DNA of 64,000 nucleotides from Terasakiella brassicae (GTDB lineage Bacteria; Pseudomonadota; Alphaproteobacteria; Rhodospirillales; Terasakiellaceae): NCBI RefSeq assembly GCF_014641495.1, contig NZ_BMHV01000011.1:62001-126000 (forward strand), read 5' to 3'. The notes beneath the pieces are model-generated. The model made no database searches and was not told the DNA's origin. It saw only the letters and a program-made list of their open reading frames with translations. Shown one piece after another: positions 1 to 64,000 of the stretch. Position 1 is the stretch's first letter; each line of letters starts with the position of its first letter. Both the position numbers and the translations under genes were made by a program.

Positions 1-1145
1 ATCGATTGGTGACAACCGTGGCAAGCCAATTGGCCGACTTTCTGCCCAAAGGGACCTTTTTAGCCCATCCACGGGCGGAAAGCTTTTCGATTGTCTTGCG
101 CCATATTGATGGTGATATGAGTGTTGCCGAGATTGCCGAACGTATTTTGGAACGCATGAAAATTCCGTTTGATATTGGTACGCGTCGCCTTGATGTCAGT
201 GTCAGTATGGGAATCAGTCTGGCCCATCGTGATGGTGAAAATGCCGAAAGCCTGATGATGAATGCGGATACGGCCTTACGTCGTGCTCATTTGACCTCGC
301 CGGGCGGTTATCGTTTTTATGTCGAGGAAATGAATACCCGGGCCTTGCGGGTCTTGGCCTATGAAAACCGATTGCGCAAGGCGATTCTGCGCAAAGAATT
401 TATCCCTTTTTTCCAGCCGCTTATCGATGTGAAAACCGGCGAAATTGCAGCGATGGAGGCCTTGGTACGTTGGCGTCACCCGCGTCTGGGGTTGGTTTGG
501 CCGGGTGAATTTATTCCGGTTGCCGAAGAGGCAGGGTTAATCGGTGATATTTGTCATCAGGTTCTTTATGAAACCTGTATGACCGCAAAACGATGGATGG
601 AGGCCGGTTACGGGGCCATTCCAATGGCGGTGAATATATCGTGGCGACAATTTGCCCAACCGGAACGTCTTTTGCAGTTGATGAGTGATGTTTTAAAAGA
701 AACCGGAACACCACCGGAATTGATTGAGCTTGAACTGACGGAAAGTTCGGTAATGGAAGAACCCGATTCTGCCATTCGCACCTTGAATGATCTGCGAGAA
801 TTTGGGGTCATGGCATCCATTGATGACTTCGGGACCGGATATTCTTCCTTGTCCTATTTGAAACGTCTGCCCATTTCCAAATTGAAAATCGACCGTGCTT
901 TTATTAATGAAGTGACGCATAACGAACGTGATGCCGCGATTGTGGATGCGATTATCAGGTTGGCGCAAGCCTTGGGGTTGAAGACGGTGGCAGAAGGGAT
1001 TGAAACGCAAGAACAGTTTGAATTTTTGAAAGAAAAAGGCTGTGATTTGGGGCAGGGGTTTTTGTTCAGCCGTCCGGTTCCTGCTGAGGATATGGAAAAA
1101 ATACTGCAAGAGGGTGGATTTTCTGATTTCAGAGTCTTGCAGTAA
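1..1145 (+). CDS. GGDEF-EAL protein, C-terminal part (cut by window edge), probable c-di-GMP phosphodiesterase
   Basis: The reading frame is open to base 1, so the true start lies outside the window. The first ~100 visible residues are the end of a GGDEF domain whose signature is degenerate: the expected GGDEF stretch reads AESFS, so cyclase activity is unlikely. The rest is a full EAL domain with MEALVRW, the NIS and ELTES metal-ligand motifs, DDFGTGYSS, a catalytic lysine in LKID, VAEGIE and GQGFLFSRP. All expected EAL catalytic motifs are present, so hydrolysis of cyclic di-GMP to pGpG is the likely activity, with the dead GGDEF acting as a GTP sensor or scaffold (inference). The N-terminal sensory part is not visible. 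The next gene on the same strand starts about 100 bases downstream and looks unrelated. Confidence 0.9.
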   Translation, partial: RLVTTVASQLADFLPKGTFLAHPRAESFSIVLRHIDGDMSVAEIAERILERMKIPFDIGTRRLDVSVSMGISLAHRDGENAESLMMNADTALRRAHLTSPGGYRFYVEEMNTRALRVLAYENRLRKAILRKEFIPFFQPLIDVKTGEIAAMEALVRWRHPRLGLVWPGEFIPVAEEAGLIGDICHQVLYETCMTAKRWMEAGYGAIPMAVNISWRQFAQPERLLQLMSDVLKETGTPPELIELELTESSVMEEPDSAIRTLNDLREFGVMASIDDFGTGYSSLSYLKRLPISKLKIDRAFINEVTHNERDAAIVDAIIRLAQALGLKTVAEGIETQEQFEFLKEKGCDLGQGFLFSRPVPAEDMEKILQEGGFSDFRVLQ

Positions 1146-1241
1146 ACCGCTTAATCGACTAAACATGGCCTAGGAATTTTATGTGCGTAGATCGCACGAT
1201 TGACAATGCTACCCTGCTCGGGGCTTCGGAGTTGAATTGAT

Positions 1242-1595
1242 ATGACAATCGGAACACGTGTGTACACTTGGCTTAACGGCACGTTGGTTGGTACCGACGA
1301 ATTCGGTAACAAATACTATCGCAACAAAAAGAAGCTTCAGGGCCGTGAGCGTCGCTGGGTCGTTTACCGTGGGGTGAGCGAGGCCTCTAAAGTACCGGCA
1401 GAATGGCATGCATGGTTGCATCACACTGTTTCTGAACCGCTGACAGAAGAAGCAACGCAGGCAAAACAGTGGCAAAAAGAACACCTGCCCAACCTGACAG
1501 GGACGACAAACGCTTACTTCCCGCAAGGGGACGCACGTCATGGCGGGCAGCGCGCTCGTGCGACAGGCGACTATGAAGCATGGCAACCCGAATAA
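1242..1595 (+). CDS. NADH:ubiquinone oxidoreductase NDUFA12-family accessory subunit
   Basis: This 117-residue protein matches the NDUFA12 (17.2 kDa, B17.2) accessory subunit of complex I. It has the N-terminal GTLVGTDEFGNKYY segment, the RRWVVYRG motif and the VPAEWHAWLHH block, followed by a polar tail. In alphaproteobacteria this subunit is encoded away from the nuo operon and sits on the peripheral arm facing the cytoplasm. It is followed by a strong factor-independent terminator at 1632-1655, so it is probably transcribed alone. Its position just upstream of mlaD-like genes, DUF2155 and aat is a common alphaproteobacterial arrangement (from memory of such genomes). Confidence 0.92.
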   Translation: MTIGTRVYTWLNGTLVGTDEFGNKYYRNKKKLQGRERRWVVYRGVSEASKVPAEWHAWLHHTVSEPLTEEATQAKQWQKEHLPNLTGTTNAYFPQGDARHGGQRARATGDYEAWQPE

Positions 1596-1631
1596 GTCAT
1601 TGAATTTATGGCTGTAGACCTCTAAGATTTG

Positions 1632-1656
1632 CGGGCGCTTTTGAGCGCCCGTTTTC
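1632..1656 (+). terminator. factor-independent terminator after the NDUFA12-like gene
   Basis: A perfect 8-base stem, CGGGCGCT (1632-1639) with AGCGCCCG (1644-1651), closes a TTTG loop and is followed by TTTTCG. It separates the NDUFA12-like gene from the MCE genes. Confidence 0.88.
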
Positions 1657-1694
1657 GTGCCGGACTGGGACGGAAGGGTTAGGGAGAGATTGAC

Positions 1695-2162
1695 GTGAAA
1701 TATTCTGAGCGCAGAGAAAAAACCGTTGGCGGGCTGACTTTTCTAGGTTTGGTTCTGGCTATTCTCGTTTCTTATGGCAAATCGGATGAAGCCGGCAATG
1801 ATCAGATATATAAAGTATCTGCAACGTTCAGCCGGATTGATGGTCTGATGGAAGAGTCGGACGTACGCATGGGCGGTGTTCGTATCGGTCAGGTTATCAG
1901 TGCTGATCTCAATGCAAATTATCGTGCTGTTGTAACGATGGCGGTGGATAAAAATGTACGCTTGCCGTTTGATACCTCGGCTGCCATTCATACGGATGGT
2001 TTGTTTGGCAACAAGTTTATCGAACTGGAACCCGGTGGGGATGAAAATTATATCGCTGACGGTGGTCGGATAGATATGGCACAAAGCTCTGTTGTGGTGG
2101 AAGAACTTTTGGAACTGATTATCGCCGAAGGTAAATCCAAACGGGCACAAAAAGAAGAATAA
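1695..2162 (+). CDS. mlaD: MCE-domain protein, MlaD-like (first of a tandem pair)
   Basis: A 155-residue protein with one N-terminal transmembrane anchor (about residues 12-28) and a single MCE domain. The domain has the typical VSATFSRIDGL, GGVRIGQV and DGLFGNKFIELEPGG segments. MlaD hexamers form the periplasmic lipid channel of the MlaFEDB transporter, which moves phospholipids between the inner and outer membranes. No mlaF, mlaE, mlaB or mlaC is next to it here. A second MCE gene follows after 18 bases. Start chosen at ATG 1695 because it places the anchor at the N-terminus and is preceded by a GGGAGA-type ribosome site. Confidence 0.88.
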   Translation: MKYSERREKTVGGLTFLGLVLAILVSYGKSDEAGNDQIYKVSATFSRIDGLMEESDVRMGGVRIGQVISADLNANYRAVVTMAVDKNVRLPFDTSAAIHTDGLFGNKFIELEPGGDENYIADGGRIDMAQSSVVVEELLELIIAEGKSKRAQKEE

Positions 2163-2180
2163 AAGGAAGGTAACGAAGAA

Positions 2181-2645
2181 ATGATGGGCAAAAATATCGT
2201 TGAAACGGTGATGGGCGGTGTTGTGTTGCTGGTTGCTGCGGGCTTTCTTTATATTGCGCTGAACGAAGCACAGGTTAAATCGGTTGAAGGCTATACGGTA
2301 AAGGCCGCTTTTCTAAAGATCGGCGGATTACAAAAGGGCAGTGATGTGCGTATGAACGGTATCAAGGTCGGTTCCGTACTGGACAGTACTTTGGATAATG
2401 AGACCTACGACGCGGTTATTTCCATGACCATTCGCCCGGATTTGAAATTGCCTGCTGATACGGTGGCCTCGATTGTCAGTGGCGGCTTGATCGGTGGGAA
2501 ATATGTGCGTCTGGAACCGGGGGCTGATCGTGAAAACTTTGTTGAAGCAGGCGGTTCTATCGAGAACACCAAAGATTTTAAATCACTGGAAGATCAAGTC
2601 GGTGAAATTATATTCCTCGCAACCGGCGGGGAGGGGCAACAGTGA
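2181..2645 (+). CDS. mlaD: MCE-domain protein, MlaD-like (second of a tandem pair)
   Basis: This is a 154-residue paralogue of the preceding protein with the same plan: an N-terminal transmembrane helix (about residues 8-26) and one MCE domain (VKAAFLKIGGLQKGSDVRMN, then GGLIGGKYVRLEPGA). It has the same sequence blocks at the same spacing as its neighbour, which points to an old tandem duplication. The two could form a mixed ring or serve different partners (inference). The AAGGAAGG ribosome site lies in the 18-base gap. Its stop overlaps the start of the DUF2155 gene, so the three genes are probably co-transcribed. Confidence 0.88.
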   Translation: MMGKNIVETVMGGVVLLVAAGFLYIALNEAQVKSVEGYTVKAAFLKIGGLQKGSDVRMNGIKVGSVLDSTLDNETYDAVISMTIRPDLKLPADTVASIVSGGLIGGKYVRLEPGADRENFVEAGGSIENTKDFKSLEDQVGEIIFLATGGEGQQ

Positions 2646-3061
2646 TGTTGTCACGTACCTTATGGGGCGTTTTGGGGCTGTCTGCTTCCTTGACGATCAG
2701 TCAGGCTGGTTACGCTGAACCTTATGATACTGTGATTTTACAAGGCCTTGATAAGGTAACAGCAAGGGTATCGCGTCTGGAGGCCCCGGTCGGACAATTT
2801 ATTAAATTCGGGACTTTAGAAATCGTTGCACGTAAGTGTGATAAGCGTCCACCGACAGAAACACCGGAAAGTGCTGCCTTTTTAGATATTTCAGAAGTCA
2901 AACCGGGCGAAGCTGCTTCCCCTGTGTTTCGCGGATGGATGTTTGCATCCAGTCCGGCACTAAACCCGATGGAACATCCGGTTTATGACGTATGGGTTCT
3001 GGATTGCAAGAACATGGCCTCTAATTCTTCAGACAATTCTGTTTCTGTCGGGTCTGAATAA
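2642..3061 (+). CDS. DUF2155 domain-containing exported protein
   Basis: The protein has 139 residues: a signal peptide (SASLTISQAGYAEP, cleavage likely after AGYA) and a DUF2155 domain with two conserved cysteines (ARKCDKRP and WVLDCKN) that may form a disulfide. The function is unknown; in alphaproteobacteria it is often found beside ndufA12, mlaD and aat. Translation can start at GTG 2642 or ATG 2645, both overlapping the preceding MCE stop. The last ~20 residues after DCKN are Ser/Asn rich, extend past the family core, and lie antisense to the 3' end of aat (79-base convergent overlap). Confidence 0.85.
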   Translation: MMLSRTLWGVLGLSASLTISQAGYAEPYDTVILQGLDKVTARVSRLEAPVGQFIKFGTLEIVARKCDKRPPTETPESAAFLDISEVKPGEAASPVFRGWMFASSPALNPMEHPVYDVWVLDCKNMASNSSDNSVSVGSE

Positions 3062-3663
3062 AAGGCTGAAATTGTCTGCATGGCTTCATCCAGCATCAAA
3101 TGATAACTTTGACGCGGGACTTCGATCGCGCCCATTGAGGCAAGATGATCGGTAATAAACTGGCTATCCAGAAGTTGATAACCCGACAATCGCAGGCGTG
3201 CGACCAGATGTACCAAGGCGACTTTTGAGGCATTGGAGCATCGTGAAAACATACTTTCACCAAAAAAAGCCGCGCCGAGGCTAACGCCATAAAGGCCGCC
3301 AACCAATTCCCCGTCTTGCCAACATTCGATACTGTGCGCGCAGTTCATGCGGAAAAGTTCATTATAAAGGCGAAAAATATCTTCATTCATCCATGTGTCG
3401 GGACGGTCTTCGGTGCTTTCTGCACATTTTTCCATAACTTTGTCGAAGGCTGTATCGCAGGTGACCTTAAATTTCCCTTGGCGTAATATTTTGCGCAAAG
3501 AGCGTGAAATTTTTAATCCGTCCAATGGGAAAATACCGCGCATTTCCGGGTCAACCCAAAATAAATCCCGGGATTTCCGCGTTTCTGCCATAGGAAACAC
3601 ACCGGCAGCGTAGGCTCTTAGCAATGTCTCAGCGGTAATGACATATCGTTCGCTTCTGTCCAT
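2983..3663 (-). CDS. aat: leucyl/phenylalanyl-tRNA--protein transferase
   Basis: A 226-residue Aat enzyme, which adds Leu or Phe from aminoacyl-tRNA to N-terminal Arg or Lys of proteins, making them ClpAP substrates (N-degron pathway). The family signature is plain: GVFPMAE near the N-terminus, FWVDPEMRGIFPLD, the SIECWQDGELVGGLYGVSLG core, and FFGESMFSR. The start ATG at 3663 has an AAGGAG ribosome site seven bases upstream. The 3' end overlaps the convergent DUF2155 gene by 79 bases. A strong hairpin at 3718-3757 lies between this gene and accC, so aat probably has its own promoter in 3664-3717. Confidence 0.95.
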   Translation of the reverse strand: MDRSERYVITAETLLRAYAAGVFPMAETRKSRDLFWVDPEMRGIFPLDGLKISRSLRKILRQGKFKVTCDTAFDKVMEKCAESTEDRPDTWMNEDIFRLYNELFRMNCAHSIECWQDGELVGGLYGVSLGAAFFGESMFSRCSNASKVALVHLVARLRLSGYQLLDSQFITDHLASMGAIEVPRQSYHLMLDEAMQTISAFYSDPTETELSEELEAMFLQSRTHTS

Positions 3664-3717
3664 GTGAACTCCTTATCTCATTGATTTACATATAAGGAGA
3701 CGGAATTTAAATACAAG

Positions 3718-3757
3718 AAAGCCGTCAGCTTGAATCTTATTCAAGTGACGGCTTTTT
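3718..3757 (-). terminator. long hairpin terminator after accC
   Basis: A two-part stem: AAAGCCGTCA (3718-3727) with TGACGGCTTT (3746-3755), and inside it CTTGAAT (3729-3735) with ATTCAAG (3739-3745), around a CTT loop with one bulged G. Both sides have T-rich flanks, so it could work in both directions. By position it ends the aroQ-accB-accC transcript. Confidence 0.85.
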
Positions 3758-3762
3758 GTTTT

Positions 3763-5106
3763 TTAATCAGTCAGGCCGACGAATTTTTCCAGCCATTTGA
3801 TATCATAATCCCCATTAATAAAATCTGCATTTTCCAGAAGTTTCTGATGGAGAGGAATAGACGTTTTAATCCCGCCAATGACATATTCGCCAAGGGCACG
3901 ACGCAAACGCATCAGACATTCGTTTCGGTTGTTGCCATGTACGATCAGTTTGGCAATCATACTGTCATAATGCGGCGGCACGCTGTAGCCGGAATAAAGG
4001 GCCGAATCAACACGGACACTCAAACCACCCGGGGCGTGATAGTCGGTGATTTTACCAGGGCACGGCATGAAGTTTTCCGGGTCTTCCGCATTGATACGGC
4101 ATTCGATGGAATGGCCCTGAAATTTAATGTCGTCCTGAGTATAACCCAGCGGTGCACCAGAGGCGACACGAATTTGTTCACGAGCAAGATCAAGGCCGGA
4201 GATCATTTCTGAAATCGGGTGTTCCACCTGCAAACGCGTGTTCATCTCGATAAAGAAGAACTCACCATTTTCATAGAGGAATTCCACCGTTCCAACACCA
4301 CGGTATTTCATTTTGCGCATCGCATCGGCAACGGTTTCACCGATTTCCTTGCGTTGTGCTTCATTTAATGCCGGGGAAGGGGCTTCTTCCAGAACTTTCT
4401 GGTTTCGTCGTTGCAATGAACAGTCGCGTTCTCCCACATGAACGGCATTACCGTGCGTGTCACACAGAACCTGAATTTCAATATGGCGCGGTTTCGTCAG
4501 GAATTTTTCAATGTAAACATCCGCATTCCCAAATGCCGCAAGGGCTTCGGTGCGTGCTGTTTTCCAGTTAACTTCCATCTCACCGGGATTGCGGACCAGT
4601 TGCATGCCACGACCGCCCCCGCCAGCGGTGGCTTTGACGATCACGGGATAACCGAATTCTTCACCGATTGCCAAAGCATCCGCGACGCTATCGACAGACC
4701 CTTTGGAGCCGGGAACAACAGGCATGCCTGTTTCTTCGGCAATTCGTTTGGCTGTGATTTTATCGCCCATCATACGGATATGTTCCGGTGTCGGACCGAT
4801 AAAGGTAAAGCCGTGTTCTTCAACCATTTCGGCGAAGTTGGCATTTTCCGACAGGAAACCGTAACCGGGATGGATGGCATCGGCACCTGTAATGGTTGCC
4901 GCAGATAAAATAGCTTGAATATTCAAATAGCTATCTTTACTGGGCGGCGGACCGATACAGACAGCCTCGTCGGCGAGACGCACATGCATGGCATCGGCGT
5001 CAGCCGTGGAATGAACGGCAACTGTGGAAATACCCATTTCTTTACAGGCGCGATGGATGCGCAGGGCAATTTCGCCACGGTTGGCAATCAGGACTTTTTC
5101 AAACAT
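3763..5106 (-). CDS. accC: acetyl-CoA carboxylase, biotin carboxylase subunit
   Basis: AccC carboxylates biotin on AccB using ATP and bicarbonate, the first half-reaction of acetyl-CoA carboxylase. The protein has the biotin carboxylase N-terminal domain (KVLIANRGEIALR), an ATP-grasp domain with the glycine-rich loop GGGGRGM, the RDCSLQRRNQKVLEEAPSP block, and the FFIEMNTRLQVEHP active-site segment. Length 447 is normal. I chose ATG 5106: an upstream in-frame TTG at 5112 would add only two residues, and the family begins MFEKVLIANRGE. It follows accB by about 12 bases in the aroQ-accB-accC operon. Confidence 0.96.
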   Translation of the reverse strand: MFEKVLIANRGEIALRIHRACKEMGISTVAVHSTADADAMHVRLADEAVCIGPPPSKDSYLNIQAILSAATITGADAIHPGYGFLSENANFAEMVEEHGFTFIGPTPEHIRMMGDKITAKRIAEETGMPVVPGSKGSVDSVADALAIGEEFGYPVIVKATAGGGGRGMQLVRNPGEMEVNWKTARTEALAAFGNADVYIEKFLTKPRHIEIQVLCDTHGNAVHVGERDCSLQRRNQKVLEEAPSPALNEAQRKEIGETVADAMRKMKYRGVGTVEFLYENGEFFFIEMNTRLQVEHPISEMISGLDLAREQIRVASGAPLGYTQDDIKFQGHSIECRINAEDPENFMPCPGKITDYHAPGGLSVRVDSALYSGYSVPPHYDSMIAKLIVHGNNRNECLMRLRRALGEYVIGGIKTSIPLHQKLLENADFINGDYDIKWLEKFVGLTD

Positions 5107-5118
5107 GGGCAAGCCCTA

Positions 5119-5574
5119 TTATTCGATAATGAAAAGCGGATCGCCGAATTCGACGGGTGAACCGGAACTAACCAGCACACGCGTCACTTTTCCGGCTTTC
5201 GGCGCGTGGATGGGGTTGAAGACTTTCATGGCTTCAATCAGACAGAGGGTTTGTCCCTCGGTCACCGTGTCGCCGACAGAGGCAAACTGCGGTGAATCGG
5301 GGTCCGGTGAAAGGTAGGCAACGCCAACCATCGGGGACGTGACCGCACCGGGGTGATTGGCCGGGTCGCCTGCATCGGTGTCCGGTGCTGCGCCGCCGAC
5401 CGGGGCAGCAGCGCCAACGGCTGCGACAGGGGCAGCCGCTGCGGTTACAGTAATGTTTTTAGCAACGCGAATGTGCCAGTCGTCCTGACCGTATTCGATT
5501 TCAGTAAGACCGGTATCGTTCAGCAATTCAGCCAGTTCGCGAACCAGTTCGCTATTGAATTTATCCTTAGCCAT
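5119..5574 (-). CDS. accB: acetyl-CoA carboxylase, biotin carboxyl carrier protein
   Basis: A 151-residue BCCP. The C-terminal biotinyl domain has the acceptor lysine in EAMKVFNPI, preceded by the thumb-like segment GDTVTEGQTLCLI. An N-terminal helix (SELVRELAELLNDTGLTEIEY) is joined through an Ala/Pro/Gly-rich linker (about residues 44-75) to the biotinyl domain. It carries carboxybiotin between AccC and the carboxyltransferase AccAD, which is encoded elsewhere. It sits 18 bases downstream of aroQ and directly upstream of accC, the standard arrangement. Confidence 0.96.
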   Translation of the reverse strand: MAKDKFNSELVRELAELLNDTGLTEIEYGQDDWHIRVAKNITVTAAAAPVAAVGAAAPVGGAAPDTDAGDPANHPGAVTSPMVGVAYLSPDPDSPQFASVGDTVTEGQTLCLIEAMKVFNPIHAPKAGKVTRVLVSSGSPVEFGDPLFIIE

Positions 5575-5592
5575 TATAATTGATTCTCTTCA

Positions 5593-6036
5593 TCAGCGAC
5601 TTGAAAGGAGACGTGAGATCGCCTGTAACGCCAGTATGTAACCCTGTGGTCCCAACCCGCAGATAACGCCTGTGGCCATCTTGGAAACATAGGATGTATG
5701 ACGAAAGGCTTCACGTTTGTGAATGTTGGATAGGTGCACTTCGATGACAGGCTTGCCCACCGCTTGCAGCGCATCAAGGATGGCGACAGAGGTATGGGTG
5801 TAAGCTGCCGGGTTAATAACAATGGCGTCAAAAGACTCTTTTGCTTCTTGAATCCAGTCGACAAGATTGCCCTCGTGATTGGATTGGCGGAAGTCGATGT
5901 CCAGACCAAGATCGGATGCGCAAGTTTTGCACATATCTTCAACATCCTTAAGGGTTTCGTGTCCGTATACGTCCGGTTCACGCGTGCCCAGCATGTTCAG
6001 GTTCGGTCCGTTCAGTATGAGAATTCTTTTCGACAT
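5593..6036 (-). CDS. aroQ: type II 3-dehydroquinate dehydratase
   Basis: A 147-residue type II dehydroquinase, which converts 3-dehydroquinate to 3-dehydroshikimate in the shikimate pathway. Visible motifs are [15 protein letters not shown] with the flexible-lid tyrosine in DVYG, NPAAYTH, and the [17 protein letters not shown] block holding catalytic His and substrate-binding residues. Length is normal for a dodecameric type II enzyme. It is the first gene of the aroQ-accB-accC operon and is divergent from thiS; the 138-base gap must hold both promoters. Confidence 0.96.
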
Positions 6037-6075
6037 TTTTTGCTATTAATGTTGCGAAGTAGTCCTAGCGTTATA

Positions 6076-6095
6076 GCATGCCTTACACAGCATGC
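6076..6095. promoter_or_regulatory. paired GCATGC motifs in the aroQ/thiS divergent region
   Basis: GCATGC occurs at 6076-6081 and again at 6090-6095, giving a 20-base inverted repeat (GCATG...CATGC) about 40 bases upstream of aroQ and 80 bases upstream of thiS. Such spacing is compatible with an operator, but no regulator family can be assigned. I saw no THI-box (TPP riboswitch) consensus in front of thiS. Confidence 0.3.
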
Positions 6096-6174
6096 AATCT
6101 TTCTTTAATCGCCCTCTTGCACATCGAGAAACCCTCGTCCATACTCGGGCCGTTTTTAAAGCCTGAGAGTAACC

Positions 6175-6378
6175 ATGATTGTCATTGTAAACGGTGAAGA
6201 AAGAACGCTGGAAACGGCGCAATCCGTAGAAAAACTTCTGCTGGATATCGGACTTGACCCTAAAAAAGTTGCGGTTGAACGCAACCGTGAAATTGTACCT
6301 AAATCACAATTCGACACTGTTCTGCTGGAAGACGGCGACAAGTTGGAAATCGTACATTTTATTGGCGGAGGATGTTAA
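6175..6378 (+). CDS. thiS: sulfur carrier protein ThiS with an extra C-terminal cysteine
   Basis: A 67-residue ubiquitin-like sulfur carrier for thiazole synthesis. It starts MIVIVNGEERTLE and has KVAVERNREIVPKS, the usual family pattern. Activated ThiS carries a thiocarboxylate on a C-terminal Gly-Gly, but this protein ends FIGGGC, with a cysteine after the glycines. That residue would have to be removed, or tolerated, before adenylation. ThiG starts three bases after the stop, so the two are translationally linked. No thiO, thiE, thiF or thiC is adjacent. Confidence 0.93.
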   Translation: MIVIVNGEERTLETAQSVEKLLLDIGLDPKKVAVERNREIVPKSQFDTVLLEDGDKLEIVHFIGGGC

Positions 6379-6381
6379 GAC

Positions 6382-7161
6382 GTGAGCGACACATTTGAAA
6401 TTGCCGGACAAAGTTTTTCTTCCCGATTGTTGGTCGGGACCGGTAAATATAAGGATTTCGAAGAAACCAAGGTGGCGATTGAAGCCAGTGGGGCCGAAAT
6501 TGTAACCGTTGCGGTACGTCGTGTGAATGTCAGCGATCCAAGTCAGCCGATGCTGGTTGATTATGTCGATCCCAAAAAATACACTTATTTACCCAATACG
6601 GCGGGCTGTTTCACGTGCGATGATGCCGTACGGACCTTGCGTTTGGCCCGTGAAGCCGGTGGCTGGGATCTTGTTAAATTGGAAGTCTTGGGTGATCAGC
6701 AAACGCTTTATCCCAATATGCCAGAAACCTTAAAAGCGGCAGAAATGCTGATCAAGGAAGGCTTTAAGGTGATGGTCTATTGTTCAGATGATCCTATTGC
6801 CGCCAAAATGTTGGAAGATATGGGCTGTGTTGCGATTATGCCATTGGGGTCGCTCATCGGTTCCGGTCTTGGGATTCTCAATCCGGTCAATATTCAAATC
6901 ATTAAACAAAATGCCAAAGTCCCCGTCTTGGTTGATGCGGGTGTAGGGACAGCCTCGGATGCCGCTTATGCAATGGAACTGGGCTGTGACGGTGTTTTGA
7001 TGAATACGGCAATTGCCGGGGCAAAAGATCCGATTGCAATGGCAAAAGCCATGAAGCTGGCTGTCGAATCGGGTCGTTTGGCGTTTAAGGCCGGACGTAT
7101 GCCTAAAAAGCAATACGGCGACCCGAGTTCCCCGACATCCGGTCTGATCGACGCAAAATAG
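6382..7161 (+). CDS. thiG: thiazole synthase
   Basis: ThiG condenses 1-deoxy-D-xylulose 5-phosphate, dehydroglycine and the ThiS thiocarboxylate into the thiazole phosphate of thiamin. The 259-residue TIM barrel shows [10 protein letters not shown], the Schiff-base lysine in [22 protein letters not shown] and the phosphate-binding [17 protein letters not shown]. The start is GTG 6382, three bases after thiS. Together with thiS it makes a minimal thiazole operon, probably followed by the amidotransferase gene 26 bases downstream. Confidence 0.96.
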
Positions 7162-7187
7162 TCTTTGAATATATAAATAGGCAACGA

Positions 7188-7916
7188 ATGACAACGCTTG
7201 GGCTGCTGGTCTGCGGAACGTTTTCCAATAAAATCATGCAGAAATACGATGGGCTTTATGAAGATTTTTTCATTCAAGGGCTATCGGCACAAAAAGCGTT
7301 GTTATCTTTTCAAACCTATCGTGTGTTTGAAAATAATTTCCCGGATAGCGTTGATGCGTGCGATGCATGGTTGATTACCGGTTCGGTCAGCGGCGTTTAT
7401 GAAGATTTGCCGTGGATCACCGGTTTATTAGATTTTGCGCGCAAGGTTTATGAAAACAATATTCCCTTAGTCGGAATTTGTTTTGGTCACCAGTTGATTG
7501 CACAGGCCTTGGGCGGCAAGGTCATCAAATCACCAAAAGGCTGGGAGCTTGGCTTTCAACGATACGAACTGCAAGAAAATATCATCGGTATTGAGGGGGA
7601 TTTTCTTGACCTGTATGCCATTCATCAGGATCAGGTTGTTGAAGTTCCCCCTGTCGCAACGGTTTTTGCCCGGTCTGAGCACTGCCCGGTTGCAGCGTTG
7701 CGTTACGAAGGGCGCGCCCTTTCGTTTCAGGCACACCCTGAATTTAGCCGGGAATTTGAAACAGACCTTATTGAAAGCCTGCTGGGGGAAAAACTGGATG
7801 TTGCAGCCGGACGTGCGGCAATCGATTCCATGCAATCCACGGATGTTCACAACGCACAGGTTATGCGGATGATTGGTGATTTTATCACAGGTGAAAACTT
7901 GTGCGAATGTGACTGA
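7188..7916 (+). CDS. class I glutamine amidotransferase-like protein
   Basis: A 242-residue stand-alone class I (triad) glutamine amidotransferase resembling the GMP synthase amidotransferase domain. It has the nucleophile elbow VGICFGHQLIAQALGG with the catalytic Cys, and the His/Glu pair in FQAHPEFS. A stand-alone domain of this type hydrolyses glutamine or gamma-glutamyl compounds; the acceptor is unknown. It lies 26 bases after thiG and may be co-transcribed with it, but there is no known thiamin role. It is not GuaA because the synthetase half is absent. Confidence 0.85.
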   Translation: MTTLGLLVCGTFSNKIMQKYDGLYEDFFIQGLSAQKALLSFQTYRVFENNFPDSVDACDAWLITGSVSGVYEDLPWITGLLDFARKVYENNIPLVGICFGHQLIAQALGGKVIKSPKGWELGFQRYELQENIIGIEGDFLDLYAIHQDQVVEVPPVATVFARSEHCPVAALRYEGRALSFQAHPEFSREFETDLIESLLGEKLDVAAGRAAIDSMQSTDVHNAQVMRMIGDFITGENLCECD

Positions 7917-8016
7917 TTTTTCATAATTCTCTTCACGAATGGTTAGGGCTTTTTGCCTATTCTGATATATAGAAAAACGGAAACCCTTTTCCAAACCACC
8001 ATATGAAGAGGCATAC

Positions 8017-9210
8017 ATGATTGATAAAAAAAGCTTTTTAAAAGCAGGGGCGCTGGCTGCATCTCTTTGGGTCGGTGCCACATTACCGGCGCAGGCCGAG
8101 GTGGATTATCAATCATGGCTGAATGATTTCAGAAATACAGCGGCCCGTGCCGGAATTTCTAAAAATACGCTGGACAATACCTTGAACGGTTTGGTGCCCA
8201 ATAAGCGGGTGCTGGAACTGGATCGTCGTCAGCCCGAGTTTTCCTTGACCTTCTGGAAATACCTGAATGGACGAATTTCAGAAAAGCGCATTCAGCGCGG
8301 GCGCGACCTTTTAAAGAAACATGCGGCTTTGTTTAAAAAAGTGCATGATAAATACGGTGTGCAGCCGCGTTTTTTGGTCGCGTTTTGGGGATTGGAAACC
8401 AATTTTGGCGATTATACGGGCGTTTTTCCGTTAATCCAGTCTTTGACAACATTGGCGCATGATGAACGCCGTTCAGAATTTTTTACCAAACAGTTGATGT
8501 CGGCTCTACAGGTCATGGACCGGGGCGATATTCCTTTTGATGTAAAGGCTTCTTGGGCGGGGGCAATGGGATTTTGCCAGTTTATGCCGACAACCTATCA
8601 GGCCTATGCCGTTGATGGGGATGGGGATGGCAAGCGTGATATGTGGAAAAGCCTGCCGGATGTTTTTTATTCTGCAGCTAATTTTTTGTCACAATCGGGT
8701 TGGCAAGCGGGCGAAACATGGGGACGCGAAGTCAAGTTACCGGACGGGTTTAATCTGGATTTAACCGGATTGGGTACAAAAAAGAATTTGGCGCAATGGG
8801 CCAAGTTGGGGGTTACAAAAATTGATGGGGGCGCGTTGCCCGTTGCGGATATGCAGGCCTCTGTGATTTTACCGGGGGGGTATCGTGGACCTGCATTTTT
8901 GGTTTATGAAAATTTCCGGACTATTTTGGATTGGAACCGGTCAAACTTTTATGCCGTTGCCGTTGGTCATTTGGCGGATCGATTGGTCTGGGGCGGTCCG
9001 TTGCAAACGCCGCAGATTGAGGAAACGCCGCTTAGTCGTGCGCAAATGTTACAGATACAAGCGCGCCTGAATGATCTGGGATATGATGTTGGTAAGCCTG
9101 ACGGGATTGCAGGCTCGCGTACGCGCAAAGCCATTAAGGCCTTTCAAAAGTCTAAAGGAATTCCGGCGGATGGATATCCCAGTATTGAACTTTTAGACCT
9201 TTTGAAATAA
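8017..9210 (+). CDS. lytic murein transglycosylase, MltB family, with peptidoglycan-binding domain
   Basis: This 397-residue exported enzyme cleaves glycan strands of peptidoglycan to 1,6-anhydro products. It has a signal peptide (cleavage near PAQAE), an SLT/MltB catalytic domain with the acid-base glutamate in FWGLETNFGDY and the WAGAMGFCQFMPTTY motif, and a C-terminal peptidoglycan-binding type 1 domain (last ~60 residues, LNDLGYDVGKPDGIAG...). There is no lipobox, so it is periplasmic, like the soluble MltB-type enzymes common in alphaproteobacteria. It heads a run of cell-wall genes (rlpA and a DacC-like protein follow). Confidence 0.93.
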   Translation: MIDKKSFLKAGALAASLWVGATLPAQAEVDYQSWLNDFRNTAARAGISKNTLDNTLNGLVPNKRVLELDRRQPEFSLTFWKYLNGRISEKRIQRGRDLLKKHAALFKKVHDKYGVQPRFLVAFWGLETNFGDYTGVFPLIQSLTTLAHDERRSEFFTKQLMSALQVMDRGDIPFDVKASWAGAMGFCQFMPTTYQAYAVDGDGDGKRDMWKSLPDVFYSAANFLSQSGWQAGETWGREVKLPDGFNLDLTGLGTKKNLAQWAKLGVTKIDGGALPVADMQASVILPGGYRGPAFLVYENFRTILDWNRSNFYAVAVGHLADRLVWGGPLQTPQIEETPLSRAQMLQIQARLNDLGYDVGKPDGIAGSRTRKAIKAFQKSKGIPADGYPSIELLDLLK

Positions 9211-9276
9211 GGCGGGGTTGATGGGATGGCAATTGGGCAGTATGGTAGGCACACCAAGGCAAGCAAGGTTTATAAA

Positions 9277-10254
9277 ATGAAGACATTCTTTGGCCCCGGA
9301 AAGATTGCATTGGCCCTGATGGCCAGTGTATTGCTGAGTGGGTGTGCGGAAACGCAATTTCTTTCTAGTTCCGTCAAACATGCGGGTGGTTCATCTGCGG
9401 TAAGTGGCAAATATAAAATCGGGAACCCTTATCAAATTCAAAGCGTTTGGTATTATCCGGCGGAAGATTTTGATTATGTGGAAACGGGCATTGCCTCTTG
9501 GTATGGGCCGAAGTTTCATGGAAAGCCGACAGCCAATGGCGAAGTTTTTGATATGAATCAGGTCAGTGCAGCGCACCGCACGCTGCCCTTGCCATCTTTG
9601 GTCCGTGTGACAAACCTTGAAAATGGACGCTCGCTGGTGGTCCGGGTAAATGACCGTGGTCCCTTTGCGCATGGACGTATTTTAGATATGTCGCGGCGCG
9701 GGGCTCAGTTGTTGGGTTTTGCGAAAAAGGGAACGGCACGGGTCAAGGTTGAAATTTTAAAAGACCAAAGCCTTGCTTTGAAAAATTCGCTGGTTAATCA
9801 GGTTGCAGGCAACCAGGCCCCGATTAAGTCCGGTGCCATTCAAAAGCCAATGGTCAGTGCGCAAAGTCTGGATGCCCCCAACGGGGCAGATGTGGCGCCG
9901 ACACCCAAACCGGTTCAAACCGCGATGGGGACACCTCAACCTGCGCAATCGGCTTTAAGTGAACCGGTTATGCAAAAAACAGATACAGCCGTTCGGACAT
10001 ATCCGGTTTCACCGACACGCATGTATATACAGGCTGGCGCCTTTTCGCGATTTGACAATGCCAACCGGGTTAAGGCGCAATTGATGGATGTCGGCGATGT
10101 CCAGATTTCGCAAGTTCTGGTGAATGGCCGCGATTTTTATCGTGTTCGGGTTGGTCCGTTTCAAAATGTCGATCAAGCCGATCAGCTTTTAAATGACGTT
10201 ATCAATGCAGGCTTTCCGTCTGCGAAAATTATTGTAGAAAAAGGAAAAGGCTAA
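9277..10254 (+). CDS. rlpA: RlpA family lipoprotein with SPOR domain
   Basis: A septal-ring lytic transglycosylase-like lipoprotein. The chosen ATG at 9277 places a clean lipoprotein signal (LMASVLLSGC, lipobox cysteine) at the N-terminus; the frame extends upstream to 9226, but that would bury the signal. The double-psi beta-barrel domain is seen in ASWYGPKFHGKPTANGE, AAHRTLP and RVNDRGPF with the catalytic-type Asp. A Pro/Gln-rich linker leads to a C-terminal SPOR domain (YIQAGAFSRFDNA to the end) that binds denuded glycan at the division site. The next gene starts one base after its stop. Confidence 0.93.
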   Translation: MKTFFGPGKIALALMASVLLSGCAETQFLSSSVKHAGGSSAVSGKYKIGNPYQIQSVWYYPAEDFDYVETGIASWYGPKFHGKPTANGEVFDMNQVSAAHRTLPLPSLVRVTNLENGRSLVVRVNDRGPFAHGRILDMSRRGAQLLGFAKKGTARVKVEILKDQSLALKNSLVNQVAGNQAPIKSGAIQKPMVSAQSLDAPNGADVAPTPKPVQTAMGTPQPAQSALSEPVMQKTDTAVRTYPVSPTRMYIQAGAFSRFDNANRVKAQLMDVGDVQISQVLVNGRDFYRVRVGPFQNVDQADQLLNDVINAGFPSAKIIVEKGKG

Positions 10255-10255
10255 A

Positions 10256-11404
10256 ATGAGGTTGCGCACTACCTTTCTGTCAACGGCGCTTGCCGCTTCA
10301 CTCTTTGCAACATCATCTTTTGCGATTGATACGATCGCACGCGAAGCCTTTATGGTTGATGTCAAAACCGGTCATGTTTTGCTTGAAAAAGACGCCGATG
10401 TCAGTATGCCGCCGGCTTCCATGAGCAAACTAATGACGCTTTACCTCGTCTTTGAACGTTTGAAAGACGGGCGTTTGTCGTTGGATGATGAGTTTAGTGT
10501 ATCTGAAAATGCATGGCGCAAGGGTGGGGCGGCATCAGGCAGTTCCACGATGTTTTTGGAACCGCGCCAGAAAGTACGTGTGGAAGACCTGATTAAAGGG
10601 ATTATTATTCAATCGGGTAACGATGCCTGTATTGTGGTTGCCGAAGCGATTTCGGGTTCTGAAAAGAACTTTGCTGTCGAAATGACGGAAAAAGCTCAGG
10701 AACTCGGCATGATGAATTCGTCTTTTTCCAATGCGACAGGATGGCCGGACCCGGGTCAACGTATGACAGCGCGTGATTTATCCATTCTGGCGCGTGCATT
10801 GATAAGCGAATTTCCCGAATATTATAAATTTTTCGCCGAAAAGAATTTCAAATATAACGGTATTCGTCAAAGCAACCGTAACCCGTTACTTTATAAAACA
10901 ATGGGTGCTGATGGTTTGAAAACCGGACATACCTCAGAAGCCGGGTATGGTTTGGCGTCTTCTGCCCTTCGCGATGATCGCCGTCTTGTATTGGTTGTTA
11001 ACGGCTTGAACAGCGTACGTGCCCGATCCAGCGAGTCTGAACGCTTGATCGAATGGGGTTTCCGTGAATTCAATAATTATGCGTTGTTTAAAAAAGGCGA
11101 AGAAGTAACGCAAGCCGAACTTTGGCTATCTGAAAAACAAACGGTTGGGTTGGTCATTGATCAGGATGTGGAAGTGACTTTGCCGCGCAAAAGTCGACGC
11201 GAGATGAAGGTCACAGTCAAATACGATGGCCCCATTCCGGCACCGATTAAAAAAGGTCAGCAACTGGCGAAGGTCGTGATTAGTGCACCGGATACCAAAA
11301 GTGTTGAAATCCCGCTTTATGCCGCAGAAGACGCGGGTCGTCTCGGTTTCGTTGGACGTTTGGGCGCTGCGCTTAAATCCATCATCTGGGGCGTAACCGG
11401 CTGA
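10256..11404 (+). CDS. D-alanyl-D-alanine carboxypeptidase (DacA/DacC-type, PBP5/6 class)
   Basis: A 382-residue low-molecular-weight penicillin-binding protein that trims the terminal D-Ala of peptidoglycan pentapeptides. It has a signal peptide (TSSFA, residues ~15-22), the active-site PASMSKLMT (SxxK), SGNDAC (SxN) and GLKTGHT (KTG) motifs, the PBP5 C-terminal beta domain, and a terminal amphipathic helix (GRLGAALKSIIWGV) that anchors it to the membrane. It starts one base after rlpA and its stop overlaps the tmk start (TGATG), suggesting one transcript rlpA-dac-tmk-holB. Confidence 0.95.
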   Translation: MRLRTTFLSTALAASLFATSSFAIDTIAREAFMVDVKTGHVLLEKDADVSMPPASMSKLMTLYLVFERLKDGRLSLDDEFSVSENAWRKGGAASGSSTMFLEPRQKVRVEDLIKGIIIQSGNDACIVVAEAISGSEKNFAVEMTEKAQELGMMNSSFSNATGWPDPGQRMTARDLSILARALISEFPEYYKFFAEKNFKYNGIRQSNRNPLLYKTMGADGLKTGHTSEAGYGLASSALRDDRRLVLVVNGLNSVRARSSESERLIEWGFREFNNYALFKKGEEVTQAELWLSEKQTVGLVIDQDVEVTLPRKSRREMKVTVKYDGPIPAPIKKGQQLAKVVISAPDTKSVEIPLYAAEDAGRLGFVGRLGAALKSIIWGVTG

Positions 11405-12042
11405 TGACCAAAGGGCGTTTCATCACCCTGGAAGGGGGCGAAGGGGCGGGCAAAAGTACACAGGTCCGCCTGCTGAAAGAAGCCCTTGAACAGGCTGGTC
11501 TTGAAGTCGTTTTGACGCGCGAGCCCGGTGGCAGTCCCGGCGCGGAAGAAATCCGAAAGTTACTGGTGACGGGTGACGCCGGACGTTGGGACGGTATGAG
11601 TGAGGCTTTGCTTAATTTTGCCGCACGTCGGGATCATTTGTGCAAAATCGTTTGGCCTGCGATTGAACGTGGGGCTTGGGTGATTTCGGATCGTTTTGCA
11701 GACTCGACCATTGCCTATCAGGGATACGCACATGGTTTACCTTTAAAATCCCTTTATGATCTGTGGGATATCGCGATTGAGGGGTATCGACCTGATCTGA
11801 CTTTTATTTTGGATCTGCCTGTTAAAACAGGGTTGCAACGTGCTCTTGGACGTGGTGATGCAGAAGACCGTTATGAAAAAATGGCTTTGGATTTTCACGA
11901 AAAATTGAAAACCGGTTTTCTGGAAATTGCCAATGCCGAACAAAATCGCTGTTGTGTTATTGATGCGACACAATCCATTGATGAAATTCAGTCCGATATC
12001 CGCCATGATGTTCAAACACGCCTTGGAGTGACCTTACCATGA
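11404..12042 (+). CDS. tmk: thymidylate kinase
   Basis: This 212-residue kinase phosphorylates dTMP to dTDP. Motifs are the P-loop GGEGAGKSTQ, the REPGGSPGAEEIR segment that binds the nucleotide, DRFADSTIAYQGYA, and a short lid with GRGDAEDRYE. The P-loop has no arginine, which is typical of E. coli-type enzymes with lid arginines. The start overlaps the preceding stop by one base and its stop overlaps holB by four bases (ATGA), so translation is coupled; tmk-holB is a standard pair. Confidence 0.96.
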   Translation: MTKGRFITLEGGEGAGKSTQVRLLKEALEQAGLEVVLTREPGGSPGAEEIRKLLVTGDAGRWDGMSEALLNFAARRDHLCKIVWPAIERGAWVISDRFADSTIAYQGYAHGLPLKSLYDLWDIAIEGYRPDLTFILDLPVKTGLQRALGRGDAEDRYEKMALDFHEKLKTGFLEIANAEQNRCCVIDATQSIDEIQSDIRHDVQTRLGVTLP

Positions 12043-13154
12043 GTGAGCCGGAAAAGCTCACCCCGCGCAGCACCCCGGATTTGTTGGGTCATTTCGAGGC
12101 GGAACAGACCTTGCTGGAAAGCTATAATTCCGGTCGTATGCATCATGCATGGGTAATGACCGGGCCGCGCGGGATTGGCAAAGCAACACTGGCCTATCGC
12201 TTTGCCCGCTTTTTGCTGAGATATGGTCGCCCGGAAGGCGATGATCAAGGGGCAGGGTTGTTTGGTGAGGAATTGCCTGCAACGGAACCTGACAGCCTGT
12301 ATGTCGACCCACAAGACCCTGTGTTTCGCCGGATTGCGGTTGGCGCACATGGCGATGTTATGACGATTGAGCGGGAATTTGATGAAAAGAAAAACCGTTT
12401 CAAGGGCGTGATTGGCGTGGATCGTGTGCGCGGTGTCGGTTCCTTTTTGGGAAAAACATCTGCTGAAGGCGGTTGGCGGGTCGTCATTATTGACGCAGCT
12501 GATGAAATGAACCGGAATTCCGCCAATGCCGTTTTGAAAGTTCTGGAAGAACCGCCGGAACAGGCGGTGTTGTTGTTATTGGCCCACAATCCCGGACGTT
12601 TGTTGCCGACCATTCGTTCGCGGTGTCGCACATTGCACCTGAACCCCTTAAATGATGATATTTTGATTGAATTATTGGGCAAGTATGCGCCCGATTCGTC
12701 ACGGGCGGATGCGCAAGGCTTGGCAAAACTGGCAGAAGGCAGCTTTGGACGGGCACTTTCTTTATATGAAGAAGGCGGTTTGGAACTACATTCAGAGCTG
12801 TTGAAACTGCTTTCAACCTTGCCGCAATTGGACGTGGAAGCCTTGCATAAGCTGGGGGACAAGATGGCACGCGCGGGGGCTGATGATGCCTTTCGCACGA
12901 TGGGGGACTTGTTGTGCTGGTGGTTAGGACGCTTGATCTCGCAAGGGGCACGGGGTAAGACCTCAGGGCTGGGCCTGAGTGACAGCGAAGACGCTTTGAT
13001 GATCCGTGTCCTGCAAAGTGCGGATTTAACCCGATTGATGGATGTGTGGGAAAAAATATCCACCAACTTCGATCAGGCACAAAGCGGTAATCTGGATCGC
13101 AAACAAGCCCTGCTGACATCTTTTCTTGCCCTTGAAGGGGCGATGAAACGATAA
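12039..13154 (+). CDS. holB: DNA polymerase III subunit delta prime
   Basis: A clamp-loader subunit of the AAA+ family, 371 residues. The Walker A-like sequence GPRGIGKAT (about residues 42-50) is complete, and the arginine-finger SRC motif (IRSRCRTLHL) is present. The cysteine zinc module seen in E. coli delta prime is absent, with an acidic and glycine-rich insertion in its place. The C-terminal half has the helical collar domain with the WWLGRLI segment. It overlaps tmk by four bases and precedes metG, the usual tmk-holB-metG-tatD order. Confidence 0.94.
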   Translation: MSEPEKLTPRSTPDLLGHFEAEQTLLESYNSGRMHHAWVMTGPRGIGKATLAYRFARFLLRYGRPEGDDQGAGLFGEELPATEPDSLYVDPQDPVFRRIAVGAHGDVMTIEREFDEKKNRFKGVIGVDRVRGVGSFLGKTSAEGGWRVVIIDAADEMNRNSANAVLKVLEEPPEQAVLLLLAHNPGRLLPTIRSRCRTLHLNPLNDDILIELLGKYAPDSSRADAQGLAKLAEGSFGRALSLYEEGGLELHSELLKLLSTLPQLDVEALHKLGDKMARAGADDAFRTMGDLLCWWLGRLISQGARGKTSGLGLSDSEDALMIRVLQSADLTRLMDVWEKISTNFDQAQSGNLDRKQALLTSFLALEGAMKR

Positions 13155-13195
13155 ACGCCTATTCAAACGTTTGACTTTATAATCAGGAGAACCCC

Positions 13196-14923
13196 ATGTC
13201 GGGATCTAAACCGTTTTACATCACAACGCCGATTTATTATGTGAATGATAAACCGCATATCGGTCACGCTTATACGTCGTTGGCTTGCGATGTGATGGCT
13301 CGTTTCAAACGTTTGGACGGTTTTGATGTAAAGTTTCTGACCGGTACGGATGAACATGGTCAAAAGGTTGAAAAATCGGCCAATGCAAAAGGGGTGGATC
13401 CTAAGACTTTTACCGATAGTGTTTCGCAAAACTTCCGCGATTTGGCGGCCTTTATGGGCTATAGCAACGATGATTTTATTCGCACCACAGAAGAACGCCA
13501 CAAAAAAGCCTGTCAGGCCCTGTGGATGCGCCTTCAGGAACGCGGGGATATTTATCTTGGCGGTTACGAAGGTTGGTATGCGGTGCGCGATGAAGCGTTC
13601 TATACAGAAGACGAATTGGAAAAGAAACCGGACGGCACCCGTATTGCCAAGGCATCCGGCGCAGAAGTGGAATGGGTGGAAGAACCGAGCTATTTCTTCA
13701 AATTATCCGCCTATGAAGACAAGCTTCTGAAGTTCTATGACGAAAACCCGAATTTCATTCTGCCGAAATCGCGTCGCAACGAAGTGATCAGTTTCGTAAA
13801 AGGTGGCCTGCAAGACCTTTCCGTTTCCAGAACGACTTTTAAATGGGGCGTTCCGGTGCCCGGTGATGATGATCATATCATGTATGTCTGGATGGACGCG
13901 CTGACCAACTATATCACGGCTGTCGGCTATCCCGATGAAGAAGCGGAACAGTATAAAAAATACTGGCCTGCGGATGTACATATGGTGGGTAAAGATATTT
14001 TGCGCTTCCACGCGGTTTATTGGCCTGCGTTCCTGATGGCCGCTGATTTGCCCTTGCCAAAACGTGTGTTTGCACATGGCTGGTGGACCAATGAAGGCCA
14101 GAAAATTTCCAAATCGCTTGGCAATGTCATTGATCCGATTGATCTGGTGAATAAATACGGTTTGGATCAGGTGCGTTATTTCATGCTGCGCGAAGTCCCG
14201 TTTGGCAATGATGGGGATTTTGCCCATTCTGCGATGGTCACACGCATGAACAGCGAATTGGCCAACGATCTGGGTAATTTGTCCCAGCGTGTTTTGTCCA
14301 TGATTGTCAAAAATTGTGACGAGGCCATTCCCGCACCGGGCGCTTATAGCGAAGAAGATCAGGTGATGATTGCTCAGGCCTATAATCTGGTGTCCGGTGT
14401 GCGCGAAAAAATTGACGTACAAGCCTTTAATGATGCGATTGAAACCATTTGGCTGGTCATCCGCGCAGCGAATGCCTATGTGGATAAGCAAGCACCGTGG
14501 AAATTGAAAAAAGAAGACCCGGATCGTATGGCAACGGTCTTATATGTCTTGGCGGAAACGATCCGCAACGTTGCTTTGGTTCTGCAACCCTTTATGCCGA
14601 CCAGCATGGACAAAATGTTAGGCTTGCTGGAAATTGCCCCTGAAAACCGCAATTTTGAAGCGTGTGGTGAGGCAGGGGCCTTGATGGCCGGAACCAAGCT
14701 TGAAAAACCCGAAGGCGTTTTCCCGCGCTTCATTGACCATGAAGAATTGGAAAAGACCTATGAGGGCAAGGACGGTACGTTCTTGATCAAACGGGCGCTT
14801 CGTCAGAACCCGAAAAATAAAGAAACTGTTTTTGAAATTGAATTTAAAGACGGCAAGCTGGATGAACTGAATTCCGCCGATCTGGAAAAAGCGAAAGAGA
14901 AGGGGGCTTTGACGCAAGTCTGA
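13196..14923 (+). CDS. metG: methionyl-tRNA synthetase
   Basis: A class I aminoacyl-tRNA synthetase of 575 residues. The HIGH signature is intact in NDKPHIGHAYT and the KMSKS loop reads KISKSLGN. The connective domain has WYAVRDEAFYTEDEL without the zinc-knuckle cysteines, the MetG2-like form common in alphaproteobacteria. The anticodon-binding helical domain contains NELANDLGNLSQR and ends near EGVFPRF. About 60 charged residues follow (ending KEKGALTQV), longer than I expect for this form. There is no EMAP-type tRNA-binding domain. tatD follows after 17 bases. Confidence 0.96.
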   Translation: MSGSKPFYITTPIYYVNDKPHIGHAYTSLACDVMARFKRLDGFDVKFLTGTDEHGQKVEKSANAKGVDPKTFTDSVSQNFRDLAAFMGYSNDDFIRTTEERHKKACQALWMRLQERGDIYLGGYEGWYAVRDEAFYTEDELEKKPDGTRIAKASGAEVEWVEEPSYFFKLSAYEDKLLKFYDENPNFILPKSRRNEVISFVKGGLQDLSVSRTTFKWGVPVPGDDDHIMYVWMDALTNYITAVGYPDEEAEQYKKYWPADVHMVGKDILRFHAVYWPAFLMAADLPLPKRVFAHGWWTNEGQKISKSLGNVIDPIDLVNKYGLDQVRYFMLREVPFGNDGDFAHSAMVTRMNSELANDLGNLSQRVLSMIVKNCDEAIPAPGAYSEEDQVMIAQAYNLVSGVREKIDVQAFNDAIETIWLVIRAANAYVDKQAPWKLKKEDPDRMATVLYVLAETIRNVALVLQPFMPTSMDKMLGLLEIAPENRNFEACGEAGALMAGTKLEKPEGVFPRFIDHEELEKTYEGKDGTFLIKRALRQNPKNKETVFEIEFKDGKLDELNSADLEKAKEKGALTQV

Positions 14924-14940
14924 GCCTGCAACCGAAAAAG

Positions 14941-15720
14941 ATGTTAGTCGATAGCCATTGTCATTTGGATTTCCCTGAATTTCAGGAAGATTTTGAAGCG
15001 GTTTTAGCACGTGCTGAAGAGACCGGTGTCAAAACCATGATGACGATCTGCACCCATGTGACGAAATTTGATCAGGTCCATGCGATTGCCAAGGCGCATG
15101 ACAATATCTTTTGCACGGTTGGTATTCACCCCCATAACGCCGATAGCGAACCGGAAGTGACCGTGGATCAGTTGGTTCAATGGGCAAGTGATCCCAAGGT
15201 TGTTGGTTTTGGTGAAACCGGGCTGGATTATTTTTATGAACACAGTCCACGCGAGATCCAGCAAAGACAGTTTCGCACGCATATCGAGGCGGCGCGAAAG
15301 TTGGACCTGCCGGTCATTGTTCATACCCGCGATGCCGAAGAAGACACGCTTGCTATTATTGAAGAAGAATATAACAAGGCACCGTTTCGTGGTTTAATCC
15401 ATTGTTTTTCGGCATCGGATGCGTTTGCCCAACGTGTTGTTTCGATGGGGTTTTACATCTCTATTTCCGGCATCGTGACATTTAAGAAGGCAGAAGAACT
15501 ACGAGAGGCAATTAAGAACGTTCCTGTGGATCGCTTGTTGGTGGAAACGGATGCACCGTATCTTGCCCCGATCCCCAAGCGGGGAAAACGAAACGAGCCG
15601 GCTTATACGGCCTTTACAGCGGCCAAGGTTGCCGAGATCAAAGGGCTAAGCGAAGAAGAGTTCGCCAAACAGAGCACGGACAATTACTTTACACTCTTTT
15701 CCAAAGCGAAACGAGGCTGA
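14941..15720 (+). CDS. TatD-family metal-dependent hydrolase (YcfH-like)
   Basis: A 259-residue TIM-barrel hydrolase of the TatD/YcfH family (Mg-dependent DNase or related phosphoesterase). Metal-binding signatures are VDSHCHLDFPE, GIHPHNAD, FGETGLDYFY, VIVHTRDAEEDT, LIHCFSAS and the terminal VETDAPYLAP. It is the fourth gene of the conserved tmk-holB-metG-tatD series and ends one base before the next ATG, so it is coupled to the metallo-beta-lactamase gene. The exact physiological substrate is uncertain: reported activities for the family include 3'-5' DNase and D-aminoacyl-tRNA deacylation. Confidence 0.93.
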   Translation: MLVDSHCHLDFPEFQEDFEAVLARAEETGVKTMMTICTHVTKFDQVHAIAKAHDNIFCTVGIHPHNADSEPEVTVDQLVQWASDPKVVGFGETGLDYFYEHSPREIQQRQFRTHIEAARKLDLPVIVHTRDAEEDTLAIIEEEYNKAPFRGLIHCFSASDAFAQRVVSMGFYISISGIVTFKKAEELREAIKNVPVDRLLVETDAPYLAPIPKRGKRNEPAYTAFTAAKVAEIKGLSEEEFAKQSTDNYFTLFSKAKRG

Positions 15721-15721
15721 T

Positions 15722-16495
15722 ATGCGTGTAACGATCCTTGGATGTGGCCCCTCAGGCGGTGTTCCCGGGATCGGGCCTTATTGGGGCAAGTGTGACCCTG
15801 ATAATCCGAAAAACAGGCGTCTCAGGCCGTCCATTTTTGTGGAAAATGAATCCCTATCTCTACTAGTAGATACATCTCCTGATCTACGCCAGCAGCTTTT
15901 AAATAAGGATTATACGCGTATTGACGGGGTTCTTTATACCCACGGTCATGCGGACCATTTACATGGCATTGATGACCTGCGCAGCGTAAACCGCACGCAA
16001 AATGAAGCGTTGGATATCTATCTTAATCTGGAAACGCTGGATCATATTCAACAACGATTTGGATATGTTCTGGAACCATTGGCACCGGGGGCGGATGTTT
16101 TTTATAAACCGGTCCTGAAACCGCATTTGGTGGAAAGTGGTGTTGCGTTTGAGGTCAACGGGCAATCGATTATGCCGATCGTGCAGGATCATGGATATTG
16201 CGAAACGATCGGTTATCGGATCGGGGATTTTGCTTATTCAACGGACGTGGTGAATATGCCGCCGGAAAGCTTTGATTTACTGCGTGGGATCAAGGTTTGG
16301 GTGATCGGGACACTGGTTGATGCACCGCATCCGACCCATGCGGACGTCGAAAAGGCGGTGCGTTGGGTTAAAGACATTGCACCTGAGAAGGCGTTCTTGA
16401 CGCATTTAGGCAGTGGATTGGACTATAACGCGCTGTCAGAGACGTTGCCTAAACATATCCAGCCTTGTTTTGATGGGTTGGTTATCGACGTCTAG
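15722..16495 (+). CDS. metallo-beta-lactamase-fold hydrolase, PhnP-like
   Basis: A 257-residue metal-dependent hydrolase. It starts with LGCGPSGGVPGIGPYWGKC, the pattern of the PhnP-like and RNase Z-like subgroup that follows metG-tatD in many alphaproteobacteria. The zinc site is YTHGHADHLHGIDD, with further ligands in VQDHGYCE, YSTDV and FLTHLG. Known relatives are cyclic phosphodiesterases; the substrate here is unknown. It begins one base after tatD. Three stem-loops and a terminator follow directly (16494-16576). Confidence 0.9.
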   Translation: MRVTILGCGPSGGVPGIGPYWGKCDPDNPKNRRLRPSIFVENESLSLLVDTSPDLRQQLLNKDYTRIDGVLYTHGHADHLHGIDDLRSVNRTQNEALDIYLNLETLDHIQQRFGYVLEPLAPGADVFYKPVLKPHLVESGVAFEVNGQSIMPIVQDHGYCETIGYRIGDFAYSTDVVNMPPESFDLLRGIKVWVIGTLVDAPHPTHADVEKAVRWVKDIAPEKAFLTHLGSGLDYNALSETLPKHIQPCFDGLVIDV

Positions 16496-16543
16496 ATTCA
16501 AGGAACTGAATCTGAAATCATTAGAATCAACAAACTGATTCTA
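16494..16543. repeat. two consecutive perfect hairpins before a terminator
   Basis: Hairpin 1: AGATTCA (16494-16500), six-base loop, TGAATCT (16507-16513); it includes the last base pair of the preceding stop region. Hairpin 2: TAGAATCA (16522-16529), six-base loop, TGATTCTA (16536-16543). The stems share the GATTCA/GAATCA core and both loops are six bases. They sit directly in front of a factor-independent terminator. Confidence 0.6.
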
Positions 16544-16547
16544 TTTA

Positions 16548-16576
16548 ACGTCCCTGTGAAAATAGGGGCGTTTTTT
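16548..16576 (+). terminator. factor-independent terminator after the PhnP-like gene
   Basis: ACGTCCCT (16548-16555) pairs with AGGGGCGT (16564-16571), with one G-U pair and an eight-base loop, followed by a run of T. It closes the tmk-holB-metG-tatD-phnP-like transcript. Confidence 0.82.
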
Positions 16577-17130
16577 GTTGTGTTTTGTATCAGCAACAGA
16601 CTCATAAAATTGAGTCAATTTCCCTAAGTTTTATTGAGTGTGTTTGTTTCAAAAGGTGTGGGATTTGCCTTCAGGTCCGTTTGTTTTATCAGTGCGCATG
16701 CAAGGCGAGACAGCGTAAAAGTAGAAACCTTAAAGCACATTCTGACGACAAAAAGCCTAAAAACATTAAAAAGATATCCATGATTTAACTGACGGTAAGA
16801 ATGCCGTTAATACCAGTTAACCATATGAAAAATATTATGTATTAAAATAATACATAATATATATTATGCGACAAAAGATATGTGAAGAAAGATGAGGTTT
16901 AAGAAATTTCCGAGGTGGCTCCCTTGCGGATAACTTACTTTAACTTCGTGCTCATTTGCTGGTTGTGCTGCAAATAGACGCAATTTTCTGCGCTTAGCTT
17001 TAATTTGTTTGTGGTTTGGCTCCGTGCTTGATCTGTTTGATTTTTGCTATTTTCGACTTTCTTGCGAGGACGTTCTCAGGCATGGTGCCTATTCAAATTT
17101 CTTCGGTCTTTTGGTGTCGGGAGCTTAAAA
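16577..17130. other. long intergenic region with several inverted repeats, no credible gene
   Basis: About 550 AT-rich bases without a convincing gene. A 67-codon frame at 16585-16788 has no ribosome site and an unlikely composition. Structure seen: GACTCA...TGAGTC around 16609-16626; a nested AACTG-ACGG...CCGT...CAGTT cruciform near 16787-16820; and a palindrome ATTATGTATT...AATACATAAT near 16833-16857 with an AT tail. From about 16900 to 17120 the sequence is T-rich on this strand with no repeat I can define. It may hold the mazG promoter and possibly a small RNA. Confidence 0.5.
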
Positions 17131-17961
17131 GTGACAAAATTTGATTCCTCTTCTTTTGAGAGCGAGATGTCTCGCCTGTTGGCGATCATGGCAAAACTGC
17201 GTGATCCAAAAGACGGATGCCCTTGGGATATTGAGCAATCCTTTGAAACAATTGCCCCACACACCATTGAAGAAGCTTATGAGGTTGCTGATGCTATTGA
17301 GCATAAGAATTGGCCTCACCTGCAAGAAGAATTGGGTGATTTACTGTTGCAGGTGGTGTTTCATGCGCAAATGGCAAAGGATGAAAATCTTTTTGATTTC
17401 AATGATGTTGCAAAATCCATTGCGGACAAAATGGTATCGCGTCATCCACATGTTTTTGGGGATGAAGTCATTGAAACAGCGGATGCGCAAACCGTTGCAT
17501 GGGAACAGCAGAAAGAACGTGAACGCACAGAAAAAGCGATGCAGGCTGGACAGGATATTCCGTCTGCATTGGATGGTGTTGCGGGTGGTTTACCCGCCCT
17601 CACCCGGTCCTTGAAATTACAAAAGCGTGCCATTCGGGTTGGTTTTGATTGGCCTGATGTAGATGGGGTTCTGGATAAAATCCGGGAGGAATTGCAAGAG
17701 GTCGAAGAGGAGGTTCATCACGTCCAACCGTCCAAAGATCGGATCAAGGATGAGATCGGTGACTTGCTGTTTACAGTCGTCAACTTGGCACGTTGGGCGG
17801 ATGTGGATCCGGACAGTGCGCTGCGATCCTGTAATGTAAAATTTGAACGTCGCTTTAAGGCAATGGAGGCTGGTGTTCGCGCAGACGGAAAAGAGATGGT
17901 GGATGCGACGCTGGAGGAAATGGAGCGCCATTGGCAAGCGGCTAAGGAACTTGAAAAATGA
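17131..17961 (+). CDS. mazG: nucleoside triphosphate pyrophosphohydrolase MazG
   Basis: A 276-residue MazG with two tandem all-alpha NTP-PPase domains: the first around HTIEEAYEVADAIEHK...EELGDLLLQVVFHAQMA, the second around IREELQEVEEEV...DEIGDLLFTVVNLARW. Both keep the EExxE and ExxD metal-binding pattern. It hydrolyses (d)NTPs, including damaged ones, to monophosphates and pyrophosphate. I chose GTG 17131, preceded by GGGAG, rather than the frame's first codon at 17044, whose extra 29 residues do not look like the family. In many alphaproteobacteria mazG follows hflX; here it is about 11 kb away and on the opposite strand. Confidence 0.94.
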   Translation: MTKFDSSSFESEMSRLLAIMAKLRDPKDGCPWDIEQSFETIAPHTIEEAYEVADAIEHKNWPHLQEELGDLLLQVVFHAQMAKDENLFDFNDVAKSIADKMVSRHPHVFGDEVIETADAQTVAWEQQKERERTEKAMQAGQDIPSALDGVAGGLPALTRSLKLQKRAIRVGFDWPDVDGVLDKIREELQEVEEEVHHVQPSKDRIKDEIGDLLFTVVNLARWADVDPDSALRSCNVKFERRFKAMEAGVRADGKEMVDATLEEMERHWQAAKELEK

Positions 17962-18020
17962 GTTTAACTTTAACTTTTATCTTATTGATAAATAATAAGT
18001 AAATTACGTTGTTAAAGTAA

Positions 18021-18052
18021 AAATCCCTCAGGTAAAGCTGAGGGATTTTTGC
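18021..18052. terminator. bidirectional terminator between mazG and the dehydrogenase gene
   Basis: AAATCCCTCAG (18021-18031) pairs perfectly with CTGAGGGATTT (18038-18048) around a six-base loop, with T runs on both strands. It serves the two convergent genes. Confidence 0.9.
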
Positions 18053-18068
18053 ATGATATGGGGGGCAT

Positions 18069-18932
18069 TTAATCACGTAGTAATTTGATGAGTGCTGAGG
18101 TATCCCAGCGTCCGCCGCCCATGCGTTGGACTTCTTTGTAATACTGGTCAATCAGTCCGGTGACCGGTAAAGCGGAGCCATTTTTGCGGGCTTCATCAAG
18201 GGCAAAGCCAAGGTCTTTTCTGACCCAATCGACAGCAAAACCGAAGTCAAATTTATCTTCAACCATTGTGTAGCCACGATTGGACAATTGCCATGATCCG
18301 GCAGCTCCTTTGGAAATCACATCGATAACTTTTTTAGGGGCCAGTCCGGCTTTTTCTGCAAAGGCCAAGCCTTCGGAAATGGATTGGACGGCACCAACAA
18401 AAGTGATCTGGTTGACCATTTTGGTCAATTGCCCTGCCCCGACATCGCCCATAAGCGTGACGGCTTGGGCATAACATTCCTGAACGGGCTTGGTGTGTTC
18501 GAAACTTTCCGAACTGCCGCCAACCATAATGGTCAGCGTGCCGTTTTCTGCCCCGGCTTGACCGCCGGAAACGGGGGCATCCATGAATGACAGTCCGCGT
18601 TTTTCAGCTTCGAGGGCCATTTCACGGGCGACTTCGGCGGAGGTTGTCGTGTGATCCACAAAGACTGTACCTTTGTCCATAGCGTCAAAAGCACCGTTTT
18701 TGCCTGTACAGACGCTTCTAAGGTCATCATCGTTACCGACACAGGCAAAAACAATTTGCGCCCCCTCAGCGGCCTTTGCAGGCGTTTCTGCATAGGAACC
18801 ACCGTATTCGGCAACCCATTTTTGCGCTTTGGCGGTTGTGCGGTTATAAACACAGACGTCATGCCCGCCCTTGTGCAGGTGGCCTGCCATCGGATAGCCC
18901 ATAACACCAAGGCCAAGGAATGCAACCTTCAT
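18069..18932 (-). CDS. NAD(P)-dependent beta-hydroxyacid dehydrogenase (3-hydroxyisobutyrate/tartronate semialdehyde family)
   Basis: A 287-residue member of the 6-phosphogluconate dehydrogenase/3-hydroxyisobutyrate dehydrogenase superfamily. The N-terminal Rossmann fold reads AFLGLGVMGYPMAGHL, the substrate-binding motif DAPVSGGQAGAENGTL is present, and the catalytic lysine lies in GAGQLTKMVNQ. Candidate reactions are oxidation of 3-hydroxyisobutyrate or reduction of tartronate or succinate semialdehyde; sequence alone does not decide. A GGGAGAT ribosome site precedes ATG 18932. It is the last minus-strand gene before a bidirectional terminator. Confidence 0.9.
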   Translation of the reverse strand: MKVAFLGLGVMGYPMAGHLHKGGHDVCVYNRTTAKAQKWVAEYGGSYAETPAKAAEGAQIVFACVGNDDDLRSVCTGKNGAFDAMDKGTVFVDHTTTSAEVAREMALEAEKRGLSFMDAPVSGGQAGAENGTLTIMVGGSSESFEHTKPVQECYAQAVTLMGDVGAGQLTKMVNQITFVGAVQSISEGLAFAEKAGLAPKKVIDVISKGAAGSWQLSNRGYTMVEDKFDFGFAVDWVRKDLGFALDEARKNGSALPVTGLIDQYYKEVQRMGGGRWDTSALIKLLRD

Positions 18933-19027
18933 CTTTATCTCCCTTTTAAATTCTTAAATAATTGGGAAGCAGTATAAGTTTGTGTAATGGAGAAATCAAA
19001 GAATAGATTGTTATAGAGACAATGTAA

Positions 19028-20839
19028 TCAATCATCAAACCCGTTGATAACATCCATAAATATGCTGCTATAGCGTTCCAACTTTGTTTGACCAACGCCG
19101 GAAAGGGCCAAAAAACTGTCTGCATCACTCGGGCGTGTTTTAGCCATTTCGATCAATGTGGCATCGGCAAAAATCACATAGGGCGGCACGTTTTGTTCTT
19201 CGGCCAGATCTTTGCGTTTGGCGCGCAAGGCTTCAAACAGGGATTTATCATCTTCGCGTTCCAGCACAATGGTGGTGCGTGCCTCACGTCTGGCTTTGGC
19301 AGAACGACGGGCATCGGGGTCTTTGCGCATGAGAACATTGCGTTCCCCGCGCAAGACCTCACGCACATCGGGGCCAAGTTTTAAGGCACCATACCCTTCA
19401 ATATCCATACGCACCAGTCCAAGGGCGACAAGCTGGCGGATGATGGAGCGCCATGTCTCGCGTTTAAGTTCTTTTCCAATGCCATAGGTGCTGAGCTGGT
19501 TATGGCGAAAACGCATGATCTTGTCGTTTTCTTCGCCGAGTAAAACATCAATGATATGCCCTGCCCCAAATGTTTCCCCGGTTCGATAAATACAGGACAG
19601 GATTTTTTGGGCGGGAACGGTGCCGTCAAATGTTTCCACCGGGTTGAGGCAGGTATCACAATTGCCGCAAGGCTCGTTTAAGGTTTCCCCAAAATATTCC
19701 AGTAGAACCTGACGGCGGCAGCGATGGGTTTCGCAATAAGCCAGCAAGGCATCCAGTTTTTGGCGCTCAATATGCTTTTGGCGTTCCGGCAGGTCAGAGC
19801 TTTCGGTAAACTGACGCAGTTTGGTGACATCCTGCAAGCCATAGGCCATCCATGTTTGTGAAGGTAAATCGTCCCGTCCGGCCCTGCCTGTTTCCTGATA
19901 ATAGGCTTCAAGGCTTTTGGGCGGGTCCATATGGGCAACAAATCGGACGTTGGGTTTATCAATCCCCATACCGAACGCGACAGTGGCGACCATGATGATC
20001 CCTTCTTCGCGCACGAATTTATCTTGATTGAGGCTGCGGATGTTTTTATCCATACCTGCATGATAGGATAAAGCGTCATAGCCTTTGTCCCGGAGCCAGT
20101 TTGCGATTTCTTCAACTTTTTTACGGCTCATGCAATAAACAATGCCGCTGTCATTTTCGTCATATTCCTGCAGGAATTTCAAAAGCTGAGTTTTGGCATT
20201 GTTCTTTGGTACGATATTGTAACGAATATTGGGGCGATCAAATCCAGTGATAAAGACTTCACCTTGCCCCAGATTAAGCCGTTCAATGATATCCAGGCGG
20301 GTTGGCCCGTCTGCGGTCGCGGTTAAGGCGATGCGCGGTACATTTGGAAAATGGTCGTGCAGGTTGACCAATTGGCGGTATTCGGGCCGAAAATCGTGTC
20401 CCCATTGGGAAACGCAATGGGCCTCGTCAATCGCAAATAAGGAAATATCGCAATGATTTAACAGTGTAAAAAAGCGATCCGTCAGCAGACGTTCCGGTGC
20501 AACATAAACAAGGTCCAGTTCCCCTGCCCGCATGGCACGTTCAATTTCGTAAGCTTCATCCGGGGCAATGGTGGAATTGAGTGTTGCAGCCTTAATTCCG
20601 ACTTGGCACAGGGCGGTGACCTGATCCTGCATCAGGGCAATCAGGGGTGAAATAACGATGGCGCAGCCTTTGCGACAAACAGCCGGGATCTGATAACACA
20701 GGGATTTCCCCCCGCCCGTTGGCATGAGGACAAGGGAGTCCCCCCCTGCAATCGTGCGTTCGATGACATCTTTCTGAACGCCACGAAAATCGGAAAAACC
20801 AAAAACGTTCCGTAAAATTTCCTGTGGTGATTTAGACAT
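19028..20839 (-). CDS. recQ: ATP-dependent DNA helicase RecQ
   Basis: A 603-residue superfamily 2 helicase that unwinds DNA 3' to 5' in recombination and fork repair. The helicase core has [10 protein letters not shown], the Walker [11 protein letters not shown], the DEAH box in [19 protein letters not shown], and GRAGRD. A RecQ zinc-binding domain follows with cysteines in [12 protein letters not shown] and CGNCDTC, then winged-helix and C-terminal HRDC domains. ATG 20839 was chosen because it overlaps the upstream gene by only eight bases and starts MSKSPQEIL; the frame runs on to 20890 but deep into the neighbour. Confidence 0.96.
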
Positions 20840-21656
20840 GATAGCTGTCTGATCCCGGATTGAGGAAACGGCGCGCCTCTTCCCAAACATCTTTATTGGG
20901 CGTAATCAAAAGGCAGTCCTGCGTATAAACTTTCGGTTTATAAGGCGTTTGTGATCCCACCATAAAATCGTATCCGCCGGCTTCACGGTGAAGCAAGATA
21001 CCTGCGGCATGATCCCATGTATGAAGGCGGCGATATTGTGCACAATGAAATTCACCCGCTGCCAGAGAAATATAATCATGGGCCACCGAACCGTAACGAA
21101 TAGCCATATGGGGAACGGGGCCTAAGCCATCGACGGCACGATCTTCCAGCCAGCGTCGATGTTTGGCATTTAAGGAAACGGTCATATGTTCAAGACTGTG
21201 AAATTTCTTAACATGAAGGGGGCGACCGGCCAAACTTGCCCCTGCCCCTTTTTCTGCGACAGCGGTGCGTTTGCGGGCCGGATCGTGAATCCACGAGGCA
21301 ATCAATTCACCTTGATGGGCCAAGGCCACCATAGAGCCAAAAACGCTATTGCCTTTTGAGAAATTACGCGTCCCGTCGACAGGGTCGATAATCCAGACGG
21401 GTTCTGTGCTATCTAATGCTGTTAAAACAGATTTATCTTTGGCAACCGCTTCTTCCCCAACAACGAGGGAGCCGGGCAAATAGTCGATCAAACGGGCGCT
21501 CAATTTTATTTCGGCTTGGATATCAGCCGTTGTGACCAGATCACCGGGGGATTTTTCCATAATGTCACTGGCCGCCAGCTTTTGAAAGCGCGGCATGATC
21601 TCTTGCTCAGCGACTTCGCAAATAATGCGGGTGATATGATCGACATCCAGTTTCAT
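20832..21656 (-). CDS. inositol monophosphatase family phosphatase
   Basis: This 274-residue Mg-dependent, Li-sensitive-type phosphatase belongs to the IMPase/SuhB/HisN/CysQ superfamily. Metal-binding motifs are [18 protein letters not shown], and [15 protein letters not shown] near the C-terminus. The exact substrate (inositol-1-phosphate, histidinol phosphate or PAP) cannot be settled from sequence. ATG 21656 is preferred over an upstream in-frame GTG at 21695. It overlaps recQ by eight bases, so the two are co-transcribed. Confidence 0.88.
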
Positions 21657-21834
21657 GCGCCAGTTATAGCGATGCTCGAATGGAGAGTCATGCACGAAAT
21701 GCTAAAAATTAACGTTTGGCAGCTTTAGAGGAAATTTGAACAACTGAATTTGTTTTGTTGATGAACATCAAGGTGGATTTCGGCTGGAATAATTATCACA
21801 TGCAGAAAATGTATAACAAATCTGAATGTAAAGG

Positions 21835-22521
21835 ATGCCCCCCAAGATGTTCGTGAAAGCGCTTGCACGTTCTGCTGGATTATCATGTCTGCTGTTTACC
21901 GGATCCCTCTGGGCGGCGGATGTTCCTGAAGATTATGAATATGACAAATATAATGCCGAAGACATCAATGAACTATGCGCGGGTTGTCATGGCAGCTTGG
22001 GTCAAGGCGGGGGCGGTGGTGTTTATCCGCGACTGGCCGGATTGCCGCAAGAATATATGGAAGAGCAAATCAAGAATTTCAAAACCCGCAAACGGGTTAA
22101 CATTCCGATGGTGCCTTTTGCCAATGACCGCGAATTACCGCCGGAAGATGTCCGCGATATCACGACTTATCTTTCTAATATCAAGCTGGCAAGCCAACTG
22201 CCTGAAGTGAGCGGTCGTATAGATGGGCTGGAACGTTTGCAACAGGCCGAAGCCGTTGTACAAATCCCCAAACACGAAGGCGATTTGGAAAATGGCGAAG
22301 AATATTATATGGAGATGTGCCGGGGGTGCCACAACAAGGATGGCATGGGCCGTGGCAACAAGCCCGCTGTTACCGGACAGCACATTAAATACCTGAAAAA
22401 ACAATTCCAGGATTTCAGATCCGGCGAGCGTGAGCATGTGGATCAAGTCGAATTATTCGGGGAAATGACGGATAAGGATATCGAAGACGTTCTCGCCTTC
22501 TTGTCTGTTCAGGATGATTAA
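21835..22521 (+). CDS. periplasmic dihaem cytochrome c (c4-like)
   Basis: A 228-residue exported protein with two class I cytochrome c domains, each with one haem-binding site: CAGCH in the first and CRGCH in the second. Methionines in NIPMVPFAN and FGEMTDKD are likely axial ligands. The signal peptide ends near LWAAD. Such dihaem proteins shuttle electrons in the periplasm to terminal oxidases or other reductases. ATG 21847 is an alternative start that gives a tighter signal peptide. It converges with asnB (12-base gap), with no clear terminator between them. Confidence 0.9.
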   Translation: MPPKMFVKALARSAGLSCLLFTGSLWAADVPEDYEYDKYNAEDINELCAGCHGSLGQGGGGGVYPRLAGLPQEYMEEQIKNFKTRKRVNIPMVPFANDRELPPEDVRDITTYLSNIKLASQLPEVSGRIDGLERLQQAEAVVQIPKHEGDLENGEEYYMEMCRGCHNKDGMGRGNKPAVTGQHIKYLKKQFQDFRSGEREHVDQVELFGEMTDKDIEDVLAFLSVQDD

Positions 22522-22533
22522 AGAAGATAGCAA

Positions 22534-24387
22534 TCAGAGGTGTGATGCTTTTGATTTCTGTAAAACCAGCCAGTTCCATAGAAAAAAACGATAGTCTTTT
22601 TGTCCTGATAAATGTTGGGATATGTACGTTTCGATGTTGTTTGAGTTGAGTTGAAAGTTATCCGCACCTTTTGCATTGAGTGGTATTTCCTTCATCCATG
22701 TCATCAAGGGAACCCCAAACCCCTTTTTTCGGCGGTTGAGAACGGTGTCCGGAACAAGGCGAGAGACGGCTTTCTTTAAAACTTTTTTGGTTGTTTTTCC
22801 GTCAAACTTATAATGACAAGGAAGGCGACGGACAAATTCAACAAGATCACAATCTAAAAAGACGGCACGAGCTTCCAGCCCATTCATCATAGAGGCTCTG
22901 TCGACTTTTGTTAGTATGTCATCCGGCAGATAAAAATTCGTAAAGTATTCTAAAGATTTATCAATTTGTGATTTGTTTGGGCTTTCGTTCCATAAATCCA
23001 ATGTTTCTGCATAGAGTTCTTCTGCATTTGTCGGTGCATTAAATAAATCACAAATATCATTTGTTTGCAGTGGCGCCATCCAAGTCGGCAGCCAAAGTGG
23101 ACGCGGGTGATCCAGCCCCATTAAAACGCGACGTAATTTGAAATCCAAACTCATATTCTTATTGGACATAGGCAATAAGTCGATCAAAGATTTTGCGGCT
23201 TGATGCATGAATTTCGGAACAAACTGTTGGTAAACGTTTGCTGGTTGTAAAGCCTTGAATGGGTCGTAGCCTGCAAAGAGTTCATCTCCGGCATCTCCGC
23301 TCAGGGCGACTTTTACATGCTTGCGGGCAAATTGACAGAGCAGGTAGGTCGGAAGCAAAGAACCATCCGCCATCGGTTCATCAAGTTGAGTAAGAACATC
23401 GGGGATAATGCTGCGCGCTTTTGTCAGATCTAAAATTTCTTCGTGATGCTTGCAGCCTAATGATGCCGCCATTTCCCGGGCGTAAGCTGATTCGTCGAAT
23501 GACTTCTCTGTAAAGCCTATGGCGAAGCTTTGCACGGATTGGGCGGGGGAAATGCGACACATTGCGGCGAGCACGGAACTGCTGTCGACACCACCTGATA
23601 AGAAAGCGCCCAAAGGTACATCGCTCATAAGACGCCGTTTTACGGCTTGTACGAAGAGAGTTTCCAGTTCCTCAGCGGCTTCTTCAAAACTTGGTGGGGA
23701 AGCCGGAACCTCAATTCGAAATTGCCAATAAGGTGTGATCTTATGTGCTTGCGTTCGCACATTGAATGTTAGGCTGTGACCGGGCTTAAGTTTATAGCAG
23801 TTTTCAAATGCGCTGAACGGTGCGGGAATAAATGCATAAGCAAAATATTTTTTTAAGGCTAATTGACTATAGGCTGTGTCAAAACTGTTATGAGCCTGAA
23901 AGACGCTAATCTCAGACCCAAATACAAAAAGGTCTTTTTGGTGCCCCCAAAACAATGGTTTTTCGCCAAAGCGATCACGGGCAAGGAACATGGTTTCACG
24001 TTTCTTGTCCCAGATACAAAAGGCAAACATGCCATTTAGTTTAAGTGGTAATTCCTCCCCCCATTCTTGCCAGCCATGAACGAGAACTTCCGTATCGCTA
24101 TTTGGGGTGTTGAATTTATATCCTTTTGTTTCCAAATCGTGTCGGAGTTCGCGATGATTGTATATTTCACCATTAAATGTAACCCAGACAGAGCGTTCTG
24201 TGTTGGTCATGGGTTGTTGACCGTGTTCCAAGTCCACAATGGAAAGGCGGCGGTGGCCTAGAAAGACGGGGGAATTGTCATCTTGATAAGCCCCTTCCCC
24301 ATCCGGTCCCCGGTGGGCGATGGAATTCGTCATTCGTTTTAAATCTTCTTGGGTCCCGTGCCCAAAAAAGCCGGCAATTCCACACAT
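22534..24387 (-). CDS. asnB: asparagine synthase (glutamine-hydrolysing), AsnB-type
   Basis: A 617-residue enzyme with an N-terminal class II glutamine amidotransferase domain (nucleophile Cys2 in MCGIAGFFGHG, then RLSIVDLEHGQQPM, FNGEIYNH) and a C-terminal AMP-forming synthetase domain (LSGGVDSSSVLAAM, LSGDAGDELFAGY). It converts aspartate or a related carboxylate to the amide. It follows a polyprenyl-sugar transferase gene (9-base gap), and AsnB homologues in such clusters often amidate surface-sugar carboxylates, so a role in glycan or lipid decoration is as likely as asparagine supply (inference). Confidence 0.92.
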   Translation of the reverse strand: MCGIAGFFGHGTQEDLKRMTNSIAHRGPDGEGAYQDDNSPVFLGHRRLSIVDLEHGQQPMTNTERSVWVTFNGEIYNHRELRHDLETKGYKFNTPNSDTEVLVHGWQEWGEELPLKLNGMFAFCIWDKKRETMFLARDRFGEKPLFWGHQKDLFVFGSEISVFQAHNSFDTAYSQLALKKYFAYAFIPAPFSAFENCYKLKPGHSLTFNVRTQAHKITPYWQFRIEVPASPPSFEEAAEELETLFVQAVKRRLMSDVPLGAFLSGGVDSSSVLAAMCRISPAQSVQSFAIGFTEKSFDESAYAREMAASLGCKHHEEILDLTKARSIIPDVLTQLDEPMADGSLLPTYLLCQFARKHVKVALSGDAGDELFAGYDPFKALQPANVYQQFVPKFMHQAAKSLIDLLPMSNKNMSLDFKLRRVLMGLDHPRPLWLPTWMAPLQTNDICDLFNAPTNAEELYAETLDLWNESPNKSQIDKSLEYFTNFYLPDDILTKVDRASMMNGLEARAVFLDCDLVEFVRRLPCHYKFDGKTTKKVLKKAVSRLVPDTVLNRRKKGFGVPLMTWMKEIPLNAKGADNFQLNSNNIETYISQHLSGQKDYRFFLWNWLVLQKSKASHL

Positions 24388-24396
24388 GGCTGTCTT

Positions 24397-25386
24397 CTAG
24401 TCTTTCTTGTTATAGTGTTTTTTGACTTGATAAATATTCTTATTTTGAGATTCAAAATAGGTCCGCACGAGAAGTTCGGCCAGTAACCCCATGAGAATGC
24501 ACAAGATCCCCGTTGTAAAGAATGTGCCAGTGAGCATAGGTAACGGAGTTAAAATAAAAGAAACACCGTCAAAGATTTTTAACCAGACCGCCCAAAGTCC
24601 GCAAATAAATGCAAGGAGTAACGAAGCGAAGCCAAATCCACCAAATATGTAAATGGGTTTTGTCATGTAGCGTTTCAAAAACATGACTAAAAACAAATCA
24701 AGAAGTACCTTGAAGATACGGTTTAGGCCATATTTTGATTCACCATGGATGCGCGCACGGTGGTTGACTTCGATTTCTGCGATTTTTCCGCCTTGCCACA
24801 CTGTGTAAATGGGGATGAAGCGGTGCATTTCACCATAGAGACGAACTTGTTCAACAACTTCCCTGTGATAGGCTTTAAGGGCGCAGCCGTAATCATGCAG
24901 GTGCACACCGGAAACTTTGGAAATTAACCAATTGGCGATGCGGCTTGGTAAGGTTCTGGTCATCGCATTGTCTTGCCGGTCCGCCCGCCAGCCGGAAACG
25001 ACACTATAACCTTCCTCAAGCTTGCCTAATAATTTGGGTATTTCGGCGGGATCGTTTTGACCATCACCATCCATAGAGATGATGATGTCGCCTTGTGCAT
25101 GATCCAGTCCTGCCATTAAACCGGCTGTCTGCCCGTAATTGCGTAACAAGTCAATCATATGGACATGTGAATCTTGCTCGGCGATCTCTATGCCGCGCTC
25201 TAGTGTTTTGTCGCTGGAACCGTCATTCACAAAGATAATTTCATATGTGCGTTCTGTTTCTTCCAGTGTGCTTTTAATCTCTTTGTAAAGAGAACCGATG
25301 TTGTCTTCTTCATTATAAAAAGGGACGATAACAGATAAGTTTGGGCGTATGGCCTTCTGGTTCTTTTCTTTTTTTTCTACAGTCAT
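24397..25386 (-). CDS. family 2 glycosyltransferase, ArnC/DPM1-like, with two C-terminal membrane helices
   Basis: A 329-residue protein: a GT-A family 2 domain (LSVIVPFYNEEDNIGSL, FVNDGSSDKT, ISMDGDGQNDP, the DxD-like metal site) followed by two transmembrane helices (about residues 230-255 and 270-300). This is the plan of ArnC, GtrB and dolichyl/polyprenyl-phosphate mannose synthases, which make a lipid-linked sugar used as donor by GT-C enzymes. It lies 11 bases downstream of a polytopic GT-C-like gene and upstream of asnB; a GtrA-like flippase gene lies across the divergent promoter. Together they resemble a lipid-linked sugar transfer set. Confidence 0.92.
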   Translation of the reverse strand: MTVEKKEKNQKAIRPNLSVIVPFYNEEDNIGSLYKEIKSTLEETERTYEIIFVNDGSSDKTLERGIEIAEQDSHVHMIDLLRNYGQTAGLMAGLDHAQGDIIISMDGDGQNDPAEIPKLLGKLEEGYSVVSGWRADRQDNAMTRTLPSRIANWLISKVSGVHLHDYGCALKAYHREVVEQVRLYGEMHRFIPIYTVWQGGKIAEIEVNHRARIHGESKYGLNRIFKVLLDLFLVMFLKRYMTKPIYIFGGFGFASLLLAFICGLWAVWLKIFDGVSFILTPLPMLTGTFFTTGILCILMGLLAELLVRTYFESQNKNIYQVKKHYNKKD

Positions 25387-25397
25387 TTAAATAAAAC

Positions 25398-26933
25398 TCA
25401 CGTATTAAAATTGTTTGGTCGAATTACTGTTTTCAGCTTGAAGAAGGCTTGTTTCAGTATCAAAACGCCGCTGATTGTCAAGAAAGGAACAACGGGTAAT
25501 AGATAGCGTTGCTCAAGATGTACCATAGCGTAAGCAAATGTGTAACCGAAATAGAGCAACCAATAAAAAGTAATGAGCCAAACTTGATCCGGCAGGTTTT
25601 GGAGGCGATATCCTGTTTTCTTGAGAGTTCGATAAAATAAAATGGGCCCGCCGATTACAAAGGCTGCTGAAATCAAAATTGAAATAATACGTTCCAAGTG
25701 ACGCGCAATATAGGCAAGCAAGAGTTCATAACGCCCTTCTGTTTTGACCTTTTCCATCATATCGCGCCGTTTTTGAAATGGTTTGCTGCCACGTGCCCAT
25801 AGATGAGTTTTCACCCATGTTTCAACAGGCATAAAGCTGGAAAACAACTGTTTTTCACGGATTTCGGAAAAAGTGCCTGCGACCATTCCAACCGGATATG
25901 TTTTCCATAGTCTGAAAAAAGTTGTGAAGGCATAATTAGATATTTCGACAGCATTAAAGTTATGTTGTGAATGAAGGTGTTTATTGATGGCATAGCTATT
26001 AATCATAACCTGCTCGTCCAGAGGATATACGTATTCGGGCAAGCCTTGGAAGAGCGGGTCATCTTTCAAGGCGTCAATTCCTTGTTTTTTCAGTTTAAAA
26101 ACAGGAAAAAACATGGTCGATTGTCCGGCAGTTGTTATAAAACGTTTATCCGTTCTATGTTCATTCCATGTTTTATACCCGTAAACACCTAGAAATATGG
26201 GACTAATAAAAAGCATGAACAAAAAGATACGCATAGACCACAAGGGATGATTTCGAATAATCCAGTAAAGAACAATTGGCCATAATAGGAATTGCAGAAA
26301 ATTACCGGCCTCCCGAATAGAAAAAGCAATGAGGATAAGAGTGCCCAAGCCTAATACAGTTGCGGTTTTGGGAGGAGACCTGTCGATTATTTTGATCGAA
26401 ATCGTGCAAAGCACAATGACCATCAAGCTTGTATTTAGGCTATCGGTCAGAAGACATTGGTCCATTAATAGTCCCTGACTGAGTGCATGCGCGCTTGCAC
26501 AGAAGAGAGCCAGAACTTCATTTTTTAAAAAGCGATCACTTAATTGGTAAATCAGATAACTGGTATAAAGGGACAAAGTGATCTGAATACCTATACTACT
26601 CCAATCAAACAGCTCGCCAAAAATCAATTTATTGAAGGCTAGAAAAGCAGGATAGCCTATGCTGCGAAATGCGGTTTCCGGTTGCCAGAAAGCGTTTCTC
26701 AAATCCACATGGTTGATCCATTCTTTTTCATTGAGAACGAGATTTGCGAATTTGATATAGCCCGTACTATCGGGCAAGAAAACAGGGCCAAAGGAGAAAA
26801 GATAGAATAATTTCAGTAAAATAAGACCGGTAAATACAACAATAAAAACGCGAGAATAACCTGCTTGTTTATAGGGCTGAAGGTCTGAGAGAATTATCTT
26901 TTCCTGTATGCCTTTTTTCTCTATTTTTCTCAT
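25398..26933 (-). CDS. polytopic membrane protein, GT-C glycosyltransferase-like
   Basis: A 511-residue protein with about ten hydrophobic helices, the first near residues 25-45. A large periplasmic-type loop follows the first helix, with an acidic residue soon after it (FLPDSTGY), as in GT-C enzymes such as ArnT and PMT. No strong family signature is visible beyond this, so the specific acceptor is unknown. As first gene of the minus-strand operon with the GT2 and asnB, it would be the transferase using the lipid-linked sugar made by the GT2 (inference). Its promoter shares 86 bases with the divergent methyltransferase. Confidence 0.75.
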   Translation of the reverse strand: MRKIEKKGIQEKIILSDLQPYKQAGYSRVFIVVFTGLILLKLFYLFSFGPVFLPDSTGYIKFANLVLNEKEWINHVDLRNAFWQPETAFRSIGYPAFLAFNKLIFGELFDWSSIGIQITLSLYTSYLIYQLSDRFLKNEVLALFCASAHALSQGLLMDQCLLTDSLNTSLMVIVLCTISIKIIDRSPPKTATVLGLGTLILIAFSIREAGNFLQFLLWPIVLYWIIRNHPLWSMRIFLFMLFISPIFLGVYGYKTWNEHRTDKRFITTAGQSTMFFPVFKLKKQGIDALKDDPLFQGLPEYVYPLDEQVMINSYAINKHLHSQHNFNAVEISNYAFTTFFRLWKTYPVGMVAGTFSEIREKQLFSSFMPVETWVKTHLWARGSKPFQKRRDMMEKVKTEGRYELLLAYIARHLERIISILISAAFVIGGPILFYRTLKKTGYRLQNLPDQVWLITFYWLLYFGYTFAYAMVHLEQRYLLPVVPFLTISGVLILKQAFFKLKTVIRPNNFNT

Positions 26934-27019
26934 TGGCTTTCGTATATCTATCTTAATCTTAAAAAATGGAAGTTATAGCTAAACCATTTAATGGTAAAGA
27001 GTATTTCATTATATAATCA

Positions 27020-27775
27020 ATGAAATACCACTGTCTGGATAAAAGGATGAAATTAGAAGCTTACGAAGCAGAAGCGGCACTTGAGCAAGATCACTGGTGG
27101 TTTGTTGCCAGACGGTCCTTCTTTCAAGCTTATATTTCGCGTCTGAATTTACCTGAAACAGCAAAAATTCTGGATATTGGAACCAGCACCGGGACCAATT
27201 TGCGTATGCTGGTTGATATGGGATTTTCCAATATTCAAGGGTTAGACTTTAGTGAACATGCCATAGCATTTTGTCATGCAAAGGGCTTACCCGCAGTTAC
27301 AAAAGGCGACATTTGTGCCGTTCCGTTTGAAAATGACAGTTTTGACCTTGTGGTTGCAACTGATATTTTGGAACATGTAGATGATGATAAAACAGCTTTA
27401 AAAGAAATATACCGTATTTTAAAGCCGGGCGGGCATGCACTGATAACAGTTCCGATGTTTATGTCTTTGTGGGGATTACAAGATGATATCTCCTTGCATA
27501 AAAGACGTTACAACAAATCAGAAATTACCAATTTGATTAAGGCTGCCCCCTTTTCCGTTCAGGTAGAATGTTTTTTTAATTTTATTTTGTTCATTCCGAT
27601 TTGGAGTGCGCGAAAAATTATTCGTTTTTTTAATATTCAGGCGAAAAGTGAAAACAATATCAATAATGCCTTCATTAACAGATGCCTTAAAGTCATCTTT
27701 GAGCTTGATACAAAAATTGCACCGATTATAAAACCGCCATTCGGTGTGTCTTATTTCTATTTACTTCAGAAATAA
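27020..27775 (+). CDS. class I SAM-dependent methyltransferase
   Basis: A 251-residue methyltransferase with motif I ILDIGTSTGTNLRML, motif II LVVATDILEHVDDD, and LKPGGHALITVP. The N-terminal YEAEAALEQDHWWFVARR segment is typical of small methyltransferases in glycan clusters. The start is uncertain: ATG 27020 or ATG 27047 (MKLEAYEAE), neither with a strong ribosome site. It is divergent from the GT-C operon and six bases upstream of gtrA, so it probably acts on the same sugar or lipid product (inference). Confidence 0.85.
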   Translation: MKYHCLDKRMKLEAYEAEAALEQDHWWFVARRSFFQAYISRLNLPETAKILDIGTSTGTNLRMLVDMGFSNIQGLDFSEHAIAFCHAKGLPAVTKGDICAVPFENDSFDLVVATDILEHVDDDKTALKEIYRILKPGGHALITVPMFMSLWGLQDDISLHKRRYNKSEITNLIKAAPFSVQVECFFNFILFIPIWSARKIIRFFNIQAKSENNINNAFINRCLKVIFELDTKIAPIIKPPFGVSYFYLLQK

Positions 27776-27781
27776 TTATCG

Positions 27782-28171
27782 ATGGAAAAAATAAAACATT
27801 ATGGACATTTTCTTTTTGCTGGCGCCAGTGCATTTCTGGTGAATACGATTATATTGTATGTTTTGAGCAATGTTTTAGGGGTGCATGCGTACGTTGGTCA
27901 GATTGTTGGGTTGTGGGGATCTATTACTGCAAGCTGGTGGATTAACCGTACTAAAACATTTAAGACAACAGCAGCACCCAGTTGGGTAGAATATCGCGCC
28001 TATTGTGGTTCGATGCTTCTTGCGTCTTTGACAAATTATATTTGTTATATTGGCGTTCTTGCCATTTATCCCGTTTTGGAAGAAAATCCGGTTATTGCCC
28101 TCTTTCCCGCAACAGCCGTTTCCATGTTCGTGAGCTATTTCGGCATGAAATATTTTGTTTTTAAAAAATAG
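27782..28171 (+). CDS. GtrA family membrane protein
   Basis: A 129-residue protein with four predicted transmembrane helices and the GtrA-family pattern (FLFAGASAFLVNTIILYVL, WWINRTKTFKTT, and the terminal SYFGMKYFVFKK). GtrA proteins are thought to flip polyprenyl-phosphate-linked sugars across the inner membrane for GT-C enzymes. It starts six bases after the methyltransferase stop. A GtrA, a GtrB/ArnC-like GT2 and a GT-C-like protein are the three parts of a glucosylation-type system, present here on both sides of one divergent promoter. Confidence 0.9.
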   Translation: MEKIKHYGHFLFAGASAFLVNTIILYVLSNVLGVHAYVGQIVGLWGSITASWWINRTKTFKTTAAPSWVEYRAYCGSMLLASLTNYICYIGVLAIYPVLEENPVIALFPATAVSMFVSYFGMKYFVFKK

Positions 28172-28174
28172 CAC

Positions 28175-28444
28175 TCAAGGTCTGTAAATATCGCGGTCCC
28201 GTTTATAGGCGTTTTCCAGCAGGTCCATGATGCGTTTGGCTTCCGGGTTATATTCGGCTTGTTGACGCATGGCTTTAGTGACGAAGGTGGCGAAGGTGAC
28301 GGCTTCACCCTTTCCTTTTAGGTCATAATTGCGGGCGATTTCTTCCAGATCTTCGTGAATCAGGTGTTTCGCCATGACATTAAGCTGTTTTTTAACAAGC
28401 TGATGTCGGGAACGCCATCTGGCTTGTGCTTGTTTTGTTGCCAT
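28175..28444 (-). CDS. small basic protein of unknown function
   Basis: An 89-residue soluble protein, which I do not recognise. The N-terminus is Arg/Lys rich (KQAQARWRSRHQLVKKQ), followed by predicted helices (DLEEIARNYDLKGKGEAVTFATFVTKAMRQQAE) and a charged C-terminus. The pattern is compatible with a small DNA- or RNA-binding protein, but no motif confirms this. ATG 28444 was chosen for the GAGGAAT ribosome site just upstream; the frame extends to 28597 but the extra part reads like untranslated sequence. It converges with gtrA (3-base gap) and follows hflX. Confidence 0.7.
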   Translation of the reverse strand: MATKQAQARWRSRHQLVKKQLNVMAKHLIHEDLEEIARNYDLKGKGEAVTFATFVTKAMRQQAEYNPEAKRIMDLLENAYKRDRDIYRP

Positions 28445-28581
28445 TTCTATTCCTCTTTCACATCTACTTGTAGATAAGATCATCTGTGTGATTTTACAAA
28501 CAGTTTGCGGGAAAGAAGTTAAAGAAAGGCAAAAGAGAAGCACAAAGCCAGTTGGAAAGATAATCTTTGCGGACGGTTGCC

Positions 28582-30015
28582 CTAAGTGGGAGACCATCCG
28601 GTTGATTGTTGCGAATCTTCGTCTTTTTCTTCTGGTTCGATAGCAGGGAAAAGCTGCGGGAATTTTTGCTGAAAACGTGAGGTGTTCATGTCGTTCATTT
28701 TGACGGTGATATGAAATCCGTTCTCGCCTTCATTGCGTTCTGTCACTTCCCCATGCGCATAAATCCAACTGAGCATTTGACCGTCACTGTAAGGGACCTC
28801 GACTTCGAAGATCTGGAAACGTGCGCTGAGCAGTTTATTGATGTCATCAAGAAGTTGATCACACCCCTGCCCTGTAACGGCAGATACCATACTGACCAGA
28901 CCGTTTGAGCGATTGACCCGATTGGCAATGATATCCAGATCTTCCTGATCCAGCAGGTCGGCTTTGTTATAGACCTCGATCAGGCAATCTTCGAGTTTTT
29001 CTTCCACCCCCAATGTTTTGAGAACATCCAGAACATCGGCTCGTTGTGCCTCTGTGTCAGGATGGGAGGCGTCTCTGACATGTAAAATGACGTCAGCCTC
29101 ATGGACTTCTTCCAACGTGGCATGGAAGGCGGCAACCAATTCATGCGGGAGTTGGGAAATAAAGCCGACCGTATCTGAAATGATGACATCACGCCCGGAT
29201 GGCAGCGTGATGGAACGCATGGTCGGGTCCAATGTGGCAAACAGCAAGTCCTGTGCAAAGACATCCGCTTTTGTCAGTCGGTTGAAAAGCGTTGATTTCC
29301 CGGCGTTGGTATAGCCGACAAGGGCAACGATCGGGTATGGCGTATTGCGCCGGGCTTTGCGGTGTAATTCACGGGTGCGTTTGACTTCGCCGAGGTCTTT
29401 TTTCAATCGAACGATACGTTCGTCAATGAGACGACGATCAATCTCGATTTGAGATTCACCGGGACCGCCAATAAATCCAAGTCCGCCACGTTGGCGTTCC
29501 AGGTGGGTCCAGGATCGCACCAAGCGGGATCGTTGATACGTCAGGGCCGCCAATTCAACCTGCAAGGACCCTTCTGCCGTGCGGGCACGTTCCCCGAAAA
29601 TTTCAAGGATAAGTCCGGTACGGTCAATGACTTTGCAGTTCCATGCTTTTTCAAGATTGCGTTGCTGGATGGGAGACAACGCTGCATCAACAATGGCAAG
29701 CCCAATGTCATCGTCATCCCATTCGTCTTTATGCTTATCCACGCGGCCAATGGTGGTTGCCAGTGCCTCAACCACCCCTTGACCAAACAAGGTAGCCGGT
29801 TTGGGACGTGCAATATTGACGACTTCGCTATGGACCACATCAACATGAATAGCCAAGGCAAGGCCGATACATTCTTCGAGACGTGCCTGAGGGGAGCGTA
29901 ACGCACCGCGTTCGCTTTTTAAATGCGGGTGAACGACCAAACAAGGAGTTCGGTCGTTATCATCGCTCCAGCCCGTTTTTGATTGGTTCTTGGGCGGATT
30001 ATTTTCGTTCGTCAC
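28582..30015 (-). CDS. hflX: GTPase HflX
   Basis: A 477-residue ribosome-associated GTPase that splits stalled or heat-damaged 70S ribosomes. The N-terminal domain has the glycine-rich LGFIGGPGESQIEIDRR element. The G domain has G1 VGYTNAGKSTL, G3 DTVGFISQLP and G4 NKADLLD. A C-terminal tail of Glu/Asp/Ser extends past the fold. The start is GTG 30015, three bases from the hfq stop, so it is coupled to hfq as in most proteobacteria. The 137-base gap downstream holds no terminator I can define. Confidence 0.95.
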   Translation of the reverse strand: MTNENNPPKNQSKTGWSDDNDRTPCLVVHPHLKSERGALRSPQARLEECIGLALAIHVDVVHSEVVNIARPKPATLFGQGVVEALATTIGRVDKHKDEWDDDDIGLAIVDAALSPIQQRNLEKAWNCKVIDRTGLILEIFGERARTAEGSLQVELAALTYQRSRLVRSWTHLERQRGGLGFIGGPGESQIEIDRRLIDERIVRLKKDLGEVKRTRELHRKARRNTPYPIVALVGYTNAGKSTLFNRLTKADVFAQDLLFATLDPTMRSITLPSGRDVIISDTVGFISQLPHELVAAFHATLEEVHEADVILHVRDASHPDTEAQRADVLDVLKTLGVEEKLEDCLIEVYNKADLLDQEDLDIIANRVNRSNGLVSMVSAVTGQGCDQLLDDINKLLSARFQIFEVEVPYSDGQMLSWIYAHGEVTERNEGENGFHITVKMNDMNTSRFQQKFPQLFPAIEPEEKDEDSQQSTGWSPT

Positions 30016-30017
30016 GT

Positions 30018-30266
30018 TTACTCTTCGTCTTCGCCGGACGGATCGAACAATTGTACCGGTGAAGAAGGCATGATTGTCGAAATCGCATGCTTGTACACCA
30101 GTTGTGTATGACCGTCTCTGCGCAGCAGCACAGAGAAGTTGTCAAACCAAGTTACAATCCCCTGGAGTTTTACACCGTTTACCAAAAAAATGGTGACGGA
30201 ATTTTTTTGTTTACGAATGTGATTTAAAAAAACGTCTTGCACATTCTGAGACTTTTCAGCAGCCAT
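30018..30266 (-). CDS. hfq: RNA chaperone Hfq
   Basis: An 82-residue Sm-like protein that anneals small RNAs to mRNAs. Sm1 begins [22 protein letters not shown], with the proximal-face Gln and Lys residues, and Sm2 is [11 protein letters not shown]. The C-terminal tail is short and acidic, as in alphaproteobacteria. ATG 30266 (MAAEKSQNV) is chosen because the upstream extension to 30302 is not conserved in the family. It is followed directly by hflX. Confidence 0.97.
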
Positions 30267-30317
30267 GGGTCTATATTCCCTAATTATCTTTATCGTTGGC
30301 ATTTATGGTTTGGTCTT

Positions 30318-31013
30318 TTATAGAGCTTGCTCGACTTGTTGATCAGTCTCCCAAACGTCACATTTATTCAATGTCGAAGCTAACTCCATGCAATTACTGA
30401 AATACCAAGAAGGAGGGAACTCGTCAAATTCTCCTTGACTCGGTGCTTGCTCTCTTATCAGTACGGATATACATCCTGAGTTGTGTGCGCACTCCAGATC
30501 CACATCTGTATCCCCTACGAACCAGACGTCTGAACCCCTAGGAATTCCGCTGTTTCCAAGGGCTAAATCAACGGGTGCCGGATTGGGTTTGTCCAGTTGA
30601 GCATCCCCTGCACCAACGAGCTTTTTGAAATATTTTCCCCAGCCTAAATGCTCAACTTCTTGGCGAAGGTATTTTCCCCTCTTGTTAGAGACAATAGCAA
30701 GGTAAAACCCCTTGCTGTATAAGGCTTTGAGAAGGTTTTCGGCACCCTCAATTGCCTGTAATTGACTGATATGGGATTCTTCGAATCGGGCATAAAATAT
30801 TTTACCGGCTTCTTCCCAACGATCTCCGAATAATTCAGGAAAACTATCACGCATGGATTTACGAATGCGTTGGCGGGTTTCGTCATAGGTCCACGCCTTA
30901 TGCCCCATTGCGACCAGCGTATGATTAATCGCATCGTGAATGGCTGGCCATGTATCGACAAGGGTATTGTCCCAGTCAAAGATCACGGCTTGTGGGCGGG
31001 GGAAATGGCTCAC
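30318..31013 (-). CDS. HAD-superfamily hydrolase, phosphoglycolate-phosphatase-like
   Basis: A HAD-fold phosphatase, 231 residues, with motif I DWDNTLVDTW, motif II VSNKRG, and motif III/IV VGDTDVDLECAHNSG. The likely start is GTG 31013, because the last codons of dat provide GAGGAA seven bases upstream; the frame extends further to ATG codons at 31040 and 31103 that lie inside dat. It is inserted between dat and hfq. The substrate could be phosphoglycolate or another small phosphate ester; not resolved. Confidence 0.85.
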   Translation of the reverse strand: MSHFPRPQAVIFDWDNTLVDTWPAIHDAINHTLVAMGHKAWTYDETRQRIRKSMRDSFPELFGDRWEEAGKIFYARFEESHISQLQAIEGAENLLKALYSKGFYLAIVSNKRGKYLRQEVEHLGWGKYFKKLVGAGDAQLDKPNPAPVDLALGNSGIPRGSDVWFVGDTDVDLECAHNSGCISVLIREQAPSQGEFDEFPPSWYFSNCMELASTLNKCDVWETDQQVEQAL

Positions 31014-31017
31014 GTTT

Positions 31018-31866
31018 TTATTCCTCAAGAAAATCGGCATAGATTTTTGCAATTTGTTGGGTGAAAAGACCGGGCTTTCCATCTGCGATGGTTGTGTCGT
31101 CAATTTGAATGACGGGTTTGACGCAGGCGCTTGAGCTGGTCACAAAGGCTTCTTTCGCCTTTTTGGCTTCATCAAGGCTGAAGGCATCTTCAAGAATTTC
31201 AATACCTTTTTGCCCGGCTAGTTTGATGATGGCCTGTCGGGTAATGCCGTTGAGGATTTCGTGGGAGGGTTTGCGTGTTTGTAATCTTCCATCTTCGCGC
31301 AAAATCCAGGCATTGTTTGATGTCCCCTCGGTCACAAACTGGTCGTCAGTGACAAGCCATGCATCGTCAAAACCGTTATCCTGTGCTTTTTGTTTGCTCA
31401 TGGAAGCTGCGAGTAAGGATGTGGTTTTTATATCGCAGCGTGCCCAGCGGATATCGGGCAGGCTCATTACTTTTATCCCTTTAAGGGGGACGTTTGCATC
31501 AAAGGGGGCCACCCGTCTTGCCGTCATAACAACGCTCGGCATTGTATTTTCGGGATAGGAAAAATCGCGTACGGCACTGCCACGGGTCACTTGCACATAG
31601 ATCAGCGCGGTTTTCACACGATTACGCCTCACCAGTTCTTTGATAGTAACCATGAAGGCCGCTCGTGATTTGGGCATGTCCATATCCAGTTCATTCAAAG
31701 AATGTTCCAGCCGTTTCAGGTGTGCCTCTGCATCAATCAGTTTCCCTTTATAAAGATAAATGACTTCATAGACGCTATCGGCAAATTGAAAACCGCGATC
31801 TTCAATATGGACACTGGCATGTTCGTGCGGCACATAAGCACCGTTAACATAGGCAAATCTTGACAT
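31018..31866 (-). CDS. dat: D-amino-acid aminotransferase
   Basis: A fold-type IV PLP aminotransferase, 282 residues. The PLP-binding lysine lies in RCDIKTTSLL, and the signature EGTSNNAWIL, which binds the phosphate, is present. The N-terminal FAYVNGAYVPHEHASVHIEDRGFQF is typical of the D-amino-acid transaminase group rather than IlvE or PabC. It interconverts D-alanine and D-glutamate, supplying peptidoglycan precursors. It follows trkA by three bases in the long ntr operon. Confidence 0.92.
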   Translation of the reverse strand: MSRFAYVNGAYVPHEHASVHIEDRGFQFADSVYEVIYLYKGKLIDAEAHLKRLEHSLNELDMDMPKSRAAFMVTIKELVRRNRVKTALIYVQVTRGSAVRDFSYPENTMPSVVMTARRVAPFDANVPLKGIKVMSLPDIRWARCDIKTTSLLAASMSKQKAQDNGFDDAWLVTDDQFVTEGTSNNAWILREDGRLQTRKPSHEILNGITRQAIIKLAGQKGIEILEDAFSLDEAKKAKEAFVTSSSACVKPVIQIDDTTIADGKPGLFTQQIAKIYADFLEE

Positions 31867-31869
31867 TTT

Positions 31870-33246
31870 TTAAAAGAACTCCAGACGGACTGAGAACATT
31901 TTTTCCACTTTGCGCACTGCATCGGATGCGGCAAACAGAACGATCCGGTCTTTGGGTTCAATGACTGTGCTGCCCCGTGGTGAAATGACCTGCCCATCGC
32001 GCACGATGGCCCCCAGAACAACACCATTGGGCATTTTAACATCACGCAACGGTGCACCGACCAGCGGTGAGGTTGCCAAGGCTTCGGCTTCGATCAATTC
32101 GCCAAATCCTTCGCGTAAACTATGAACGGAATGAATGCGACCTTTGCGCACTTGTTGCAAAATCTGGGAAACGGTGATGCTGCGCGGGTTAACAACAACG
32201 TCGATCCCCAAATTGTTCAAAAGAGGTTCATATAACGCCTTGTTGATCAAGGTCACTGTCCGTTGAGATCCCATGCGTTTGGCAAGTAAGGAGCCCAAAA
32301 TATTGGTTTCATCATCATCGGTCACGGCGACGATGGTTTCAGCGGCGGTGACGTTGGCTTCGATCAAAAGTTCCTGATCACGGACATCCCCGCATAACAC
32401 GGTAGTTTTCGTAAGCTGGGAAGCAATTTGACGGGCGCGTGTTTCACTTTTCTCAATGATTTTCGCATTGACCCACGGATATTCCCGTTCCAACTGTTGG
32501 GCGAGGAACAGACCGATATTGCCGCCACCGAAAATCAACAGGCGGCGGGCTTCTGTTTCATCGTGACCAAATGCTGTCAGGGCGCGCACCATATGTTCTT
32601 CATCGACAACAAAGAAGGCCTCGTCACCGGGGAGCAACTGGTCGTCCGCTGTCGGAATAATGGATTTTCCATCCCGAACCAGCCCGATGACGACGATATT
32701 GAGGTCAGGAAACAGTTGTGTCAGTTGGCGCAAAGGTGTGAAGACAAGGGGGCAGTCTTTTTCACAACGAACCCCGACAAGGCGAACTTTCCCATCACAC
32801 AAGGGGATCATATCGGTTGCCCCCGGAACGGTTAGACGGCGCATAACCGCGCGGGCAACCTCGATCTCGGGTGAGATAATCACATCGATCGGTAAGTTGT
32901 CGCGTGTGTACAGATTTTGCCATTCCGGTGCGAGATAACATTGTGAACGGATACGGGCCACTTTCTTGGGGATCTTGAATAGAGAATGGGCCACTTGTGC
33001 GGCAACCATGTTGATTTCATCCGTATAGGTCACGGCAATCAGCATGTCTGCATCTTCTGCACCTGCTTCTTTTAAAACGTCAGGGTGACTGGCATGACCC
33101 GTTACCCCCCGACAATCCAGTGTGTCGGTGATTTTACCGATTAATGCGGGGGATTGATCGACAACAGTGACATCATTGTCTTCCAGCGCAAGATAATGGG
33201 CGATGTTGGAACCAACCTGGCCTGCACCGCAAATAATGACTTTCAT
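31870..33246 (-). CDS. trkA: Trk potassium transporter regulatory subunit TrkA
   Basis: A 458-residue peripheral membrane protein with two RCK units, each with an NAD-binding Rossmann fold: VIICGAGQVGSNIAHYLA at the N-terminus and LLIFGGGNIGLFLAQQL in the middle, each followed by a TrkA-C domain. It gates the potassium channel TrkH/TrkG (not in this window). Its place after ntrX and before dat/hfq is conserved in alphaproteobacteria. It begins 12 bases after ntrX. Confidence 0.95.
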   Translation of the reverse strand: MKVIICGAGQVGSNIAHYLALEDNDVTVVDQSPALIGKITDTLDCRGVTGHASHPDVLKEAGAEDADMLIAVTYTDEINMVAAQVAHSLFKIPKKVARIRSQCYLAPEWQNLYTRDNLPIDVIISPEIEVARAVMRRLTVPGATDMIPLCDGKVRLVGVRCEKDCPLVFTPLRQLTQLFPDLNIVVIGLVRDGKSIIPTADDQLLPGDEAFFVVDEEHMVRALTAFGHDETEARRLLIFGGGNIGLFLAQQLEREYPWVNAKIIEKSETRARQIASQLTKTTVLCGDVRDQELLIEANVTAAETIVAVTDDDETNILGSLLAKRMGSQRTVTLINKALYEPLLNNLGIDVVVNPRSITVSQILQQVRKGRIHSVHSLREGFGELIEAEALATSPLVGAPLRDVKMPNGVVLGAIVRDGQVISPRGSTVIEPKDRIVLFAASDAVRKVEKMFSVRLEFF

Positions 33247-33258
33247 TTCAGATTCTCC

Positions 33259-34647
33259 TTACGCTTTTGCTTTTTCGTCCATCGTCAAGTTCAAGGATTT
33301 TAACTTGCGATGAAGAGCGGAGCGTTCCATGCCGACAAAACTGGCCGTTTTGGAAATATTACCGCCAAAACGACTGATTTGAGTATTCAGATATTCACGT
33401 TCGAAGATTTCCCGCGCTTCGCGCAGTGGCAAGCTCATAATTTCACTGGTGGGGTCCCAATTTAATGTATCGGAATCACTGGTTGTAACCTCACGGGGCA
33501 ACATATCGACTTTTATCGGGTCATCCGGTGTCCCTGGGGCCATAATTAAAATACGTTCCACCACATTGCGCAGTTCCCGTACATTTCCCGGCCAGTCATA
33601 GGCCTGCATGGCGGCTAGGGCCTCCTCACTGAAGATACGCGGTGAATGTCCCAGCACCTGTGCGGTTTTATTCATAAAGTAATTCGCGAGATAAGGAATA
33701 TCTTCGCGCCGTTCAAATAAAGCCGGAAGATCAATTGGAACGACACTGAGGCGATAAAACAGATCTTCGCGAAAACGATCTTCTGCCATTTCCACGTTTA
33801 AATCTTTGGAAGATGCGGCGACAACACGGACATCAACTTCAACAGGGGTATTCCCCCCGACCCGCTGAAAACGTTGTTCCTGAAGGACGCGGACAATTTT
33901 CCCCTGTGTTTCGCTCGGCATATCGCTGACTTCGTCCAGCAACAGGGTGCCGTTGTGGGCTTGTTCGAAGAAGCCGACTTTGCCGGGATTGCCGTTGACA
34001 GCTTCAATACCAAACAGTTCGCTTTCTACACGGTCTGCGTCCATTGTTGCGCAATTGAGTACAACAAAGGGGCCTTTTGCTCTGCGTGATTGAAAATGAA
34101 GATGACGTGCGCAAACCTCTTTACCGGATCCGGCTGGTCCGTTGATTAAAACGCGGCTGTTGGATTGTGCCACCTTTTCAACGCTTTGGCGCAGTTGGTT
34201 TAAGCGAGAAGAAATACCGATCAATTCGCTTTCCACTGCGCCCCGGCTGCGCAATTCTTCGTTCTCGCGCCTTAAGGTCGCAGTTTCCAGTGCGCGTTCA
34301 ACCGCCATTAAAAGACGATCGGTTTTGAAAGGTTTTTCGATAAAATCGTAGGCACCATCATGTAACGCCTTCACAGCCGTTTCAATGGTACCGTGACCGC
34401 TCATCATAATAACCGGCAGGTCGGGATGGTCTTTTTTCAGGGCCTTTAAAATGCCCAAGCCATCCAGCCTGCTGCCTTGTAACCAGATATCCAGCAAGAC
34501 AAGACTGGGACGGCGTTTGCGTACACTATCCAAGGCCTGTACGTCACTGCCGGCTTCGCGCGGTTCATATCCTTCATCTTCAAGAATACCCGCCGTTAAC
34601 ATGCGAATATCGGCTTCATCATCGACAATTAAAATATCATACGCCAT
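33259..34647 (-). CDS. ntrX: nitrogen-responsive response regulator NtrX
   Basis: A 462-residue response regulator: receiver domain with phospho-acceptor Asp in LLDIWLQGS, AAA+ domain with Walker A GPAGSGKEVCAR and Walker B LLLDEVSDMP, and a Fis-type HTH at the C-terminus (NISKTASFVGMERSALHRKL). The sigma-54-contact GAFTGA loop is missing (the region reads EAVNGNPGKVG), as expected for NtrX, which acts mainly through sigma-70-type promoters. Its start overlaps the ntrY stop by eleven bases. Confidence 0.96.
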   Translation of the reverse strand: MAYDILIVDDEADIRMLTAGILEDEGYEPREAGSDVQALDSVRKRRPSLVLLDIWLQGSRLDGLGILKALKKDHPDLPVIMMSGHGTIETAVKALHDGAYDFIEKPFKTDRLLMAVERALETATLRRENEELRSRGAVESELIGISSRLNQLRQSVEKVAQSNSRVLINGPAGSGKEVCARHLHFQSRRAKGPFVVLNCATMDADRVESELFGIEAVNGNPGKVGFFEQAHNGTLLLDEVSDMPSETQGKIVRVLQEQRFQRVGGNTPVEVDVRVVAASSKDLNVEMAEDRFREDLFYRLSVVPIDLPALFERREDIPYLANYFMNKTAQVLGHSPRIFSEEALAAMQAYDWPGNVRELRNVVERILIMAPGTPDDPIKVDMLPREVTTSDSDTLNWDPTSEIMSLPLREAREIFEREYLNTQISRFGGNISKTASFVGMERSALHRKLKSLNLTMDEKAKA

Positions 34648-36943
34648 CGCTTACCAACCTTATTGCCATATCCATCGGGTTACTTTCTTTCTCTTTTTGC
34701 GGGCTGGACCCGTGTTCTTCCAATTCCGGGAAGTGCAATTCGACAATTGCGCCGCCCCCTGCTCTATCCTTCAAGGCCATTTTCCCTTGATGTTCTTCTA
34801 CAATTTTTTTGGCAATTGCCAGCCCCAGTCCCGTTCCTTTGGTCCGCGTTGTGACGTAAGGGTCCGTCAAACGTTCGCGTTCTTCCTGTGGAAAGCCAAT
34901 GCCGTTATCTTCAATACGAATAATGATTTCCTGATTGGTTTCCAAAAGCTCCAGCGAAACCTTTCCCAAGGGGGCATCATGTTCCGTTATATGTGCATCA
35001 TCTGGATCAAAATCGTATTTTGAAAAGATGCCTTCCGCTGCATTTTTTACCAGATTGGTAAGTAGCCGGGCAATTTGCTGACGGTCGCACAGCAAGGTCA
35101 TGTCCGGGGCGGCCAGTTTTATATCATATTCCACCATTTCTGTACGGTTGCGTTCCAGAAAGATGATCTCGCCGCATAACTCACTAATATTTTCGGGCTT
35201 CAGGACCGGGCGTGGCATGCGGGCGAAGGAGGAAAATTCATCAACCATGCGCCGCATATCGTCAACTTGTCGGATAATGGTCGCGGTACACATTTCAAAT
35301 GTTTCGGGGTCACTGGTAATTTCTTTGGCGTATTTACGTTTAAGACGTTCTGCCGATAATTGAATAGGTGTCAGCGGGTTTTTAATCTCGTGAGCAATGC
35401 GCCGGGCCACGTTTGCCCATGCCGCCCGGCGTTGTGCGCTTTGCAGTTCGGTAATATCATCAAACGTCAGAACATAGCCGATAATATCGTTATCAACCCA
35501 TTCTGCGGCAATGCTGGCATTGATGATACGCAACTGCCCATCCCGCAAAAGCTTAACTTCCCGTTGTGCGACGCGAATGGGTTTTTGCTGAGCTTGCGAC
35601 AGAAGATCTTTCAATTCCGGGACGATTTTTTCCAAGGGCTGACCCGCAAGTGTACTGATTTCGCTTTTTAGAAAAAGACTGGCAAAACGGTTGGGGAGAT
35701 GGATTTTGCCTTGTCCATCAAGACCGATAACACCGGCGCTGACCCCATCCAAAACCGTTTCGGTAAATCGGTTGCGCTCTGCCATTTCACGGTTTGCTTC
35801 AATAAGGCTTTCACGTTGCGTTTCAAGCTGTTCGGCCATACGGTTAAAGGCGCGACCAAGAAGACCGATTTCGTCCCCGCTATGGTCTTTATCAACCCGT
35901 GCGGCAAGATCGCCTTTGCGGATACGTTCGCTAGCGGTAATCAGGTCGATCAATGGCTGAACCATCTGGTTGGCAAAGGTCATCCCCAGCCATGCCGCAG
36001 CCAGCAGGAGCATCAATGCAATGACCATGAAGATCATAACAAAGCTGATGTGAATGCCTTCGCGCTGTTTTTCCAGTTCCGAATATTGTTTATAGGCATT
36101 TTCGACCCGGTCAATGGACCCACTGATTTCCGGTGGAATGAAGCGTCCGATAAACAGATAGGTGTCGATGTAGTTATCCAGTTTGACGATAGCTCGTGTT
36201 CGGTCGTTTTGCGGTTCAAAGGTGACGACAACTTCATTTTGGTCTGCCTGATCCAGAACTCCGCGTGATATTTGGTCAAAGGCAAGACTGAGTGTGAGTT
36301 CTGTGCGGGCAAGAACGCGGCTTTGCCCGTCAATGATGGCCGCTTCAACAAGATTTTTTTCTTGTGCCAGCTGGTTCAATTCACGTTCCAGAACGTAGCG
36401 GGAGCGTGAAAGCTGTGCGGCTTTGCGGTTGAGCGTGTTAGCCATCGCCAGTGCATCAATCTGAATGGACCTGACATGGGCATCACGATAGGCCTTGGCA
36501 ACGGTTTGAGAGGAACTCAGCGCCGTTGAGACACGTTCACTAAACCAGGATTGCATCCCCAAATTTAAATATAGTCCGGCAAATACCGCGACCAGAATTG
36601 CCGGGGTTACCGCCAGCAAACTAAAAAAAACAACGAGCCGGGTATGAAGTTTCGAACCGGCAATGCCACGCGAATGTTGCGTGTGTAATTTGAGTATGCG
36701 CCGAATGATGAGGGCGCCAAGCAACAAAAGCAGGACGGCATCGACATAAAGCAGGTTCAGAATGTCGGATGGAGCAGCCCCTGAAGGACCGGAACTGGTC
36801 ATGGCAACAAAAGTTGCGACACCTGATGTCACTGCGCAGATAACCAGCAGGAAAGCTAATTTCCGGCTTAGTCCCGTTCGACGAACCCAGGTCATCAGTT
36901 TGGTCAGTTGGTCAGCACTGGATTTGGGAAAAGACTCAGGCAT
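34637..36943 (-). CDS. ntrY: nitrogen-sensing histidine kinase NtrY
   Basis: A 768-residue membrane kinase for NtrX. Domains in order: three N-terminal membrane helices (about residues 28-120), a periplasmic sensor part, a further helix (~300-325), a HAMP domain (GDLAARVDKDHSGDEIG), a PAS domain (VLDGVSAGVIGLD), HisKA with ARRIAHEIKNPLTPI, and a HATPase domain with LLTNLVKNAAEG and GLGLAIAKKIVEEH. Residues conserved for phospho-transfer are intact. A 106-base region with a palindrome separates it from ntrC. Confidence 0.96.
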   Translation of the reverse strand: MPESFPKSSADQLTKLMTWVRRTGLSRKLAFLLVICAVTSGVATFVAMTSSGPSGAAPSDILNLLYVDAVLLLLLGALIIRRILKLHTQHSRGIAGSKLHTRLVVFFSLLAVTPAILVAVFAGLYLNLGMQSWFSERVSTALSSSQTVAKAYRDAHVRSIQIDALAMANTLNRKAAQLSRSRYVLERELNQLAQEKNLVEAAIIDGQSRVLARTELTLSLAFDQISRGVLDQADQNEVVVTFEPQNDRTRAIVKLDNYIDTYLFIGRFIPPEISGSIDRVENAYKQYSELEKQREGIHISFVMIFMVIALMLLLAAAWLGMTFANQMVQPLIDLITASERIRKGDLAARVDKDHSGDEIGLLGRAFNRMAEQLETQRESLIEANREMAERNRFTETVLDGVSAGVIGLDGQGKIHLPNRFASLFLKSEISTLAGQPLEKIVPELKDLLSQAQQKPIRVAQREVKLLRDGQLRIINASIAAEWVDNDIIGYVLTFDDITELQSAQRRAAWANVARRIAHEIKNPLTPIQLSAERLKRKYAKEITSDPETFEMCTATIIRQVDDMRRMVDEFSSFARMPRPVLKPENISELCGEIIFLERNRTEMVEYDIKLAAPDMTLLCDRQQIARLLTNLVKNAAEGIFSKYDFDPDDAHITEHDAPLGKVSLELLETNQEIIIRIEDNGIGFPQEERERLTDPYVTTRTKGTGLGLAIAKKIVEEHQGKMALKDRAGGGAIVELHFPELEEHGSSPQKEKESNPMDMAIRLVSDGV

Positions 36944-37010
36944 GATGGCTTATTATAACTCCCTCGGCTTGCTTGCCTCATCGCATGTTGACAGGAGTTT
37001 AGACATATCT

Positions 37011-37026
37011 GTTGCAAAGTTGCAAC
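37011..37026. promoter_or_regulatory. GTTGCAA-AG-TTGCAAC palindrome between ntrC and ntrY
   Basis: A perfect 7-base inverted repeat with a two-base spacer, 68 bases upstream of the ntrY start and within the 106-base ntrC-ntrY gap. A further GTTGCG follows at 37031. It lacks a T run, so it is more like an operator than a terminator. The protein binding it is unknown. Confidence 0.4.
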
Positions 37027-37049
37027 GCCTGTTGCGCATTTACCAAAGA

Positions 37050-38498
37050 TTATTTTACGGCATTTTTGGTTATAGGAATATTCAGTTCCCGAATTTTTTT
37101 GCGAAGGGTATTTCTGTTTAATCCTAAAAGTTGAGCAGACTTTATTTGATTGCCGTTTGTGGCTTCTAATGTCATGGAAAGCAAAGGGCGTTCCAGTTCT
37201 TTTAGGACCCGGTCATAGAGGCCGGAGGGCGGCAGGCTGTCGCCATGCGCATCGAAATAGGACCGTAAATGCTTTTCAATGGCAGAAGAAAGGTTATCCG
37301 GTTCACTATCGCCGCCACCGTTTGCACTTTGGGCGTTCAGTTCAGCCAATTCCTGTTGAATAACCTCCAAGGTGATGGTTTCTTGTGAATATAAGGCGGC
37401 GAGGCGTCGAATGACGTTTTCCAGTTCGCGGACGTTACCGGGCCAATTATGTTGTTTTAAACGTTCGAGTGCTGGTTTCTCAATCGTTTTCCACGGCAAC
37501 CCTTCTTCAGCGACCTGAGATAGGAAATGGTTGGCGAGCTCAGGGATATCTTCTGTACGTTCACGCAACGGGGGTAATCGGATCGGCACCACATTCAGGC
37601 GATAATATAAATCTTCACGGAACAGACCTTGGCGGATCAGGCTGCGTAAATCGCGGTGGGTTGCGGCAACAATACGCACATTGGCTTTGATCGGGGTCGA
37701 CCCACCGACTGTCGTAAATTCACCTTCTTGCAGGACGCGCAGAAGTCGGGTTTGTGCTTCGGCTGGCATATCTCCGATTTCATCCAGAAACAGGGTGCCG
37801 CCTTCTGCCTGTTCAAAACGACCGGATTTCCGGTTGGTGGCACCGGTAAATGATCCTTTTTCGTGACCAAACAATTCACTTTCGATTAATTCTTTGGGGA
37901 TCGCCGCCATGTTAAGGGCGACAAAACTGCCATTTCGACGCTTGCCGTAATCATGGAGGGCACGCGCCACCAGTTCCTTACCTGTGCCGGACTCCCCTGT
38001 AATCATCACAGATAAATCGGTCCCCATCAAACGGGCAAGCGTGCGATAAATGTCCTGCATGGCAGGGGAACGCCCGATCAACGGAAGGTCTTCTTCCATG
38101 TTATTGGTCGGTACCGTGTGGGATTTGCTGGCTTGCGGGGTTTCAAGTGCCCGTTTGACAACGGATGTTAATTCATTGAGATCAAAAGGTTTAGGTAAAT
38201 ATTCAAAAGCACCGCGTTCGGTAGCGCGCACGGCTGTCATCAAGGTGTTTTGGGCGCTCATAACGATGCAGCGCAATTCGGGGCGAATTTTTTTGATACG
38301 TGGAATGAGATCAAGTCCGTTTTCATCGGGCATGACGACATCGGTGATAACCAGATCTCCTTCCCCATCATTGACCCATCGCCAAAGGGTTGAGGCATTT
38401 CCCGTTACGCGGACTTCATAACCGGCGCGCCCCAATGCTTGATTGAGAACGGTACGGATGGCAGCATCGTCGTCTGCAATTAGGATTGTTGCACTCAT
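37050..38498 (-). CDS. ntrC: nitrogen regulation response regulator NtrC
   Basis: A 482-residue sigma-54 activator. The receiver domain has Asp in [11 protein letters not shown]; the AAA+ domain has Walker [15 protein letters not shown], Walker [14 protein letters not shown] and a sigma-54 loop that reads GSFTGA rather than GAFTGA. The C-terminal Fis-type HTH ends [23 protein letters not shown]. It activates glnA, amt and other nitrogen genes when phosphorylated by NtrB. It begins 18 bases after ntrB, so the pair is co-transcribed. Confidence 0.96.
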
Positions 38499-38516
38499 TT
38501 TATTTTCCCTTCTTTT

Positions 38517-39614
38517 CTATAACGGGCCGTTTTGTTTTTCGGAATACATGGGCAGCATTATGCGAAATATCGTCTTCTTGGGTTCGCTTTCGCATTCAAT
38601 CAGGCCGCCATGATCGCCCACCATTTTTGCAACCAATGCAAGGCCAAGGCCGCTGCCCTTTTGTTTTGTCGTCACAAAAGGTTCGAACAGATGGGGGCGT
38701 AAATCTTCCGGTATGCCGGGGCCGTTATCTTGAATGGACACCATTAATGGTAAATGGACGCGTGTGTTGGACCCCGGAACCGCCAAGCGCACACCATGTT
38801 GGTAAGCGGTTGTTAAAGTGATTTCCGCGTTTTCACCTGTGGTGGCTTCACAGGCATTTTTGACAAGATTGAGAACGATTTGGATCAAGTTGTCTTTATT
38901 GCCAAAAACCAAAGGCAGGGATGGGTCGTAATTTTCAGAAAAACGGACATGGGAGCCAAAACCGTTTTGTGCCAATTGGCGAACATGTTCGAGAACCTGG
39001 TGAATATTGACACCATCGCGCTTGATGGGGCGACCATCTGTAAAGGTTTCCATGCGATCCACGAGGGCGCAAATGCGATCGGTTTCGTCCGTAATCAGCT
39101 TGGTCAGGGCTTTATCTTCTTCGCTGGCTGTGCTTTCCAATAATTGAGCCGCACCACGAATGCCGGATAAGGGGTTCTTAATTTCATGGGCCAACATGGC
39201 AGACATTGCGGTAATGGTACGCGCGGCGGAACGATGCTTCAGTTGCCGGGCAATCTGGTCGGCCAAAGACCGCTTGGTCAGGGTCAGGATGATTAAGGAC
39301 GGATCTTCGACCAAGGGCGAGGCATGCGCGTTGACCAGATGTTTCCCCAGACGTGGCGATTCAAGCGTGATGCTGTTTTCCGAAACGGTGGCCTGATCAA
39401 TACGGGCCTGATGGATCAGCGAAAGGATGGGGCTGTCGTTCGGGATGAATTCTTCCAGATCATGCCCTTTTAGATAAGGTGCGCTGGCTTGTAAAAGCTG
39501 TTCCCCTGCCGTGTTGACGAACTGGAGGATACCTTTTGAATTAATGACGAAGACGCAAGAGGCAACAGAATTGAGGATGACCTCACCATCAAAAGAGATG
39601 TTGGCTTTCGGCAT
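38517..39614 (-). CDS. ntrB: nitrogen regulation sensor kinase NtrB
   Basis: A 365-residue soluble histidine kinase/phosphatase of NtrC, controlled by PII (GlnB). It has an N-terminal PAS domain (about residues 10-110), HisKA with SAMLAHEIKNPLSGIRG, and a HATPase domain with NLVKNACEAT and KGSGLGLALVAKM. No membrane helices. It starts two bases after dusB, and dusB-ntrB-ntrC is the classical alphaproteobacterial order. Confidence 0.96.
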   Translation of the reverse strand: MPKANISFDGEVILNSVASCVFVINSKGILQFVNTAGEQLLQASAPYLKGHDLEEFIPNDSPILSLIHQARIDQATVSENSITLESPRLGKHLVNAHASPLVEDPSLIILTLTKRSLADQIARQLKHRSAARTITAMSAMLAHEIKNPLSGIRGAAQLLESTASEEDKALTKLITDETDRICALVDRMETFTDGRPIKRDGVNIHQVLEHVRQLAQNGFGSHVRFSENYDPSLPLVFGNKDNLIQIVLNLVKNACEATTGENAEITLTTAYQHGVRLAVPGSNTRVHLPLMVSIQDNGPGIPEDLRPHLFEPFVTTKQKGSGLGLALVAKMVGDHGGLIECESEPKKTIFRIMLPMYSEKQNGPL

Positions 39615-39616
39615 GT

Positions 39617-40615
39617 TCAGGCAACCTTTCGGGTTATGTTATCGTTGTAAAATTTTTGAATTAGGTTGCGCACCTCGTCAGGCGAGGCAAGTTTCATAAT
39701 TTGATTGCGAAAATCTGTGGCACCCGTCAGGCCTTTGCAGTACCAGCCGATATGTTTTCGGGCATGGCGCACACCGACATGTTCGCCGTAATGATCCAGC
39801 ATGGCATCGTAGTGCGATAAAAGAATTTCACATTGTTCTTCTAATGAGGGTGGCGGTGTTTTTTGACCGTTTTCCAGATAGTCCATAACCTGCCGCAAGA
39901 ACCACGGACGACCATAAGCCCCGCGTCCGATCATAACGCCATCCACACCGGCCTGTTCAATCATTTGTTCAACGTCTTCCAATGTGTTGAGGTCGCCGTT
40001 ACCGATGACGGGAATATCAAGGCCTTGCTTGATCGGGGCAATGGCATTCCAGTCGGCATGACCGCTGTACATCTGATTGCGGGTGCGCCCATGAATGGTG
40101 ACGCAAGCCAATCCAATCTCCTGTGCCATGCGGGCCAATGTCAGGGCATTCAGGTTGTCTTCATCCCAGCCAAGGCGCATTTTGACCGTAACGGGGATAG
40201 AAACGGCTTCTTTGACGGCGCGCATGATATCGCCTGCAAGGTCTTCATTGCGCATCAAGGCTGATCCAGCGAATGATTTCACGACTTTTTTAACTGGGCA
40301 CCCCATATTGATGTCGATAATGTCAGCGCCGCGTGCTTCGTTTAATTTTGCCGCTTCTGCCATGATTTGTGGGTCTGTACCCGCCAACTGGACTGCAATG
40401 GGGCTTTCATCTGCGCAGGATGTTGCCATTTTTTGTGTTTTGTCTGAGGCCCGCAGCATTTCCTGACTGGCAATCATTTCGGATACAACAAGCCCTGCCC
40501 CGAAACGTTTTACCAGTTTTCGAAACGGCATGTCGGTCACGCCCGACATAGGGGCGAGCACAACGGGGCTTGTCAGCTTTATAGGGCCAATTGATAATGT
40601 CTGTTTTTTAATCAT
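39617..40615 (-). CDS. dusB: tRNA-dihydrouridine synthase DusB
   Basis: An FMN enzyme of 332 residues that reduces specific uridines of tRNA to dihydrouridine. The TIM barrel has LAPMSGVTDMPFR, the catalytic Cys in INMGCPVKKVVKSFAGSALM, VTIHGRTR, and IGNGDLNT. Start chosen at ATG 40615 (MIKKQTLSIG), preceded by AGAGAG; an in-frame GTG lies at 40630. It leads the dusB-ntrBC transcript; the 177-base region upstream includes its promoter. Confidence 0.95.
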   Translation of the reverse strand: MIKKQTLSIGPIKLTSPVVLAPMSGVTDMPFRKLVKRFGAGLVVSEMIASQEMLRASDKTQKMATSCADESPIAVQLAGTDPQIMAEAAKLNEARGADIIDINMGCPVKKVVKSFAGSALMRNEDLAGDIMRAVKEAVSIPVTVKMRLGWDEDNLNALTLARMAQEIGLACVTIHGRTRNQMYSGHADWNAIAPIKQGLDIPVIGNGDLNTLEDVEQMIEQAGVDGVMIGRGAYGRPWFLRQVMDYLENGQKTPPPSLEEQCEILLSHYDAMLDHYGEHVGVRHARKHIGWYCKGLTGATDFRNQIMKLASPDEVRNLIQKFYNDNITRKVA

Positions 40616-40721
40616 ATCCACTCTCTGCACAAACTATAGGCATTTTATTGCAGCGCGGCAATCGAAAAAAAATGATTAAGAGGCAAAAAAACAGATTTTA
40701 ATATCTATTATGGACAACGTA

Positions 40722-40756
40722 ATGAAAGCCCCGGCAAAAATATGTGGGGCTTTCAT
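40722..40756 (-). repeat. perfect 11-base stem-loop downstream of the YpjD-like gene
   Basis: ATGAAAGCCCC (40722-40732) pairs with GGGGCTTTCAT (40746-40756) around a 13-base loop. No T run follows on either strand, so it may be a weak terminator or an mRNA 3' end structure. Confidence 0.55.
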
Positions 40757-40792
40757 GATGCGATTTTTGCAAAAGTGTGATTTTGTCTGTGT

Positions 40793-41602
40793 TTAGGTCA
40801 TCATAACATCGGTGACGAATTTGACACCGAAGAAGCCGAGACTGAGCAACAGGTAAGCAACCAGCACAATACGGGTGGCTTTGCGCCCACGAATACCGCT
40901 TTTGTGATGCGCCCATAACAAGCCGGCAATCGCAATGAAAGTTGCAATGGAGAAAAGCGTCTTATGGTCGGCTGGCAGTAACTTGCCTGTTTCCATCATG
41001 GAGACACCCATACCGGACAAAACGCCAAGTCCCAAGATGATTTCACAGGCAATAAGCAGGTGAACCAATAATTTTTCACTATCGAGAATAGACGGCAAAA
41101 TGCGGGTGAGTTTTGTGGGGCGTTTCTGTTTAAGGGCACGTTCCACCAAAAAAGCACTGAGTGCGGCAATGGCGGCGATTGTCGCCAAGGCATAGGTGAA
41201 GATTGAAATAAGGATATGGAAAGCAATCCAGTTGCTTAAAGGTCCGTCAGTATTTTCAATCACATGACCGGGAAAAGCAGACCAGAGAATCGCCCAAAGT
41301 CCCATTGCTGCCATATAAGGCATCAATAGTGGCGTTAAACGCCAAGCCAATTGATAGAATCCGCAAAGAATGGTGTGGCTGATAACAGTCGCAGAAATTG
41401 TGACCCAGATTGCCAAGGAAAGCGAGGTGCGCCATTCACCGGAAAGCTGAGCAAGGGTCCAACTTACAGAACCCGCCAATGCAACAGCCATGAGGGACCA
41501 GAAAGATCCCCCCTGCCCTTTGGGTTCTTTTAGAAAATAGAGCGCCGGGACAGCCAGAGCCAATACCGCGCTTAAACTGAAGATCATCGACTGTATCATC
41601 AT
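40793..41602 (-). CDS. YpjD/CcsA-like cytochrome c assembly family membrane protein
   Basis: A 269-residue inner-membrane protein with about eight transmembrane helices. It belongs to the cytochrome c assembly (CcsA/CcmC-like) family, YpjD subgroup, with the conserved His in SNWIAFHILISIFTY and LPADHKTLFS. The family's WWD haem-handling motif is not obvious, so a role in haem delivery is uncertain; the E. coli YpjD function is also unsettled. ATG 41602 was chosen over an in-frame TTG at 41629. It diverges from ispDF. Confidence 0.8.
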   Translation of the reverse strand: MMIQSMIFSLSAVLALAVPALYFLKEPKGQGGSFWSLMAVALAGSVSWTLAQLSGEWRTSLSLAIWVTISATVISHTILCGFYQLAWRLTPLLMPYMAAMGLWAILWSAFPGHVIENTDGPLSNWIAFHILISIFTYALATIAAIAALSAFLVERALKQKRPTKLTRILPSILDSEKLLVHLLIACEIILGLGVLSGMGVSMMETGKLLPADHKTLFSIATFIAIAGLLWAHHKSGIRGRKATRIVLVAYLLLSLGFFGVKFVTDVMMT

Positions 41603-41678
41603 GGCAGTATCTAGCCTTATGTGAGCCAAGGATGCAATAGCTATTGTCTGAAAACCTTTCGCTGGGTATGAAGATCAT

Positions 41679-42830
41679 ATGAAAAATATTTATGCCATCA
41701 TTGTTGCCGCAGGGCGTGGAAGACGCTTTGGCGGGGATTTGCCCAAGCAATATTGTCGTCTTGGCGACCAAGCGGTATTACGCAAGACGGCTTGCGCATT
41801 TTTATCCCATCCTGATGTAATCGGCGTGCGCGTCATCATTCATCCTGATGATCTTGATTTATATCGCAAGGCTGCGGACGGTTTAGACCTGTTAGATCCG
41901 GTCTTTGGCGGCGATACCCGACAAGAATCGGTCTGTCGTGGTCTGGAAAGCTTGGTGGATTTGGAACCACGTGGTGTCCTGATCCATGATGCGGCCCGTC
42001 CCTTTGTAACACTGGATGTAATAGATCGTGTGATTGCACATATCGAAACAGGCGTTGGTGTTATTCCGGCTGTTCCGGTTTCTGATACATTGAAACGTGA
42101 AATGCAGGATGGTCAATGTCCTGAAACGGTGGACCGTACCGGGTTATGGCGTGCGCAAACACCGCAAGGTTTTGTGTTTGATGAAATTATTCAGGCACAT
42201 CAAAGGCACCGTGGTCAGGAATTAACCGATGACGCAGCCTTGATGGAGGTGGACGGGCGCCATATCGTCTTGTCGCTGGGCCATGAAGATAATTTTAAGA
42301 TTACAACGCCAGATGATTTGCATCGGGCGGAAAGGATGTTGCAAATGGATGTGGAATTTCGGACCGGGACAGGGTTTGACGTACACCGTTTTGATCAGGG
42401 TGATTTTGTCACCTTATGTGGTGTTCAAGTGCCTCATACACATGCTTTGTCCGGACATTCTGATGCTGACGTTGCGTTGCATGCTTTAACCGATGCGATT
42501 ATGGGCGCGATTGGCGCCGGTGATATCGGCAGTCACTTTCCGCCCAGTGATGCGCAATGGAAAGGTGCCTCATCGGATCGTTTTCTAAAAAAAGCCTGTG
42601 ATTTGGTAACAGAGCGCGGCGGGCAAATTGTCAATTTGGATGTAACGATTATTTGTGAGCGTCCCAAAATCGGGCCTTATCGGGAAGCTATGCGCCAATC
42701 TGTTGCGGAAATTGCCAATATCGATCTGGATCGGGTGAGCGTTAAAGGAACCACGACGGAAAAACTGGGCTTTACTGGTCGCGGCGAAGGCATTGCTGCA
42801 CAGGCGAGTGCAAGTGTGAAAATTTATTGA
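41679..42830 (+). CDS. ispDF: bifunctional IspD/IspF
   Basis: A 383-residue fusion of two MEP-pathway enzymes. The N-terminal IspD (about residues 1-222) is a cytidylyltransferase with VAAGRGRRFGGDLPKQY, LIHDAARPFV and ELTDDAALME. The C-terminal IspF (about 225-383) is the MEcPP synthase with GTGFDVHRFDQGD, GHSDADVALHALTDAI and VKGTTTEKLGFTGRGEG. The fusion is common in alphaproteobacteria and near dusB-ntrBC. It diverges from the YpjD-like gene and converges with cutA. Confidence 0.96.
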   Translation: MKNIYAIIVAAGRGRRFGGDLPKQYCRLGDQAVLRKTACAFLSHPDVIGVRVIIHPDDLDLYRKAADGLDLLDPVFGGDTRQESVCRGLESLVDLEPRGVLIHDAARPFVTLDVIDRVIAHIETGVGVIPAVPVSDTLKREMQDGQCPETVDRTGLWRAQTPQGFVFDEIIQAHQRHRGQELTDDAALMEVDGRHIVLSLGHEDNFKITTPDDLHRAERMLQMDVEFRTGTGFDVHRFDQGDFVTLCGVQVPHTHALSGHSDADVALHALTDAIMGAIGAGDIGSHFPPSDAQWKGASSDRFLKKACDLVTERGGQIVNLDVTIICERPKIGPYREAMRQSVAEIANIDLDRVSVKGTTTEKLGFTGRGEGIAAQASASVKIY

Positions 42831-42831
42831 T

Positions 42832-42864
42832 AAAAATGTAACGATGACGAAATGGCATCGTTAC
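42832..42864 (-). terminator. terminator after cutA (also between convergent ispDF and cutA)
   Basis: GTAACGATG (42838-42846) pairs with CATCGTTAC (42856-42864) around nine bases, with a T run on the minus strand (42832-42836). It overlaps the cutA stop codon. Confidence 0.8.
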
Positions 42865-43193
42865 TCATTGTCGTGTGGTTTTGTGGTTTGTTCCTTAATC
42901 CATTGTAGAAAGTCCGGGTTACTTTTTTCGATAGGCAGGGCCACGATACAGGGGCAATCGTAGCTGTGGGAAGCCTTGATCAAGGTAATTGCCGCATCGA
43001 CATTTTTATCGGTTGTTTTTGCGAAAAAGGCCGTTTCCGAATCCTCTTGAATGTCATCGTTCCACCAATACAAGGATTGTATGGTTGGCAGAATATTGAC
43101 GCAGGCGACAAGACGTTCTTTTAATAATTTTTGCCCGATGGATCGTGCTTCCTGTTCGTTTGAACAGGTTACATACAGGACCATTGATTTCAT
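42861..43193 (-). CDS. cutA: divalent-cation tolerance protein CutA
   Basis: A 110-residue ferredoxin-fold trimeric protein. Motifs are VACVNILPTIQSLYWW, QEDSETAFFAKT and HSYDCPCIVALPI, which match CutA. Its role in metal tolerance is debated even in E. coli, and its function here is not known. It converges with ispDF and is divergent from the small protein gene at 43317. Confidence 0.93.
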   Translation of the reverse strand: MKSMVLYVTCSNEQEARSIGQKLLKERLVACVNILPTIQSLYWWNDDIQEDSETAFFAKTTDKNVDAAITLIKASHSYDCPCIVALPIEKSNPDFLQWIKEQTTKPHDNE

Positions 43194-43316
43194 GTTGATC
43201 TCCTTTCCTCAAGGATTTGTGCCTGCCGTTGCCGGGGCGGTACGTATAAGACTTGGCTATTTTTGCCAGACGGATTACCATACGATAATCCTTCACGAAT
43301 CCAAAATGAGATTGCC

Positions 43317-43583
43317 ATGACAAAGGACGATGCCAAACTTCACGATGAAGACCTATCCTTAAAACCGAGTGATGCCCAACGAAAATGGCTGTCACGCGGA
43401 TTGGAACAGGCCGGTGGAAAGCTCCCTCTGTTTGACGAGTTCGGTCAGCAGATCAATCTCCAGACGGTTCAAAGCTGCATCCGAAATGGTTGGGCTGAAC
43501 CCTGGTTTTCAAATCCGTTAAAACCGGACTGGCTGGTTTGTAAATTGACCGATGTGGGACGAGAGGTTTTAAAAGGAGATTAG
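43317..43583 (+). CDS. small unknown protein, possibly winged-helix
   Basis: An 88-residue soluble protein, not recognised. The core PSDAQRKWLSRGLEQAGGKLPLFDEFG and TVQSCIRNGWAEPWF, followed by VCKLTDVGREVLK, has the helix-helix-strand pattern of a winged-helix domain, as in small MarR-like or replication proteins. No firm call. The start is ATG 43317; the frame extends upstream to 43263 but with a poor start. The next 276 bases (43584-43859) are AT-rich and hold no gene. Confidence 0.6.
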   Translation: MTKDDAKLHDEDLSLKPSDAQRKWLSRGLEQAGGKLPLFDEFGQQINLQTVQSCIRNGWAEPWFSNPLKPDWLVCKLTDVGREVLKGD

Positions 43584-43859
43584 CCGTTTTTCACAAAATT
43601 ATTTGTGTGCAAATAAAACAAATAACATAATCAACTTGTTTTAATTTTAGTTTTCTTTAATTCGAAGGCGGCTCGTTCATTTTTCTTTTTTTTAATTGCT
43701 ACTGCAAATGAAGTTTTTTTAGGGTTGTTTTGTCGAAGATTAATAAAAAATGCCCTGCTCTTCTTTAAAATAACTGCGTGCGCAGATTTTTGAGAGGTAT
43801 GAGGGGCAGGAAATGAAGTGAGCTGGAAAAAATATTTCCCAAGGATTATATTTAACTCT

Positions 43860-44129
43860 ATGAAAAAGTTATATATTTGTACCAATAAAGCTGTTGCCTT
43901 GGGTCGTCCGTCTTGTGGGCTGCGTGGGAGCGAAAAAATAATGGCGGCCTTGCAAGAGGAAGTGACACAGCGTTCCATTGCCATTGAATTAGAGGCAATT
44001 ACCTGTTTGGGGCAGTGCAATGAGGGTCCCAGCATGCGGATTGCCGGTGGTAATTTCTATTTGGGCGGCGATGCAGATAAAGTTTCAGAGATTGCCGACT
44101 GGCTGGAGCGGGAATTGAAACAGACTTAA
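43860..44129 (+). CDS. thioredoxin-like [2Fe-2S] ferredoxin domain protein
   Basis: An 89-residue protein with four cysteines in the pattern of the thioredoxin-like [2Fe-2S] family: Cys in ICTNKAV, Cys in RPSCGLRG, and a pair in CLGQCNEGP. This group is related to the NuoE ferredoxin domain. It is a likely low-potential electron carrier, partner unknown. ATG 43860 suits the family length; GTG 43818 with an AGGA site would add 14 residues and is possible. Its stop overlaps the stop of the convergent CBS-GGDEF-EAL gene by four bases. Confidence 0.85.
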   Translation: MKKLYICTNKAVALGRPSCGLRGSEKIMAALQEEVTQRSIAIELEAITCLGQCNEGPSMRIAGGNFYLGGDADKVSEIADWLERELKQT

Positions 44130-46639
44130 TTTTTATCAGGCCAGCGTAAGCCGTTTTTTAAATGGCGTTCAAATGTTGCGGCCGGTTCTGGGCGTGACAA
44201 AAGATAACCTTGCAGCAATGAACACCCGCCTTGACTGAGGAAGTCAGCTTGAATTTGTTCTTCCACACCTTCTGCGATGCTATGCATGCCGAGGTTTTCG
44301 CTCATGGCAATCATGGTTGAGATCAGTTGGCGGTTGCCTTCTTCCTGAAACATGCCGCGAATAAAGCTTTGATCGATTTTCAGGTGATCAATCGGCAGGT
44401 TTCGCAAGTACCCCAGATTGGAATAACCAGTTCCAAAATCATCAATTGCAATACGTACGCCGATTTCTTTGAGGGCAAAGAGATTAATCTTCACCTGTTC
44501 GGGTTCGTCAATAAAGGATCCTTCGGTAATTTCGATTTCGAGACATCGACCGGATAGGTCAAATTGTTCCAGTAATTTTTCAACAAATAACGGAAAGGTA
44601 TTGTCTTTAATCTGTTCGGGCGCAATATTGACCGCAACGGTGAGAGCCGGATATCCCTTATCCTGCCATTCCCGAATTTGGCGACACGCCTTTGTCAGGA
44701 CCCATTCGCCGATTTTGGAGATAATGCCGATTTCCTCGGCAATGGGGATAAATTCTGCCGGACCGATCTTACCTATTTTTTCGTTGTGCCAGCGCAGCAG
44801 TGCTTCGGCAGCAACAATGGTGCCATCACCAGCGGCGGCTTGAGGTTGGAAGTAAAGTTCGAATTCATCATGTGCGATTGCGCCGCGCAATGCGGTTTCG
44901 ATTTCCAGTTGGCGCAAGCTTTGATCTGTAAAGGATGCATTGAACAGGTTGAATGTACTGCGCCCGGCATCTTTTGAACGATACATGGCGACATCTGCAT
45001 TTTTAATAATGGTTTCCGCGTCTTCGCCATCATCCGGGAATACACTGATGCCCAGACTGGCAGTGACAAACAGGTTTTGCTGATCCACGACAAACGGGTC
45101 GGAAAATGCTTCAACAATGCGTTGGGCGACCTTTGTTACCTCATCAACGCTTTCAATATCGGGAAAGAGCAGGATAAATTCATCCCCGCCCATTCGGGCA
45201 ACGGTATCTTCATCGCGTGTGCAATGTTTCAGGCGTTCTGCGGCCTCAACCAACAGTGCATCGCCTGTGTTGTGGCCCAAGGTATCGTTGATCTTTTTGA
45301 AATGGTCCAGATCGACGAACATAATCGCAAGGCGTTCATGGTGGCGTTTGGAACGGGCAACCGCCATATTCAGGCGGTCAGAAAATAGTCGACGGTTTGG
45401 CAGTTTGGTCAGTTCATCGAAATAGGCCAGTCTACGAATTTGGTTTTCCTGATTTTTACGTTCGGAAATATCGCAGAAAATACCCGCATACTGGTAAATG
45501 TCACCGGCATCGTTGCGAATGGCGGTGATGGTCAGCCATTCCGGGTAGACTTCCCCGTTTTTTCGCCGGTTCCAGATTTCACCTTGCCAATAGCCATCAA
45601 TTTGAAGTTGTTGCCACATCTCTGTATAATAATTTTCTTCATGTCGGCCGGATTTGAGGAGGGCCGGCGTCTGGCCCACCGCTTCATCGCTGCTGTATCC
45701 TGTCACATGGGTAAAGGTCGGATTGACATAATCGATTTTGCCTTGCGAGTTGACGATAATAATGCCGTCCAGCGAGGCTTCGATGATCTTATGGGCAAGG
45801 TGAAGGCTGTTTTGCGATGCGCGCAAGGCTTGGGAGCGTTCTTCCAAAATAGAATTGATACGCCGGACGTATTCAAATTGCAAACTGGATAAAATACCGG
45901 AAAAACTGATCAAGCCGATGATATTCTCGTTGTCGTCGGCAACACCAAGGTGACGAAAACCTGTTGAAACCAGCATATTGCGGGCTTCCAATAAATTCGC
46001 GTCCTTGGAAATGGTTTTAAGCGGACGCGAGGCCGCCTGCCCGATTGTTTCCGGGAAGCTGCGTTGAGACAGAAAACGCGTGACATCTTTTTCAGTGACA
46101 ATGCCGTAGCTATTGTCGTTAAACAGAACACACACAGCGGCTTGCGGTGCGTTCTGAATGATTTTTAAGGCTTCGCTGAAACTGACGTGTTCAGGGGCGA
46201 TGGGTGCGGCAACCGTGATGGTTTGTTCCACGGTTTTGACTGTCAGATAATATTCTTCCCCATGTTTTAAAATGACATCCGTTTGCGTAATGATGCCACA
46301 AGGGGTGTTGTCTTTGCTCAGGACCAGCAAATGACGAACTTTTTCTTCCTTAAACCGGACCGCAGCCGCGCCAATGGAAATGTCTTCGCGGATGGATTTA
46401 ACCGGTGCGTTCATCAGGTCGCGTACCGGGCGGTCAAAAACGGCCAGATTGGAAACATCAAGACGCAAGCTGTCACGCTCTGTCCAAATTCCGATAGGTA
46501 CGCCCTTCTCTTCGACAAGGATAGAACTGACCCCGGCGTTTTGCATGGCTGCGGCGCATTTTGCAATCGTGTCATCCGGTTTACAGGTGAGCAAAGTCCG
46601 GTTTACGATACTGCTAATCTCTTCGTTTATGGGGTTCAT
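44126..46639 (-). CDS. CBS-CBS-PAS-GGDEF-EAL cyclic di-GMP protein
   Basis: An 837-residue soluble protein. It has two tandem CBS pairs (about residues 5-120 and 130-262), a short coiled region, a PAS domain (about 285-395, with GYSSDEAVGQTP), a GGDEF domain (about 400-565) and an EAL domain (about 575-830). GGDEF keeps its signature in ARMGGDEFILLF and the inhibitory I-site RDED just upstream. EAL keeps AEALLRW, ITEGSF, DDFGTGYSN, LKID and SIAEGVEE. Both activities are plausible. The CBS pairs could sense adenylate nucleotides and the PAS a redox or ligand cue, coupling energy state to c-di-GMP (inference). Confidence 0.93.
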   Translation of the reverse strand: MNPINEEISSIVNRTLLTCKPDDTIAKCAAAMQNAGVSSILVEEKGVPIGIWTERDSLRLDVSNLAVFDRPVRDLMNAPVKSIREDISIGAAAVRFKEEKVRHLLVLSKDNTPCGIITQTDVILKHGEEYYLTVKTVEQTITVAAPIAPEHVSFSEALKIIQNAPQAAVCVLFNDNSYGIVTEKDVTRFLSQRSFPETIGQAASRPLKTISKDANLLEARNMLVSTGFRHLGVADDNENIIGLISFSGILSSLQFEYVRRINSILEERSQALRASQNSLHLAHKIIEASLDGIIIVNSQGKIDYVNPTFTHVTGYSSDEAVGQTPALLKSGRHEENYYTEMWQQLQIDGYWQGEIWNRRKNGEVYPEWLTITAIRNDAGDIYQYAGIFCDISERKNQENQIRRLAYFDELTKLPNRRLFSDRLNMAVARSKRHHERLAIMFVDLDHFKKINDTLGHNTGDALLVEAAERLKHCTRDEDTVARMGGDEFILLFPDIESVDEVTKVAQRIVEAFSDPFVVDQQNLFVTASLGISVFPDDGEDAETIIKNADVAMYRSKDAGRSTFNLFNASFTDQSLRQLEIETALRGAIAHDEFELYFQPQAAAGDGTIVAAEALLRWHNEKIGKIGPAEFIPIAEEIGIISKIGEWVLTKACRQIREWQDKGYPALTVAVNIAPEQIKDNTFPLFVEKLLEQFDLSGRCLEIEITEGSFIDEPEQVKINLFALKEIGVRIAIDDFGTGYSNLGYLRNLPIDHLKIDQSFIRGMFQEEGNRQLISTMIAMSENLGMHSIAEGVEEQIQADFLSQGGCSLLQGYLLSRPEPAATFERHLKNGLRWPDKN

Positions 46640-46741
46640 GTTCAGAGGCGTTCACATTTGTTATATTATATTCGGCATTAAACTATCACGTTCGGTAAGT
46701 AAAAATACAGTTACCTTTACGTATTCGACCGAAAGTATGAA

Positions 46742-47335
46742 TTATTCAATTAAACAGACTTCATCGAATGCAGGTCTTGGGCCACGATCATAAAGACCTG
46801 CTGTGTCACCATAGCCAATATTGCATAGGAAGTTAGATTTCAAGCTGGAATCCTTAAAGAAAACACTATCAAGTTTTTCAGAATCAAAACCGGACATTGG
46901 CCCGCAATCCAGCCCTAAAGTACGACATGCTATGATTAAATAAGCGCCTTGTAAGGTGCAATTCCTGATTGCGGTTTCTTCTGCCAGTTCAGGGTTTTGA
47001 TCGAACATGTCGGCGGCACCGGGAAAACTGGGAAACAGGCGTGGCATGTTGGTGAAAAAACGCAGATCTGTCGCGATAATGGCTGTGACGGGGGCCGCCA
47101 TTGTTTTGGCAATATTGCCTTCGGATAAACAGCTTTTTAGTTTTTCTTTGGCTTCAGGGCTTTTAATAAATGTAATACGTGCGGGACAGCAATTCATACT
47201 TGTTGGCCCCCAGCGTGCCAAATCCCAAACCTGATTGAGAAGATCGTCGCTTACTTCTTTGTCTTGCCAAAGATTGTGGGTCCGGGCTTGCAAAAAAAGC
47301 TGGTCTAAGGCTTCTTGTGGTAAAGGTGCTGACAT
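46742..47335 (-). CDS. nitroreductase family protein, RutE-like (malonic semialdehyde reductase type)
   Basis: A 197-residue FMN-dependent nitroreductase-fold enzyme. The N-terminal FLQARTHNLWQDKEVSD and the block WGPTSMNCCPARITFI match RutE/HadB-type proteins. In E. coli RutE reduces malonic semialdehyde to 3-hydroxypropionate in uracil breakdown, but no other rut genes are here, so the substrate remains open. It lies 100 bases upstream of the CBS-GGDEF-EAL gene on the same strand and diverges from a cytochrome. Confidence 0.85.
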   Translation of the reverse strand: MSAPLPQEALDQLFLQARTHNLWQDKEVSDDLLNQVWDLARWGPTSMNCCPARITFIKSPEAKEKLKSCLSEGNIAKTMAAPVTAIIATDLRFFTNMPRLFPSFPGAADMFDQNPELAEETAIRNCTLQGAYLIIACRTLGLDCGPMSGFDSEKLDSVFFKDSSLKSNFLCNIGYGDTAGLYDRGPRPAFDEVCLIE

Positions 47336-47499
47336 TCTATTTCCCTATTCGATCCAAAATTATTTTTGTTATTCAAATAAGATAGGCCGAGTTTTCTTAT
47401 CCTTCAATAGATTAGGTTGTTTTTTTAAGATTAGATTTATCTTGTCTTATTAGGGTTTTCGAATTTAAAATCACGACACGTTTAAAGTCGGAGGATAAA

Positions 47500-48027
47500 A
47501 TGAAACGTTTGTTGATGATGGGAGCGTGCTGTCTCTTTGTGTTCGGGACATCTTCGGCTTATGGGGATGATCGTAATGTCATTTTGGTCCCGCAAGAAGT
47601 GAAGTCGATTTTTCTGGAAGAAATGCGTACGCACCTTGATAACCTGAATGAAATCACTCAGGCCCTGTCTGCGGGGGATTTCAAAACGGCGGCTTATATC
47701 GCGGAAAATAAAATGGGGTTTGGTCATTCTGTACGTGAGGTGATGCAGCAACAGGGGCGAACCGATGAAGAAATCGAAGAAATGTTGATGAAATTGCGAG
47801 AAAGTAAATCACGCATTGATCATCCAGGACGCGGGATGGGTCGTTTTATGCCGGATGAAGTCCGTGAAATGGGACGCGTTTTCCATGATGCGGCGGCTCA
47901 TTTTGCAAATATTGCCAAAAATGTCGCGACACCGCCAACGACGGATGATTATCAACGCGTCTTTACGGCACTTAGTGAAATAATTGATGTGTGTAGTGCC
48001 TGTCATTCATCTTATCGTGTGGAATAA
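47500..48027 (+). CDS. cytochrome c'-like monohaem protein
   Basis: A 175-residue exported protein: signal peptide to about residue 22 (SSAYGDD), a helical body rich in Met/Glu, and one haem site CSACH near the very C-terminus (residues 165-169). This plan is that of class II cytochromes c' (four-helix bundle with C-terminal CxxCH), proteins linked to NO binding or electron buffering. Compared with classical c', the helices carry more Met and Asp/Glu. The ribosome site GGAGGA precedes ATG 47500. A methyltransferase gene starts three bases later. Confidence 0.82.
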   Translation: MKRLLMMGACCLFVFGTSSAYGDDRNVILVPQEVKSIFLEEMRTHLDNLNEITQALSAGDFKTAAYIAENKMGFGHSVREVMQQQGRTDEEIEEMLMKLRESKSRIDHPGRGMGRFMPDEVREMGRVFHDAAAHFANIAKNVATPPTTDDYQRVFTALSEIIDVCSACHSSYRVE

Positions 48028-48030
48028 ATT

Positions 48031-48720
48031 ATGATGCAAACCAAAAAGAACGCGGATGTTTTAAAAGAAAATATTCAATTAAAAGGAAAAAACGTTCTGG
48101 ATGTCGGCAGTGGCGAAGGTCACCTCAGTCGTATGATGGCCAAGCAAGGCGCGCATGTTATCGGGATTGAATGTTCCCCCCGTCAGATGAAAAAGGCGTT
48201 GTCTTATGACTGTGTTCGTGATGAGAAATTCATCGATGCCGTTGGGCAGGACTTACCGTTTGAAGATGCCAGCATGGATGTGGTCGTCTTTTTCAACAGC
48301 TTGCACCATATCCCGGTTGATGAACAGTTCAACGCCTTAAAAGAAGCCGTGCGTGTCTTGCGCCCCGGTGGTTTTGTCTATGTGTCCGAACCAATGGCAG
48401 AAGGCCCGCATTTTGAACTGCTTAAACCCATTGATGATGAAACCTATGTGCGTGCGAAGGCTTATGAAGCCTTGAATCGATACGAGGAATTGGGGCTTAA
48501 ATGGGTGAAAGAGGAAACCTACAACCATCCGGTTCGTCGTCAAAATTTTGAAGAATTACGTGATAAGTTGACAGGGCCGAACCCGGAACGCGATGCAATT
48601 TTCGAACAACAGGATGCTGAACTTCGCGCAGCCTTTGCCCATTATGGCGTTCAAAAAGAAGATGGTTGTACCTATTTCGATCAGCCGACCCGTATGAACT
48701 TGCTGCAAAAACCGGCTTAA
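48031..48720 (+). CDS. class I SAM-dependent methyltransferase
   Basis: A 229-residue methyltransferase with motif I VLDVGSGEGHLSRMMA, acidic loop IGIECSPRQMKK, VVFFNSLHHIP and LRPGGFVYVSEP. The substrate is unknown. It is three bases downstream of the cytochrome c'-like gene, so the two are probably translated from one mRNA. A bidirectional terminator at 48719-48753 ends it. Confidence 0.88.
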   Translation: MMQTKKNADVLKENIQLKGKNVLDVGSGEGHLSRMMAKQGAHVIGIECSPRQMKKALSYDCVRDEKFIDAVGQDLPFEDASMDVVVFFNSLHHIPVDEQFNALKEAVRVLRPGGFVYVSEPMAEGPHFELLKPIDDETYVRAKAYEALNRYEELGLKWVKEETYNHPVRRQNFEELRDKLTGPNPERDAIFEQQDAELRAAFAHYGVQKEDGCTYFDQPTRMNLLQKPA

Positions 48721-48753
48721 AAAAAGAGGGGCTAAAAGCCCCTCTCCTTCTTT
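48719..48753. terminator. bidirectional terminator between methyltransferase and KorB genes
   Basis: AGAGGGGCT (48725-48733) pairs with AGCCCCTCT (48737-48745) around AAA, with an A run on one side (a T run for the minus strand) and a T-rich tail on the other. Confidence 0.9.
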
Positions 48754-48756
48754 GTT

Positions 48757-49809
48757 TTAGCGGAAGCTGTTGTTGATCCCGGCCAAGGCGTGATTGCCGG
48801 GGCACAGGGTTTTTTCGTCCAGTGTATTAAGCGGTGTTTCCGTTGTTCCTAGAAAATCGTGCATATCGCGCAAGGTTGGGTCGCAATAGAGCAAGCCTGT
48901 CAGGATTTCACCTTTGATGCGATGTTGTTCAATCGCGTTAATAGCGGCAAAACGATCTGTCGGATCATAGCCGTCTTTTCCTTTGTGCAGGCGGATCAGG
49001 GATCCGTCATGCAGACAGATATCCTTGCTTTCGCCTTCTGCGTATTTTGTGGTGATTTCTTCACGCGAGGGTACGAAATCGGCAATATTACCGGCTTCGA
49101 CATGTTCACGCACATAATCATAGCTGCGTGTGGATGTCGCATGGTTGTTGAAGGTTACACAAGGCGACAACACGTCGATAAAGGCAAAACCTTCATGGCA
49201 TAGGGCCGCTTTTAACAAGGGGACCAACTGATCCTTATCACCGGAAAAACTGCGTGCAACAAAAGTTGCCCCCAATTGCAGGGCCATTGTCGGCAGGTCA
49301 ATGGCAGACCAAAGGATTTCTTCCCCTTTTTTGGTATGTGATCCTTTGTCTGCGGTGGCAGCTGTTTGCCCCTTTGTCAGGCCGTACACGCCGTTATTCG
49401 CAACGATATAGGTCATATCAAGGCGGCGGCGTACCACATGGGCAAATTGCCCCATACCGATGGAAGCCGTATCCCCATCACCGGACATGCCGACATATTT
49501 TAAACTGCGGTTTGCCATGCTGGCCCCGGTTGCAACAGACGGCATGCGTCCATGAACCGTGTTGAAACCATGCGATTTACCAAGGAAATAAGTCGGTGCC
49601 TTGGACGAACAGCCAATGCCGGACAGCTTGGCAACCTTGTGTGGTTCCAGCGACAATTCAAAACAAGCCTGAACAAGGGCCGCGCCAACCGCATCATGGC
49701 CGCAACCGGCGCATAAGGTGGACAAGGCCCCTTCGTAATCGCGATATGTCAGACCAAGATCGTTTTTTGCAAGTTTTGGGTGGTGAAATTTGGATTTCAA
49801 GTAACTCAT
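48757..49809 (-). CDS. korB: 2-oxoacid:ferredoxin oxidoreductase, beta subunit
   Basis: A 350-residue TPP-binding subunit. It has CAGCGHDAVGAAL at the N-terminus, GMSGDGDTASIGMGQFAHVVR for TPP-Mg binding and ANNGVYGLTKGQ. It pairs with the alpha subunit to decarboxylate a 2-oxoacid (probably 2-oxoglutarate) to acyl-CoA while reducing a low-potential acceptor. ATG 49809 was chosen for the GAGGG site; the gap to the alpha stop is four bases. No separate delta ferredoxin gene is here; Fe-S clusters are on the upstream GltD-like protein. Confidence 0.92.
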   Translation of the reverse strand: MSYLKSKFHHPKLAKNDLGLTYRDYEGALSTLCAGCGHDAVGAALVQACFELSLEPHKVAKLSGIGCSSKAPTYFLGKSHGFNTVHGRMPSVATGASMANRSLKYVGMSGDGDTASIGMGQFAHVVRRRLDMTYIVANNGVYGLTKGQTAATADKGSHTKKGEEILWSAIDLPTMALQLGATFVARSFSGDKDQLVPLLKAALCHEGFAFIDVLSPCVTFNNHATSTRSYDYVREHVEAGNIADFVPSREEITTKYAEGESKDICLHDGSLIRLHKGKDGYDPTDRFAAINAIEQHRIKGEILTGLLYCDPTLRDMHDFLGTTETPLNTLDEKTLCPGNHALAGINNSFR

Positions 49810-49813
49810 GTTC

Positions 49814-51649
49814 TTACCCTCTTGCCACTTTTGAAGCCGGTGCAACGGCGATATGATCGAGAATGGTTGTGCTGATGAAATCGGCCGTAATCGGTAAACC
49901 GTCATAGTTACAAACTTTGATCAGTTTTGCCGGGTCAATGTCCAGTTCATTCATCAACAGGGTCCGCATTTGGGCGTCGCGGTTTTGTTCAACAACAAAG
50001 ACCTGATCGTGTTGTTCGATAAAATCTTCCACAGCCTTGGCAAAGGGGAACGCCTTGAGGCGCATCCCGTCGACGTTTTGGCCTTGTGCGCGCAGAAGAT
50101 CAAACGTTTCATCCATCGCAGCATTCGTTGTGCCGAAATAAACCACACCGATTTTGCTGCCTTTGTTTTGGCTGTGCATTTCCGGTTGTGGCAGAATTTC
50201 GGCAGCAGTACGGAACTTTTTATTTAAACGTTCCATATTGCGCACGTAATCTTCGCCACGTTCTGTGTAAGCGGCATATTCGTTGCGTGACGTCCCACGT
50301 GTGAAATAAATGCCTTTTTCCGGGTGTGTGCCGGGATAGGTACGATAACAAATGCCATCACCGTCCACGTCCAGATAACGTCCAAATTCTTCAACTTCTT
50401 CAAGTTGTTGGGCATTTAAGACCTTGCCACGATCATACGTGCGGCTGTCGTCCCAGCTGAGTTCGTCACTCATATGATCGTTCATACCGAGATCAAGATC
50501 CGTCATCACCATGATCGGCGTTTGAATACGTTCGGCATAATCAAACGCATCCGCTGTCATATGGAAGCATTCCGTTGGTGTGGATGGGAAGATCAGGACC
50601 TGTTTCGTATCTCCATGAGAGGCATAAGCACAAGCAAGAATGTCAGATTGTTGTGTCCGTGTCGGCATCCCGGTTGACGGGCCTGCGCGTTGCACATCAA
50701 TTAAAACAACCGGAATTTCGGCAAAATAAGCAAGGCCGAGAAATTCCGTCATCAAGGAGATACCCGGACCGGACGTTGCGGTAAAGGAACGTGCCCCGTT
50801 CCACCCCCCACCAATGGCGATACCGATGGCGGCAAGTTCGTCTTCGGCCTGCATAACAGCAAAGTTCTTTTTGCCCGAGGCCGGGTCAATACGCAGACGA
50901 TTACAGTATTTTTCATAATTTTCCACAACCGATGTGGAGGGAGTGATCGGATACCATCCTGCCACGGTTGCCCCGCCGTAAACAGCACCCAAACCAGCGG
51001 CTGTGTTACCGTCAATCAGAATGCGGTTGCCGACTTTGTCTGATTTTTGAACGCGAATGCTCAGCGGGCAGTTGAAATTTGTTTTGGCATATTGATAGCC
51101 GAGTTCTAACGCATGAACGTTCGGCGAAATCAGCTTTTCCTTACCTTTGAACTGATCGGCGATTAAACCTTTCAGCACATCGAAATCCATATCAAGCAAA
51201 GCTGCCAGCGCACCGACATAGATGACGTTTTTAAACAGTTGGCGTTGACGCGGGTCGTTATATTCACGCAGGCAGATGGCTGAGATGGGCATCCCCAGAA
51301 ACGTAATATCTTTGCGCATCAATTGCGGGTCGATTTCCTTGGTTGAGTCATAGAGGAAATAACCGCCTGCCTCGACACTTTGTACATCATCCACCATGCT
51401 TTGCGCGTTCATGGCAACAACGATGTCGGCCCCACCGGCGCGGCGCCCCAGATAGCCTTTTTCACTGACGCGCACGTCATACCATGTCGGCATACCCTGA
51501 ATGTTTGATGGGAAGACGTTGCGTGGGCTTACCGGAACGCCCATGCGGAAAATTGCTTTGGCGAACATGTTGTTGGCACTGGCAGAGCCGGTTCCGTTTG
51601 TGTTGGCAAAGCGAATGACGAATTCGTTGACTGAATTAATGGTTTTCAT
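49814..51649 (-). CDS. korA: 2-oxoacid:ferredoxin oxidoreductase, gamma-alpha fused subunit
   Basis: A 611-residue subunit. The N-terminal part is the gamma domain (FANTNGTGSASANNMFAKAIF, residues ~15-190), and the rest is the alpha domain that binds the TPP pyrophosphate (AAGLGAVYGGATVAGWYPITPS, FTATSGPGISLMTEFLGLAYF). This gamma-alpha fusion is the form used for 2-oxoglutarate or pyruvate in aerobic and microaerobic alphaproteobacteria. The acceptor specificity (2-oxoglutarate versus pyruvate) is not decided by sequence. Two bases separate it from the upstream flavoprotein gene. Confidence 0.92.
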   Translation of the reverse strand: MKTINSVNEFVIRFANTNGTGSASANNMFAKAIFRMGVPVSPRNVFPSNIQGMPTWYDVRVSEKGYLGRRAGGADIVVAMNAQSMVDDVQSVEAGGYFLYDSTKEIDPQLMRKDITFLGMPISAICLREYNDPRQRQLFKNVIYVGALAALLDMDFDVLKGLIADQFKGKEKLISPNVHALELGYQYAKTNFNCPLSIRVQKSDKVGNRILIDGNTAAGLGAVYGGATVAGWYPITPSTSVVENYEKYCNRLRIDPASGKKNFAVMQAEDELAAIGIAIGGGWNGARSFTATSGPGISLMTEFLGLAYFAEIPVVLIDVQRAGPSTGMPTRTQQSDILACAYASHGDTKQVLIFPSTPTECFHMTADAFDYAERIQTPIMVMTDLDLGMNDHMSDELSWDDSRTYDRGKVLNAQQLEEVEEFGRYLDVDGDGICYRTYPGTHPEKGIYFTRGTSRNEYAAYTERGEDYVRNMERLNKKFRTAAEILPQPEMHSQNKGSKIGVVYFGTTNAAMDETFDLLRAQGQNVDGMRLKAFPFAKAVEDFIEQHDQVFVVEQNRDAQMRTLLMNELDIDPAKLIKVCNYDGLPITADFISTTILDHIAVAPASKVARG

Positions 51650-51651
51650 GT

Positions 51652-53427
51652 TTATGCCACCTCAATCTGTGTCGCTTTGAAAAGGAATTTCTGCATATCC
51701 CATGCCCCTGTCGGACATCGTTCGGCACATAGGCCGCAATGCAGACATACATCTTCGTCCTTAACCATAATTTTGCGGCTTTTCAGCTCGCCGGAAACAT
51801 AAATATCGCGGTCATTTCCAATCGCCGGGACACGTAAGCGCGCACGCAAGTCGTCTTCGTCACCATTGGGGATAAAGTTGATACAGTCCATCGGGCAGAT
51901 ATCTTCACAGGCAACGCATTCAATGCAGCGTTCCCCCAAAAAGACGGTCTGCACATCACAACTTAGGCATCGGGCGGCTTCGCTTAAGGCGAGTTTTTCA
52001 TCAAATCCGAGTTCGACTTCGGCATCGATATTTGCCAGTGCCTCTTCCAAATTCATCACCGGCACCGTGTTGCGCGGATCATTGGAAACAGCACTTTGAT
52101 AAGACCATTCGTGAATGCCCATTTTCTGTGAAGTCAGACTGTATTCCCCGACCGGAACGGCATTGACGTCTTTTTCCTTATTGAGAAAACGATCAATGGA
52201 CCCGGCTGCGATATGGCCGTGGGCAACGGCGGTAATGATGTTTTCCGGACCAAAGGCCGCATCCCCCCCAAAGAAGACTTTCTCATGGCTGGATTGCAGG
52301 GTGTCTTTGTTCAGAACAGGCATGCCCCAGTCATCAAAATCAATACCGAGGTTGCGTTCAATCCACGGGAAGCTGGCATCTTGACCAATGGCAACCAGAA
52401 CAAGATCACATTCGACCAGAACAGGCGCTTCCCCTGTTGAAATCAGTTTACGTTTGCCTTTTTCCCAATGTGTTTTCACACGGTCAAATTCAACGCCGAT
52501 AAATTTCCCATCTTCGACCACATACCGCAAAGGGGTGTGGTTGGGGATAATTTCGACATTTTCCGCCATTGCATCTTCGCGTTCCCATTCTGAAGATTTC
52601 ATTTCGTCATAGGAAGATCGCACAATGGCTTTGACCTCTTGTGCGCCCAATCGGCGTGCTGTGCGTGTACAGTCCATTGCCGTGTTACCACCGCCCAGAA
52701 CAACGACCCGTTTCGGTGCTTTTTTGATATGACCGAATGTAACGCCCGCCAGCCAGTTAATGCCGATTTCGACATGATCACCGGCTTCTTCCAATCCATC
52801 CATTTTTAACGGACGGCCGCTTGGGGCGCCGGTGCCGACAAAGATAGCGTCAAAACCTTCATCCATCACGGCTTTCATAGAGGTAACATCGCCCTTAAAA
52901 CGACGTTCAACCCCCATGTCCAGAACCACATCGACCTCGCTGTCCAATGTTGTCAAAGGCAGACGGAAAGACGGGATTTGGGTGCGCATCATGCCGCCAG
53001 CCTGGGCATCACGTTCAAAAATCGTACATTCGTATCCCAAGGGCATCAGGTCGCGCGCAACCGTCAGGGATGCCGGTCCCCCGCCAATTAAGGCAATTTT
53101 TTTGCCATTTTTCTTGGTCGGGATGATGGGAAGACGGTCTTTGATCTCTTCCTTATTATCGGCAGCAACCCGTTTAAGGCGACAGATCGCCACGGGTTTT
53201 TCCTCGACGCGCTGACGTCTACAGGCTGGTTCACACGGACGGTCACAGACACGACCCAAGACACCAGGGAACACGTTTGCTTCCCAGTTGACCATGTAGG
53301 AGTCCGTATAACGGCGTGCTAAAATAAGGCGAATGTATTCCGGGACCGGCGTATGTGCCGGACAGGCATACTGGCAATCCACCACTTTATGAAAGTGGGA
53401 CGGATCAGATGTGTTGGTGGGTTTCAC
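51652..53427 (-). CDS. GltD-like NAD(P)-dependent flavoprotein with ferredoxin domains
   Basis: A 591-residue electron-transfer protein. The N-terminal Fer4-type domain has cysteines in CQYACPAHTPVPEYI and VCDRPCEPACRR. Two Rossmann folds follow: FAD site ALIGGGPASLTVARDL and NAD(P) site VVLGGGNTAMDCTRTARRLGA. The C-terminus has two 4Fe-4S motifs, CIECVACEDICPMDC and CLHCGLCAERCPTG. This is the plan of GltD/NfnB-like oxidoreductases, here extended by the 2x[4Fe-4S] module. Placed first in the operon, it is likely to pass electrons from Kor to NAD(P) (inference). Start is GTG 53427. Confidence 0.92.
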   Translation of the reverse strand: MKPTNTSDPSHFHKVVDCQYACPAHTPVPEYIRLILARRYTDSYMVNWEANVFPGVLGRVCDRPCEPACRRQRVEEKPVAICRLKRVAADNKEEIKDRLPIIPTKKNGKKIALIGGGPASLTVARDLMPLGYECTIFERDAQAGGMMRTQIPSFRLPLTTLDSEVDVVLDMGVERRFKGDVTSMKAVMDEGFDAIFVGTGAPSGRPLKMDGLEEAGDHVEIGINWLAGVTFGHIKKAPKRVVVLGGGNTAMDCTRTARRLGAQEVKAIVRSSYDEMKSSEWEREDAMAENVEIIPNHTPLRYVVEDGKFIGVEFDRVKTHWEKGKRKLISTGEAPVLVECDLVLVAIGQDASFPWIERNLGIDFDDWGMPVLNKDTLQSSHEKVFFGGDAAFGPENIITAVAHGHIAAGSIDRFLNKEKDVNAVPVGEYSLTSQKMGIHEWSYQSAVSNDPRNTVPVMNLEEALANIDAEVELGFDEKLALSEAARCLSCDVQTVFLGERCIECVACEDICPMDCINFIPNGDEDDLRARLRVPAIGNDRDIYVSGELKSRKIMVKDEDVCLHCGLCAERCPTGAWDMQKFLFKATQIEVA

Positions 53428-53719
53428 GGTACACCTATCTCACAAACTGTCATAAAAGAGTCAAAACGACTATGACTTCTTTACGGGCATTCTGCCTAAT
53501 CTTCAAGCATGACTTTGTAAATTATTGTCGTTTTTTTGGGCATGTTTATAATAATAATTCGCAAATTAGATGATTGAAATGTAAATATTTTTTATTTAAC
53601 TGGTCTTACCAGTCTATGAAAAAAATAAGCTGGACCTAACTTTATAAATGTTCTAAGTTTTTTCGTAGCAGACCTAAAATTCCTTGGCACATACTTTCTT
53701 TTTTGAGGAGAAAAAGAAG
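53428..53719. promoter_or_regulatory. divergent promoter region of kor and DUF523 genes with a GntR-type operator candidate
   Basis: At 53599-53613 lies ACTGGT-CTT-ACCAGT, a perfect inverted repeat with a three-base spacer. TGGTnnnACCA is the core of FadR/PdhR-type GntR operators. It is about 172 bases upstream of the kor operon start and 106 bases upstream of the DUF523 gene, so it could control either. No GntR gene is in this window. The remaining sequence is AT-rich. Confidence 0.45.
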
Positions 53720-54673
53720 ATGGAACAGCTATTGAAAATTGGGGTATCCGCCTGCCTGTTGGGACAAGAGGTTCGATTTAACGGCGGTCATTGCAATCAT
53801 CGTTTCTTAACGCATTCTTTTTCTAAATATGCCGTGTTTGAACCGGTTTGCCCAGAAGTGGCAATCGGCATGGGTATTCCACGCAAATCGGTACGTCTGG
53901 AACGTGACGATGCCGACAGCAATATGGTGCGTATGATTGAACCCAAAAGCGGCCATGATTACACCGATGATATGGTTGCCTACAGTGCTGAAAAAGCGGC
54001 TGAGTTAAATGATTTAGACGGGTTTGTTTTTAAGAAAAATTCGCCAAGTTGTGGTGTGTTTCGTGTGAAAATCTATCAAAATGACCAACCGAGTGAACGT
54101 CGGGGAATCGGGTTGTTTGCTCAGGCTGTAATGGAACGCTATCCCGAATTACCAGTGGAAGAAGAAGGTCGCTTGTCTGATCCCTTCTTGCGGGAAAATT
54201 TTGTGGAACGGGTCTTTGCTTATCGCCGTGTCAAAGATTTATTTGATCGTAAATGGAGCCGCCGTGATGTCATTGAATTTCAAGCCCGCGAAAAACTGCT
54301 GTTGATGGCACATGCGCCGCATAAGGCAAAATTGCTGGGACAATTGGTTGGGCGGATTAAACAGTCTCAGCGTGATGATTTTGCAACGGCTTATATTCAG
54401 GCTTATATGGATTGTATGAATACAAACCCCAGTAAAGGCCGACATACCAATGCAATGATGCATATGGCGGGGTATTTGAAAAACAAGTTGAGCCAATCCG
54501 GTCGGGCGGAACTGGCATCTGTTATTTCTGATTATCGCAATGGCTATGTTCCGATGACTGTGCCGATGGCCTTGATGCAACATATGATCCGGCGTTTGGA
54601 AGAAGGCTATCTGGTCAATCAGACTTATCTGGCCCCTCACCCACGTGACCTTGCCTTACGCAATCATGTTTAA
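53720..54673 (+). CDS. DUF523 and DUF1722 domain protein (YbgA-like)
   Basis: A 317-residue protein with N-terminal DUF523 (IGVSACLLGQEVRFNGGH, NSPSCGVFRVK with conserved Cys residues) and C-terminal DUF1722 (FQAREKLLLMAHAPHKAKLLG, GRHTNAMMHMAGYLKNKLS). The E. coli relative YbgA lies near the photolyase gene, but the function is not established. ATG 53720 is preceded by GAGGAG and is preferred over the frame's first codon at 53684. The glutathione peroxidase gene begins 13 bases after its stop, so they are likely co-transcribed. Confidence 0.9.
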   Translation: MEQLLKIGVSACLLGQEVRFNGGHCNHRFLTHSFSKYAVFEPVCPEVAIGMGIPRKSVRLERDDADSNMVRMIEPKSGHDYTDDMVAYSAEKAAELNDLDGFVFKKNSPSCGVFRVKIYQNDQPSERRGIGLFAQAVMERYPELPVEEEGRLSDPFLRENFVERVFAYRRVKDLFDRKWSRRDVIEFQAREKLLLMAHAPHKAKLLGQLVGRIKQSQRDDFATAYIQAYMDCMNTNPSKGRHTNAMMHMAGYLKNKLSQSGRAELASVISDYRNGYVPMTVPMALMQHMIRRLEEGYLVNQTYLAPHPRDLALRNHV

Positions 54674-54686
54674 GGAAGGGGCTGTG

Positions 54687-55232
54687 ATGAAACGCTTATT
54701 TTTACTGATCTCTTTGATCGTGGGATTTACAATGACACAGGCCAAAGCCGAGACAACTGCGTTTGATTTTACCTTCGAAGATATTGATGGCAAAGACCTG
54801 CCCTTGTCTAAATTTACAGGCAAGACGGTAATGGTGGTCAATACGGCTTCTTATTGCGGTTTTACCAAACAGTATGATGCTTTGCAGGCTGTCTGGGCAA
54901 AATATCGGGACCGTGGATTGGTGGTGCTGGGGGTGCCGTCCAACGATTTTGGGCAACAGGAACCGGGAACGGAAAAAGAAATTAAGGAATTCTGCGAAGT
55001 GAATTTCAATATTGATTTTCCGATGACGCAAAAAGAAGTCGTGAGTGGTAAAAAGGCCCATCCATTTTATCAATGGGCGCGCAAGGAACTGGGCTTTGTT
55101 GCTGCCCCCAAATGGAATTTTCACAAATATCTGATTGATGGAAATGGCAGGCTCGTGGACTGGTTTGCCACAACAACAAAACCGAATTCCCCCAAGGTGA
55201 TTGCGGCCATTGAAAAGAGTTTGGGGCGCTAA
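54687..55232 (+). CDS. periplasmic glutathione peroxidase-like protein
   Basis: A 181-residue thiol peroxidase of the glutathione peroxidase family, with a signal peptide (TMTQAKAE) that sends it to the periplasm. The peroxidatic cysteine is in NTASYCGFTKQY (Cys form, not selenocysteine), the conserved Gln is in FGQQEPG and the Trp/Asn in KWNFHKYLID. It reduces hydroperoxides, using thioredoxin-like or glutathione donors. ATG 54687 is chosen after the AAGGAAGG site, giving the signal peptide at the N-terminus. The stop lies inside a GC-rich hairpin at 55223-55240. Confidence 0.92.
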   Translation: MKRLFLLISLIVGFTMTQAKAETTAFDFTFEDIDGKDLPLSKFTGKTVMVVNTASYCGFTKQYDALQAVWAKYRDRGLVVLGVPSNDFGQQEPGTEKEIKEFCEVNFNIDFPMTQKEVVSGKKAHPFYQWARKELGFVAAPKWNFHKYLIDGNGRLVDWFATTTKPNSPKVIAAIEKSLGR

Positions 55233-55250
55233 AACGCCCCTTCTCTCTCT
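55223..55250. terminator. terminator between convergent glutathione peroxidase and cytochrome genes
   Basis: GGGGCG (55223-55228) pairs with CGCCCC (55235-55240) around CTAAAA, followed by TTCTCTCTCT; it overlaps the gpx stop codon. Of medium strength because the T run is broken. Confidence 0.6.
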
Positions 55251-55251
55251 G

Positions 55252-55845
55252 CTATTTCATACCGCTGATGTATGTGGCGAGGGCTTGAATTTCCATTTCG
55301 GTCAGCTTGGAGGCAATGGAGTGCATGACCGCGTTATCATTGGTTCGATTGCGGTTATGGAATTCGGTAAGCTGATCGGCAAGGTAACGTTTGTGTTGAC
55401 CTGCCAGTCGCGGTAATTTTTGTGTCCCTTTACCCTCGTCCCCATGACAGGTTTTACACGCAGTAACGCCTGAATATTTGTTTCCGTTCATGTAAAGATA
55501 TTGACCAACGGCGGCAAATTCTTCATCGCGCACGCGGTGGGAAAGCGGCGGTTTGGCTGCAAAATATTTGCCAAGTGCGACCATTTCATCCGGTGTCAGG
55601 TCTTGTGCCATTTCATTCATGGTGCCTGTACGTCGCCCGGCTTGAAAATCAGCCAGTTGTTTGGCGATATATTCTTCATGTTGGGCGGCAAGTCGGGGAT
55701 AAATCGCACTGGAACTTTCCCCTTCTGTACCGTGGCACAAATGGCATTTTTCTTCGACGATTTCGATGGCACGATCCATATCGGCGCCAAAGGCCGATTG
55801 TGTACCCATAAAAAGGGTGGAAATCAAAAAGGCACGTTTAAACAT
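55252..55845 (-). CDS. periplasmic dihaem cytochrome c4
   Basis: A 197-residue exported protein with two class I cytochrome domains: CHLCH in the first and CKTCH in the second. The paired PRLAAQHEEYIAKQL and PRLAGQHKRYLADQL segments show internal duplication, as in cytochrome c4. Methionines in MNEMAQ and AVMHSI are likely axial ligands. It carries electrons to cbb3-type or other terminal oxidases (family knowledge). It is 80 bases downstream of the SUMF1-like gene on the same strand. Confidence 0.92.
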   Translation of the reverse strand: MFKRAFLISTLFMGTQSAFGADMDRAIEIVEEKCHLCHGTEGESSSAIYPRLAAQHEEYIAKQLADFQAGRRTGTMNEMAQDLTPDEMVALGKYFAAKPPLSHRVRDEEFAAVGQYLYMNGNKYSGVTACKTCHGDEGKGTQKLPRLAGQHKRYLADQLTEFHNRNRTNDNAVMHSIASKLTEMEIQALATYISGMK

Positions 55846-55925
55846 ATGTTGTTTATCCCCTGTGAAGCGATTTTGTTGTTTATAGCAGAAAATAAAGGGT
55901 TTTGGGATGGGGAAAACGTATGAGT

Positions 55926-57431
55926 TTATGGATCTAACCTTGTAATTTCCTGATCATCCAGTTCACGCAAAACCCGAAATCCGGTATCGTCGCTACGCCG
56001 TGTCGGGAAATCGCGCCATCGGTTGGATGTGCGGATTTCTTTGGGCGGGAAGCTCCAGCCACCGCCGCGAATAACCCGTTTGCCGCATCCGGCGGGATTT
56101 TGATAGGCGGTGCCGTCCAGTCCGATCCCTTCAAATTGATCGTTCCAGCAATCTTCCACCCATTCAAATACATTGCCGCTGGTATCGAACAGGCCGAACT
56201 GATTGGGGGCAAATCGTCCGACTGGTGCGGTTTTTTCACTATCCCAAATACTGCCACACCCTGCGCAATTGGCGAGACCTTTACCCAGCTTATCCCCCCA
56301 AGGATAAGGTGTCGTGGTTCCTGCGCGCGATATATATTCCCATTCAGCATCGCTGGGTAAGCGGTAGGTATGTCCGGTTTTTTCACTGAGCCAGCGGGTA
56401 TAGGCTTTGGCCTCTTCCCATGCGACATTGATGACGGGACGCCGTCCCCTGCCCCATGCGGAATCTTCCGGGGGGACGCACTTCGTTTCCCGACAATATC
56501 GGGCGTATTCGGCAAAGGTAATTTCAAAGACCCCAATGGCAAAAGGTTTGGTTAAGGTGACGGGTTGGATCGGTTTTTCGTCAAAGTCACCATTGGCGTC
56601 GCCGCGCAGATAACTGCCCGGTTTGATCAGGCGCAAAAGTGGCCCGCTGCTGCCATCGACAAAATGATCACGTAAGGTCTTTTTACGCATTTCAGGTTTG
56701 AAACCAGATACCAATAGCTTTTCTGGTTGATCATTGCGGATATAATCGCTTTTAAATTCAATAGCCTGTATGGATTTTAAATCCAGTTGCAGGGTGTTTC
56801 CGTTTAAATCGGTGAGTGTAAAATCTGTTTCAGCATGTAAGCCGCTCAGCCAGGATTGATCGTTTCGTCGGCGCAAACGAATTTTAAGAACTTCTTCATC
56901 CTCGGAATAAGTCAGGTCCAGTAGGTCGGCCTCTGTGCTGGGTAAAATAGCGGTTTGTCCATTCTGATCAACCCGGAACAAGGTGGCTGTATGATAGCCT
57001 AAAAAGACATCGCCATTGTTCATTTCGATAATATCAGGGGTGGCTTCTAACGGTTTTCTTTGGGCGCGTTCTTTGCGGCTGTGTTCAAATTCAATCAATT
57101 GAATTTCGGCTTTGTCCAAGGGAAGATCGGGACCCAAGGCACGGCTGGTGACAAATGTGTTTTCTTTTATCTGCCCGCTGAAGACTTCGCCATCAATTGT
57201 CGTGACGCGATCTTTTGCCTGTGGTGTGGGCGCAAAGAAAATATGTGTTAGTCTATCGCGTGTCAGCGTTATGTCGCCATAGTCGGTGGCAAGTTGAATT
57301 GTTTTTTGTGCGATAATTCCGTTATGGAATTCGCCGCGTCGTGTCTGAATAACATCGGCCCAAACAGTGTGGGCGAATGTGATGGCGGATAGAACAGAAG
57401 CTGCAATCAGGCAACGTTTTTTTGTTTTCAT
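55926..57431 (-). CDS. secreted SUMF1-fold protein with repeated N-terminal modules
   Basis: A 501-residue exported protein (signal peptide ends near residue 25, HTVWAD). Residues ~265-490 form a formylglycine-generating-enzyme/SUMF1 fold (GVFEITFAEYARYCRE, YRLPSDAEWEYISRAG, GNVFEWVEDCWN, RVIRGGGW, TGFRVLRE). The catalytic Cys pair of true FGE after RGGGW is absent (SFPPKEIRTSNRW instead), so formylglycine formation is unlikely. The N-terminal half has four similar beta modules of ~40 residues (starting about 28, 77, 135 and 203), each with a [ND]G[DE] turn and ending in an LxxIxF strand. Function unknown; it may bind a surface or extracellular partner. Confidence 0.8.
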   Translation of the reverse strand: MKTKKRCLIAASVLSAITFAHTVWADVIQTRRGEFHNGIIAQKTIQLATDYGDITLTRDRLTHIFFAPTPQAKDRVTTIDGEVFSGQIKENTFVTSRALGPDLPLDKAEIQLIEFEHSRKERAQRKPLEATPDIIEMNNGDVFLGYHTATLFRVDQNGQTAILPSTEADLLDLTYSEDEEVLKIRLRRRNDQSWLSGLHAETDFTLTDLNGNTLQLDLKSIQAIEFKSDYIRNDQPEKLLVSGFKPEMRKKTLRDHFVDGSSGPLLRLIKPGSYLRGDANGDFDEKPIQPVTLTKPFAIGVFEITFAEYARYCRETKCVPPEDSAWGRGRRPVINVAWEEAKAYTRWLSEKTGHTYRLPSDAEWEYISRAGTTTPYPWGDKLGKGLANCAGCGSIWDSEKTAPVGRFAPNQFGLFDTSGNVFEWVEDCWNDQFEGIGLDGTAYQNPAGCGKRVIRGGGWSFPPKEIRTSNRWRDFPTRRSDDTGFRVLRELDDQEITRLDP

Positions 57432-57446
57432 TGGCCTTCCTCCCCA

Positions 57447-57472
57447 CGTGTATAATACGCATTAATTACACG
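57447..57472 (-). promoter_or_regulatory. inverted repeat with a -10-like element upstream of the SUMF1-like gene
   Basis: CGTGTA (57447-57452) is mirrored by TACACG (57467-57472), 16-41 bases upstream of the ATG. The minus strand inside the repeat contains TATTAT, a fair -10 box. It looks like an operator over a promoter, with no assigned regulator. Confidence 0.35.
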
Positions 57473-57497
57473 AGTGGAAAGTGTGCTTTTCTAGAAA

Positions 57498-57532
57498 ACA
57501 AAACGGCCTTGCACCGGATGATACAAGGCCAT
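57498..57532 (-). terminator. terminator after the bacterioferritin pair
   Basis: GGCCTTG (57505-57511) pairs with CAAGGCC (57524-57530); on the minus strand the stem is followed by GTTTTGTTTTC. It closes the bfr transcript before the SUMF1-like gene. Confidence 0.85.
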
Positions 57533-57560
57533 TTAGGAATGTCCGTATAAATCCGCAGTT

Positions 57561-58031
57561 TTAAGAGGATTTGGACTGAATGTAGTTTTTGAGACCCATT
57601 TTATCGATCAGGCCAAGCTGTTTTTCCAGCCAATAGGTGTGATCGTCTTCTGTGTCTTTCAGCAGGTCAATCAGCATTTGACGAGAAACGTAATCTTGTT
57701 CCTTCTCACATAGGGCAATAACCTTTTTCAGCTCTTTACCGACCATGAGTTCATATTCAAGATCGTTTTGCAGCATGGTGGGAACGTCTTTGCCGATTTT
57801 CAGCGCATCGCGTGCGGCAACGTCCGGTGTACCTTCCAAAAACAGGATACGCTCCACAATACGGGCTGCATGTTCCAGTTCTTCTTCCTGTTCATGTTTC
57901 AGGCGTTCGAACAATTCACTCATGCCCCAATCGTCATACATGCGCGAATGGATGAAATATTGATCCGCAGCACTCATTTCGTGGGCAAGAAGGCCGTTCA
58001 GAGCCTCAATAACCTTTTTGTTGCCTTTCAT
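57561..58031 (-). CDS. bfr: bacterioferritin subunit, ferroxidase-active, lacking the haem methionine
   Basis: A 156-residue ferritin-like four-helix protein that oxidises and stores iron as a 24-mer. By alignment in my head to E. coli Bfr, all ferroxidase ligands are kept (Glu18 in AHEMS, Glu51 and His54 in EELEHA, Glu94 in LEYEL, Glu127 and His130 in TEDDH), with Tyr25 in DQYF. The haem ligand Met52 is replaced by Leu. It is 17 bases downstream of a second bfr, so the two subunits are made together. Confidence 0.93.
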   Translation of the reverse strand: MKGNKKVIEALNGLLAHEMSAADQYFIHSRMYDDWGMSELFERLKHEQEEELEHAARIVERILFLEGTPDVAARDALKIGKDVPTMLQNDLEYELMVGKELKKVIALCEKEQDYVSRQMLIDLLKDTEDDHTYWLEKQLGLIDKMGLKNYIQSKSS

Positions 58032-58048
58032 TTGATCGGCTCCTTATC

Positions 58049-58513
58049 TTACGTCTGTGATTGAATGTAGTTTTGCAGACCTTGCTCTTTGATCTGCCAT
58101 TGCTGGGTTTCCAGCCAGTCGAGGAATTCTTCTTCATCTTCGATGATGTCATCCAGAAGATCGCGCGAAACGAAATCGCTTTCAGCTTCGCAAAGTGCGA
58201 TGGCTGCGCGCAAGTCTTGCAACATGGGATCCAGAAGGTCCATTTCACACTGGATAATTTCTTCGGTATTTTCACCAATGCGTAATTTACCAAGGCTTTG
58301 CAAGTTGGGCAGACCTTCTAAAAACAGAATGCGTTCAATCAGCTTGTCCGCCTGTTTCATGTCTTTGATGGATTTTTTGTATTCTTTGCTACCGATCTCG
58401 CCCATTCCCCAGTCGTTAAACATACGTGAATGCAAGAACGTTTGGTTAATGGAAACCAATTCGTTGCCCAGAATTTTATTGAGTTGGGCAATGACTTTTG
58501 GACTGCCTTTCAT
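58049..58513 (-). CDS. bfr: bacterioferritin subunit, haem-type, without ferroxidase ligands
   Basis: A 154-residue bacterioferritin. Met52, the haem-bridging ligand, is kept in IKDMKQAD, but the ferroxidase centre is lost: Glu51 becomes Asp, His54 becomes Gln, Glu94 becomes Leu, His130 becomes Phe, and Tyr25 becomes Thr. It complements the next subunit, which has the opposite set. Paired subunits of this kind are known in Magnetospirillum and Neisseria and probably form mixed 24-mers (from family knowledge). A Fur-like palindrome lies about 111 bases upstream. Confidence 0.93.
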   Translation of the reverse strand: MKGSPKVIAQLNKILGNELVSINQTFLHSRMFNDWGMGEIGSKEYKKSIKDMKQADKLIERILFLEGLPNLQSLGKLRIGENTEEIIQCEMDLLDPMLQDLRAAIALCEAESDFVSRDLLDDIIEDEEEFLDWLETQQWQIKEQGLQNYIQSQT

Positions 58514-58623
58514 TTTGTTTTCCTTTCAGGGGTCGCGAAATATTGTTGAGCCCATGATATGTGTATTTGTTGAGAATAAACAAGGGGTAAATATAAAAAA
58601 GTTTAATAAATTCAATGATTTGG

Positions 58624-58640
58624 TTAATAATGATTATTAA
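58624..58640. promoter_or_regulatory. 17-base perfect palindrome upstream of the bacterioferritin operon
   Basis: TTAATAAT-G-ATTATTAA, an 8-base perfect inverted repeat with a single central base, resembling a Fur/Mur-type iron box (AT-rich with ATAAT and ATTAT halves). It is 111 bases upstream of the first bfr start and ends just before the neighbouring gene's stop codon. Binding by Fur or a relative is inferred. Confidence 0.55.
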
Positions 58641-58642
58641 TT

Positions 58643-59872
58643 CTAATCGCGTTTCAGTTCTTGCTTATGTACGTAGTAGCTCTGTTCTCCCATCATGCGG
58701 GACGGAAAAACTTTGGTTTCAGAAAGGTTTGAAGGGGCCGTTGTACTGACATCCCATAGGGGGAAATCCACTTGATAAGGGTAATATTTGTCAAAGACAT
58801 GGCTATTGGGAAGTCGCTCACGAAGGTAATGGACACCATGATGGGTTATCACCTTATCGGCACTTTCCTGTAGCAGGTGTTGCCGTGTGAGTTCTAAGGG
58901 GGACAGTCGGGGGGAATGGATGTTCATTTGATTCGAAATGAAAACTTGCAAAGCGATAAGGCTATAAAGGGCGATTTTATTTATAAGATGATCGGTTTTT
59001 GCGATGAATATGAGGCTTAAAATCAAAGGTAAAGCCAAGTGACGCAAGTTTTCTGGGTTTTGGAATAGCAAAATCCACCCCCACCCGAATATGACGATAA
59101 AGAGCAAAATGCTTTTACGATGAGGATAGACGCTGAAGGCCAAACCAAGACTGAGAGCTGAGAAATAGGCTACCCCGCCGGGTATGCGGGAAAAGCTGTC
59201 AAACCAGGACAGCTTGCTGGTACTGAGTGTTGTATTTCCCCATAAAAGGAAATGTCCTTCGATAAAGCGCCATCCTTCCCACACAAGTGGCATTTGTTCG
59301 ATGGCGAGCAGGCCGAGCAGAAACAGCAAGCACAGTATGGCACAGGCAAGAACAAATGGAAGGGCAGCTTTTTTGTCTTTGACGATTGCCGCAATTATAA
59401 AGATTGCCGCAAAAATAACAAAGGAAGGACGACAGGCCAAAGCCCCGCCGAGTAACAGGCCGCTGACCGTAAAATTACCTTTTCGATATTGCCAGAAGGA
59501 TGCAAGAAAAAAGGCAATGCCCGCCCCATCAGACATGAGGCTTAGCCCCAAATATGGCAAAAGCGGCATGCTGAGTGCGCATAGAAACACGGCAAGACGG
59601 TTTTTTTCCACACACAAGAGGCACAGGACGGGAATGGCAAGTGCCATTGAGAGGGAGAGAAAAGACAGGGCGTTTAGCGGACTAAGGCCAAGGCTATAGA
59701 ACGCTTTACCGAGCAGGATAAAGCCCGGATAACCGGGAAAGTGCGGTCTGAATTCCAGAATACTGAACCGTTCGATACCACGTAAGAAAAAATAGGCATC
59801 ATCGTTTGACAGAGAGGGCGCAAATGAAAATAGCCAAACAGCCAAGGCCCCATAAAGGGTGCAGGCGATCAT
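58643..59872 (-). CDS. polytopic membrane protein, GT-C-like
   Basis: A 409-residue protein with about ten hydrophobic segments. The first periplasmic loop has SLSNDDAYFFLRGIERFSILEFRPHFPGYPGF, with an acidic pair after the first helix, as in GT-C glycosyltransferases and related lipid-modifying enzymes. No further signature. The start is ATG 59872, which has a GGGGG site and leaves a 13-base gap to the upstream gene (an in-frame TTG at 59899 would overlap it). It is the last gene of the operon with the secreted protein, flavoprotein and multihaem cytochrome. Acceptor unknown. Confidence 0.65.
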   Translation of the reverse strand: MIACTLYGALAVWLFSFAPSLSNDDAYFFLRGIERFSILEFRPHFPGYPGFILLGKAFYSLGLSPLNALSFLSLSMALAIPVLCLLCVEKNRLAVFLCALSMPLLPYLGLSLMSDGAGIAFFLASFWQYRKGNFTVSGLLLGGALACRPSFVIFAAIFIIAAIVKDKKAALPFVLACAILCLLFLLGLLAIEQMPLVWEGWRFIEGHFLLWGNTTLSTSKLSWFDSFSRIPGGVAYFSALSLGLAFSVYPHRKSILLFIVIFGWGWILLFQNPENLRHLALPLILSLIFIAKTDHLINKIALYSLIALQVFISNQMNIHSPRLSPLELTRQHLLQESADKVITHHGVHYLRERLPNSHVFDKYYPYQVDFPLWDVSTTAPSNLSETKVFPSRMMGEQSYYVHKQELKRD

Positions 59873-59885
59873 CCAGCCCCCTGCC

Positions 59886-60443
59886 CTAAAGCTTGGCAAA
59901 TTCTTTCACCAACTGATCAAGTGCCTGTTGATATGCCTTTGGGTCGGCAGGCGTTTGCCCTGCGCCAAATACGCCGGGCTTGCCTATGGCATTCAGACAG
60001 TCTTGTAAGATTTTTTCGATGGTGTGTGCTTGTGTTTTGGGCAATTCCGGCTCAATTACGCTAAAGAAACGCTTGGACTTCATCACCATGACTTTGGCAC
60101 TTTGATAGTTATCAAGGTTACGTGCGGCGATAAGGAGGCGGCGTTGAATTTCGGCCGCATATAAGCGATGAATATTGTGAAGGACGGCTTTTTGATCTTT
60201 TTGTTCAACAGCTTTTTTGAAATTGCTAAACAAGGGCTTATCGAATTTATGTGACAAAAACTCGATATCGTCTTTCATCAGGTTGAAATATTTAACAACT
60301 TTATCGAAATCATGTTTCTGAAATCCGCTGACGATCCCGTTACGCCCATCGATCAGGGGTTCTTTGCCGGCAGCGGAATAGGAATAGGCGCTGGCATGTC
60401 CTGAAAGGGTAAAACCAAGCAGAAGAATGAGAAGAAAGCGCAT
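59886..60443 (-). CDS. small secreted protein of unknown function
   Basis: A 185-residue exported protein, not recognised. Signal peptide RFLLILLLGFTLSGHASAY, then a predicted mostly helical mature part rich in Lys, Phe and Asp, with no cysteine apart from one (QDCLNAIGKPG). KLFSNFKK-like and AEIQRRLLIAARNLDNY segments suggest amphipathic helices. No lipobox. The ribosome site AGGAG precedes ATG 60443. It lies nine bases after the flavoprotein gene; its place between a flavoprotein and a GT-C-like protein hints at a periplasmic partner role (inference). Confidence 0.6.
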   Translation of the reverse strand: MRFLLILLLGFTLSGHASAYSYSAAGKEPLIDGRNGIVSGFQKHDFDKVVKYFNLMKDDIEFLSHKFDKPLFSNFKKAVEQKDQKAVLHNIHRLYAAEIQRRLLIAARNLDNYQSAKVMVMKSKRFFSVIEPELPKTQAHTIEKILQDCLNAIGKPGVFGAGQTPADPKAYQQALDQLVKEFAKL

Positions 60444-60452
60444 GATATTCTC

Positions 60453-61835
60453 CTAAGCGACACTTTGGGTCTCAATGACCGTGCGTTCGTTGCGGTGATC
60501 AAAAATGGCACGGCGGCAGTCTTGGCCGTTCAGAACACTGCGTGCCGCCATTTGGCCCATTTCCATTGCGGTATCTGTGAAGATATAGCGAAATGTTGCC
60601 TGTCGTCCACATTGAATAAGGTTGTTAAATGGGGCGAGATAGGCAATGGCTTTTTCCCGTTCGATCTCGTAGCCCACAGACATCAACGGATAGGCCTGTG
60701 CTCCGAAAGTGGAAAAATATTCCCCTGTCGCCAGCTTGGATGGAACGCCAAGGCGATCCAAATCGATGCAAGCGCGTTTAAACAGGTCGGCATCACTCAT
60801 GTTCCACAAGTCACTGTCCGGATCACAGGGAATTTCTAACATGAGGGAGCTATGCCCCGTCGGTGACATATAGGGGGAACGCCGTTTGGGTTCTTGCAGG
60901 CGGGTTGCCATGATGTGCGGATCAGATAGATATTGCCATGTGTTATCCGAAATATTTTCTGTTTCCATCGGCATGCAGAAAAAACGCACACCGCGAAACT
61001 TTAAAGCGCTGGTCCCACCACACAATCTTACCATATCGGGTAAGGATATTGTCGAAATGTATTGATCTGCAACGATTTTTTCACCATTGGCAAAAAGGGC
61101 GGTGATTTGATTTTGGTTACATTCCATCCCATCAATTTGCGTCTCATAACGGATTGTCCCGCCGAGGCGTTCGAATTCACGGGCGATTTTTTCAAAGATA
61201 ACGCCAAAGCCATATTTGGGATAGCGGTACGAATGAGCATAGGTGCGCGGTGTCGCATCGCGCGTTGGCAGCAGGCGGCGTGCAACATCTTTTAAATCCA
61301 GCAGGCTGATGCGTTGGGAGGCCCAATCGGCAGACAGGTTTTTAGGATCAATCCCCCAAAGTTTTGCCGTATAACCTTCGAAGAAATTACGATAGAGCGT
61401 TTTGCCAAAACGGCTTTCGATCCATGTGGCAAAGCTGGTGTTGTCCGGTTTTTGAAAGGGCAAGGTCGCCAAATCCAGCCCTGCGCCAGCCAATAACGCA
61501 GTTGGGGCTGTCTTTAACAAATTCCCAAGGGCGAGCGGATAGGCATAGGTGCGACCACGAAAGCGAATGACGCTTTTGCGATAGGCCGTTAAAAGATCAT
61601 CCCCGACCAAATCTTCAACCAGTTGCAGCAAGTCGGGATCATGGGTGATGAAACGATGACCACCAAAATCAAAACGATACGTACCGTGTTTGCCTTCAAA
61701 GACTGTGGTGCCACATAATCCGCCTTCAACCTTGCGCTTTTCATACAAGGTGACCGTCTTGCCTGCCTTTGCCAGTTCATAAGCGGCCATAAGGCCCGCT
61801 GGCCCGGCACCCAATACAGCGATGGTTTCAACCAT
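60453..61835 (-). CDS. FAD-dependent oxidoreductase, UDP-galactopyranose-mutase/HemY-like
   Basis: A 460-residue flavoprotein with an N-terminal FAD site (AVLGAGPAGLMAAYELAKAG, then EKRKVEGGLCG), FDFGGHRFITHDPD, and the NFFEGYTAKLWGIDPKNLSADW block seen in amine-oxidase, protoporphyrinogen-oxidase-like and UGM-like proteins of glycan and lipid clusters. No signal peptide, so cytoplasmic. It starts one base after the multihaem cytochrome stop. Substrate unknown; a role in modifying a lipid or sugar used by the GT-C-like protein is one reading. Confidence 0.8.
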   Translation of the reverse strand: MVETIAVLGAGPAGLMAAYELAKAGKTVTLYEKRKVEGGLCGTTVFEGKHGTYRFDFGGHRFITHDPDLLQLVEDLVGDDLLTAYRKSVIRFRGRTYAYPLALGNLLKTAPTALLAGAGLDLATLPFQKPDNTSFATWIESRFGKTLYRNFFEGYTAKLWGIDPKNLSADWASQRISLLDLKDVARRLLPTRDATPRTYAHSYRYPKYGFGVIFEKIAREFERLGGTIRYETQIDGMECNQNQITALFANGEKIVADQYISTISLPDMVRLCGGTSALKFRGVRFFCMPMETENISDNTWQYLSDPHIMATRLQEPKRRSPYMSPTGHSSLMLEIPCDPDSDLWNMSDADLFKRACIDLDRLGVPSKLATGEYFSTFGAQAYPLMSVGYEIEREKAIAYLAPFNNLIQCGRQATFRYIFTDTAMEMGQMAARSVLNGQDCRRAIFDHRNERTVIETQSVA

Positions 61836-61836
61836 A

Positions 61837-64000
61837 TCAGGGATGCTCCAACACGGTGGTGGCCCGGGTCATCAGGACGGTTTCCGGGTTGGGAAGTTCT
61901 GGATAGGTTTGACGCACCGCATCGGTGACCCATTGCGGATAGATACGGAACATCAATTTTGTTTCGATCTGTAACGGGTAAACGGCATCTGCCGGGATAT
62001 CAAAACGTTCATCGCGATATCCGTTTGCCGGGATTTTGGTATCTTTTAACATTTTCTCATACCGCCAGAATACCAGCCCTACCGGTTTGCCGTCCTTGTC
62101 GCCAAAGACTTTTTGGAAGAAACGCGCATCTTTTGCCACATTGCCTTTGTCATCCATTTTACCTTCGGACAAAACGATATTGCCCTTGGCATCCTTAACG
62201 GTGATATCCAGCCATAATTGACGGAAATCAGCAACCCCGGTGGGTAAGGCATGCCCTGCCCCAACGTTTTTGACACGCACGTTTAACTGTCCATCCGGGG
62301 TGATGCTGTTTTCCACTTCGGCAGCCATTTGCAACAGCTCAATACTCATGTTTGCCAGTTTTTCGTTGCGCAATCCGACAAGATGGTGATTGGCCCCGGT
62401 AAACTGGTGGGTGACCACATTGTCTTTCACCCGCCCGCCATCGGTGGAAATACCGGGAATGTTTTCTCCGATTCGTTTTATGTCGCCATGCATATGGCAA
62501 TCAATACAATCACGGTGTTTGCTGGGGTCATCGGGGTTGTTGTATTCGGATTTTTCCCATTCGCCATAGGTATCGACAATAACAGCACCTGTGCCGGGGG
62601 CAAATTCGTTATGGCATGTGCTACAGAGTTCCGAGTCCTTGTAGAACGGTTGGCTATAGGATTTTGCATGGACTTCCGGCTTGGCGTTAATCTGGTGATT
62701 TCCCGCCCAATTCAATAAATCGTTTTTGCTGTTTTCAAAGATATAAAGCTCACGGTCTTTAACGTTCACGGAGAAACTGGCATTCCCGCCTGCTTTTTTG
62801 CCACGGGCATCTTCCAGTTTCGTGATGCGGTGACAGAAGAGACAGCCCGTGCCCTCATCCAGATCAGGTTTCTTTTCTTCCAAGGCTTTAAACAGGGTTT
62901 CACCGCCTTTTTCGAACATATGGCCTTTTTCGATGGTGGCGGTTAAACCTGTCAACAGTCCTTGGGGATGGTGACAGCCCATACACCATTTACGGAATTC
63001 TTCGCCTTCGGTTTGGGCGGCGACTTCTTCCACAACCTTGTAATAAGGGTTGGAATCCCCCATCAAACGGTGCAGTGAGTCTGCCCATTGATCAAACATA
63101 TCTGAATGACATTCTGCACAGGCTGCGGAATTGACCCATTCTTCGGCGTGGACGGTTTTGCGTTCATCATCCAGTCGCAACCATGTGGACAGAAGCGGCA
63201 GGTTGCCTTTTGCCAGAACAAAGCTATGGAGGTCATCCATTTTGTTTTTGACTTGTTCCGGCAGATTAACCGGGTCCACTTTTTTGGCACCGTCACGCTC
63301 ATCAAAACCCATACCGCCTTGTGTTTCCTGAATGATACGAACGTAATCACCGGCAAAATCACCGGCAACCATATTGCCAAGTTTCTGGTGACCGATCACT
63401 GCGTTATCATATTTATCGGTTGGCGTGTCGCGAAACATATAACCGGTTGTAAAATTGAACCCGTCCAGATGGCAGCTTTGGCAACTCATCCAAAAATCAC
63501 CGGCCATTGGATAATCGGTATCATCGTTGGTGTTACCGGACATAAACAAGGTTTTGCCGCGTCTGATCTGGGGGTCCATTGGGTCGTTTGCCACCAGCTT
63601 GGCGAAAACAGATTTGACCAGCTTGGCACGTGCAAACGGTCCTTCCCCGCCACGGGTCATTTGGGTGATATCAAGGCTCATGGCATTCTGGATGAAGATA
63701 TCCTGCTCGGACACAATAATTCCGCGTGGTGTATCACCGGGGAGATGACGATAAATTTGTTGTGCTTTTGCCCCCCCTTGATTGAGTTTACCCACACGGC
63801 GTGCCCGGCGTTTTTTCTTTTTCTGGATTGAGGTCCGGCGCGACAGGTCAAACACCATCAAATCTTCACTGCCACTGAGTGTGATATAAACTTTGTTACC
63901 GTCTGCACTGAATGTTGCATCATGCGGGTTGGATACAATACGTGTGCGTTTGGTGGTTTCCACGATGTTGATTTGCTTGAACAAATGTTTGCGGCGATCA
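61837..64000 (-). CDS. multihaem cytochrome c with beta-propeller-like N-terminus (cut by window edge)
   Basis: The frame is open to the window end, so the start is not visible. About 720 residues are seen. The first ~110 look like the end of a beta-propeller (NPHDATFSADGNKVYITL, DTPRGIIVS). Six CxxCH haem sites follow in order: CQSCH, CAECH, CMGCH, CLFCH, CSTCH and CIDCH (about residues 168-490), with HLVGLR and NVGAGHALPTG in a C-terminal beta region. This resembles large periplasmic or outer-surface multihaem cytochromes of the c554/propeller type. It probably transfers electrons outside the cytoplasm; the partner is unknown. Confidence 0.85.
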   Translation of the reverse strand, partial: DRRKHLFKQINIVETTKRTRIVSNPHDATFSADGNKVYITLSGSEDLMVFDLSRRTSIQKKKKRRARRVGKLNQGGAKAQQIYRHLPGDTPRGIIVSEQDIFIQNAMSLDITQMTRGGEGPFARAKLVKSVFAKLVANDPMDPQIRRGKTLFMSGNTNDDTDYPMAGDFWMSCQSCHLDGFNFTTGYMFRDTPTDKYDNAVIGHQKLGNMVAGDFAGDYVRIIQETQGGMGFDERDGAKKVDPVNLPEQVKNKMDDLHSFVLAKGNLPLLSTWLRLDDERKTVHAEEWVNSAACAECHSDMFDQWADSLHRLMGDSNPYYKVVEEVAAQTEGEEFRKWCMGCHHPQGLLTGLTATIEKGHMFEKGGETLFKALEEKKPDLDEGTGCLFCHRITKLEDARGKKAGGNASFSVNVKDRELYIFENSKNDLLNWAGNHQINAKPEVHAKSYSQPFYKDSELCSTCHNEFAPGTGAVIVDTYGEWEKSEYNNPDDPSKHRDCIDCHMHGDIKRIGENIPGISTDGGRVKDNVVTHQFTGANHHLVGLRNEKLANMSIELLQMAAEVENSITPDGQLNVRVKNVGAGHALPTGVADFRQLWLDITVKDAKGNIVLSEGKMDDKGNVAKDARFFQKVFGDKDGKPVGLVFWRYEKMLKDTKIPANGYRDERFDIPADAVYPLQIETKLMFRIYPQWVTDAVRQTYPELPNPETVLMTRATTVLEHP

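Follow-up and report, generated by a model that had tools for sequence, protein, structure and literature searches.

A korC-korA-korB operon of Terasakiella brassicae encoding a probable 2-oxoacid:NADP+ oxidoreductase

The 2-oxoglutarate:NADP+ oxidoreductase (KGOR) of Azoarcus evansii, reportedly described by Ebenau-Jehle, Boll and Fuchs in 2003 (J Bacteriol 185:6119), is said to feed benzoyl-CoA reductase. In a later paper, a subunit of 2-oxoglutarate:NADP+ oxidoreductase is placed in a clade of the GltD/NfnB family with Ebenau-Jehle et al. 2003 cited (PMC10134865), and a reference title gives Aromatoleum as the genus named to take in Azoarcus evansii (PMC9765128). KorAB of Thauera aromatica is described as the electron source of benzoyl-CoA reductase (PMC9973337).

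The window, which is the whole stretch of 64,000 nucleotides analysed (Terasakiella brassicae, contig NZ_BMHV01000011.1), carries three adjacent genes which very probably make one enzyme:

korC, 51652..53427 (start 53427), minus strand: GltD/NfnB-like flavoprotein of 591 aa with FAD and NAD(P) folds
korA, 49814..51649, minus strand: 2-oxoacid:acceptor oxidoreductase subunit of 611 aa with gamma and alpha parts fused
korB, 48757..49809, minus strand: beta subunit of 350 aa with a TPP domain

By analogy with the architecture of the A. evansii KGOR, the operon is judged to belong to an already described kind of enzyme: KorA (gamma-alpha) and KorB with TPP, CoA and carboxylate residues were found, with a GltD/NfnB-like FAD/NAD(P) subunit encoded alongside. 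The likeness, in that both are 2-oxoacid oxidoreductases which bring along a GltD/NfnB-type NADP+ subunit, is one of description and not of sequence; unlike A. evansii, the host here gave no benzoyl-CoA reductase family matches. Thauera aromatica KorAB and the Magnetococcus and Sulfolobus OFORs have alpha and beta subunits of this kind too, but those use free ferredoxin and here korC is in the operon. Phenylglyoxylate:NAD+ oxidoreductase (Pad) is likewise a 2-oxoacid oxidoreductase with its own NAD-reducing subunit, but the trio gives only weak matches to the Pad alpha and beta models, far under cut-off.

The three genes are separated by 2 bases (korC/korA) and 4 bases (korA/korB), all on the minus strand, just as the first-pass annotation had described their spacing. 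The start codon of korC is GTG, and homologous stretches begin there too (M in 16/16 aligned rows). The longest korB reading frame begins at 49905 inside korA and would overlap it; the start of korB is the ATG at 49809, where the homologues begin, including the annotated gene of Aromatoleum aromaticum EbN1. Among the 80 named-genome loci of the KorC locus set (the best 80 of 597 stretches), korA follows korC in 79 and korB then follows in 75. The contig ends before korB in four of the others (L035, L054, L067, L078), and one (L064) has korC with neither korA nor korB. Closer to the window, korA comes after korC in all 23 loci L093-L096 and L101-L119, L093 being this genome. Isolates of Alpha-, Beta- and Gammaproteobacteria and of Bacteroidota are among the carriers, with classes taken from record titles; the labels of a Bacillota MAG and of Frankia sp. 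RB7 were judged doubtful. Since the order korC-korA-korB recurs across these four groups, the trio is more than a chance arrangement.

KorA joins a gamma domain (PF01558) and an alpha domain (PF01855) in one protein and scores above the curated TIGR03710 threshold (577.3 against 482.75 bits); KorB stays below the NCBIfam beta-subunit cut-offs (TIGR02177, 204.2 against 261.9 bits). A Fer4 match was obtained in neither, confirming that the alpha and beta subunits have no ferredoxin part of their own. Four cysteines of KorB (Cys33, 36, 67 and 217) are invariant in 15/15 rows, of which the 15th is the genome's other KorB, and would hold one [4Fe-4S]. The closest solved relative of KorA is 6n2n/6n2o, which we take to be the Magnetococcus 2-oxoglutarate enzyme, and those of KorB are 5b46 and 6n2n. 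The Sulfolobus OFORs likewise have just one [4Fe-4S] and lack an internal ferredoxin domain (PMC5020499). KorA retains the YPITP motif (residues 233-237), its Arg321 aligns with StOFOR Arg344, and Lys70, Leu144 and Lys146 of KorB align with StOFOR Lys49, Leu123 and Lys125. By this alignment the TPP, CoA and carboxylate residues are present in KorA and KorB, with the roles described for StOFOR, Lys125 being for CoA (PMC5020499). The position of StOFOR Asp468 is occupied by Thr453 in KorA. That aspartate is required for 2-oxoglutarate in StOFOR1, and the 2-oxoglutarate-specific enzyme of Hydrogenobacter has Leu there (PMC5020499). With Lys70 kept and Asp468 exchanged for Thr453 the substrate residues are mixed, and the sequence alone therefore leaves the substrate undecided.

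KorC consists of a Fer4_20 domain, a Pyr_redox_2 domain and a C-terminal 4Fe-4S dicluster, and its solved relatives, NfnI and GltD included, are flavoprotein modules that handle NADPH. The Fer4_20 domain and FAD/NAD(P) module are shared with NfnL/NfnB and GltD, whereas the C-terminal dicluster is an addition in KorC. Sixteen candidate cluster-ligand cysteines, in a first set (18, 22, 61, 65, 69, 82, 487, 490) and a C-terminal set (501, 504, 507, 511, 561, 564, 567, 571), are invariant in 16/16 sequences, as are Cys253 and Cys515 beyond these. The eight C-terminal cysteines would fit a 2[4Fe-4S] ferredoxin, and by the pattern of cysteines KorC probably holds four [4Fe-4S] clusters, the C-terminal pair and two N-terminal ones. 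Of the first-pass description of the flavoprotein, the FAD and NAD(P) folds and the extra Fe-S domains stood; its two 4Fe-4S clusters did not, four being the better count with 16 cysteines.

The N-terminal GltD-type domain of KorC is without the first CxxC of its first cluster, and a similar segment, EAARCLSC (residues 483-490), sits after the flavin module. In a phmmer alignment this segment falls on the N-terminal one of NfnI, a match of 9.1 bits that is weak by itself. Used as a profile, the segment matched after the flavin module in 4/4 KorC-like proteins (L097-L100) and gave a weak match (domain E 0.14) at the N terminus of L091, the presumed GltD of the genome. We infer that the segment completes the first N-terminal cluster in KorC; in GltD and NfnI a similar RCxxC segment is N-terminal. 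Two residues close to the second N-terminal cluster differ from NfnI: Gly is replaced by Cys82 in KorC, and Glu by Lys85. The NfnI Glu at the Lys85 position, or Gln in DPD, is a cluster ligand. In KorC an invariant V-R-S follows the second Rossmann strand, and acidic residues are lacking there; this suggests a preference for NADP over NAD. The AlphaFold model of KorC was poor (mean pLDDT 61.0) and nothing was drawn from it.

KorC was also considered as the GltD subunit of glutamate synthase and rejected. The GltD models score far below cut-off (TIGR01318, 200.7 against 482.95 bits), korC adjoins korA, and a stronger Fer4_20 match is found elsewhere in the genome, namely L091, which is 28% identical to KorC and presumably the true GltD. 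No GltB-sized frame was found among the open reading frames listed at 44000-58000. The first-pass annotation had left room for KorC matching a known GltD partner; no such partner emerged in that stretch, and KorC travels with korAB. Four genomes belonging to the same order encode KorC-like proteins of about 35% identity (L097-L100), and the short flanks examined showed neither a KorA nor a KorB homologue.

The trio is thus read as a probable 2-oxoacid:NADP+ oxidoreductase, most likely a 2-oxoglutarate:NADP+ oxidoreductase (CoA-acylating). KorAB would bind TPP and decarboxylate the 2-oxoacid, the acyl group would be taken up by CoA, and the electrons would exit via the single [4Fe-4S] of KorB. 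They would then run through the ferredoxin-like 2[4Fe-4S] domain at the C terminus of KorC and on through its two N-terminal clusters and FAD, with NADP+ reduced in the end. Complex formation, this electron path, 2-oxoglutarate as substrate, NADP+ over NAD+ and the oxidative direction are what we infer from the predicted proteins. The likely use would be an extra route of 2-oxoglutarate oxidation giving NADPH instead of NADH. A self-contained unit linking a 2-oxoacid to NAD(P), as the first-pass annotation had proposed, appears well supported by the architecture, the gene association and the known precedent, and its addition that electrons might flow in reverse is unlikely on thermodynamic grounds.

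That the same complex acts on another substrate (pyruvate, branched-chain or aryl), and so belongs to amino-acid or aromatic catabolism and not beside the TCA cycle, is an unlikely reading. In its favour, the family models matched are generic 2-oxoacid models and StOFOR Asp468 is not retained. On plasmid 2 of EbN1 the trio stands behind FAD-oxidoreductase, acyl-CoA dehydrogenase and CBS-domain genes, and the nearness of acyl-CoA dehydrogenase genes speaks for this reading. Besides the trio, the genome is equipped with sucA and with another, conventional KorAB pair (L003:2-2172; 30% and 40% identical). Against another substrate stand the best solved KorA match, 6n2n, a 2-oxoglutarate enzyme, and a separate long enzyme in the genome (L008, named by eye) that looks indolepyruvate-type. 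The linkage with sucAB in one locus also argues against it: in L120, from a genome of about 1.4 Mb (G326), sucA-sucB-korC-korA-korB are consecutive on one strand and a gap of 145 bases separates sucB from korC, sucA being assigned by family and sucB named by eye. This linkage is a hint of 2-oxoglutarate, found in 1/44 genomes and possibly due to chance (a few per cent by a rough estimate). A relative of G326, G107, has the trio without sucAB alongside. The best 80 of 597 stretches, L090 and L121-L127, many of them cut short by contig ends, likewise showed no homologue of either sucA or sucB. The 2-oxoglutarate reading is retained as the preferred one.

The first-pass annotation had further suggested that the unit could replace 2-oxoglutarate dehydrogenase, and had called for a look at sucAB/lpd elsewhere in the genome. 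Here sucA was found, and on the same strand, 1.8 kb from the matched sucA domain, lies a disulphide reductase (C2:129186-130529) that is presumably the E3. Replacement is accordingly not supported: sucA is present in 43/44 genomes with close KorC, the sole miss (G235) being an 88% complete genome, and in 55/60 relatives, KorC carriers or not. In this genome the trio sits beside 2-oxoglutarate dehydrogenase. A stand-in for that enzyme at low oxygen is compatible with the preferred explanation, has an identical net reaction except for the nicotinamide, and would suit the oxygen sensitivity of many OFORs; it is considered quite improbable in view of the near-universal sucA just given and of FNR-type motifs, which occur in 1/114 upstream stretches and are missing from the 350 bases ahead of korC in the window.

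It is quite improbable, if compatible with the preferred explanation, that the main task of the unit is to reduce ferredoxin, or to pass electrons between it and NADPH, and so to feed low-potential reductases. The probable four clusters of KorC and its kinship to NfnI are in favour, and so is the precedent in aromatic ring reduction proposed for Azoarcus evansii. The genome, for its part, has no match to PF00148 (nitrogenase family) or PF01869 (BcrAD/BadFG), the families covered by the searches; the same searches were positive in 4/14 and 10/14 control genomes, respectively. For this genome, a role in supplying nitrogenase or benzoyl-CoA reductase with electrons was therefore rejected. Nor was there a match to G6PD_N (PF00479) of glucose-6-phosphate dehydrogenase, found in 9/14 control genomes, which suggests that NADPH from 2-oxoglutarate could matter; the search for NADPH sources consisted of G6PD_N. 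An enzyme kind first described for anaerobic aromatic degradation is here found beside 2-oxoglutarate dehydrogenase and without BcrAD/BadFG, nitrogenase or G6PD matches, which raises the question of whether the TCA cycle conceals a source of NADPH of general importance. If so, the ferredoxin-dependent annotation of such operons, for example in EbN1, would mislead metabolic models. In open-licence papers no account was found of the three-gene form outside aromatic degradation; within open-licence papers there was likewise none of its spread among organisms with 2-oxoglutarate dehydrogenase.

The distribution of the trio is patchy. KorC was matched at 1e-50 in 23 of 60 relatives, with at least 60% identity in only four (this genome, G000, and G001, G005 and G006); the remaining 19 have only GltD-like proteins of 30-38% identity. 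Close KorC (1e-150) is found in 41/385 genomes of the class, this genome included and two as partial stretches. Within the genus 3/6 genomes searched carry the trio, which is thus dispensable. The plasmid of Aromatoleum aromaticum EbN1 has the same trio with 56.8% (KorC) and 61.2% (KorA) identity. An unrooted FastTree tree of 33 concatenated KorA-B-C sets (one run, hand-chosen loci) is split with support 1.000 into one side with the window clade, L016/L019/L120/L121, Bacteroidota and Gammaproteobacteria, and another with Bradyrhizobium-like, betaproteobacterial and other sets. In the concatenated tree (0.886) and with KorA alone (0.978), Bacteroidota plus Gammaproteobacteria form the sister group of the window clade, but the KorC-only tree joins that clade to L016/L019/L120/L121 instead (0.884). 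L124, from the order of the window, falls across the split from it and groups with L062 and L068 of the Betaproteobacteria (0.994; KorA 0.987; KorC 0.694). This placement, together with the patchy presence, speaks for spread of the trio by horizontal transfer.

Upstream of korC lies one further feature:

ACTGGTNNNACCAGT palindrome, 53599..53613, strand not assigned: upstream of korC, possible GntR-family operator

The sequence at 53599-53613, ACTGGTCTTACCAGT, is the only exact ACTGGTNNNACCAGT match in the genome; since the reversed pattern, run as a control, likewise matched once per strand, the rarity itself is no evidence. The pattern resembles FadR/PdhR-type (GntR-family) operators, and the palindrome is a possible candidate for such an operator. 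Its core, TGGTNNNACCA, precedes korC by 184, 176 and 120 bases in the window and both operon-bearing congeners, retained although much of the surrounding upstream region aligns poorly, and is absent upstream of korC in L010 and L124. Nine sites were counted in 114 upstream stretches against 0.51 expected by shuffling, representing only 4 distinct loci, since the stretches include repeated copies (this genome four times, each congener twice, plus L115). From this pattern the palindrome appears to be a trait of this genus, not of the operon generally. The divergent gene at 53684-54673 (plus strand), with 2-thiouracil desulfurase and DUF1722 domains, is near korC in one congener and 1.6 kb off in the other, where the site is still near korC; the site thus goes with korC.

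A joint proposal is regarded as rather improbable: that the TCA cycle of oxygen-respiring bacteria has an NADPH-making branch, spread by horizontal transfer and working in parallel with 2-oxoglutarate dehydrogenase, that its four-cluster flavoprotein may split electrons between NADP+ and ferredoxin, and that a GntR-type switch sensing acyl-CoA or 2-oxoacid would control it.

Neighbour clustering in the best 80 of 597 stretches plus L090 gave no generally shared partner beyond the trio, and the operon stands in quite different gene neighbourhoods across lineages (L017, L018, L033 and others in L010-L089). A lineage-specific neighbour, a CBS-domain protein named by eye, comes after korB in 8 loci of that same sample (best 80 of 597 stretches plus L090). 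In the window, a frame at 44126-46639 (minus strand), about 2 kb downstream of korB, has CBS, GGDEF and EAL-type regions by eye and is near the operon in both congeners. At 43818-44129 (plus strand), a short protein with C-x11-C ... C-x3-C looks by eye like a thioredoxin-fold [2Fe-2S] ferredoxin.
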